Shown: positions 1 to 35,903 of the stretch, in pieces | Layout: each line of letters starts with the position of its first letter | Numbering within the stretch: the stretch's first letter is position 1 | Assembly (NCBI GenBank): GCA_903904755.1 | Contig: CAIVDV010000060.1 | Location: 1 to 35,903, forward strand | Direction of reading: 5' to 3' | Origin: an uncultured Acidobacteriaceae bacterium | GTDB lineage: Bacteria; Acidobacteriota; Terriglobia; Terriglobales; Acidobacteriaceae | Length of the DNA: 35,903 nt | The notes under the pieces: generated by a model | The model's database searches: none | The model's input: the letters and a program-made list of their open reading frames with translations, nothing else | What the model was told of the DNA's origin: nothing | Program-made: the position numbers and the translations under genes

Positions 1-359
1 CTGTCATGTGAAAGGCCTCTGTCTGGGTGTAAAAACTACTTCTAGACAAAGCAGTTATGACACACATTCGAAGGCCTTTCCAGCTTTTTTTGAATATTTC
101 TATATCTCGATACTGACGCTATGGTGAGAAATGCGGGCTAACCCTCACGGGAGGCGTCGGGATTCCCGCCGCCTCCCCGCTAACTTGCTGACTCGCTATC
201 GCGGCGAAGCCGCAGCTAACTTGCTGCTTTTGTTCCTTCCCCCTTGAATCCCCGCCCATTCCCTGCGACACTTTCCCTCATCACCTCGCACAGCCGGGCC
301 AACCCCCGTCTGCCCGCTTCCCCCAATCTGTGCCAAATCCTGACCCTGAGGCTGCCACA
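1..359. other. Non-coding leader with inverted and direct repeats
   Basis: No convincing gene is seen here. The first 120 bases are much richer in A and T than the rest of the window, which suits a promoter or terminator region. An inverted repeat pairs GAAAGGCCT (10-18) with AGGCCTTTC (72-80), and a T-run follows at 85-91. GGGAGGCG (149-156) pairs with CGCCTCCC (170-177) around an inner GGG/CCC stem. The 12-mer GCTAACTTGCTG occurs at 179-190 and again at 215-226, flanking a small GCGGC-GAA-GCCGC hairpin. One plus-strand frame stays open from base 2 to about 126, but its composition does not look coding. No clear -35/-10 pair was found for the gene starting at 360. Confidence 0.5.
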
Positions 360-3300
360 ATGAGTTTGCCCCTTCCGTCCCTCCGTCGCCGTACACCCTT
401 CCTCCTCCTCCTGGCAGTCCTCCTCCCCGCCCTCCTTCCCGCCCAGCAGCCCGTCCCACCCTCGCTCTACAACGGCCTCAGCTATCGCCTCATCGGCCCC
501 TTCCGTGGCGGCCGCTCCGTCGCTGTCACCGGCATCGCGGGTGACGGCGCCACCTTCTACTTCGGCTCCGTCGACGGCGGCATCTGGAAGACCACGAACG
601 CCGGCGTCACCTGGACCCCCCTCTTCGACGGCCAGCCCGTCGCCTCCATCGGCGCGCTCGCTATCGCTCCCTCCAATCCCAAAATCCTCTACGCCGGCAC
701 CGGCGAGTCCGACATCCGCTCCAACCTCGCCTCCGGCAACGGCGTCTACCGCTCCTCCGACGGCGGCGCCACCTGGACCCACCTCGGCCTCGACGACACC
801 CGCCAGATCTCCAAAATCGTCGTCGACTCCACCAATCCCAATACCGTCTACGCCGGCGCACTCGGCCACGCTTACGGCCCCAACCCCGACCGCGGCGTCT
901 ACAAGTCCACCGACGGCGGCGCAACCTGGACCCAGGTTCTCTTCAAAGGCCCGGACCTCGGGGTCGCCGATCTCGCCATCGCCGCCGCCAAGCCCAGCAC
1001 CCTCTTCGCTTCGCTCTGGAACGCCCACCGTCCGCCGTGGTCCGTCTACGGCCCCCTGCTCGGCTCCGGTTCCGGCCTCTATCGCTCCACCGACTCCGGC
1101 GCAACCTGGCAGCCCGTCACCGGCAACGGTCTGCCCACCGGCCAGTGGGGACGCTCCGGCGTCGCCGTCTCTCCCGATGGCCAAACCGTCTACGCCCTCA
1201 TCGAAGCCGCCAAATCCGGCCTCTACGTCTCCCACGACGGCGGCAATACCTGGGCCCTCGCCAACTCCGACCCCCGCCTCACCAGCCGCGCCTGGTACTT
1301 CTCCCGCATCACCGTTGACCCCTCTGACCCAAACACCATCTACATGCCCAACGTCGCCCTCATGGGCTCCAGCGATGGTGGCAAAACCGTCTCCGTCGTT
1401 CGCGGCGCGCCCGGTGGCGACGACTACCACGAGCTCTGGGTCGACCCCTCCAACGGCTCCCGCATGATTCTCGGCACCGACCAGGGCACTTCCATCTCCC
1501 TCGACCACGGCAAAACCTGGTCCAGTTGGTACAACCAGCCCACCGCCCAGCTCTACCACGTCACCACCGACGACCGCTTTCCCTACCTCGTCTACGGTGC
1601 CCAGCAGGACTCCGGCGCGGCCCTCGTCGCCTCCCGCTCCGACCATCAGGTCATCACTCCCCGCGACTGGTCCCCCTCCGGCGGCAGCGAGTCCGGCTAC
1701 ATCGCCGTCGACCCCAAAGACCCTGACATCCTCTACCTCTCTGGCGCATACGGCACCGTAGACCGCTTCGACCGCCGCCGCGCCCTCTCCCAGAACGTCT
1801 CCCCCTGGCCCGCGCCCATCTTCGGCTCAGAGATTTCCACCCGCCGCTACCGCGACCCCTGGACGCCCCCGCTCGTCTTCTCCCCCGTAGACAAATCCGC
1901 CCTCTACATGGGCACCCAGTACGTTCTCAAGACCACTGACGGTGGCCTCCACTGGGCCGAAATCTCCCCCGACCTCACCGGCGCAACCGTCAAAGCCGCC
2001 TCCAACTCCGGCAGCATCACCGACCCCGTCTCCGCCTCCCACGGCAACACCGTCACCAGCCCCGTCGCCGCCGAATCCACCACCCCAGGCAACGCCATCG
2101 CCCGCGGCTACGGCACCCTCTCCACGGTCGCCCCCTCCTACATCCAGGCCGACCTCATCTGGGCCGGGTCAGACACCGGCATCCTCTCCCTCACTCGCGA
2201 CGGCGGCAAAACCTGGGCCAACGTCACCCCCGCCGGTCTTGCACCGTGGTCGCGCGTCTCCCTCATTGAGCCCTCCCACTTCAACCCCGCCGTCGCCTAC
2301 GCCTCCATCGAGCGCCATCGCGCCGACGACCGCACTCCGCTCATATACCGCACCTCCGACTTCGGCCACTCCTGGCAGCTCATCGCCACCGGCATCCCCG
2401 CACCCGCCTTCGTCAACGCCGTCCGCGAAGACCCCGCCCACCCCGGCCTCCTCTTCGCCGGCACCGAATTCGGCCTCTACCTCTCCTTCTCCAACGGCGA
2501 CCTCTGGCAGCCCCTCCAGCTCAACCTCCCCGTCACCAGCATCCGCGACCTCGTCATCCACGGCGACGATCTCGTCGTTGCCACCCACGGCCGATCCTTC
2601 TGGATACTCGACGACATCACCCCCCTCCGCCAGGCTGCCGAATACGCATCAGCATCCGCACCCATCCTCTACACCCCCCAGGCCACCTACCGCATCGATA
2701 ACGACGGCTTCCCCGGCACCCCGCTCCCGCCTGAGGAGCCCACCGCCGCCAATCCCCCCTCCGGCGCGCTCATTGACTATGTCCTCCCAGCCGGCGTCCA
2801 CAGCGTCGAGCTCAAGATCTACGGCGCTGGCCACAAGGTCCTCCGCCACTACTCCTCTGACTCCGAACCCGAATCCGACCACAGCACCGCGCCCATCGCC
2901 GACCGCTGGTTCCCCCCGCCACCCCACCTCTCCGCCGCTCCCGGCATGACCCGCTTCATCTGGAACCTCGCCGCCGGCTCCGCTGCGGAAACAGACTCCG
3001 ACGACCCCGATGACGGCGAAGGCGACATCCCCCATGGCCCCAAGGTCGCCCCCGGCCACTACGACCTTGAGCTTGTCGTCGACGGCAAATCCCTGCCCAC
3101 CGTCCCCCTCATCGTCTTCAAAGACCCCCGCTCCCCCGCCACCCAGGAGGAGCTCGACCAGCAGTTCACCACCGCCAGCCAGTACTTTGCTGAAACCATT
3201 GAGACCCGCCGCGCCCTGGCCGAAATCGCATCCGTCCAGCCCGCGCTCGACCACCTCCTCGCCGACGCCTCCCTCTCCGCAGCCCTCCACACCCAGGCCC

Positions 3301-3602
3301 AGTCCCTCCATGCCTCCATCGCCGCCACCCTCTCCGGCGACAAATCCCTCGGCCTCACCGCCGCCAACAGCGCCCTCACCGCGGCTCTCTCCGCCGTGGA
3401 AAGCTCTGACCGCCCCGCTCCCGCCCAGGTCCTTGAGCTTCACTCCCTCGTCAGCCCCGCCGCCACCGCCCGCGTCAAGCAGTGGCAGCAGCTCAAATCC
3501 GGCCCCATCGCCCAGCTCAACCAGCAGCTCAAGGCCGCCAGCCACCCCGCCATCGCCATTGACGAAATCGAAGAAGAGGTCGATACCGCCATTACCCGCT
3601 GA
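360..3602 (+). CDS. Exported Asp-box beta-propeller protein (VPS10/sortilin- or BNR-type)
   Basis: The 1080-residue product starts with an Arg-rich n-region and a Leu-rich hydrophobic stretch ending near LLPAQQ, a Sec signal peptide. The ATG at 360 is preferred to the in-frame GTG at 330 because GAGG lies 8 bases upstream and the signal peptide then begins at the N-terminus. The body holds about ten Asp-box motifs of the form S-x-D-x-G-x-T-W (for example SSDGGATW, STDSGATW, SHDGGNTW, TRDGGKTW), typical of BNR/sortilin-type beta-propellers. The last 300 residues have no Asp boxes and look like a beta domain followed by an Ala-rich helical region. Proteins of this type and length are common in Acidobacteriota and are often called glycosyl hydrolases, but I see no catalytic residues that prove an enzyme. 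It lies 42 bases before an Oar-like receptor in the same direction and may be co-transcribed with it. Confidence 0.85.
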   Translation: MSLPLPSLRRRTPFLLLLAVLLPALLPAQQPVPPSLYNGLSYRLIGPFRGGRSVAVTGIAGDGATFYFGSVDGGIWKTTNAGVTWTPLFDGQPVASIGALAIAPSNPKILYAGTGESDIRSNLASGNGVYRSSDGGATWTHLGLDDTRQISKIVVDSTNPNTVYAGALGHAYGPNPDRGVYKSTDGGATWTQVLFKGPDLGVADLAIAAAKPSTLFASLWNAHRPPWSVYGPLLGSGSGLYRSTDSGATWQPVTGNGLPTGQWGRSGVAVSPDGQTVYALIEAAKSGLYVSHDGGNTWALANSDPRLTSRAWYFSRITVDPSDPNTIYMPNVALMGSSDGGKTVSVVRGAPGGDDYHELWVDPSNGSRMILGTDQGTSISLDHGKTWSSWYNQPTAQLYHVTTDDRFPYLVYGAQQDSGAALVASRSDHQVITPRDWSPSGGSESGYIAVDPKDPDILYLSGAYGTVDRFDRRRALSQNVSPWPAPIFGSEISTRRYRDPWTPPLVFSPVDKSALYMGTQYVLKTTDGGLHWAEISPDLTGATVKAASNSGSITDPVSASHGNTVTSPVAAESTTPGNAIARGYGTLSTVAPSYIQADLIWAGSDTGILSLTRDGGKTWANVTPAGLAPWSRVSLIEPSHFNPAVAYASIERHRADDRTPLIYRTSDFGHSWQLIATGIPAPAFVNAVREDPAHPGLLFAGTEFGLYLSFSNGDLWQPLQLNLPVTSIRDLVIHGDDLVVATHGRSFWILDDITPLRQAAEYASASAPILYTPQATYRIDNDGFPGTPLPPEEPTAANPPSGALIDYVLPAGVHSVELKIYGAGHKVLRHYSSDSEPESDHSTAPIADRWFPPPPHLSAAPGMTRFIWNLAAGSAAETDSDDPDDGEGDIPHGPKVAPGHYDLELVVDGKSLPTVPLIVFKDPRSPATQEELDQQFTTASQYFAETIETRRALAEIASVQPALDHLLADASLSAALHTQAQSLHASIAATLSGDKSLGLTAANSALTAALSAVESSDRPAPAQVLELHSLVSPAATARVKQWQQLKSGPIAQLNQQLKAASHPAIAIDEIEEEVDTAITR

Positions 3603-3615
3603 GCGGGCTGTTTTT
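3595..3615 (+). terminator. Possible weak intrinsic terminator overlapping a stop codon
   Basis: CCCGC (3595-3599) pairs with GCGGG (3603-3607). The TGA stop codon forms the loop, and CTG-TTTTT follows. The stem is only 5 bp, so it may allow read-through into the receptor gene at 3645. Confidence 0.35.
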
Positions 3616-3644
3616 GCTCTATGCTGTCTCTTTAGGAGTCATCC

Positions 3645-6600
3645 ATGCGCCGCCTCGCCGCCCTCCTGGCCCTCGCCCTCAGCGCAACGCTAGCCTGCGC
3701 CCAAACCCCCACCGGCACCCTCCGCGGCACTGTGGCCGACCAGACCGGTGCCGTCATCGTCGGCGCGCGAGTCGAACTCCGCCAGCCCGAAACCTCCACC
3801 ACCCGCATCACCACAAGCGACTCCCTCGGGGCCTACGTCTTCCCTAACCTCACCCCCGGCGACTGGCAGCTCCGTGTGACCTCCCAGGGATTTGTCCCAA
3901 CCAGCCAATCCGTCGCTATCGCTGTCGCCTCAGTCCAGAACCTATCCGTCACCCTCAAGGTCGGCTCAGAGCAGGTCATCGACGAACTTGATGAGCCCTT
4001 TGCCCACAACCTTGCCACCCAGCGCATGGACTACGACACTCCCGTCCACCAGAGCATCGTCACCACCCAGGACCTCGCCACCCTCCCGCTCCCCGCCCGC
4101 AGCTTCGCCAACATCGCCTTCCTCGCTCCCGGCACTGAGCCCGTTGAGCCATCGGACCCAACCAAGGCCCGCATCACCGCCGTCTCCACCGGCGGCAGCT
4201 CCGGCCTCAACAACGAGCTCTCCGTCGACGGCGGCGACAACTCCGACGACTTCATCGGTGGCTTCCTCCAGAACTTCTCCCCCGATGCCATCAGCGAGTT
4301 CGCCATCCGCACCGCCCAGCAAGACGCGGACACCGGCGGCACCACCGCCGGCTCCATCGTCATCACCACCAAAGCCGGCACCAACACCCTCCACGGCTCG
4401 GCCGCCTTCTACGAGCGCGCCGCCCAGCTCAACGCCCGCTACCCCATCGAGAACCCCGCCCCCAACCCCAAGCAGCCCTTCAGCCGCCAAAACTACGTCG
4501 CCACCCTCGGCGGCCCCGTCATCCGCGAAAAGCTCTGGTACTTCGGCAGCTTTGAGGCCGTCCGCGAAAACGCCTCCATCGCTTACAGCCCCGCCAGCCT
4601 CACCCAGTTCAACGCCCTCGCCCAGCTCGCCGCAAGCGGCCTCATCCCCGGCGTCACCTCCATCCCCGTCCCCTCCACCGTTCCGGTCCCCTTCCGCGAC
4701 TTCTTTGACTCCGCCCGCATCGACTGGTCCCCCTCCGACCGCTCCCGCTGGATGCTCCGCGGCGCAACCGATAGCTACACCACCCACAACGCCCTCGTCC
4801 AGCAGGCCACCCTCCCCTCCACCGGCCTGCTCACCCACAACAACTACTTCTCCGCCGTCCTCTCAAACAGCTACACCTTCTCCCCCCGCATCCTCGGCAC
4901 CCTTGTCCTCAACGCCGGCGCGCTCCATCTCACCCAGTCCCGCAACGCCAACCTCGGCTTCGCCCTCGCCTTCCCCTTCAGCTCTACAGCGCTCACCGTC
5001 TCCGGCTTTGAGACATTCGGCGACAACCAGTTCGCCACCCCCATCACCTTCTTCCCCTCCCAGCGCGACCAGCAGAAGTACCAGCTCCGCTACGACCTTG
5101 ACATTACCCAGGGCCGCCACAGCATCCGCACCGGCATCAACCTCATCCACGAGCCCGTCCTCGGCGGCACCTTCCCCTCCAACTCTGAAACCCTCTATCA
5201 GCTTCCCCAGAACCCATCCGACTACCTCACCGCCCCCGCCCAGTTCACCGCCGACCTCGCCGCCAACGCCACCTCCACCACCCTCGGCGGCGGCTTCAGC
5301 CAGAACGTCCAGCGCCTCGCCGCCTACGCGCAGGATTCCTGGCACCTCAACCCCGCCCTCACCCTCACCTACGGCCTCCGCTACTCCGCCACCTACGGCC
5401 TGCTCACCGGCTCCGGGCGCTCCCAGGCACAGAATCCCGGCGTCCTCACCCTCCAGGCCCTCAATATCCCTCTGGTCGCTAAGCCCGCCGCCGATAATCG
5501 CGCCCAGCTCGCCCCCCGCTTCGGCTTCGCCTGGTCTCCCGGCCGCAGCCAGCGCACCGTCCTCCGCGGCGGCTTCGGCATCTTCCTCAACGACCTGGCA
5601 CAAACCGGCTGGGCCACCGCCCTCCAGGCCGTCAACACCGCCCCCGGCCCCTGCTCCGACCCCGCCGCCAACCCCACTGGCTCTGAGAACCTCGGCTGCG
5701 TCCCTGGCTCATCCGCTGGCGGCGCGGCCAGCATCATCGGCTCCGGCTACCGTACCCCCTACGCCATCCACATCACCGCCGGCATCCAGCAGGCCTTCTC
5801 CAGCCGCTGGCTCCTCACCGCCGACTACACCCACGAGCAGGGCAACCACGGATACCGCGCCTACTCCTACACCGGCGGTGTCAACCTCTTCACCCCCCTC
5901 CTCGCTGCTGACGACCCCGCCCAGGCCGATGTCGTCCCTGACGTCAACCTCTTCCGGTCCGACAATCGCTCCAGCTACAACGCCCTCATGCTCCACCTCC
6001 AGGGCGAAACCGGCCGCCTCTCCCTCGTCGCCAACTACACCTTCTCCAAAGCGCAAACCTGGGGCTGCGTCCTCGGCGAGCTCTTTGACTACGTCAACGG
6101 CGTCTGCGACCCCCTCAACGCCTTTGCCCCCGGCGACTACGGCCCCTCCGGCGAAGATGTCCGCCATCGCGCCGTCCTCGCAGCCCAGCTCCGCCTGCCC
6201 GCCGGCTTCCAGCTCTCCGGCATCTCCCAGGCAGAAAGCGCCCGCCCCTTCACCATCACCACCGCCGACAACTCCACACGCATCTCCGTCAACGGCCACC
6301 CCACAGCCCTCGACGCCTTCCGCGGAACCCCCTACCTCCAGACCGATCTCCGCGTCACCCGCCCCATCCACCTCGCCGAATCCATCCAGCTTGACCCCTT
6401 TGCCGAGTTCTTCAATCTCTTCAACCGCAACAACCCCGGCGCAAACTTCGTTACCAACGTCGCCGCGCTCAATGTCCCCGCCGACCAGGCCGCCTCCGGC
6501 AACGTCACCAGCCTCTGCGCCAACGCAGACTGCACCACCACCACCCCCATCACCAGCCTCCAGCAGCTCACCGTCCCCTCCGGTGGCCTCGGAGACTTCT

Positions 6601-6665
6601 TCGGCCCAGGCACCACCGTCGGCGCACCCTTCGCCGCCCAACTCGGCCTCCGCCTCACCTTTTAG
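3645..6665 (+). CDS. Oar-like TonB-dependent receptor with carboxypeptidase-regulatory domain
   Basis: The 1006-residue product is a predicted outer-membrane barrel. The start is supported by AGGAG (3634-3638), 6 bases before the ATG. A signal peptide (about residues 1-19, ending ACAQ) is followed by a carboxypeptidase-regulatory/Ig-like domain (about 22-105; GTLRGTVADQTGAVIVGARV is its hallmark). A plug-like region comes next (about 140-260, with LSVDGGDN and GSIVITTKAGTN), then a long barrel. The protein ends in phenylalanine (LGLRLTF), as outer-membrane barrels usually do. The architecture matches the Oar/Cna-B-type receptors that are expanded in Acidobacteriota. The ligand is unknown; no SusD-like partner or TonB/ExbB genes lie nearby. 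The Asp-box protein just upstream may be a functional partner, but this is only inferred from position. Confidence 0.9.
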   Translation: MRRLAALLALALSATLACAQTPTGTLRGTVADQTGAVIVGARVELRQPETSTTRITTSDSLGAYVFPNLTPGDWQLRVTSQGFVPTSQSVAIAVASVQNLSVTLKVGSEQVIDELDEPFAHNLATQRMDYDTPVHQSIVTTQDLATLPLPARSFANIAFLAPGTEPVEPSDPTKARITAVSTGGSSGLNNELSVDGGDNSDDFIGGFLQNFSPDAISEFAIRTAQQDADTGGTTAGSIVITTKAGTNTLHGSAAFYERAAQLNARYPIENPAPNPKQPFSRQNYVATLGGPVIREKLWYFGSFEAVRENASIAYSPASLTQFNALAQLAASGLIPGVTSIPVPSTVPVPFRDFFDSARIDWSPSDRSRWMLRGATDSYTTHNALVQQATLPSTGLLTHNNYFSAVLSNSYTFSPRILGTLVLNAGALHLTQSRNANLGFALAFPFSSTALTVSGFETFGDNQFATPITFFPSQRDQQKYQLRYDLDITQGRHSIRTGINLIHEPVLGGTFPSNSETLYQLPQNPSDYLTAPAQFTADLAANATSTTLGGGFSQNVQRLAAYAQDSWHLNPALTLTYGLRYSATYGLLTGSGRSQAQNPGVLTLQALNIPLVAKPAADNRAQLAPRFGFAWSPGRSQRTVLRGGFGIFLNDLAQTGWATALQAVNTAPGPCSDPAANPTGSENLGCVPGSSAGGAASIIGSGYRTPYAIHITAGIQQAFSSRWLLTADYTHEQGNHGYRAYSYTGGVNLFTPLLAADDPAQADVVPDVNLFRSDNRSSYNALMLHLQGETGRLSLVANYTFSKAQTWGCVLGELFDYVNGVCDPLNAFAPGDYGPSGEDVRHRAVLAAQLRLPAGFQLSGISQAESARPFTITTADNSTRISVNGHPTALDAFRGTPYLQTDLRVTRPIHLAESIQLDPFAEFFNLFNRNNPGANFVTNVAALNVPADQAASGNVTSLCANADCTTTTPITSLQQLTVPSGGLGDFFGPGTTVGAPFAAQLGLRLTF

Positions 6666-6752
6666 CCCCGCCGGCCGGGCAGCTCCCCTCCCACGCGGCC
6701 CCACCGCGCCTCTCCCGCCGCAGGTAGAATCATCTCCGTAGGAAACTCGCTG

Positions 6753-7163
6753 ATGGACTCCCCAAACCAATCCGCACCCACGGTCCAATCCGTTCGCATG
6801 GATAAATGGCTCTGGGCCGCGCGCTTCTTCAAAACCCGCGCCCTCGCCGTCAAAGCCTGCGACCTCGGCCGCATCACCTCCAACGACCACGCCGCCAAGC
6901 CCGCCCGCGATGTTCGCATCGGCGACCGCCTCACCATCCGCGTCGAGGCCGGCGATTTTGAAGTCGAAGTCCTGGGCATCAGCGAGGTCCGCGGCCCATC
7001 CGCCGTTGCCCAGGCCCTCTATCGCGAGTCCGACCAAAGCCGCGCCCGCCGCGCCCAGCTAGCCGAAGACCGTAAACTCGCCCCCCAGTTCGACCCCTTC
7101 GGCGGCGCCGGCCGCCCCTCCAAACGCAACCGCCGCGAAATCCACCGCCTCCGCGGCTACTGA
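6753..7163 (+). CDS. hslR: S4-domain RNA-binding protein, Hsp15 family
   Basis: The 136-residue protein carries an S4 RNA-binding fold at about residues 16-75. MDKWLWAARFFKTRALAVKA is the typical Hsp15 opening, followed by the G-R-I-x-x-N and V-R-I-G-D-x-L elements. The C-terminal tail is basic (PSKRNRREIHRLRGY), also as in Hsp15. E. coli Hsp15 binds stalled 50S subunits carrying nascent chains, and a similar ribosome-rescue role is likely here. AGGAA (6740-6744) lies 8 bases before the ATG. A second in-frame ATG at residue 16 would give the bare S4 core, so the first 15 residues may not be translated. The 3' end overlaps the convergent GntR gene by 7 bases. Confidence 0.85.
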   Translation: MDSPNQSAPTVQSVRMDKWLWAARFFKTRALAVKACDLGRITSNDHAAKPARDVRIGDRLTIRVEAGDFEVEVLGISEVRGPSAVAQALYRESDQSRARRAQLAEDRKLAPQFDPFGGAGRPSKRNRREIHRLRGY

Positions 7164-7573
7164 GTCTCCTTCGTCTTTTTCCCGCCCTCTTTCCCCGTCT
7201 TCAGCCGCTTCCAGTGCCGCTCCAGCGCTTCGGTCACATCCTCCAGCCCCACGCCGAGCCGTTTCGCCTCCACCACCAGCCGCTCCAGCGGCTCATCCAG
7301 CAGCTCTGCCCGCGCGCCCTTCGTCGCCTCCGGCACCGCGCACACCACCGTCCCAATCCCCGGCTTCGGCGCCAGCAGCCCTTCGGCCACCAGTTGCCCC
7401 ACCACCTTGTGGGCCGTGTTGGGATTGATCTTCAGCTCCCGGCTCAGCGCCCGCACCGACGGAAACGCCACTCCAGCCCGCAACTGTCCGCTCACAATCG
7501 CGCGCCGGGCCGCATAGGCCACCTGCTCATGCAGCGGCAACCCTGGCCGCAGCTCCACTCGAAATGGAATCAT
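7157..7573 (-). CDS. GntR-family transcriptional regulator, YtrA type
   Basis: This product of about 138 residues has an N-terminal winged helix (about residues 1-75). LHEQVAYAARRAIVSGQL and FPSVRALSRELKINPNTAHK are the family signatures, with the wing at LLAPKPGIGTVV. Only a short helical tail follows, as in the YtrA subfamily, which lacks the large effector domain of other GntR proteins. The ATG at 7573 (MIPFRVELRPG) is chosen because homology begins there. Upstream in-frame starts at 7594 and 7699 would add up to 42 residues that do not look conserved. YtrA-type genes usually head an ABC-transporter operon, but none is present; the gene is convergent with the S4 gene and divergent from the large receptor. 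An inverted repeat just upstream may be its operator. Confidence 0.85.
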   Translation of the reverse strand: MIPFRVELRPGLPLHEQVAYAARRAIVSGQLRAGVAFPSVRALSRELKINPNTAHKVVGQLVAEGLLAPKPGIGTVVCAVPEATKGARAELLDEPLERLVVEAKRLGVGLEDVTEALERHWKRLKTGKEGGKKTKETQ

Positions 7574-7942
7574 GCGTGTACCGTACCACCTCATACACCT
7601 CTCCGCAACCGGTCTTTCCACCACCGCCTCCGCGCCTCGCTCACTCTCCCAAACAATCCCGAAAACGAAACCCACCTCTACCTTTTCGGGATTTATCACA
7701 GAAAATCCTCCACTTTTTCATAGACGCCCACCACCCATCCTTGGCAGCGCGCTCCCGCAACTTCAATCCCATCAACTCTTTAAAGTAGATTCCCCGCTCC
7801 CGCCGCACCATGGCCCCAAAATTGCAGGAATGGAATCATCTGAACTCCAAGGTTCAAACTGAAGTACTTCTATTTACCGCACCTTGCTGGCCCTTCGCCC
7901 TTTGCTCTCTCAAGACAGCTAACTCAGCCACAGGAGACAACA
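7574..7942. other. Divergent intergenic region between GntR gene and second receptor
   Basis: This 369-base gap should hold promoters for the GntR gene (minus) and the receptor (plus). The stretch 7680-7800 is AT-richer than its surroundings. A perfect 10-base palindrome GAAGTACTTC lies at 7861-7870. A weak promoter-like pair for the receptor is TTCAAT and TAGATT around 7763-7792, with an 18-base spacer, but the match is poor. The short open frames here show no recognisable protein features. Confidence 0.4.
7576..7598. promoter_or_regulatory. Inverted repeat next to GntR start, possible autoregulatory operator
   Basis: GTGTA (7576-7580) and TACAC (7594-7598) form an inverted repeat with 13 bases between. 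An inner, imperfect GTAC-C-GTAC lies inside it. It sits 2 to 25 bases upstream of the chosen start codon. GntR regulators often bind such repeats in their own promoters, so autoregulation is inferred from position only. Confidence 0.3.
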
Positions 7943-10900
7943 ATGGTTCCCACTCATTTCACTTCGCTTCCGGTTCGCCTCGGCCGTTTCCTCCTCGCCG
8001 CCGCCCTGGTTCTCACCACTGCCGCGCTCTTCCACTCCCAGCCGGCCTTTGCCCAGGCCACCAACGCTGCCGGCACCATCACCGGCACGGTCACTGATGC
8101 CAAGGGAGCCGTCATCCCCAACGCCTCGGTCACCATCACCAACACCGGCACCAACGTCGCCAAGAGCCTCACCGCAGACGGCGCAGGCTTCTACTCCGCG
8201 GGTTCGCTGGTTCCCGGTGAGTACAAAATCTCCGTCACCGCCCCCGGCTTCTCCACCACCAACCTCACCCTTACGGTGCAAATCGGCAACTCCGCCACCG
8301 GCAACGTCAAGCTCTCGGTTGGCGCTGCCAAGGAGCAGGTCGAGGTCACGGCCGATGAAGTCGCCGTCAACCAGACCCAGTCCACCGTCGGCGGCGTCCT
8401 CACTGAACAGCAGATTGATACGCTGCCCATCTCCGGCCGCAACTTCCTCGACCTCGCCCAGCTCGAGCCTGGCGTTCAGCTACAGAGCGGCGAAACCTTC
8501 GACCCCACCAAGGCGGGCTACTCCTCCATCTCCATCAACGGCGTCAATGGCCGTACCGCTCGCATCATCCTCGACGGCCAGGACATCTCCGACGAAACCG
8601 TCGGCACCACGACCTTGAACGTCAGCCAGGGTTCCATCGAAGAGTTTGAAATCTCCCGCTCTTCCCTCGACATCTCCAACGAACTCACCTCCTCCGGCGC
8701 CATCACCGTCTCCACGCGCACCGGAACCAACCGCATCCACGGCCAGGCCTTCGGCCTCTTCCGTGACCAGCGCGCCGGCGCAGCAGACGGCCCCGGCGGC
8801 ACCTCCTATCCCTTCCAGAAGAACCAGTTCGGCGGCCGCGTCGGTGGCCCCGTCCTCAAGGACAAGCTCTTCTACTTCGGTTCTGCCGAGCGCATCAAGC
8901 AGGACTCCTTCAACGCTGTTGAGGTGCCCAAGCCCTTCGAGGCTTTCAGCGGCGGCTACACCGCGCCCTTCCGTGACAGCTACGACACGGCCCGTGCCGA
9001 CTACAACGCACCTCACGGCATTCACATCTTTGCTCGCGGTTCGTACGAAGACAACCTCGACGACTCCACCTACGGCTACGGCTACTCCCGCTACGGCAAC
9101 AAGGACAACACCTGGGCCATCGCCTCCGGCGCAGACTTCCTCACCGGAAAGCTCACCAACAGCGTCCGCTGGAGCTACCTCAAGTTCCACAACCTCATCG
9201 CAGATCAGTCCGGCTCCGGCGTGCCCAACCTCGCTCCGGGCACCGAACTCTTCATCCACGGCCTCATCACCGGCCCCAACCTCCTCGCGCCCCAGCAGAC
9301 CTACCAGTCTGACAAGCAGGTCCGCTACGACGCCGGCTTTACCGTCAAAACCCACCAGATCCAGTTTGGCTTCAGCGTCAATGACATCCTCGGCGGCGGC
9401 TTCGCCAGCTTCTTCGGCTTCGCTCCTGAGCTTGCAGCCAGCTTCTCCCGCGGTCCTGTGGGCGGCGGCGATCCCACCGATCCAACCGCCTACTCCACCT
9501 CGTACATCGTTATGGGCAATGGCGAGGGCTACAACACTGAGAAGAAGAGCTTCAACAACCCCGCCGGAGGCCAGGGCGACTGGCGTCTCGGCGTCTACGT
9601 TGGCGACACCTGGAAGGTCAATCCCAGGCTCACCATCAACTACGGTATTCGCTACTCTCGCGACACCGGCCGCACCGACGCCGACCTCGGCACCATCCCC
9701 TGCTCCGACGCCATCGCCAACTTCGGCAGTCAATCTCCATGCCAGTCCGGCAACCTGCTCGACTCGCTCTCCGATGGCCTCGGTCAGCGCGTCCGCCAGC
9801 CCAACCGCGACTTCGGCCCCAAGTTCGGCTTCAACTACGACGTCAAAGGCGACGGTAAAACCATCGTCCGCGGCGGTGTCGGACTCTACTTCGAGAACAG
9901 CATCTTCAACAACGTCCTCTTCGATCGCCCCGCCAAGCTCGCCACCGGCCTCTTCTTCGGCGACGAGTATGTTCCCCGCGGATCATCCTCCATCACCCTG
10001 CCCGGTCAGGCTCCCCTCTCGTCGATTGATGGCCAATCCATCGCTTCTCTCTGGACCGAGCCCATCAGCCAGTCCTACAAGGCTTTCGCTGACCTCCAGA
10101 CTGCATACCAGGCAGCCACCAAGGCCGCCGGAGCTGCTGTCAACGGCAACTACGTCGCCAACACTCTCTGCGAAGGTCCCTGCTCGGGTCTCTCCATCTA
10201 CTACCCCGACTACCGTGTTGCTCGCTCTGTGCAGCTCAACATCGGTATCCAGCGCGAAGTGTGGAAGAACGCCGTCTTCTCCGCGGACTACATCCGCAAC
10301 ATCGGCACCCACTTCCAGCAGGCCATCGACGTCAACCATGTCGGCGATGCCCGCTACCTCAACAAGACCGCTGCCCAGAACGCCATCGCTGCCACTACCA
10401 GCGCATTTGATTGCGACGGAGGCTACTCCAGCGCCGCCATCGACTGCGCCATAGCGGGCGGGGCCATGATCAGCGACTTCGCCGGCAACGGCCTCGACTC
10501 AGGGAACGCCCTCCTCAGTGGCTATCCTGCCGCTGTCTTCGGTGCCACTCCTGATACTGGCGCTGCATTCGCCGGCCAGAACCCCCTCTGGGGCCACATG
10601 GCCGTCAACTTCCCCATGGGCCGCTCGGTTTACAACGGCCTCCAGACCAACCTCCGTCAGGGCGGACGCCTCCCCATCAAGGGCCTGGTCTCCTCCAACT
10701 TCGAAATCTCCTACACCCTCTCCCGCTTCGTCTCCTCCGGTGGTGCCGACCAGAACTTCACCCCCACCGCGACCGACAACAACAACCCGCTCGGCTTCAT
10801 CGGTCCCGCCGGAATTGACCGTACGCATCAGCTCTCCTACGGCGGCACCTTCACCTGGCTCGGCGGCATCGGCACCAGCCTCATCGGCCACTACTACTCG

Positions 10901-11494
10901 GCTCTGCCCACCACCCTCACCCTCGACAACAACGGCGATGGCCCCGGCGAAATCTTCAGCTCCGATATCACCGGTGACGGAACGACCGGCGATATCCTCC
11001 CTGGTGAAAAGGCCGGCGCGTTCATGCGCTCCGTCAAGCGCAGCAACATCAACACCGCCATCAACAACTACAACAACACCTACGCAGGCAAAATCACCCC
11101 TGCCGGTCAGGCCGTCATCAGCGCCGGCCTCTTCACGGCAAATCAGCTCACCCAGCTCGGCGCCGTCACCCGTTCCATCGCCACCGCTCCCACCAACAAC
11201 GCCGGCAACGGCAACCTGCGCACCTTCGACCTCTCGCTCAACCGCCCCACCAAGATCAAGCAGCTTGGCGAAGGCTTCTCCATTGAGCCCAGCATCAGCT
11301 TCTTCAACCTCTTCAACTTCGCCAACTTCGGCACCCTCGGCGGCAACCTTCTCGACAGCCAGCAGAGCGGTACGGTCAACGGTACAACCACCTCTCTCGA
11401 TGATCTCGGCGCAATCCGCGCCGGCAACGGCTCCGGCGTCTTCAGCCAGGGCGCTGCCCGCATCATGGAGTTCGGTCTCAAGATCAACTTCTAG
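7943..11494 (+). CDS. Oar-like TonB-dependent receptor with carboxypeptidase-regulatory domain
   Basis: The 1183-residue product is a predicted outer-membrane receptor. AGGAG (7932-7936) lies 6 bases before the ATG. A signal peptide of about 38 residues ends near QPAFAQA. It is followed by a carboxypeptidase-regulatory domain (about 44-125, with TITGTVTDAKGAVIPNASVT) and a plug region (about 150-270, with LPISGRNFLDLAQLEPGVQL and ILDGQDISD). A long barrel ends in LKINF, with the terminal phenylalanine expected of outer-membrane barrels. Lysine is written mostly as AAG and the codon choice looks somewhat more selected than in the first receptor, which may mean higher expression. No partner genes identify its substrate. 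The stop codon falls at the edge of a nested inverted repeat. Confidence 0.92.
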   Translation: MVPTHFTSLPVRLGRFLLAAALVLTTAALFHSQPAFAQATNAAGTITGTVTDAKGAVIPNASVTITNTGTNVAKSLTADGAGFYSAGSLVPGEYKISVTAPGFSTTNLTLTVQIGNSATGNVKLSVGAAKEQVEVTADEVAVNQTQSTVGGVLTEQQIDTLPISGRNFLDLAQLEPGVQLQSGETFDPTKAGYSSISINGVNGRTARIILDGQDISDETVGTTTLNVSQGSIEEFEISRSSLDISNELTSSGAITVSTRTGTNRIHGQAFGLFRDQRAGAADGPGGTSYPFQKNQFGGRVGGPVLKDKLFYFGSAERIKQDSFNAVEVPKPFEAFSGGYTAPFRDSYDTARADYNAPHGIHIFARGSYEDNLDDSTYGYGYSRYGNKDNTWAIASGADFLTGKLTNSVRWSYLKFHNLIADQSGSGVPNLAPGTELFIHGLITGPNLLAPQQTYQSDKQVRYDAGFTVKTHQIQFGFSVNDILGGGFASFFGFAPELAASFSRGPVGGGDPTDPTAYSTSYIVMGNGEGYNTEKKSFNNPAGGQGDWRLGVYVGDTWKVNPRLTINYGIRYSRDTGRTDADLGTIPCSDAIANFGSQSPCQSGNLLDSLSDGLGQRVRQPNRDFGPKFGFNYDVKGDGKTIVRGGVGLYFENSIFNNVLFDRPAKLATGLFFGDEYVPRGSSSITLPGQAPLSSIDGQSIASLWTEPISQSYKAFADLQTAYQAATKAAGAAVNGNYVANTLCEGPCSGLSIYYPDYRVARSVQLNIGIQREVWKNAVFSADYIRNIGTHFQQAIDVNHVGDARYLNKTAAQNAIAATTSAFDCDGGYSSAAIDCAIAGGAMISDFAGNGLDSGNALLSGYPAAVFGATPDTGAAFAGQNPLWGHMAVNFPMGRSVYNGLQTNLRQGGRLPIKGLVSSNFEISYTLSRFVSSGGADQNFTPTATDNNNPLGFIGPAGIDRTHQLSYGGTFTWLGGIGTSLIGHYYSALPTTLTLDNNGDGPGEIFSSDITGDGTTGDILPGEKAGAFMRSVKRSNINTAINNYNNTYAGKITPAGQAVISAGLFTANQLTQLGAVTRSIATAPTNNAGNGNLRTFDLSLNRPTKIKQLGEGFSIEPSISFFNLFNFANFGTLGGNLLDSQQSGTVNGTTTSLDDLGAIRAGNGSGVFSQGAARIMEFGLKINF

Positions 11495-11608
11495 AGCATT
11501 TTAGGAAAAGGTGTAGACCGACCAGCAGAAAATCGTGTGGCCTTTTCATCCAAGAAAGGCCACACCGAACCGATGCTGCGAGACCACAGCATTTCCTGAA
11601 ATGCGTTA
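11492..11608. repeat. Nested inverted repeat, possible MITE with TA flanks
   Basis: GCATTTTAGGAAA (11496-11508) pairs with TTTCCTGAAATGC (11592-11604) at 12 of 13 positions. Inside lies a perfect 11-bp hairpin, GTGTGGCCTTT (11535-11545) with AAAGGCCACAC (11555-11565). TA dinucleotides flank the whole at 11492-11493 and 11607-11608, as an IS630/mariner-type insertion would leave. The left TA is part of the receptor's TAG stop codon. There is no coding capacity. It could also be a complex terminator, although no T-run follows the inner stem. Confidence 0.45.
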
Positions 11609-11624
11609 ACCCTCGTGCAAACGC

Positions 11625-11658
11625 AAAAAGGGGCGAAGCCTTGTGGCTCCGCCCCTTT
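11625..11658 (-). terminator. Rho-independent terminator of rsfS
   Basis: AAAGGGGCGAAGCC (11627-11640) and GGCTCCGCCCCTTT (11645-11658) form a 14-bp stem with one mismatch and a TTGT loop. Read on the minus strand, a run of five T follows (11629-11625). It lies 19 bases past the rsfS stop codon and could also stop transcripts arriving from the receptor side. Confidence 0.8.
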
Positions 11659-11676
11659 CGCTGTCTTGCTTCCTGC

Positions 11677-12825
11677 TTACTTCTTCTTCGCCGGTGCCCC
11701 GAGTCCTTCCGGCGCTTCCGCACCGGTAACTGGCGGCTTCATTCCCAGCAAAGCCGGAGCAGATGCTCCAACCGTCTTCGACTGCGTCACCGGAGGCTTC
11801 ATACCAAGCTTCTGAGGTGCAATCGCTCCAACGTTCTTCGGTGCAGCCTTCTTCGCTGCAGGCTTCGCAGCAGCCTTCTTCAATTCGGGCTTTGCGGCGG
11901 CCTTCTTGGCAACGGCTTTCTTCGCAGGCGCCTTCTTGGCAACAGCCTTCGCCACAAGCTTCTTTGCCGGCGCCTTCTTGGCTACCGCTTTCTTCGCTGC
12001 CGGCTTTGCGGTGGCCTTCTTGGCAATAGCCTTCTTCGCGGGTGCCTTCTTCCCAACAGGTTTTGCCGCTACCTTCTTCGCAGCAGCTTTCTTCACTGCG
12101 GGCTTTGCGGCAGCCTTTTTCGCCGGGGCCTTCTTCACTGCCGGCTTCGCAGCAGCCTTCTTGGCAACGGCCTTCTTCGCCACTGCCTTCTTTGCAGCGG
12201 GCTTCGCGGCCGTTTTCTTCGCCGGTGCCTTCTTGGCAGCTACCTTCTTCACAGTGGCCTTCTTTGCCGCCTTCTTCGCGCTCTTCTTTGCGGTTTCAGC
12301 ACTCACAGTCGTTCCTCCCCCTGTTTTTGTTTTTCCCGCCGCCTTCTTCCCTGCGGCTGAGCTTGCACCCTTGGTGGCAGCCTTCTTGGCCGGCGCTTTC
12401 TTTGCTGCCGTGCCCTTCCGCACTGCCTTCGTCCGGCTCACCATCGCGGCCTTCAACTCCTCCGCAACTTCCTCCGAACTCAGCTGCCGCGCACTCTTGC
12501 GCAGCCGCTCAATGTCATAAAACGCGCGCTTCTCTGCCAGAAATACGTGAATCACAATGTCCCCATAATCCAGCAGAATCCACTCGGCCTGCCGTCGTCC
12601 TTCCACGGACTTCGCGTACACGCCAAACTCTTTCTTCAGCCGAAACTCAATCTCATCAGCAATCGCTACAGCCTGGCGGTCATTCGTCGCCGACGTAATC
12701 AAAAAATAGTCGGCCAGTCCGGCATCCGCTGCGTCCAGCGCCAGAATCTTCGTGTCTTCGCCCTTTTTGTCGTCGCACGCTGCAACGGCCGTCAAGAGCA
12801 TACGGCTTGTTTCTTCAGATACCAT
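11677..12825 (-). CDS. rsfS: Ribosome silencing factor RsfS with long histone H1-like tail
   Basis: The 382-residue protein has two parts. Residues 1-118 are a complete RsfS/Iojap domain (for example DAGLADYFLITSATNDRQAV and WILLDYGDIVIHVF), which in other bacteria binds uL14 on the 50S subunit and blocks subunit joining in starved cells. Residues 130-335 are a low-complexity basic tail of AKKA, AKKAPAKK and KPAAKKA units like eukaryotic histone H1 or bacterial Hc1-type proteins. The last 50 residues carry LGMKPPVT twice and end in PAKKK. The usual RsfS is about 110-130 residues, so the tail triples its length. The frame is unbroken. AGGAGA (12837-12842) supports the start. An internal Met128 with GGAGGAG upstream could give a free tail. 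nadD lies upstream, the classic neighbour of rsfS. Confidence is high for RsfS, while the tail's role is unknown. Confidence 0.92.
   Translation of the reverse strand: MVSEETSRMLLTAVAACDDKKGEDTKILALDAADAGLADYFLITSATNDRQAVAIADEIEFRLKKEFGVYAKSVEGRRQAEWILLDYGDIVIHVFLAEKRAFYDIERLRKSARQLSSEEVAEELKAAMVSRTKAVRKGTAAKKAPAKKAATKGASSAAGKKAAGKTKTGGGTTVSAETAKKSAKKAAKKATVKKVAAKKAPAKKTAAKPAAKKAVAKKAVAKKAAAKPAVKKAPAKKAAAKPAVKKAAAKKVAAKPVGKKAPAKKAIAKKATAKPAAKKAVAKKAPAKKLVAKAVAKKAPAKKAVAKKAAAKPELKKAAAKPAAKKAAPKNVGAIAPQKLGMKPPVTQSKTVGASAPALLGMKPPVTGAEAPEGLGAPAKKK
11830..12440 (-). repeat. Low-complexity repeats encoding Lys-Lys-Ala units
   Basis: The DNA is built of degenerate short units such as GCCTTCTTCG / GCAGCCTTCTT (plus strand) that encode AKK(A/P/V/T) on the minus strand. 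The unit length varies, so it is not a clean tandem array. The repeats may promote length change by slippage or recombination between strains. Confidence 0.75.
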
Positions 12826-12843
12826 GGATGAATTCTTCTCCTA

Positions 12844-12857
12844 ATTGTGCCCACAAT
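12844..12857. promoter_or_regulatory. Short palindrome upstream of rsfS ribosome binding site
   Basis: ATTGTG-CC-CACAAT is a perfect 6-bp inverted repeat lying 18 bases before the rsfS start and next to its ribosome binding site. It could be a small operator or an mRNA hairpin affecting translation of rsfS relative to nadD. Position is the only support. Confidence 0.25.
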
Positions 12858-12953
12858 GGCACGCACCATGTTAGCAGGTAGTCAACTCTCCGCAAGTGCA
12901 ATTCGCCGCATACGTCCAATATCCGGCATCCCCTTTCCCGTTCCCCCCCGCTA

Positions 12954-13697
12954 TCAACCCTGATACAGACCACGCTCCTCAATGTACTTCAGCACCGGCG
13001 CAGCCACCGCAAGCGCCCGCTCACCGCTTCCTGTCGTCCGCAGGCTCTCGCGCAGCGCCGTCGCGCTCACCTCGTAGTGCAAGTCAGGCATGACAAACAT
13101 CTCCGCCCACCGGCCCTCGCCATCCTCCACCCTGTACTGCGTCAGTTCCCCCAAACGTCCCGCTTCCCCGGCCGTGATCCCTTTAGGAAGTCCCTCATCC
13201 AGCCGGCCCAAATCCTCGCCCGGTCGCGCCACCACCACCAGCGTCGCCGCAAACGGAATCTCCCCCGCCTCATGCCATCGCCCCAGCAGCCGGAACGCAT
13301 CCGCCCCCATCAGCAGATACAGCTTCACCCGCCCCTCTGCCGCAATCCTGCGCAGCGAATCTATCGTGTAATTCGGCTCCCCATCGGCTCGCGGCGCATC
13401 CGCCAGTGAGACCCGGAACCCCGCCTCATCCTCAATTGCAAGCCGCGTCATCTCCACCCGGTCCGCATAGCCGGCCTGCAGCAGCGTCGTTCCATCCAAC
13501 ACCTTAAGCGGCTGCTTGCCCACCGGCACAAACAGAACCTCATCCAGCCCCAACGCCTCTTTTGCCGCCCGCGCCACTGCCAGATGCCCCAGGTGCGGCG
13601 GGTCAAAGCTCCCCCCAAAAAACGCAATCCGCCGCGTCTCCCCCACTCCCGCAACTGCTCCCGCACCCATCCCCAAAACCACTACCTCTTCCACCAC
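12954..13697 (-). CDS. nadD: Nicotinate-nucleotide adenylyltransferase NadD
   Basis: NadD transfers AMP from ATP to nicotinate mononucleotide to make deamido-NAD, a late step of NAD synthesis in the cytoplasm. The 247-residue product shows the nucleotidyltransferase motif GGSFDPPHLGH (28-38), MGAD (131-134) and the C-terminal V-S-A-T-A-L-R (211-217), the family's version of ISSTxxR. The GTG at 13697 starts one base after the stop codon of the upstream peptidase gene, which suggests translational coupling. An ATG at 13670 would remove nine non-conserved residues and is equally possible. rsfS follows 128 bases downstream, an arrangement found in many bacteria. Confidence 0.93.
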   Translation of the reverse strand: MVEEVVVLGMGAGAVAGVGETRRIAFFGGSFDPPHLGHLAVARAAKEALGLDEVLFVPVGKQPLKVLDGTTLLQAGYADRVEMTRLAIEDEAGFRVSLADAPRADGEPNYTIDSLRRIAAEGRVKLYLLMGADAFRLLGRWHEAGEIPFAATLVVVARPGEDLGRLDEGLPKGITAGEAGRLGELTQYRVEDGEGRWAEMFVMPDLHYEVSATALRESLRTTGSGERALAVAAPVLKYIEERGLYQG

Positions 13698-13698
13698 T

Positions 13699-15624
13699 CT
13701 ACGGCTTCATCAGCATCACACTGACTATCTGCCCATTCACCGTCTTGTCCGCACTGTCTGTGTACTCAATCTCAGCGCGCATTCCGTCCATCTCCTTGCA
13801 CACATTCATCTCCGCCTTCGGCTCAAACCCCAGCGCGCTCAAATCCATCTTGTGATAGTTGCTGCTGTACAGCGTCAGCGTTTTCGCCTCCCGCTTTGGC
13901 GTGTTCTTGGTTGCCGCCTTTGCCGGCACCTCAAGCTGCAACTCCATCTCCGCAGGATACGTGCATTCAATTTTGTGCACCGTGCCCGTTGCCTTGTGCT
14001 TCGGCCCACTCGGCGTCGCCACCGGATGCTTCGGCGCAGGCAAGCCCGTCACCTCCGCATTCTCAATCGGCTTGCCATTCAGTGTAACCATCACGGTTCC
14101 AGACTCAGTTCCCTGCTGCTCCTTCGCAATCGCTTGCTCCTGCTTCACCATCTCCAGCCGGTTCCGCACCGCAGCTTTCTCTGCGCCCGTTCGCGCAATC
14201 TGGCCGGCCGCCTCCAGCACGTCCGTCGCCTGGTCCAGCTTCCCTTGCATCGCCAGCACATTCGCGGCATTCACGCGATAGCTCACGTTGTGCAAGTCCA
14301 GTTGCACCGCCTGCACCAGCAGCTTGTACGCCTCATCCAGCTTCCCGCCTGGCTGCGACAAACACAGCCCCAGCAGCCCATACGCCGGCGCATATCCCGG
14401 ATTCGCCGCAATCGTCTGCCGCAGAGCCTTCTCCACCTCCGTGCTCGTCGTCCCGGATCCCTCCATCGACAACTCGGCAAAGTAGAAGTTCACCATATAG
14501 TCTTTCGACCCCAACTCCACCGCCTCGCCAAAATGCTTCTTCGCCGTCGCATGGTCGTCTGCCATCAACGCCATCAGCCCTTCCACCGCCCGGGCTTCAG
14601 CGTTCTTCGGCTCCGCTGCAATCACTCCATCCAGCAGTGCCTGCGTGTCCTTGTTCCGTCCCTCGGCCGCCATAAATCGTGCGCGTGCCAGGTCATACTC
14701 CACCTTGCTCAGCGTCTTCACATCAAACTTCGTCTCATCAATCGGCGCCGCCGCACTGTTCAGTACAAAATGCAGAAACCCCTGCTGCTGAATGTAAAAC
14801 CCAAGCGCGCTCTGCAGCTTCTTCAAATCCCCAAATGCCGAGAACGCAGCCGACACCGGATCCGTCCCCCGCCGCACCAGTTGCATATACTCGCTCAGGT
14901 GCTGCGTCCCCTGCTTCCGGTCATTGATGATCAGCATGTGCGTCAGCGCCCAGCTCTCCGCATAGAACGCTGATCCCTTGTCCTCCTGGTGGTAGTAAGG
15001 CGAGTTGCGATCCACCCGGAACAGCGTCTCCAGCGGAATCATCTGGATTTGCCGCAGATACCCCAGCTCGTTTCCGTCAATCTCGCCCACCTGCGCATCT
15101 TTGTCGTGGATCGTTGTGTTCTGAAAAAACTCCGCAACCCCCTCCGTCAGCCACAACGGCATCCAGTCCTGCGCCCCCCGATACTGCAAATGCGTGTATT
15201 CGTGATACACCGTCGCGTACGGGTGATCTCCATCCGCTTCCAGCTCCAGCAGAATGTAATTCTGGTCCTGCGCGCTCAGGAAAAGCCCAGCCAGCGAGAG
15301 CTGATTCTTCTTCAAATACTCTTCCGGCTCCATCGCCTCAAAGCTCTTCCTGTTCTTCATCGCCAGCACCAGCATCGGCGGGCCCGCATCCACATTCGCC
15401 TTCGGAAACAGTGCCTGAAACACCCATCGCATCCGCTCCAGGTTGTCCAGCACATGCCGCGCATTTTTCTCGCCGGCATCGGTCACCACGGTAAAGTGTT
15501 CGCTTGTCACCTGCACCGGCGGTTGCTCCGCAGCTCGGCCTGCACGCGACATGGCACCGCACAGCACCGCCACCGCCACCAGTCCGCACACCGTGGCTTT
15601 TGTCAGGGGTACCCGAATGGCCAT
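13699..15624 (-). CDS. Exported gluzincin-type metallopeptidase with TPR-like repeats (peptidase MA/DUF1570-like)
   Basis: The 641-residue product has an N-terminal signal peptide (about 1-32, ending GRAAE) and is probably periplasmic or secreted. A zinc-peptidase core follows: HEYTH (141-145), and 15 residues later TEGVAEF (160-166), which would supply the third ligand glutamate of a gluzincin. Residues 310-500 have helix pairs typical of TPR units. The last 130 residues (from about 515, VMVTLNGKPIENAEV) look like a small beta domain with a Lys/Pro-rich linker. AGGAGG lies 11 bases before the ATG. The gene ends one base before nadD, so the three minus-strand genes may form an operon, although a functional link to NAD synthesis or ribosome silencing is not obvious. 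The substrate is unknown. Confidence 0.82.
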   Translation of the reverse strand: MAIRVPLTKATVCGLVAVAVLCGAMSRAGRAAEQPPVQVTSEHFTVVTDAGEKNARHVLDNLERMRWVFQALFPKANVDAGPPMLVLAMKNRKSFEAMEPEEYLKKNQLSLAGLFLSAQDQNYILLELEADGDHPYATVYHEYTHLQYRGAQDWMPLWLTEGVAEFFQNTTIHDKDAQVGEIDGNELGYLRQIQMIPLETLFRVDRNSPYYHQEDKGSAFYAESWALTHMLIINDRKQGTQHLSEYMQLVRRGTDPVSAAFSAFGDLKKLQSALGFYIQQQGFLHFVLNSAAAPIDETKFDVKTLSKVEYDLARARFMAAEGRNKDTQALLDGVIAAEPKNAEARAVEGLMALMADDHATAKKHFGEAVELGSKDYMVNFYFAELSMEGSGTTSTEVEKALRQTIAANPGYAPAYGLLGLCLSQPGGKLDEAYKLLVQAVQLDLHNVSYRVNAANVLAMQGKLDQATDVLEAAGQIARTGAEKAAVRNRLEMVKQEQAIAKEQQGTESGTVMVTLNGKPIENAEVTGLPAPKHPVATPSGPKHKATGTVHKIECTYPAEMELQLEVPAKAATKNTPKREAKTLTLYSSNYHKMDLSALGFEPKAEMNVCKEMDGMRAEIEYTDSADKTVNGQIVSVMLMKP

Positions 15625-15688
15625 CGTCGTTCATGCCTCCTGGGCTACCGCAAATGCCCGCAGATTTCCTATGTATCCTGGGCGAGTG

Positions 15689-18214
15689 CTAGTCCCCCGG
15701 CGTCGCCCCCACCGGCTCTTCCAGCGTTATCAAATCGCACGCAATCGACAGGCACCGCCCCAGCTCCCTGAAGCCTATCTCCCAGCGCTCGTGCTCTTCC
15801 TCACTATGCCCCGTCAGCGAGTACGGCGAGCTCCGCAAAATCTCGTACCAGATATTCTGCGCCTGCCACAGATTCAACTCAAACGGCAGCTCCACCAGCG
15901 CCCGCGACAAATGCACCGCACGCTCCAGCGCATCCATTGAACCCGATGACATCTGCAGCTCCACCATGGCCCGCTTCATCCGCAGGTCCACCGTGTAGCT
16001 CAGCGTCGTCGTATCCAGCGCAATCCCGTCATCCTGCGCCATCTCAATAAACGACTGCACCAGCGCCGTATCCACCGGGTCGCTGTCCAGCGCATTCCGC
16101 AGTCCCACGTTCACCGCAAATCCCGCCGCCAGCACCAGCGCCGCAGGCTTCGGCAGCCCCGCATGTGCCAGGTAGTGCATCAGGCTCGCATGATCGTTGT
16201 AAATCGTCTTCAGCGACGTCTCAATATCCCGCAGCGTGGAGTCCAGAATCAGCTTCACAATCCGCCGCTGCTCATCGCTGAACAGCGACGTCAGCGAATA
16301 ATCCATGTGATAGTAGCGATCCAGCAACCGAATCACATCTGGAAAATTCGCATGCATCACCTTCGTCCTCGCCTCTTGCGCCAGTTGCTCATACTCAACC
16401 GATTCATTCAGCGCATAGGACTTCACCGCTGCCGTAATGTTCTGGTCGCCAAAGTGCAGCACCGCATAGCTGAAGGTCTCGCTCTGCTCCGTAATCGACG
16501 AAGCTACCTTCACCAACCCCATCGCCAGCCGTCCACTGCCTGAGGACACAATCTCATGCGAAATCCTGTGCACCTGGTAGCAGAACAGCTCCGTTTCATC
16601 GCCATACGAACTGAACACGGAGCTGATTGCAAAGTGCGCCGCCACCTGCTCCAGCGTCAACCCCAGTGACCGTGCCTGCGTCGTATAAATCTTCGCGCCA
16701 TCGCCCTCATTCGGGTCGTTCGATTTCGCCCGTGCAATCGTCGACAGAAACTCCGGCTCCAGCCCGTACGCATCTTCCGCAAACAGGTCCCCGGCCAGTT
16801 GCAGCACCCGTGCGGCGTACGCAATAATCTGCACCGTTTCAATGCCCGAAATATCGTCGAAAAACCATCCGCAGCTCGTGTACATCAGTTGCGCATGGCG
16901 CTGCATCTCCATCAGGCTCAGCGCTGCAATCCGCTCGCTTTTCGTCAGCGCATGGCGCTGGTGCTTCTTCAGGAAGGCATCCACGCTCTCCGGACTCCGG
17001 TCCAGAACCACGTCAATGTATCCATCCCGGGCCGCCCACACATCCTTGAATACCTCCGCGCCCAGCTTCTCCGTCAGCGGTGTAATCCCATCCCGCAGGT
17101 CGTCCAGCGCCTTGCGCAGCGGAGCCCGCCAAAGCTGGTTCCATCCCGCGCGTCCGCCGTTGCAGCCGCAGTTTGACCGCCATCGCTCCACGCCATGGCT
17201 GCAGCTCCAGCTCGTATCCTCGTAAATCTCCGCCTCATACCGCGTGCCAAACTCCGCCAAAAAGCTGCCGTAGTTTGCCAGCCCCACCTGCCCATCCTGC
17301 TGCAGCAGCCGCAGCGCATACGCCAGCGCCATCTCGCCGTGCTTGTGGTGGTGGCCATAGCTCTCGCCATCCGTCGCAATATGCACCAGTTGCGGCTGGT
17401 CGTTCTCTCGGAAGCCCATCTTCAGCCGCGAAACAAATCCCTCGCCCGAGTTCAGCAAGCCCTCAAACGCCACCGCCCGCGATATCACGCCGTCGTAGAA
17501 AAACACCACAATCGACAGGCCCGACTCAAACCGCACCAGGTACGGCCTCGTCGTATCAATCGACGCATTTGGCGTGCTCACCCAGTCCCCGGTCACGTTC
17601 ACCACTTCCGTGGCGCGCTTCTTGCCTTCCCCTGGAACCTTCTCAATCGAGATTGCCCGGAATCGCTTCGCCTGCCCCGGCGCCAGCACCGTGAACTTGA
17701 TGCCCTCGGCCGCCATCAGCTCCAGGCTCTCGTTATCCGCAGCCGTCTCCGCCAGCCACATCCCCTCCGGCGCAATCCCGTATCGCTGCTTGTAGTCCGC
17801 AATCCCCCAGCGAATCTGCGTCAGCCGGTCCCGCGTGTTCGCCAGCGGCAGAATGATGTGGTTGTACACCTGCGCCATCGCCGAGCTGTGGCCCTTGAAC
17901 ATCTCCCGGCTCCGCCGCTCTCCGTCCAGAATCATCCGGTACGTTCGCGGCGCACGCTCCGCCAGCCAGCTCAGCAGCGTCGGCCCAAAGTTGAAGCTCA
18001 TCCGCGCATAGTTGTTCACAATCCGCGTAATCAAGCCCTCTTTGTTCACTATCCGCGCCGCGCCATTGGTCGCGTAGCACTCCGCGCAAATCCGCTCATT
18101 CCAGTCGTGATACGGCGCCGCACTGTCCTGCGTCTCCACCGTCTCCAGCCACGGATTCTCGCGAGGCGGCTGATAAAAATGCCCGTGAATACAGATGAAG
18201 CGCTTGGTGGCCAT
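15689..18214 (-). CDS. Glycoside hydrolase family 57 protein with DUF3536 domain
   Basis: The 841-residue product begins with the GH57 barrel. HGHFYQPP (10-17) is the His-rich opening of the family, MWLAE (152-156) probably carries the nucleophile glutamate, and ATDGESYGHHHKHGEM (280-295) carries the probable acid/base aspartate D282. The C-terminal half from about residue 550 matches the helical DUF3536 region found in this subgroup. GH57 enzymes act on alpha-glucans (alpha-amylase, 4-alpha-glucanotransferase, branching enzyme); the exact reaction of the DUF3536 group is not settled. No signal peptide is seen, so it is likely cytoplasmic and may act in glycogen turnover. It lies 64 bases upstream of the peptidase gene's start and could be read together with it. 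A possible LacI-type operator and a -10 box precede it. Confidence 0.88.
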   Translation of the reverse strand: MATKRFICIHGHFYQPPRENPWLETVETQDSAAPYHDWNERICAECYATNGAARIVNKEGLITRIVNNYARMSFNFGPTLLSWLAERAPRTYRMILDGERRSREMFKGHSSAMAQVYNHIILPLANTRDRLTQIRWGIADYKQRYGIAPEGMWLAETAADNESLELMAAEGIKFTVLAPGQAKRFRAISIEKVPGEGKKRATEVVNVTGDWVSTPNASIDTTRPYLVRFESGLSIVVFFYDGVISRAVAFEGLLNSGEGFVSRLKMGFRENDQPQLVHIATDGESYGHHHKHGEMALAYALRLLQQDGQVGLANYGSFLAEFGTRYEAEIYEDTSWSCSHGVERWRSNCGCNGGRAGWNQLWRAPLRKALDDLRDGITPLTEKLGAEVFKDVWAARDGYIDVVLDRSPESVDAFLKKHQRHALTKSERIAALSLMEMQRHAQLMYTSCGWFFDDISGIETVQIIAYAARVLQLAGDLFAEDAYGLEPEFLSTIARAKSNDPNEGDGAKIYTTQARSLGLTLEQVAAHFAISSVFSSYGDETELFCYQVHRISHEIVSSGSGRLAMGLVKVASSITEQSETFSYAVLHFGDQNITAAVKSYALNESVEYEQLAQEARTKVMHANFPDVIRLLDRYYHMDYSLTSLFSDEQRRIVKLILDSTLRDIETSLKTIYNDHASLMHYLAHAGLPKPAALVLAAGFAVNVGLRNALDSDPVDTALVQSFIEMAQDDGIALDTTTLSYTVDLRMKRAMVELQMSSGSMDALERAVHLSRALVELPFELNLWQAQNIWYEILRSSPYSLTGHSEEEHERWEIGFRELGRCLSIACDLITLEEPVGATPGD

Positions 18215-18246
18215 CGCGACAATCGTCCCTTACCCGCTTAATTTGC

Positions 18247-18288
18247 TGTAACGCCCATTGTAGGGGAAACGGTTACACGAATTCCCCT
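18247..18288 (-). promoter_or_regulatory. Possible GH57 promoter with LacI-type operator and interlocked stems
   Basis: On the minus strand TGTAACCGTTTCCC resembles the LacI/CcpA-family operator consensus with a central CG. It directly precedes TACAAT (plus 18257-18262), a good -10 box 42 bases before the start codon. No matching -35 was found. TGTAAC (18247-18252) can pair with GTTACA (18272-18277), and AGGGGAA (18262-18268) with TTCCCCT (18282-18288). The two stems interlock, so they could form a pseudoknot or two alternative hairpins. Confidence 0.35.
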
Positions 18289-18377
18289 GCAACCCGGCCA
18301 ATTCCAATCAAAACCCAGGCTTTCGGGAAAGTTTTTCCCTGCACCAAATCAGCTTTGCTCGCAGCGCCCTCTTCCGG

Positions 18378-19076
18378 CTACTTTCCCTGGGCAGCCTTCC
18401 GTTCCGCAGCCTCCAGGTCGCATGCCCGCCACAGATACCAGCTCGCCACGCTCCGCCACGGTGCCCACTTCTTCGCCCGCTTGTGCATCGCCTCCGGCTT
18501 CGGCAAATCCGCCGTCGCCACCGCGCGCGTCTTCGGGGCCCGCCCAAACGTCAGCAGAAATCCCTTCCGCACCCCGTAATCCGTCACCGGAAACACATCC
18601 GGCCGCCCCAGCCGAAAAATCAGCAGCATCTCCACCGTCCACGGCCCAATCCCCCGCACCGCCGTCAGCCGCTTCACAATCTCCTCATCCGGCATCTTCC
18701 GTATTGCCCCAAGGGTCGGCACCGTCCCATCCACCGTCCGCTCCGCCAGGTCTCGCAGCGCGCGTATCTTGTTCCCGCTCACCCCGCACCCGCGCAACTG
18801 CTCTTCCGGCGTCCGCAGCAGCTCCTCCGGACTCGGATCTCCCTCCCCGTACATCGCCTGCAGCCGCCCGTGAATCGCCGCCGCCGCCTTCCCGTGCAGT
18901 TGCTGATACAGAATCGACTCCAGCAGCGAGTCAAACGGCGTCCCCGTATGCCCCAGCTTCAGCGTAAAGTCCCCAGCCCGCTCCATCAGCGCCGCCAGCT
19001 TCTTGTCCGCCGCCTTCAGGTGCCCCACCGCCGCTGCCGCGTCATACGGCAGCGCTTGCTTCCCGTTGTGAATCAT
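18378..19076 (-). CDS. DNA-3-methyladenine glycosylase, AlkA/HhH-GPD family
   Basis: This 232-residue enzyme is expected to remove alkylated bases in base-excision repair. The helix-hairpin-helix is LTAVRGIGPWTVEM (137-150), and the catalytic aspartate is D166 in VFPVTDYGVRKG, matching Asp238 of E. coli AlkA. FDSLLESILYQQLHGKAA (48-65) is the usual first helical block. It lacks the N-terminal beta domain of E. coli AlkA and so resembles the shorter bacterial form. No Cys cluster for an iron-sulfur centre is present, which argues against EndoIII or MutY. Only 64 bases, filled by a heptamer repeat, separate it from the dioxygenase gene upstream on the same strand. Confidence 0.9.
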   Translation of the reverse strand: MIHNGKQALPYDAAAAVGHLKAADKKLAALMERAGDFTLKLGHTGTPFDSLLESILYQQLHGKAAAAIHGRLQAMYGEGDPSPEELLRTPEEQLRGCGVSGNKIRALRDLAERTVDGTVPTLGAIRKMPDEEIVKRLTAVRGIGPWTVEMLLIFRLGRPDVFPVTDYGVRKGFLLTFGRAPKTRAVATADLPKPEAMHKRAKKWAPWRSVASWYLWRACDLEAAERKAAQGK

Positions 19077-19112
19077 TCCCGCAGTCTACCCGCACCCCTC
19101 CCAATCGCGCTA

Positions 19113-19140
19113 CCTGATCCCTGACCCCTGCTCCCTGCCC
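19113..19140. repeat. Heptanucleotide tandem repeat, four units
   Basis: Four consecutive 7-base units read CCTGATC, CCTGACC, CCTGCTC and CCTGCCC. They fill the space between the AlkA-type gene and the dioxygenase gene. A second array of the same kind is at 23874-23901. Confidence 0.6.
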
Positions 19141-19974
19141 TCACCCAAACCGGTACGCGCTGATCACCGCCCGCATCGGAGAGTCCGTAAAGATCCGCTC
19201 GGCCCGGTCCCCATCGCCCGCTCCCGCAGCCACCATCAGCGGCAGCAGATGCTCTTCCCTGGGGTGCGCCGCCAGCGCATACGGAGCCTCCACCCAATGT
19301 TTCAACAGCTCCTCGCGCTCCCCTGGGCCCGCCAGCACCGCCGGCGTCAGCCAGTCGTCAAAGGCCTGGGATACCCGCAGCGTGTCCGCCTGCATGTACC
19401 CGCGCAAATTGTGCCAACTGTTCCCGCTGCCCACAATCAGCACGCCCTCATCCCGCAGCGCCGCCAGCGCCTTGCCCGCCGCCAGATGCAGCGCCGGGTC
19501 CAGGTTCCGCTGCAGGCTCACCGTCACCACCGGAATCTCCGCCTCCGGGAACGCCACCATCAGCGGCACAAACGTCCCATGGTCATATCCGCGCTCTGCC
19601 GTCGCCGCCGGCAACCCCGCCGCCTTCAGCAGCTCCAACACCCGCGCCGCCAGCTCCGGGCTTCCCGGCGCAGGCCAGCTCAGCCGGTAGGTGTGCTCCG
19701 GGAATCCCGAGTAGTCATAGATCATCCCCGGCCGCTCCGCCGTGCTCACCGTAAACGCAGCCTCTTCCCAGTGCCCGCTCACCACCACCATCGCCTTCGG
19801 CTGCGCCGCCAGCGTCGCCGCCAGCCCTGCCAGAAAATCCCGCGTCTTCTCCCACGTATCCGCCGGCCCCCACGTCCAATCCATAAAAAAGCACGGCCCG
19901 CCCCCATGCGGCAGAAACAGCGCCGGCTGCCTCACCGCCTTCTCTTCCACCACACCCACAGCCAACTCCGCCAT
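19141..19974 (-). CDS. DODA-type extradiol dioxygenase family protein (YgiD-like)
   Basis: The 277-residue product belongs to the LigB/DODA family, which opens catechol rings (for example 4,5-DOPA dioxygenase) using a non-haem metal. Expected metal and catalytic histidines are visible: H23 in LFLPHGGGP, H68 in VVSGHWE, H132 in YDHGTFVPL and H188 in GSGNSWHNL. A late histidine pair in HPREEHLLPL is probably the remaining ligand site. Length fits the family (about 260-280). AGGAG lies 8 bases before the ATG at 19974. No other aromatic-catabolism genes are nearby, so the natural substrate cannot be told; many such stand-alone proteins have unproven activity. Confidence 0.88.
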   Translation of the reverse strand: MAELAVGVVEEKAVRQPALFLPHGGGPCFFMDWTWGPADTWEKTRDFLAGLAATLAAQPKAMVVVSGHWEEAAFTVSTAERPGMIYDYSGFPEHTYRLSWPAPGSPELAARVLELLKAAGLPAATAERGYDHGTFVPLMVAFPEAEIPVVTVSLQRNLDPALHLAAGKALAALRDEGVLIVGSGNSWHNLRGYMQADTLRVSQAFDDWLTPAVLAGPGEREELLKHWVEAPYALAAHPREEHLLPLMVAAGAGDGDRAERIFTDSPMRAVISAYRFG

Positions 19975-20200
19975 CGCCCTCGCTCCTTTACTTGTTACAA
20001 CAACTATCTATCGGATGGCACAGCCTTCCCAAACGATGCATCCAATTTCCATCACCGCTCCCCACCCCTGTTGCTCAACTCGGACCACCTGCTCCACTTT
20101 GCTCGAAATTCCCTGCTTCCAATTCCCGCCAACCCTCCTATACTTCTCCTAAGCAAGTGCTCTGCCCCACAAAGGTCCAGCCTTGCCCGCAGGGCAAACC

Positions 20201-20686
20201 ATGGCCACTCAGTCGGCACACAAACGCGTCTCTCCCCAAACCGAGATTCCCGATCGGCTCTACTACCGCATCGGCGACGTCGCCAAGCTCTGTGGTGTTG
20301 AAACCTACGTCCTCCGCTTCTGGGAGACCCAGTTCCCGCAGCTCAAGCCCAACAAGGGTGGCACCGGCCAGCGCCTCTATCGCCGCCGCGAGCTCGACAT
20401 CGCCCTCCGCATCAAGCAACTTGTCCACGAAGAGGGCTACACCATCGCCGGCGCGCGCCAGCTCCTGGAGTCCGGCACCCGCAGCCGCACCCGCCAGTCC
20501 AACCTCCAGCTCTCCAGCGACAAGGGCACCACCCGTGCGGAAAGCACCAAAGCCGCCCTCATCCGCCTCCGCACCGAGCTGCGCGAACTCGCCAACCAGC
20601 TCGCCATGCCCGAGCCCACCGTCGCCCGCCGCAAGTCCCGCGTCACCACCTTCCGCGCCCCCTCGGCCACCCTCTTCCCGGAATAG
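20201..20686 (+). CDS. MerR-family transcriptional regulator
   Basis: The product of about 161 residues carries one MerR winged helix-turn-helix at about residues 20-90. YYRIGDVAKLCGVETYVLRF and RLYRRRELDIALRIKQLV are typical, with FWETQFPQL in the recognition region as in the HspR/MlrA-like branch. The remaining tail is short and basic (TRSRTRQ and a C-terminal RRKSRVTTF) without the Cys residues of metal-sensing MerR proteins, so no effector can be proposed. The ATG at 20201 is chosen over the TTG at 20183; the ribosome binding site is weak (AGGG). It is divergent from the dioxygenase gene with about 226 bases between. Confidence 0.88.
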   Translation: MATQSAHKRVSPQTEIPDRLYYRIGDVAKLCGVETYVLRFWETQFPQLKPNKGGTGQRLYRRRELDIALRIKQLVHEEGYTIAGARQLLESGTRSRTRQSNLQLSSDKGTTRAESTKAALIRLRTELRELANQLAMPEPTVARRKSRVTTFRAPSATLFPE

Positions 20687-20751
20687 CCCCGCCCCAATCC
20701 TTCCTCCGCGCCAAATCCGCCCGCACCCGCGCGCTTTTTCCCCCCAGCGCC

Positions 20752-20780
20752 TTTACGCCTTTCCCTCACCCCTGTAAAAT
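20752..20780 (+). promoter_or_regulatory. Promoter of tRNA-Thr
   Basis: TTTACG (20752-20757) and TAAAAT (20775-20780) are spaced by 17 bases. The predicted transcription start falls near 20787, leaving a leader of about 9 bases before the tRNA. The -35 matches the sigma-70 consensus at four of six positions and the -10 at five of six. Confidence 0.5.
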
Positions 20781-20795
20781 CAAACAGTGGCAGTC

Positions 20796-20871
<76 letters not shown>

Positions 20872-20899
20872 TACTTCCCCAATCCCGCCGCACACCCCA

Positions 20900-20918
20900 G
20901 GGGCCTCAGGCCCCTTTT
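20900..20918 (+). terminator. Rho-independent terminator after tRNA-Thr
   Basis: GGGGCC (20900-20905) pairs with GGCCCC (20909-20914) around a TCA loop, followed by TTTTCT. It lies 28 bases past the tRNA 3' end. Confidence 0.85.
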
Positions 20919-20949
20919 CTCTTGCCCGCAGATTTCCCCGCACACGCGC

Positions 20950-20991
20950 AAAAGAGCCTGCCCGTTCCACCGGAACAGGCAGGCTCTTTTT
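20950..20991. terminator. Bidirectional terminator, mainly for the GH1 gene
   Basis: AAAGAGCCTGCC-C-GTTCC (20951-20968) pairs with GGAAC-A-GGCAGGCTCTTT (20972-20989). It is a 17-bp stem with one mismatch and an ACC loop. A T-run follows on the plus strand, and AAAA at 20950-20953 gives a T-run on the minus strand. It lies 20 bases past the stop codon of the minus-strand GH1 gene and also backs up the tRNA terminator. Confidence 0.9.
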
Positions 20992-21010
20992 CCCATCGCA
21001 TTGCCGCCTC

Positions 21011-22474
21011 TTACGCCAGCCCGTTGCGCGCAATCACCTGCTTGTAGAAGTGCGCGCTCAGCTTCGGCGAACGCTTCTGCGTCGCAAAGTCCACGTAGTG
21101 GATCCCGAACCGCTTCCCGTATCCATCCGCCCACTCGTAGTTGTCCAGCAGGCTCCACAGGAAGTATCCCTTCACCGGAACCCCTTCGCCCACCACGCGA
21201 TGCAGTTGCGTCAGGTAGTTCCGCAGGAACATCACCCGGTCCGTATCCAGCACCTCGCCCTGCGCATTCGGAATATCGGTCGATGAGCAGCCATTCTCGG
21301 TGATGTACATCTCCTTCACCTTCCACAGCTTCTCCGCCAGCTTCGGGCTCCAGTACAGTCCCTCAGGCCCCATCGCCAGCCACGGGCTCAGCATCTTCGG
21401 GTACGACGCCGGGTCGCTCACCACCTCATACCCGGCCTCGTTGTCCGCCGCGCGAATCCACGCCGGGTTGTAGACATTCAGCCCGATAAAGTCCAGCGGA
21501 GTCCCAATCGCCTTCATCTCTTCCGCGGTAAACTTCGGCGCATCCGCACCCAGCCGCTTCAGATACAGCTCGTGATACTTCCCTTCCATCACCACCGTCA
21601 GATACTGCGCATTCTCCAGCCGGTACGCCTTCGCCGCGGCCTCAATATGCTCCGGCGTCTCAATCACCGGGCACGTCGGAATCGCGTTCTCCGCAATGCC
21701 CACCTTCGTCCCCGCCGGTGCCGCCGCGCGAATCGCCTTCACCGCCAGCCCGTGCGCCAGAGCCGCATGGTGCGCCACCTGCGCCACCCGTGCCCGGCTC
21801 AGCTTCAGCCCCGGCGCATGCTGCCCGTTCTCATAGCCCAGCTCCACAAACGACCGCAGCTCGTTCGTCGTCATGTAGTGCTTTACCTTGCTGCCCAGCT
21901 TGCCCGCCACATACCCGGCATAGTCGGCAAACCGCCGCGGCACATCCGGATTCTCCCATCCGCCCTTGTCCTGCAGCGCCTGCGGAAGATCCCAGTGGTA
22001 CAACGTCGCATACGGCTCAATCCCCGCCGCCAGCAGCGTATCCAGCATCCGGTGGTAGAAGTCCAGCCCCTTCGGATTCGGATCGCCCCCGCCATCCGGA
22101 AACACACGCGACCACGCCAGCGAGAACCGGTACGTCTTCAGCCCTAGCCCCTTCATAATCGCAATGTCTTCCGCATACCGGTGGTAGTGGTCGTCCGCCA
22201 CATCGCCTGTGTCCCCATTCGCCGTCTTCCCCGGCGTATGGCTGAAGGTGTCCCACACGCTCGCTCCACGTCCGTCTTCCTTCACCGCGCCTTCCACCTG
22301 GTAGCTCGCCGTTGCCGACCCCCACAGGAACCCCTCCGGAAAATGCTGCACCGCCGGCACCGCCGCGTCCTGTCCTGGCTTATACATCGCCCCCAGGCTC
22401 GGCAAGGGAAGAGAAGCGGCTGCGGCACTCGCGCCAAACAGGCGCGCAAACGTACGTCGGGAAATCTGCATCAT
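21011..22474 (-). CDS. Tat-exported glycoside hydrolase family 1 beta-glucosidase
   Basis: The 487-residue enzyme starts with a twin-arginine signal, S-R-R-T-F-A-R (5-11), and an Ala-rich segment up to about residue 29, so it is probably folded in the cytoplasm and moved to the periplasm. The GH1 barrel follows: FLWGSATASYQVEGA (49-63), YHWDLPQAL (159-167), acid/base E205 in TTNEL, nucleophile E393 in YITENG, and the C-terminal aglycone-site block LWSLLDNYEWADGY. In most GH1 proteins the acid/base motif reads TxNEP; here the proline is leucine, although both glutamates are present. The likely activity is release of glucose or galactose from beta-linked oligosaccharides. It is divergent from the MerR-TPR gene. 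Confidence 0.92.
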   Translation of the reverse strand: MMQISRRTFARLFGASAAAASLPLPSLGAMYKPGQDAAVPAVQHFPEGFLWGSATASYQVEGAVKEDGRGASVWDTFSHTPGKTANGDTGDVADDHYHRYAEDIAIMKGLGLKTYRFSLAWSRVFPDGGGDPNPKGLDFYHRMLDTLLAAGIEPYATLYHWDLPQALQDKGGWENPDVPRRFADYAGYVAGKLGSKVKHYMTTNELRSFVELGYENGQHAPGLKLSRARVAQVAHHAALAHGLAVKAIRAAAPAGTKVGIAENAIPTCPVIETPEHIEAAAKAYRLENAQYLTVVMEGKYHELYLKRLGADAPKFTAEEMKAIGTPLDFIGLNVYNPAWIRAADNEAGYEVVSDPASYPKMLSPWLAMGPEGLYWSPKLAEKLWKVKEMYITENGCSSTDIPNAQGEVLDTDRVMFLRNYLTQLHRVVGEGVPVKGYFLWSLLDNYEWADGYGKRFGIHYVDFATQKRSPKLSAHFYKQVIARNGLA

Positions 22475-22779
22475 GGCTCGTTCACCCCAGTAGGAAATTG
22501 GTTTTGTTTCACCTGGCAGGGCTCATGAAACTCGGCACCAAATTTACCCGCCCTTTTCAGGCAAATCGAAGTGTATCCCGTCATACCCCCTTCCGCTTCC
22601 GCACCGACGCACACTCTCCCCACAAAATCTGCACTCGTATCTCATTAGGTACCATTTATCCACGTTTTTTTACATTCAACGGTTGTACCAATGCGCGTCG
22701 CACCCGCATAATCGCGGCATAATCGGTTCAGACCCATCGAGCCGATTCACAATCCCGGCCTGAAGGGGACCACCCAAAC
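22475..22779. other. Divergent promoter region between GH1 and MerR-TPR genes
   Basis: This 305-base gap is AT-richer than the flanking genes, especially 22620-22690. It holds CAACGGTTG (22677-22685), GCATAATCG twice at an 11-base period (22706-22714 and 22717-22725), and AATCGG (22721-22726) facing CCGATT (22742-22747). These could be regulator sites for either gene. No confident -35/-10 pair was assigned. Confidence 0.4.
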
Positions 22780-23730
22780 GTGACCCGATATAGCCGCCAG
22801 GATGTTTTGAGAATTCTCCGACTCGCTCCACGCCAACTTCACCGTTGGGAGCGGGCAGGCCTCATCCCCCCCAAAAGCGACTACGGCTTCTCCGACCTCA
22901 CCCAGCTCCGCGTCCTCGCCGAGCTCTGCGGACAGCGCATGAAGCCCGCCTCCATCCGCAACTCCGTGCAGGCCATGCAGGCCGTCGCCGGCCTCGCCAA
23001 TCCCCTGGTCGAATCCACCGTTGTCCCCGTCGGCGCCCGCCTCGCCTTCCGCCACTCCGGCGTCATGGTCGACCCCATCCGCCGACAGCTCTTCCTCGAC
23101 TTCGAAGCCGGCCCCACCCGCCGCCCCCTCACCCTCGCCGTCATGCCCACCTTGCGCAACGCCGCCACCCGCGACCGGGCCCTCCAGGCCATCTTTGTCG
23201 AGGCCGTTCAGGCTGAGGAGCAGGGCAAGAAAACGCAGGCCATGGAGCTCTACAACTCAATCCTCCAGCAGGAGCCCAAATACACCGCCGCCCTCATCAA
23301 CCTCGGCACCCTCAACTACCACCTCAAGCGCTATCCCCAGGCTGAGGACTTCTACCGCCGCGCCACCCTCGCCGATCCCGAATACGTCCTCGCCTTCTTC
23401 GACCTCGGCAACGTCCTCGACGAGCTCGGCCGCCCCGATGAGTCCATCCTTGCCTACCAGCGCGCACTCGCCCTCTCCCCCTCCTACGCCGACGCCCATT
23501 ACAACCTCGCCCTCGCCTACGAGCGCAAAGGCGAACGCCGCCGCGCCCTCACCCACTGGCAGGCCTACGTCCGGCTCGACCGCGAAGGCGCCTGGAGCGA
23601 ACACGCCCGCTCCCAGATCCGCAAGCTACTCAGCCGCGAAAAACTCTCCATCGCCCACCGCACCACCGCCTATCTCCCCAACCCCGGCCGCCAGGCCTCC
23701 CGCCTCTCCCTCGTCGCCGCCTTCGCATAG
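22780..23730 (+). CDS. MerR-type HTH protein fused to TPR repeats
   Basis: The 316-residue product starts at a GTG (AGGGGA about 10 bases upstream). Residues 1-70 resemble a MerR DNA-binding domain: YSRQDVLRILRLAPRQLHRW, then ERAGLIPP and the wing FSDLTQLRVLAELC. Residues 80-125 form a beta-rich linker. Residues 135-270 contain about four TPR units, for example LINLGTLNYHLKRYPQAEDF and AHYNLALAYERKGERRRALT. The architecture suggests a regulator that senses a protein partner through its TPR surface instead of a small ligand. It is divergent from the GH1 gene and 191 bases upstream of moaC. The target is unknown, and DNA binding is inferred from the fold only. Confidence 0.8.
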   Translation: MTRYSRQDVLRILRLAPRQLHRWERAGLIPPKSDYGFSDLTQLRVLAELCGQRMKPASIRNSVQAMQAVAGLANPLVESTVVPVGARLAFRHSGVMVDPIRRQLFLDFEAGPTRRPLTLAVMPTLRNAATRDRALQAIFVEAVQAEEQGKKTQAMELYNSILQQEPKYTAALINLGTLNYHLKRYPQAEDFYRRATLADPEYVLAFFDLGNVLDELGRPDESILAYQRALALSPSYADAHYNLALAYERKGERRRALTHWQAYVRLDREGAWSEHARSQIRKLLSREKLSIAHRTTAYLPNPGRQASRLSLVAAFA

Positions 23731-23759
23731 CGCCCACCCTCATCCTCCCGTTCTCATCT

Positions 23760-23901
23760 CAATCTCAAATGCCCTTCGGGTGCCTCAGGTGCTCGCCACG
23801 TCTTTGTCTTTGTGGCTGGGGTGGGAGTAACAGATCCCCGGCCTCGCATCCCGAATCGAGCTTCAGCTCGATTCCCTGACCCCTGACCCCTGATCACTGT
23901 C
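23760..23901. repeat. Structured intergenic repeats upstream of moaC, including heptamer array
   Basis: GAATCGAGC (23853-23861) and GCTCGATTC (23866-23874) form a perfect 9-bp stem with a TTCA loop. Upstream, GCCAC and GTGGC around GTCTTTGTCTTT form another hairpin (about 23793-23814). From 23874 four 7-base units follow: CCCTGAC, CCCTGAC, CCCTGAT, CACTGTC. The same heptamer type fills 19113-19140. No T-run follows the strong stem, so a REP-like element is as likely as a terminator. Confidence 0.45.
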
Positions 23902-23921
23902 CTTCTGCTACCCTGCTATCC

Positions 23922-24401
23922 ATGCCGCATCAGCCCCTCTCCCACTACGACTCCCACGGCCAGGCCCGCATGGTCGACGTCTCCGCCAAGCCCGCCACCC
24001 GCCGCCAGGCCACCGCCACCGCCTTCGTCGAGCTCTCCCCAGCCGTCCTCGCCGCCCTGCCCGCCAACCCCAAGGGCAACCCGCTGGAAGTCGCCCGTTT
24101 CGCCGGCATCCAGGCCGCCAAGCGCACCGCCGACCTCATCCCCATGTCCCATCCAATCCCCATTTCCCACGTCGAAGTCACCGCAGAAATCGTCTCCGGC
24201 GGCGTCGAAATTCTCGCCACAGTAGCCACCACAGGCCCCACGGGTGTAGAAATGGAAGCGCTCACTGCAGCCAGCGTGGCAGCGTTGACTGTCTATGACA
24301 TGACCAAGGCGCTCGACAAGTCGATCGTCATCCGACATCTCCGCCTCGAATCCAAATCCGGCGGAAAAAGCGGTGACTATCAACGCCCTTCAGCTTCCTG
24401 A
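23922..24401 (+). CDS. moaC: Cyclic pyranopterin monophosphate synthase MoaC
   Basis: MoaC acts after MoaA to form cyclic pyranopterin monophosphate, the first stable intermediate of molybdenum cofactor synthesis, in the cytoplasm. The 159-residue length is normal. Conserved blocks are MVDVSAK (17-23), KGNPLEVARFAG (51-62), LIPMSHPIPISHVEV (72-86), GPTGVEMEAL (105-114) and VYDMTKALDK (124-133); the last holds the catalytic Asp and Lys residues. No other Mo-cofactor genes are in the window, so moaC stands alone here. The downstream GH27 gene is 89 bases away in the same direction but functionally unrelated. Confidence 0.96.
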   Translation: MPHQPLSHYDSHGQARMVDVSAKPATRRQATATAFVELSPAVLAALPANPKGNPLEVARFAGIQAAKRTADLIPMSHPIPISHVEVTAEIVSGGVEILATVATTGPTGVEMEALTAASVAALTVYDMTKALDKSIVIRHLRLESKSGGKSGDYQRPSAS

Positions 24402-24418
24402 TTCACCGCAGGGTCGCC

Positions 24419-24427
24419 ACAACCGTT
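24419..24427 (+). promoter_or_regulatory. AACCGTT word upstream of GH27 gene
   Basis: ACAACCGTT lies 63 bases before the GH27 start codon. The same AACCGTT core occurs, in gene orientation, upstream of the GH57 gene (18268-18274) and the GH1 gene (22678-22684). It may be a half of a LacI-type operator; this rests on three occurrences. Confidence 0.25.
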
Positions 24428-24490
24428 CCCACTCGGCTTCCGCGTCCCCGCAAAACGAAAACATTTACTCCAGCCACGAGGTTTCCAAAT

Positions 24491-25753
24491 ATGCGCTCTT
24501 CGCTCCGCAATCCGCTCCTCCTCGCCGCCGCCACCCTCCTCACCGCCTGTCCCCTCCTCGCCCAAAAAATGGCGCCCGTCGCACAAACCCCCGCCATGGG
24601 TTGGAACTCCTGGAACTACTTCGCAGAGCGCGTCGACGACAAGGGTGTCCGCGCCGCCGCTGACCAAATCGTCTCCACCGGCATGAAAGATGCCGGCTAC
24701 GTCTACGTCAACATTGACGACACCTGGGAAGGCCCCCGCGACGCTCAGGGCAACATCACCACCAACGCCAAATTCCCTGACATGAAGGCCCTCGCCGACT
24801 ACGTCCACTCCAAGGGCCTCAAAATCGGCCTCTACTCCGGTCCCGGCAACAAAACCTGCGCCGGCTACCCCGCCTCCCTCGGCCACGAGCAGCAGGATGC
24901 CGACACATACGCCTCCTGGGGATTCGACTACCTCAAGTACGACCTCTGCTCCTTCATCCCGGACACCATGATGAAGCAGGCCCCCAACGACCACGCCGCT
25001 CAGATGAAGATCATGATCGACGCCTACCAGAAGATGTCCGACGCCCTCCGCAAGGCCACCGCCAAAACCGGCCGTCCCATCTTCTTCTCCCTCTGCCAGT
25101 ACGGCTGGGACTCCCCATGGGAATGGGCCCCGGCCCTCGGCGGAAACTCCTGGCGCACCACCGGCGACATTGAGGCTCGCTGGGAAAGCATCTACGACAT
25201 CCTCAGCCAGCAGTCAGGACTCGAGTCCTACGCAGGCCCCGGCCACTGGAACGACCCCGACATGCTCGAGGTCGGCAACGGCAAACTCTCTCTCGAAGAA
25301 AACCGCACCCACTTCTCCATGTGGGCCATGCTCGCCGCTCCCCTTCTCGCCGGCAACGACCTCACCCAGATGAAGCCCGAGGTCACCGCCATCCTCACCA
25401 ACAAAGACGTCATCGCCATCGACCAGGATCCACTCGGCCACCAGGCCCGCCACGCCTACTCTGACGGCGAAGTCGAAGTCTGGACCCGCGATCTCAAGGG
25501 CGGAGCCATCGCCATCGCCATCATCAACGTCGGCAGCGACCGCTACTCCACCCACCCCTTCCACCTCAACCTCGCCCGCCTCGGTCTCGGCGCCACCCAA
25601 ACCGGCAAAAACCTCTGGACCGGCAAGGAAACCACCCTCACCCAGCACATGCCCATCGAGCTCCACTCGCACGACATCCTGCTGGTCCGCATCCCCGCCC
25701 CAGTCAAGGCAACCGCGGCAGCCAAAGTCCTCCCCGTCGCCGCCACCAAGTAG
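24491..25753 (+). CDS. Exported glycoside hydrolase family 27 alpha-galactosidase
   Basis: The 420-residue product has an N-terminal signal peptide of about 20-25 residues. L-T-A-C (17-20) resembles a lipobox, so it may be a lipoprotein; cleavage after LLAQ by signal peptidase I is the alternative. The GH27 core follows: AMGWNSWNYF (35-44), VNIDDTW (73-79), nucleophile D151 in YLKYDLC, and acid/base D226 in RTTGDIEARW. CQYGWDSPWEW (202-212) lines the substrate pocket. A C-terminal beta-sandwich (about 315-405) is typical. It should release terminal alpha-galactose from galactomannan or raffinose-type sugars; some GH27 members act on other alpha-linked sugars. Confidence 0.93.
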   Translation: MRSSLRNPLLLAAATLLTACPLLAQKMAPVAQTPAMGWNSWNYFAERVDDKGVRAAADQIVSTGMKDAGYVYVNIDDTWEGPRDAQGNITTNAKFPDMKALADYVHSKGLKIGLYSGPGNKTCAGYPASLGHEQQDADTYASWGFDYLKYDLCSFIPDTMMKQAPNDHAAQMKIMIDAYQKMSDALRKATAKTGRPIFFSLCQYGWDSPWEWAPALGGNSWRTTGDIEARWESIYDILSQQSGLESYAGPGHWNDPDMLEVGNGKLSLEENRTHFSMWAMLAAPLLAGNDLTQMKPEVTAILTNKDVIAIDQDPLGHQARHAYSDGEVEVWTRDLKGGAIAIAIINVGSDRYSTHPFHLNLARLGLGATQTGKNLWTGKETTLTQHMPIELHSHDILLVRIPAPVKATAAAKVLPVAATK

Positions 25754-25769
25754 TCCACAAAAACAGACC

Positions 25770-25792
25770 GGGGCACCCCCTCAGGGTGCCCC
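25770..25792. terminator. Bidirectional hairpin between convergent GH27 and GT87 genes
   Basis: GGGGCACCC (25770-25778) pairs with GGGTGCCCC (25784-25792) over a CCTCA loop. A T-run on the minus strand comes a few bases later (AAAAA at about 25759-25763). It starts 17 bases past the GH27 stop and lies just past the GT87 stop. Confidence 0.75.
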
Positions 25793-25794
25793 GC

Positions 25795-27084
25795 TTACCC
25801 CACCGCTGCCAATTCCTTCCCTTCATGGAACCGTGGCGAAAACGCAATCCATAGATAAAGCCCGAACAAGCCCAGCATCGCCAGATTCGCCTCCCGCTGC
25901 ACCAGCAGATACAGAAACCGGTTCTCCACAATCACCCGGTAAATCGCGGGATGATTCTCCGGTAGCCAGAAGCAGCTCTGGTTCTGGATTGGCGTAGAGG
26001 CAAAAATCGTCAATCCCGCCAGCGCAAGTCCGGCCTTTCGCATCCGTTCCACGGCAATCTGGATCGACGGTATCGCCATCAGCAACAGTGTCGAATCCGA
26101 CAGCCGGTGATACACCAGCAGCAGAGAGAACACCAGCAGTCCTCCGGTCATGAAGAGGAACCCATCCTGGTCATCGCGGCGGAAGCGTACCACCGCCGCT
26201 ACCCAAAAACCCGCCAGCACCAGCGAAATCCCATCCGCCACCAAACCCGACGCCGTCGCACCTGGCGTGAACACCGCCGCTGCTGACTGCAGACTGATCT
26301 GGTCAGATGTTTCCGCGGCCGGGTCGTTCGTATGGCCGGGGAGCAGGGACTCGGCAATACTCTGCCGCAACTCCGGCAGCCAGTTCGCGCTCGCCGCGTT
26401 CTGGTGCAGAATCGCAGCCCCCGCCAGTTGAATCGCCAGTGCCCCGCCCAGCGCCACCGCAACATGCCGCCGCGTGCCCTGCCGCCACAGCAGATACAGA
26501 GCCAACAATCCCGCCATCTGCGGCTTGATCGCCACGCTCAAACACAACATAACCGTTGCCAGCGCCAGCCGTCGCCGCTCCAGAAAAAGCAGATACGCAA
26601 TCGTCGCCGCGGAAATCGCAAACCCTGCCGGCTGCGCCATCTTCACCAGATACGTCATGTGCCCGACAAAGAACGCAACCAGAAATACCGCCAGCCAGCG
26701 GTCCTTCTCCCGGCACTGCTTCAGCATCATCCTCGCTGCCACCAGAAACAGGGCAGCATTCAGCACAAACCACAGCAGTTTTGCCAACGGATACCGCACC
26801 AGCGCCAGCGGCAATACCACCAGAAACGAGCCCGGCGGATACACCGGTGGCACTCCGGTCGGCCAAATCGCCTGCCGAAAATCCGGATTGTCGCCGCCAT
26901 TGCGCGCGTATTCTTTCAGCAGTTGCGCCTCGTTGTACGGGTCACACCCATGCAGCATGCAACTGGCACCGGTCTGGAGCGGAATAAAGTCGTTCGAGTG
27001 CACCACCGCTTCCACCAAGCCAATCAGCAGAAAGTAGAAAATCGCAAACGCCAGCATCACCCGGCCGAGCTTCAGCTTGTCCAT
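25795..27084 (-). CDS. Polytopic membrane glycosyltransferase, GT87/DUF2029 family
   Basis: The 429-residue protein is rich in hydrophobic segments, at least nine by eye, for example VMLAFAIFYFLLIGLVEAVV (9-28), LWFVLNAALFLVAA and WLAVFLVAFFVGHM. GT87 (DUF2029) proteins are polyprenol-phosphate-mannose-dependent alpha-mannosyltransferases of the GT-C fold, with an acidic residue pair in the first outer loop. Here the loop after the first segment includes GCDPYNEAQLL. The GT2 gene lies 48 bases upstream on the same strand; a GT2 enzyme of the dolichol/polyprenol-phosphate-mannose synthase type would supply the lipid-linked donor, so the pair makes biochemical sense. The acceptor is unknown. 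Confidence 0.82.
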   Translation of the reverse strand: MDKLKLGRVMLAFAIFYFLLIGLVEAVVHSNDFIPLQTGASCMLHGCDPYNEAQLLKEYARNGGDNPDFRQAIWPTGVPPVYPPGSFLVVLPLALVRYPLAKLLWFVLNAALFLVAARMMLKQCREKDRWLAVFLVAFFVGHMTYLVKMAQPAGFAISAATIAYLLFLERRRLALATVMLCLSVAIKPQMAGLLALYLLWRQGTRRHVAVALGGALAIQLAGAAILHQNAASANWLPELRQSIAESLLPGHTNDPAAETSDQISLQSAAAVFTPGATASGLVADGISLVLAGFWVAAVVRFRRDDQDGFLFMTGGLLVFSLLLVYHRLSDSTLLLMAIPSIQIAVERMRKAGLALAGLTIFASTPIQNQSCFWLPENHPAIYRVIVENRFLYLLVQREANLAMLGLFGLYLWIAFSPRFHEGKELAAVG

Positions 27085-27132
27085 GCCGCCAGTCTCCTTG
27101 CTCTTGCCCGGCCCACACTTCGGCCTGCACCA

Positions 27133-27906
27133 TCACTTGGTTGCTGCTCTTACCTTGTGCAACTCCGGCAAGCTCGTGAACGAAGCACCCAGCCCGGTCA
27201 GCACGTTGTACCGCACGATGTACCAGATTGCCGCCACCCCATCCATCGGGCCAATCTTTTTGCCCTCATCGTAGGTTCGACCGTAGTAGCTGATGGGAAC
27301 CTCGTAGATCGCGCAGCGCAGCTTCGACACCTTTGCCGTCACTTCAATCTCAAATCCAAACCCTGAAGACCGCAGAATCATCTTCCGGATAATCTCGCCG
27401 CGAAAGGCCTTGTAGCCAGTCTCCACATCGGTCAGATTCAGATTCGTGAACAGGTTCGAGAGAAAGGTCAAAAACTGGTTCGCCAGAAAGTGGTAGAAGT
27501 ACAGCACCCGCGCCGCCCGACGCACCTGGAAACGTGAGCCGAAAACCACATCCGCCTTGCCCCGCACAATCGGGTCAATCACGCCCTCAATCTCGCTCGG
27601 GTCGTACTCCAGGTCGGCGTCCTGCACAATCACAATCTCCCCGCTGCTCGCGGAAAAGCCTGTCTTCAGCGCCGCTGTCTTTCCGCTGTTCTTGCCATGG
27701 CGAATCACTTTCACAACTTCGGGATACCTGTCGGCAAACTCCCGTGCAATCGCAGGCGTGCCGTCCGTCGAGCAATCGTCCACCACAATCACTTCCTGCA
27801 GATTGGGTACCCGCAAAACACTCACCAGAACCTCTCGCAGTGTCGATTCTTCGTTGTAAGCAGGGACAATGACTGACAGGAAAAGCCGTGCGTCATTCGA
27901 AATCAT
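27133..27906 (-). CDS. GT2 glycosyltransferase, polyprenol-phosphate sugar synthase-like
   Basis: The product of about 257 residues is a GT-A glycosyltransferase. VIVPAYNEESTLREVL (12-27) is the nucleotide-binding start, VVDDCSTDGT (41-50) the first acidic motif and QDADLEY (95-101) the D-x-D metal site; FGSRF and ETGYKAFRG are typical of DPM1-like enzymes. No membrane anchor is obvious, although an FYHFLANQFLTFLSNLF segment could lie at the membrane. The ATG at 27906 is chosen because homology begins there; longer starts to 27966 have no ribosome binding site. It precedes the GT87 gene and probably makes its lipid-linked sugar donor. The sugar cannot be told from sequence. Confidence 0.87.
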   Translation of the reverse strand: MISNDARLFLSVIVPAYNEESTLREVLVSVLRVPNLQEVIVVDDCSTDGTPAIAREFADRYPEVVKVIRHGKNSGKTAALKTGFSASSGEIVIVQDADLEYDPSEIEGVIDPIVRGKADVVFGSRFQVRRAARVLYFYHFLANQFLTFLSNLFTNLNLTDVETGYKAFRGEIIRKMILRSSGFGFEIEVTAKVSKLRCAIYEVPISYYGRTYDEGKKIGPMDGVAAIWYIVRYNVLTGLGASFTSLPELHKVRAATK

Positions 27907-28017
27907 TGGCAATTGCGTACCCCTCTGGCAGGCCATAGCAGGAAAACTTTGCCAGAGCCCCAGCATACAGGCTGACCTTTCTCGATATCAGGAAAAATCC
28001 GCCTCAGTATCTGCCCT

Positions 28018-29010
28018 TCAACATCCCTGCGCAAACCTTCGCAAGCCGGCGCGCCTCCCCAGCATCAGGGCAAACCACCCATCCCCATCCACCCACCGCC
28101 CCACCGGCCAAAACCCAGCCTCAGCCATCAGCCCTTCCGCCTGCGCCACCCTGTATTTGTAGCTGTTTTCGGTATGCAGCCTCTCCCCGGCGGCAAATTC
28201 CACCTCCAACCCCAGCCCCTCCACCCGCACCCGCTGCTCCCGCTCGCTCTCCAGGTGCATCTCCATCCGGCTCTCCGCCTCATTCCACAGCGCCACATGC
28301 CGGAAAGCCTCCACGTCAAAATCCCCGCCCAGCTCCCGGTTCACCCGCCGCAGCACATTGCGGTTAAACTCCGCCGTCACCCCAGCCGCATCGTCATACG
28401 CCGCCAACAGCATTTCCACACTCTTTCCACAATCTGTGGGCCCCAGGTCCACCCCCAGCAGCAGTCCATCCCCGGCCTTCATCCCCGCCCCCATCCGCGC
28501 TAGCATCGCCGTCGCCTCGCCCGGCTCAAAGTTTCCAATGCTCGACCCAATCCACGTCAGCAGCGTCCGCTCCTCGCACGCCTCCGGCCGCCACCCTGCG
28601 GTGTAGTCCGCCACCACCGGCCGAGTCTCCACTCCCGGCACCTCTGCCTGCAGCCGCGCACACGCCGCCTCCAGCGCCGTCACTGAGACATCCACCGGCT
28701 CGTACACCACCCCGCCCTGCACCGCCACCGCCGCCGCCAGCAGCAGCCGCGTCTTCTCCGCGCTCCCCGCCCCCAGCTCCACCACCCGCAGCCGTTCCCC
28801 GTCAGCCGCCAGCCGCACCATCTCCCCGGCATGGCTCCGCAGCAGCTCCCGTTCCACCCGCGTCAGCGCGTACTCCGGCAGCTCCGTAATCCGCTCAAAC
28901 AGCGCGCTCCCCGCCTCGTCATAGAACAGCCACGGCGGCAGCCGCTTCGGCCTCGCCGTCAGTCCCCGCCGCACCGCCTGCGCCACTGCCTCATCCCGCA
29001 CAGCCTTCAC
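28018..29010 (-). CDS. egtD: L-histidine N-alpha-methyltransferase EgtD
   Basis: EgtD methylates histidine three times with S-adenosylmethionine to give hercynine, the first step of ergothioneine synthesis. The 330-residue length fits the family (about 320). PPWLFYDEAGSALFERITEL (25-44) is the family opening, VVELGAGSAEKTRLLL (76-91) the SAM site, and TWIGSSIGNFEP the second conserved block. The GTG at 29010 overlaps the egtB stop as GTGA, so translation is likely coupled; a GTG at 29001 is an alternative with a better-spaced GGAAGG. Longer in-frame starts up to 29415 would lie inside egtB and are rejected. Confidence 0.94.
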   Translation of the reverse strand: MKAVRDEAVAQAVRRGLTARPKRLPPWLFYDEAGSALFERITELPEYALTRVERELLRSHAGEMVRLAADGERLRVVELGAGSAEKTRLLLAAAVAVQGGVVYEPVDVSVTALEAACARLQAEVPGVETRPVVADYTAGWRPEACEERTLLTWIGSSIGNFEPGEATAMLARMGAGMKAGDGLLLGVDLGPTDCGKSVEMLLAAYDDAAGVTAEFNRNVLRRVNRELGGDFDVEAFRHVALWNEAESRMEMHLESEREQRVRVEGLGLEVEFAAGERLHTENSYKYRVAQAEGLMAEAGFWPVGRWVDGDGWFALMLGRRAGLRRFAQGC

Positions 29011-30251
29011 CCTTCCGCCAGCCGAATCCCCGAGAACTGCCACCGCGTCTCCGGCGCAAAAAAGTTCCGGTAGCTCGCCCGTATATGCGCCCCCGGCGTC
29101 GCGCACGATCCCCCCCGCAGCACCATCAGCCCGCTCATGAACTTCCCGTTGTACTCGCCCAGCGCACCCCCCAGCGGCCGGAATCCCGGATACCCCAGAT
29201 ACGCGCTCCCGGTCCACTCCCAGCAATCCCCAAACATCTGCTGCAACCCCTCGCCCGCCGCCGCCGCCGGCCTCAACCTGCCCGTCTCCAGCAGATTTCC
29301 CTCTACAGCCACCGTTTCGGCCGCCACCTCCCACTCCGCCTCCGTCGCCAGCCGCTTCCCGGCCCACCGCGCATACGCATCCGCCTCGTAATAGCTCACA
29401 TGCGCCACCGGGCAATCCGCCACCACCGCTACCGCACTCTCACCCCGCAGCCCAAACACCCGCCACCCCGCCTCATCCCGCCGCCAGTACAGCGGCGCCC
29501 GCCAATCCTCCGCCCGCACCGTTCTCCACCCGTCCGACAGCCACAGCTCCGCCCGCTCATACCCGCCGTCTTCCATAAATTCCAAATACTCGCCCACCGT
29601 CACCAGCCGCTTTGCCAGCCCAAATTCCTCCAGCCAAACCCGGTGCCGCGGCCGCTCATTGTCAAAGGTGAACCCCTCGCCCCCATGCCCAATCTCCTTC
29701 AGCCCCCCGCCAAACCGCACAAACTCCAGTTTCCCCACCGCCCCCGCCACCGGCTCCGCCTCCTCGCGGTACACCGGCCTCAGCGGATTCGTCCACATCG
29801 CATGTTGCACATCGGTCAGCAGAAGCTCCTGGTGCTGCTCCTCGTGGTTCGCCCCCAGCTCAATCCGGCTCAGCGCCTCTTCCGGCACATCCCCTGCCAT
29901 CAGCTCCGACATCCCCGCGTCCACATACGCCCGGTAGCCCAGCACCTCCTCCAGCCCTGGCCGCGAGAACGACGCCCGCAGCCGCTTGTCCGGGAATGCC
30001 GCAAAGCTCTGGTAGTAGCTGTTGAACAGCCATCGGAACCGCTCGTCAAACGCCCGGTAGTCCCGTCCAAACTCCACCAGCACAAACGACTCAAAAAACC
30101 ACGTCGTATGCGCCAAATGCCACTTCGCCGGCGAAGCCTCCGCGCAACTCTGCACCATCATGTCTTCCGCCGTCAGCCCTTCGCACAGCCCCAGCGTCCG
30201 CCGCCTTACCTCCGCAAACCGCGCCTTCAGCTCGCTCGTCCTCTCGCTCAT
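29007..30251 (-). CDS. egtB: Ergothioneine biosynthesis iron sulfoxide synthase EgtB
   Basis: EgtB uses non-haem iron and oxygen to join a thiol to hercynine as a sulfoxide. The 414-residue product has an N-terminal DinB-like helical domain with the iron-binding histidines: WHLAHTTWFFE (44-54), then H136 and H140 in HEEQHQE. FNSYYQ (76-81) is also conserved. A C-terminal FGE/sulfatase-modifying-type domain follows (about 165-410), ending in RASYRNFFAPETRWQFSGIR. The ATG at 30251 (MSERTSEL) is preferred to 30284 because GGGGTGG precedes it. egtD follows with a 4-bp overlap. No egtA or egtC is seen nearby. In mycobacteria EgtB uses gamma-glutamylcysteine, while Chloracidobacterium EgtB uses cysteine; the latter is the likelier case here. 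Confidence 0.94.
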   Translation of the reverse strand: MSERTSELKARFAEVRRRTLGLCEGLTAEDMMVQSCAEASPAKWHLAHTTWFFESFVLVEFGRDYRAFDERFRWLFNSYYQSFAAFPDKRLRASFSRPGLEEVLGYRAYVDAGMSELMAGDVPEEALSRIELGANHEEQHQELLLTDVQHAMWTNPLRPVYREEAEPVAGAVGKLEFVRFGGGLKEIGHGGEGFTFDNERPRHRVWLEEFGLAKRLVTVGEYLEFMEDGGYERAELWLSDGWRTVRAEDWRAPLYWRRDEAGWRVFGLRGESAVAVVADCPVAHVSYYEADAYARWAGKRLATEAEWEVAAETVAVEGNLLETGRLRPAAAAGEGLQQMFGDCWEWTGSAYLGYPGFRPLGGALGEYNGKFMSGLMVLRGGSCATPGAHIRASYRNFFAPETRWQFSGIRLAEG

Positions 30252-30414
30252 CTGGCCACCCCAGCCTGCCCGCCACGCACCCATGTACGATTCAATTCAG
30301 GCGTTCTAGGCTGAGTCTATCGCGCTATCCCCGCACCCATGTCACTTCCGGCGTCGCTCACGCGTCTATCTGCATAGCGTCATCAAAACCCGCTTCCTGA
30401 GGCTCACCCTCCCC

Positions 30415-31200
30415 ATGCCACGCGCTCACACAACCCGCCTTCCCGCACTGTTCCTCCTCGCCGCACTCGCCATCTCTGCCCCGCTCCGTGCCCAGACGCC
30501 GCCCGACACTGGCGGTTGGCAGGGAGGTGGCCAGGGCGGCGGCATGCGCGGCATGGGCATCGGCATTCCCGGCGGCGGCCGCGGCATCATGGGCACAGTC
30601 ACTGAAGCTGCCGCCGACCACTACACCATCAAAACCGACCAGGGCGACATCTACCGCGTCTTCTTCAGCGTCAACACCCGCATCCTCAAGCAACCCGCCC
30701 CCCGCAACCCCGCTCCCGGCACCTCATCCGCCAAGCCCGCCCCCCGCCAGCCCCGCGACCAGGGCGACCGCCCCATGCCCCAGGAAATCAAAGCAGCTGA
30801 AATCAAGGTGGGCGACGTCATCATGGCCGCCGGCGAGGCCGACTCAGCCAAAAGGACCCTCGGAGCAGTCATGATTTTTCAGGTGGACCCCGAGCGCGCC
30901 CGCCAGATGCGCGAGTATCAGGCCCAGTTCGGCAAAACCTGGCTCGCCGGCCGCATTACCGCCATCGACGAAACCAAAATCACCCTCGAAGGCATCACCG
31001 ACCACGCTCCCCACAGCTTTCTGGTCGATGAAAACACATCCTTCCGCAAACGCCGTGACTCCATCACCCTCGCCGAAATCCACCCAGGCGACCAAATCCG
31101 CGTTGAAGGTGCCCTCGCCGCGGGTACCTTCACCGCTACCCTCGTTCAGGCCATCGAACCCCGCAACCCTGATGCACTCCGCGACCAACCCACCCCATAA
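30415..31200 (+). CDS. Exported DUF5666-like protein, Gly-rich N-terminus
   Basis: The 261-residue product has a signal peptide (about 1-26, ending LRAQ), then a Gly-rich stretch (about 32-56, GGQGGGMRGMGIGIPGGG). Two small beta domains follow: about 57-155 (IMGTVTEAAADHYTIKTDQG, a Pro-rich insert, then IKVGDVIMAAGEA) and about 177-250 (LAGRITAIDETKITLEGI to IHPGDQIRVEGALAAGTFTA). Both follow the DUF5666 pattern, G-x-I/V-x-x-I/V...I-x-x-G-D-x-I/V-x-V/A-x-G, an OB-like fold seen in exported proteins of unknown function. It is divergent from egtB; the 163-base gap has no clear promoter. No enzyme motif is seen, and the role is unknown. Confidence 0.75.
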   Translation: MPRAHTTRLPALFLLAALAISAPLRAQTPPDTGGWQGGGQGGGMRGMGIGIPGGGRGIMGTVTEAAADHYTIKTDQGDIYRVFFSVNTRILKQPAPRNPAPGTSSAKPAPRQPRDQGDRPMPQEIKAAEIKVGDVIMAAGEADSAKRTLGAVMIFQVDPERARQMREYQAQFGKTWLAGRITAIDETKITLEGITDHAPHSFLVDENTSFRKRRDSITLAEIHPGDQIRVEGALAAGTFTATLVQAIEPRNPDALRDQPTP

Positions 31201-31253
31201 GCAAATCCAGGCTCCCAACACAACTCCGAGTCCCCGCCTCAAATCCGGGTTCC

Positions 31254-31288
31254 CCATATCTGCCGGCGTCCTTTGGCGGCAGATGTGG
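31254..31288. terminator. Strong hairpin between convergent genes
   Basis: CCATATCTGCCG (31254-31265) pairs with CGGCAGATGTGG (31277-31288), a 12-bp stem with one G-U pair and an 11-base loop. It lies between the ends of the DUF5666-like and EAL-HDOD genes, as a terminator would, but has no T-run on either side. Confidence 0.4.
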
Positions 31289-31328
31289 CCGTCGCCACTC
31301 CAAGACCGCGCCAGCCCCAATCTCCGCC

Positions 31329-32600
31329 CTACGCCCCGTGCTCCCGCTCCAGATTCATCTCCGACCATTGCAGCGCATCCGCATACAGTCCCGGCAGCAC
31401 CCCCGGCGCCAGCCCCATCCGGTCTGACGCCCGGTCGCAACGCTCCCACTCTCCCTGCTCATAGCTCTCAATCCAGTCCAGCGTGCTTCGCTCCCGGTTG
31501 TGCGCCCCCAGCAGAGCCTCCAGCGCAGCCTCCCGCAGCGGCATAAACCCCGCCAGCGCGTCCATCGGCGCCCGCAGCAGTGCCGGCAGCAGGCTCAGTA
31601 TTCCAACCAGGTACTGCTCCGTCGGGTTCAGCCCCACATGCCCCGCCGCCAGCTCGCAAAACCGCCCCCGCTGGAAGGTCATCCGCAGCAACTCCGACGG
31701 CTCTCCGCCATTGATTTCGCTTGCAATCGCCACCGTCGCCATCCGCCGGAAGAGCCCATCCCCCACCAGCCCCAGCGCCGCCTGTATCGACCGCACCTCG
31801 TTGCGCATACCAAACACCGGCGAGTTCACCAGCCGCAGCAGCCGGTACGTCAGCGATGGGTCCCGCTTCACCAACTCGCTCAGCGCCAAGTGGTCCAGCG
31901 GATCATGCAGCAGCGCCCGCAGCAGCTCCAGGTGAATCATCCGGTTCGTCGGTATCTCCCGGTTTTTGATCAGCATCGGATGGCAGAAGTAGAACCCCTG
32001 AAACAGCGAAAATCCCTCTATCCGCGTCTGCTCAAACTCCACCTGCGTCTCCACTCGCTCCGCCAGCAGATGCGTCGCCCGCCCCCGCAGCCGGTGTACC
32101 AGCGCTGCGCGCTCATGCGGCCCACAGATGGAGATGTCCACCTTCACAAAATCCGCAATGTCCAGAAAGGGCTCCCACCCCGGTGCCCACACAAAATCAT
32201 CCAGCGCTATCCGGAATCCCTTCTGCTTCAACGCCACGCATGCCTTCAGCAACTCCCCCGTCGGCTCCAGCGTCTCCAGCACTTCCAGCACCGTCTTGTG
32301 CGCCGGCAACACTTCCACCAACCGGCCCAGCAGAGCCTCCGCCGTGCAGTTCACAAACGCCGGCAACCCGCCAGACAGTTTCTCCAGCCCGTACAACATC
32401 GTGTTGTCCAGCATCGTCTTCGTCGCCAGGTCGCCGTCCCCGCTGAAGCCCTGCGTCGGCCCAGCCCGGAACAGCAACTCGTACCCGTACACTTTGCTGC
32501 GGGCATCCAGAATCGGCTGCCGCGCCACATAGCGCGGCTGCTCGCCGGCAGCTCTCTCCATCGCAGCTTCTTCAGGAATCGCGGAAGGGGTGGTTGACAT
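31329..32600 (-). CDS. EAL-HDOD signalling protein (YuxH-like)
   Basis: The 423-residue product joins an N-terminal EAL domain (about 22-215) with a C-terminal HDOD domain (about 200-400). EAL landmarks are visible but altered: YGYELLFRAG in place of EAL, FVNCTAEALL, TVLEVLETLEPT, ALDDFVWAPGW, FVKVDISI and AERVETQVEFEQTRIEGFSL. The loop after DDF lacks the usual glycine pattern, so cyclic-di-GMP hydrolysis is doubtful; this family often acts by binding. The HDOD part (LVKRDPSLTYRLLRLVNSPV) lacks the HD metal site, as expected. The ATG at 32600 has GGGAG upstream; longer starts run into fabG and are rejected. It follows fabG by 71 bases. Confidence 0.88.
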   Translation of the reverse strand: MSTTPSAIPEEAAMERAAGEQPRYVARQPILDARSKVYGYELLFRAGPTQGFSGDGDLATKTMLDNTMLYGLEKLSGGLPAFVNCTAEALLGRLVEVLPAHKTVLEVLETLEPTGELLKACVALKQKGFRIALDDFVWAPGWEPFLDIADFVKVDISICGPHERAALVHRLRGRATHLLAERVETQVEFEQTRIEGFSLFQGFYFCHPMLIKNREIPTNRMIHLELLRALLHDPLDHLALSELVKRDPSLTYRLLRLVNSPVFGMRNEVRSIQAALGLVGDGLFRRMATVAIASEINGGEPSELLRMTFQRGRFCELAAGHVGLNPTEQYLVGILSLLPALLRAPMDALAGFMPLREAALEALLGAHNRERSTLDWIESYEQGEWERCDRASDRMGLAPGVLPGLYADALQWSEMNLEREHGA

Positions 32601-32671
32601 ACTTCTTCTCCCACTTCCGCTATCGGCACTCCGCCCGTCAGGATTAGCGGAATCCCGCTTCCTATGCGGAT

Positions 32672-33424
32672 TTATCCGCCCATGAACATTCCGCCGTTCA
32701 CATCCAGAACATGCCCGGTAATGTAACCCGCGCCTTCTGACGCCAGAAACACCACCGACGCCGCAATCTCCGCATCCGAGCCCGCCCGCCCCAGCGGAAT
32801 CTGCGTCATCATCGCCGCGCGCACCTTGTCGTCCAGTACCGCCGTCATCTGCGTCTCGATGTACCCCGGCGCAATCGCATTCACCGTAATCCCGCGCGAT
32901 GCCACTTCCCGCGCCAGCGACCGAGTCACTCCCAGCATCCCCGCCTTGCTCGCGGCATAGTTCACCTGGCCCGCCTGTCCCGTGCGCCCCACCACCGACG
33001 AAATGTTGATGATCCGGCCCCACCGGTTCTTCATCATCGGCCGTATCAGCGCCTGCGTCAGCAGAAACGTCCCCGTCAGGTTCGTGTTGATCACGTCATC
33101 CCAGTCCGCCTTTTTCATCATCATCACCAGGCCATCCTTGGTAATGCCGGCGTTGTTCACCAGGATCTCAACCTTGCCAAACCGCTCCACAATCGCTTTC
33201 GCCCCGGCCTTGATCGACTCTTCGCTCGCCACGTCCAGCGCAAATGTCTCGGCCACGCCGCCCGCAGCCTCAATCTCGGCCTTCACTTCGGCCAGCTTCG
33301 CTTCATTCCGCGCCGCCAGCGCCACCGTCGCGCCCTCTTCGGCCAGCGCCAGTGCACATGCCCGGCCAATTCCCTGCGATGCGCCCGTTACCAGCGCAAT
33401 CCGTCCCTTCAGCTTCGTCTCCAT
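32672..33424 (-). CDS. fabG: 3-oxoacyl-[acyl-carrier-protein] reductase FabG
   Basis: FabG reduces 3-oxoacyl-ACP with NADPH in fatty-acid elongation. The 250-residue protein is a classical short-chain dehydrogenase: TGASQGIG (13-20) binds the cofactor, NNAG is at 90-93, and the catalytic set is N115, S143, Y156 and K160, in line with N110, S138, Y151 and K155 of E. coli FabG. The ending ITGHVLDVNGGMFM is FabG-like. The ATG at 33424 (METKLKGR) is chosen because GAAAGG lies 6 bases upstream; an ATG at 33430 is nearly as good. No other fab genes or acpP are nearby, so it could be a paralogue with another substrate, but sequence features favour FabG. Confidence 0.92.
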   Translation of the reverse strand: METKLKGRIALVTGASQGIGRACALALAEEGATVALAARNEAKLAEVKAEIEAAGGVAETFALDVASEESIKAGAKAIVERFGKVEILVNNAGITKDGLVMMMKKADWDDVINTNLTGTFLLTQALIRPMMKNRWGRIINISSVVGRTGQAGQVNYAASKAGMLGVTRSLAREVASRGITVNAIAPGYIETQMTAVLDDKVRAAMMTQIPLGRAGSDAEIAASVVFLASEGAGYITGHVLDVNGGMFMGG

Positions 33425-33516
33425 ATGCATCCTTTCGCGCGCCACAGTTCCCGGCGGGGCTCTCCCCCACCGCCGCAGCTTCCCTCAAACATCATATTGG
33501 AACCGCCGTCCCCGCC

Positions 33517-34329
33517 CTACCGCCTGTACTGCGCCGTCGCCACCGCTGCCTCCGGCCGCAGCACCCCCGCCTCCACAAACTTCGCTGACCATAGATACAC
33601 CACCATCCGCCGCGAATAATGCAGCAGTGGCTCCGTATCCGGCAACCGCAACCCCACCGCCGCTGCCAAATCATTCTGCTCAATCTCGGCTTCCGCGTCT
33701 TCCAGCGGCCACGGAATATGGTGGATATCCGTTCGCATCAGCCGCCCCAGCGGGTCCCGATTAAACAGGCAATACCGCTCCGTCAAAAAGTATTCAATTG
33801 TCCCCGGCCGGCTCTGAATCAACCGGTGGCTCGGCCCCAGCCCCCGATACCGCGCGCTGAACCGTACCGGCCGGCTCGACAGCAGCCGCGAGCTGTAAAA
33901 CGAAAACTCCCGCTCTCCCCTGGGCTCCATCCGCATCTGCGCCCAGTGGTATGGCAGTTGATACAGCCCCCGCGCCACGCCCACCGCCATCAGGCTGTTC
34001 GCGTCCAGGCTCAGGAAGTAAACCCCCGGCACACCCGTCCGAACATCCCGCACATACGTGCGCAGATTCAGCTCCGCAAAGACCCGCGCTCCCGGCACCG
34101 GCGGCAGCCATCGCAATCGCACCCGGTCCATCCAGAAAGGAACAACCCCCAGCCACGCCGAACCCTGAAACGTATCCGGCTCCAACCCCGCCGGCAGCAG
34201 CGCCGCTATCGCGCTCCGCTGCATCGGCCAGTGCGCAAACAGCAGGTCATTCCACCGCTGAGCCAATGCCCACCGCCCGCTGGGCAACTGCCAGGGCCGA
34301 TGCGACGTCTTGGAAAAATGCTGGGTCAT
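33517..34329 (-). CDS. DUF2071 family protein (YqjF-like)
   Basis: The product of about 270 residues matches the DUF2071/YqjF family: WNDLLFAHWPM, LLPAGLEPDTFQGSAWLGVV, PFWMDRVRLRWLPPVPG, FAELNLRTYVRD and GVYFLSLDANS are the recurrent blocks. The family has an acetoacetate-decarboxylase-like fold but no proven activity. The ATG at 34329 (MTQHFSKTSHRPW) is chosen because homology begins soon after; an upstream start at 34434 would overlap the divergent promoter region. It is followed by fabG (92 bases) and the EAL-HDOD gene on the same strand. No signal peptide or membrane segment is seen. Confidence 0.85.
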   Translation of the reverse strand: MTQHFSKTSHRPWQLPSGRWALAQRWNDLLFAHWPMQRSAIAALLPAGLEPDTFQGSAWLGVVPFWMDRVRLRWLPPVPGARVFAELNLRTYVRDVRTGVPGVYFLSLDANSLMAVGVARGLYQLPYHWAQMRMEPRGEREFSFYSSRLLSSRPVRFSARYRGLGPSHRLIQSRPGTIEYFLTERYCLFNRDPLGRLMRTDIHHIPWPLEDAEAEIEQNDLAAAVGLRLPDTEPLLHYSRRMVVYLWSAKFVEAGVLRPEAAVATAQYRR

Positions 34330-34461
34330 GGGCGCACACGTCAGGGGAATCCTATGTCGCAGGTACCAATGCAATTCTAGCTGAATCGCCCCACTTCGCA
34401 GAACAATTCCTCCACATTCCAACCGGGGGTCCATGCCGTATCCTTTTCCCCAGGGATTGCC

Positions 34462-35903
34462 ATGCCAAATCAGCCAGACTCACCCGCCACCTCCGCCTCC
34501 AACGCCCGCAATCAAACCGACGTCTTTGCCGTACACGGCGCTGACCCTGAGGTGCTGGCCTACGCCATGGCCAAGTACTCCCGCTCCGCCCTGTCCATGC
34601 GCCAGTCCCTCAAGGAAATCAGCGCCCAGCGGGCCGAGCAGTTCCTCAACACCTTCTACTTCCAGTACGGCCACCGCTCCATCGCCGACCTCGCCCACGT
34701 CGCCTTCGCCATCGAGCGCCTCTCCCTCCTCGCCGCCATCGTCCTCGTCGACGAGCAGCGATGGGACGGCCAGGAGCGCTCCACCCGCTACCAGGACTTC
34801 CTCAAATCCGGCTGGTATCTCCCCGATTTCGGCCCCGATTCAGCCTCTGAATCCCTCTACAAATCCACCGTCGACAACCTCTTCGCCGCCTATGCCGGCA
34901 CCAGCGCCGCCGTCCTTGAGGCCCTCAAGCAGCGCATCGCCTGCCCCGCCGAAATGAAGCCCGAGGCCTGGGAGCGCACCCTCAAGGCACGCGCCTTTGA
35001 CGTCGCCCGCTACCTCCTTCCCCTCGCCACCAACACCTCCCTCGGCCAAATCGTCAACGCCCGCACCCTTGAAACCCAGGTCGCCCGCCTCCTCACCTCG
35101 CCCATCGCTGAAATCCGCGACCTCGGCATCCGCCTCCGCGATGCCGCCACCGGCCCCGCCTGGAACCTCCACGCCGACCAGCTCTCTTCCCTCCAGTCCA
35201 AAGTCGCCGCCCTCAGCCCCGAACTTGGGCTGGAGGCCGCCCAACTCCTCACCCGCCCGGTCCACGCCGCTCCCACCCTGGTCAAATACGCCCAGCCCAA
35301 CGCCTACGAGTCCACCACCCGCGCCGAGCTCACCCAGGCCGCCCAGCAACTTCTCGCTGCCCACCCCATCGCCCCAGCCCCCGTCGTCGATCTCGTCGAG
35401 CGCACCGAGTCCCTCGAAGTCGAGCTTGCAGCCACCCTCCTCTACTCCGCCAACCACCACAGCTACCGCCAGATCCGCGACATCGTCGCTGCCTTGCCCG
35501 CCGCCCAGGTCTCTGAAATCATTGACCTCGGCCTCCGCCACCGCAGCCGCCACGACGAAGCCCTCCGCGCCTTCCACGCCGGCCAGGGCCTCCGCTTCGA
35601 CATCCTCATGGATATTGGCGGCTTCCGCGACATGCACCGCCACCGCCGCTGCACCCAGATCATCCAGGACTTCACCCCCCTCCACGGCTACGAAACCCCG
35701 GAGTCCGGCGACGCTGCCGGCCTCGCCGAAGCCGGCATCCTCCCGGCCTATCAGGCCGCTGTCGAATCCGCCTTCGCCGCCTCCCGCGCCATCGCCGCCG
35801 GCACCGCGCCTGAGGCTGCCCAGAACGCCCTCTACCTCCTGCCCCTCGCCACCCGCATCCGCTCCCTCTTCAAAATGGACTTCGCCGAAGCCCAGTACAT
35901 CTC
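34462..35903 (+). CDS. Tandem ThyX-like FAD-dependent thymidylate synthase homologue, cut at window edge
   Basis: The frame is open from the ATG at 34462 to the right edge (480 residues), so the 3' end is missing. Two ThyX-like halves are visible. In the first, FYFQYGHRSIADLAHVAFAI (65-84) matches the ThyX start, but where the signature RHR normally lies the sequence reads DEQRWDGQERSTRY (97-110), keeping only the S-x-R-Y end; LLPLATNTSLGQIVNAR (185-201) matches the usual C-terminal block. The second half carries RHRRCTQIIQDF (393-404), and LYLLPLATRIRSLFKMDF near the edge. ThyX makes dTMP from dUMP with FAD and folate and is normally a 220-300-residue tetramer. Whether this double protein makes dTMP is not clear; it may be a paralogue. 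Confidence 0.85.
   Translation, partial: MPNQPDSPATSASNARNQTDVFAVHGADPEVLAYAMAKYSRSALSMRQSLKEISAQRAEQFLNTFYFQYGHRSIADLAHVAFAIERLSLLAAIVLVDEQRWDGQERSTRYQDFLKSGWYLPDFGPDSASESLYKSTVDNLFAAYAGTSAAVLEALKQRIACPAEMKPEAWERTLKARAFDVARYLLPLATNTSLGQIVNARTLETQVARLLTSPIAEIRDLGIRLRDAATGPAWNLHADQLSSLQSKVAALSPELGLEAAQLLTRPVHAAPTLVKYAQPNAYESTTRAELTQAAQQLLAAHPIAPAPVVDLVERTESLEVELAATLLYSANHHSYRQIRDIVAALPAAQVSEIIDLGLRHRSRHDEALRAFHAGQGLRFDILMDIGGFRDMHRHRRCTQIIQDFTPLHGYETPESGDAAGLAEAGILPAYQAAVESAFAASRAIAAGTAPEAAQNALYLLPLATRIRSLFKMDFAEAQYI

Follow-up and report, generated by a model that had tools for sequence, protein, structure and literature searches.

Does an rsfS gene that runs on, in the same frame, into a long histone H1-like tail encode one polypeptide or two? 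The question is raised by a locus of an uncultured Acidobacteriaceae bacterium, in a stretch of 35,903 nucleotides that was analysed as a whole (hereafter the window).

An RsfS domain fused to a polycationic tail

The gene is one uninterrupted frame of 382 codons with an ATG start, found at 11677-12825 on the reverse strand in the open reading frame list of the window. A first-pass annotation of the locus had read it as a complete ribosome silencing factor (RsfS, residues 1-118) continued by a histone H1-like tail. The fusion is confirmed, the protein passing the Pfam cut-offs of both families. Residues 13-108 score 98 bits against the Pfam RsfS profile (cut-off 21.6), and the NCBIfam TIGR00090 match reaches 90.5 bits (cut-off 56.9). 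A profile search of the genome finds no second RsfS match. The features of the locus are the following.

11677-12825, reverse strand: rsfS gene, with the 382-residue RsfS-H1-like fusion (calculated mass 39.1 kDa) as longest product (open reading frame, Pfam and NCBIfam)
12472-12825, reverse strand: RsfS domain, residues 1-118 (Pfam, alignment of contact residues)
12412-12477, reverse strand: predicted additional helix after the RsfS fold, residues 117-138 (AlphaFold2)
11680-12471, reverse strand: Lys/Ala-rich tail, residues 119-382, net charge +71, of low confidence or unstructured past residue 138 (charge count, AlphaFold2)
11680-11829, reverse strand: C-terminal Pro/Gly module, with GAxAPxxLGMKPPVT twice (sequence)
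12838-12842, reverse strand: Shine-Dalgarno sequence (SD) AGGAG of the rsfS start, -6.9 kcal/mol (duplex energy)
12314-12321, reverse strand: embedded SD GGGGGAGG, 7 nt ahead of the internal start (duplex energy, conservation in the genus)
12304-12306, reverse strand: internal in-frame start codon GTG, codon 174 (conservation in the genus)
11677-12306, reverse strand: proposed nested gene, with a free H1-like protein of 209 residues, calculated mass 20.6 kDa and net charge +60, as predicted product
12954-13697, reverse strand: upstream gene, which we take to be nadD-like from its sequence and place (open reading frame list)
11628-11665, no strand assigned: inverted repeat just past the rsfS stop, between convergent genes (read by eye)

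The inverted repeat is a possible two-way terminator; it is absent from the output of the consensus scan. The window also holds two long frames, 3645-6665 and 7943-11494, the latter convergent with rsfS. Both have the look of TonB-type receptors, presumably with a carboxypeptidase-regulatory-like start.

RsfS blocks the joining of the 50S and 30S subunits. According to passages of PMC7125091, the RsfS of Staphylococcus aureus contacts uL14 through Glu70, Asp81 and Tyr98. Alignment with that protein gives E75, D86 and Y103 as their counterparts here, and these are invariant in both alignments made (7/7 and 23/23 rows). Since the RsfS fold and the uL14 contacts are kept, the domain should still act as an RsfS, in line with the view that residues 1-118 are complete.

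Residues 1-118 have a net charge of -5 and a pI of 5.0, and the 264-residue tail has a net charge of +71 and a pI of 11.1. The AlphaFold2 model contains the RsfS fold, one extra helix (117-138) and no regular structure beyond; the mean pLDDT is 62 over the chain, moderate for the extra helix (66-75 for the block) and low after residue 138. The tail has tandem periods of 15, 27, 42 and 99 bases. It matches the Pfam HC2 (histone H1-like) profile with 50.7 bits (cut-off 40), best over residues 180-338, a match that is likely driven by composition. The NCBIfam scores fall far below their cut-offs, with 16.1 against 135 bits for Hc2 and 43.5 against 80 bits for the H1-like equivalog (Burkholderia H1-like), and the protein is therefore not filed as Hc2.

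Distribution of the tail in the Acidobacteriota

Fourteen genomes of the same genus were searched besides that of the window. An RsfS match is found in 13, all of them open frames of 267-382 residues with a tail; none is found in the genome G251, which is 84% complete. Over the compared frame, one of these loci (L041) does not differ from that of Acidicapsa dinghuensis strain 4GSKX (L137), and the genus of the window, one of soil acidobacteria, is therefore called Acidicapsa. It had been considered that close relatives might lack the tail and that a frame error might be at play. Because 13 more genomes of the genus carry the tail, one of them traced to a named strain, such an error or an assembly artefact is ruled out.

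In the family, RsfS was found in 369 of the 398 genomes sampled. The 104 loci which were translated are a non-random set: the window, the 30 top-scoring loci, the 13 same-genus matches and twice 30 loci picked from other genera. Tail length was counted from ten residues past the start of the ERL(R/W)K motif, which is feasible at 101 loci (L008 and L103 are cut by contig ends, and L069 is without the motif). The tail has a net positive charge at all 101, from +4 to +70, including 87/87 outside the genus. Its length is 134-267 residues in Acidicapsa (14 loci), 32-147 residues with a median of 79 at the other ERLR-type loci (52 loci) and 21-74 residues with a median of 35 at the ERLW-type loci (35 loci); the value counted for L022 is too long because its anchor fell inside the domain. 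At L071 and L086 (genus g41), the tail is shorter than that of the neighbours and has Ala-Val-Pro or Ala-Ile-Pro at its end in place of basic residues.

Of the 119 genomes in the phylum sample, 117 have RsfS. The loci of the 104 that lie outside the family were all translated: the median tail is 7 residues, two tails are at least 40 residues long and none is at least 60. The two longest are those of L252 (56 residues, net +6) and L256 (54 residues, net +10). The latter, from the genome G478, is a charged tail rich in Lys, Arg and Glu, and is possibly an independent case. The comparison across the Acidobacteriota that the first-pass annotation had suggested thus gives long tails in the genus, shorter ones in the family and very short ones elsewhere, so that a long basic tail on RsfS is, judged from these sequences, close to a family trait. 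The fusion and the H1-like character noted in the annotation stand, but the tail is no peculiarity of this gene: shorter basic tails occur on RsfS family-wide. The fusion itself is real and of moderate interest.

Tails of this kind occur in named records of Terriglobus, Granulicella, Edaphobacter, Silvibacterium, Terracidiphilus and Occallatibacter, among others. Of the 80 named loci, five run into contig ends (L154, L158, L174, L186 and L187). The tail of L199, from a Granulicella metagenome-assembled genome, is short and contains 3% Lys.

Several tails of the genus end in GAKPPV(V/I)K, and the other sub-clade has a module resembling (Q/E)YLxxPRSxAEMP. The tails of L041 and L042 contain a GA(Q/K)PPI(V/L)(R/K)CEDPDA block followed by more Lys and Ala, and the Pro module is thus internal there. 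In 22 genomes, GxKPPV has 19 matches, six of them at rsfS loci; the 13 others compare with 11 for a reversed control, which is no signal outside rsfS.

A separate H1-like gene beside rsfS in other genera, fused later, was also considered. Among the Lys/Arg-rich frames downstream of 61 loci (L001-L031 and L045-L074; up to about 1.4 kb, less in a few and none in L008), none was read as H1-like. Opposite-strand frames over the tail were rejected as genes and taken as a mirror of the Lys/Ala codons.

A conserved initiation signal inside the tail

The first-pass annotation pictured a single polypeptide. The fusion frame holds, but this view is probably incomplete: a ribosome-binding site and start codon, both conserved within the frame, predict a second product, a free protein comprising most of the tail. 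In the window the site reads GGGGGAGG AACGACT GTG, with an in-frame start at codon 174. It is present at 14/14 loci of the genus (the window and 13 others), with SD duplex energies of -8.4 to -11.6 kcal/mol and a spacing of 7-8 nt, and in each of these tails it is the best in-frame start-like codon.

Read codon by codon, the kept block is AAR GGA GAN, then two codons, then ATG or GTG in frame. The start codon is ATG at nine loci and GTG at five, Met and Val alternating with no other Val codon. In A. dinghuensis 4GSKX (L041/L137) the site's start is the GTG at codon 161. Nine distinct 21-mers of the site occur among the 14 loci. The window site (acagggggaggaacgactGTG) encodes TGGGTTV and has a full GGAGG: KG(D/E) has become GGG while the SD was strengthened. 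This change, together with the exclusive use of ATG and GTG, indicates that the nucleotides are conserved and not the residues. The tail around the site varies, with 31-76 residues before it and 78-209 after it.

Such a signal is rare elsewhere. No in-frame start-like codon of the 89 other family tails reaches -8 kcal/mol and four reach -6 (the last 20 codons were left out, L069 is absent, and the contig-cut L008 and L103 are included). The threshold of -8.4 is reached by none of 45 start-like codons inside the 14 RsfS domains of the genus and by 2/81 other codons of the same tails. In the 15 frames of the window taken as genes, 6 of 381 interior start-like codons reach -8.4 and none reaches -11.3; two of the 15 predicted starts of these frames reach -8.4. 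The SD of rsfS itself is weaker than the internal one at all 14 loci (-4.7 to -6.9 kcal/mol; in the window, -6.9 versus -11.3).

At 14/14 loci the internal site is folded less than the average window of its tail, but its openness is only moderate, being equalled or exceeded by 7-46% of the windows. When codons are resampled synonymously with the residues fixed, the observed SD is reached in 5-30% of draws per gene. Each gene taken singly is therefore weak, resampling was rejected as sole proof, and the case is built on conservation and on absence elsewhere. All the cases come from one genus, and the nine distinct sites are of shared ancestry: the genus rows form one clade in the tree (support 100/93), so that one gain accounts for the pattern. 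The site occurs in 11 of the named loci, all already in the genus set and hence not independent. Outside the genus, a TTG site of -8.5 kcal/mol is present at L209 (Edaphobacter lichenicola M8UP22), and L201, from another strain of this species, is without a similar one.

For the duplex energies, the anti-SD was assumed to be canonical. The canonical 16S tail was found in two of the seven genus genomes examined; the pattern was not found in the five others, the assembly of the window included, and our guess is that rRNA is absent from these assemblies. A consensus scan of 11500-13900 gave no match to a sigma-70-like promoter for the nested gene.

The fusion might be the only product, with a family-wide affinity tail that anchors RsfS to rRNA or other nucleic acid and was expanded by repeats in this genus, the internal SD being an accident of shared ancestry. 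The basic tails at all countable family loci, devoid of such an SD in the 89 tails from outside the genus, agree with this explanation, as do the tandem periods, which fit an expansion, and the weak outcome of codon resampling per gene. It accounts less well for an SD and start codon that are kept 14/14 despite changing tail lengths, and for a residue motif that changes where the nucleotide signal is kept; we regard it as unlikely while granting it some weight. Intragenic SD-like sequences have been proposed to slow ribosomes, and the stretch could accordingly be an elongation pause or a frameshift stimulator ahead of the poly-Lys run instead of a start site. However, a pause makes a start codon 7-8 nt downstream needless, yet ATG or GTG is kept at every locus of the genus, and inspection by eye reveals no consistent slippery heptamer after the site, which makes this explanation very improbable.

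Another reading concerns the target of the tail, and is therefore compatible with two products: fused or free, the tail would in starvation chiefly bind an acidic polymer, polyphosphate or another, and not DNA or rRNA. PMC9239181 reports that AlgP, which has a similar Lys/Ala/Pro tail, localises to polyphosphate granules, and that its tail binds DNA and is required for granule spacing; RsfS acts at the entry to stationary phase, according to passages of PMC7125091. On the other hand, a Lys/Ala composition by itself selects no particular polyanion. The tail may bind rRNA, DNA or polyphosphate, but a main role in binding the latter seems distinctly improbable.

Candidate products and related systems

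The preferred reading is that rsfS of Acidicapsa is a dual-product gene, which gives an RsfS-H1 fusion and a free H1-like polycation; we consider this reasonably probable. Initiation at the normal start would produce RsfS with a disordered polycationic tail. Ribosomes would also initiate at the internal SD and ATG/GTG, and most of the tail would then be made as a free H1-like protein, of 209 residues in the window and 78-209 in the genus. With its intact RsfS domain, the full-length protein would bind uL14 on the 50S subunit, and its tail would hold rRNA or other nucleic acid nearby. The free protein, translated from the same mRNA, would be a polycation that binds the nucleoid or RNA, and ribosome silencing and nucleic-acid compaction would thus be supplied together by one messenger. 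If true, ribosome silencing would be tied directly, through one gene, to the packing of nucleoid or RNA, and the annotation would conceal a whole basic protein within a housekeeping gene.

The genome of the window has one further H1-like gene (G000:C69:67744-68346; L076 1279-2109), in which a Lys/Ala tail follows an acidic head (MENIRMYAQGDSEE..ELEDEEEE). A profile search of 26 genomes places relatives in the genus and in the sister genus g9, among the matches listed. The tail contains a (K/R)(R/K)G..(L/V)A motif in 16 rows of the 18 loci scanned, among the matches listed; two of these rows appear to be one gene, and L117, L121, L129 and L130 were left out as another gene or as duplicates of a kept row. 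The Leu or Val of the motif is encoded by TTG or GTG in 16/16 rows. The Arg-Gly ahead of it is encoded by AGA or CGA followed by GGT in 15/16 rows, AGA and CGA making up 0.4% and 6.2% of the Arg codons in the genes of the window. The SD is -7.2 kcal/mol or stronger in 15 of 16 rows, the exception being the copy in the genome of the window (-4.2). Given the residues, such an SD is obtained in at most 1.5% of draws at 12 of 15 loci with the codon usage of the window, and in up to about 3% at the same 12 loci with the genes' own usage; the outliers are L118 (11%), L124 (20%) and L076 (87%). Most relatives among L111-L135 have an embedded AGAGGT or CGAGGT SD and an in-frame TTG or GTG, with rare Arg codons.

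The relatives of this second gene, a case found post hoc, seem to have a similar nested-start layout under a different head, which would make internal initiation a general route to H1-like polycations. More tentatively, rsfS might be a starvation gene for a tethered silencer and a nested free H1-like compactor, their ratio being set by competing initiation sites, and the route might be general; this wider proposal is somewhat doubtful. Searches of the open-access PMC literature brought up neither a paper on an RsfS with such a tail nor one on a nested gene of the H1-like kind, and a nested start would be new for RsfS as far as that literature shows. The first-pass annotation knew of no described role for such a tail, and none was found in these searches either.

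The window protein resembles known RsfS proteins (PF02410, TIGR00090) in its complete domain and in the three uL14-contact residues, and differs from them by its tail, which adds 264 residues and a net charge of +71; the solved RsfS chains with the best matches have 117 residues. The entries 6sj5 and 6sj6 are, we assume, S. aureus RsfS structures. With Hc2/HctB (PF07382) the tail shares Lys/Ala-rich repeats and a score above the Pfam cut-off; unlike them, it is fused to RsfS, and it scores well below the NCBIfam cut-offs for Hc2 and for the Burkholderia H1-like family.

Mycobacterial MDP1 is an HU-type protein, and its tail, unlike that of the window protein, is not on a ribosome factor. The likeness lies in its long disordered C-terminal basic region, which drives DNA compaction and growth arrest according to the abstract of PMC5974015. 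Similarly, AlgP and PhaF of Pseudomonas combine an N-terminal part with a long disordered Lys/Ala/Pro tail, but the N-terminal part differs, and the passages of PMC9239181 consulted do not mention an internal start for them. The nearest parallel in gene layout is cas8b of an archaeon, where one frame gives two proteins and the C-terminal part alone, Cas11b, arises from internal in-frame initiation with a possible SD (PMC11899642). The proteins are unrelated, and internal initiation is established by experiment there and predicted from conservation here. By analogy, we infer that the MDP1, AlgP and cas8b precedents may be united in the mechanism proposed for rsfS.
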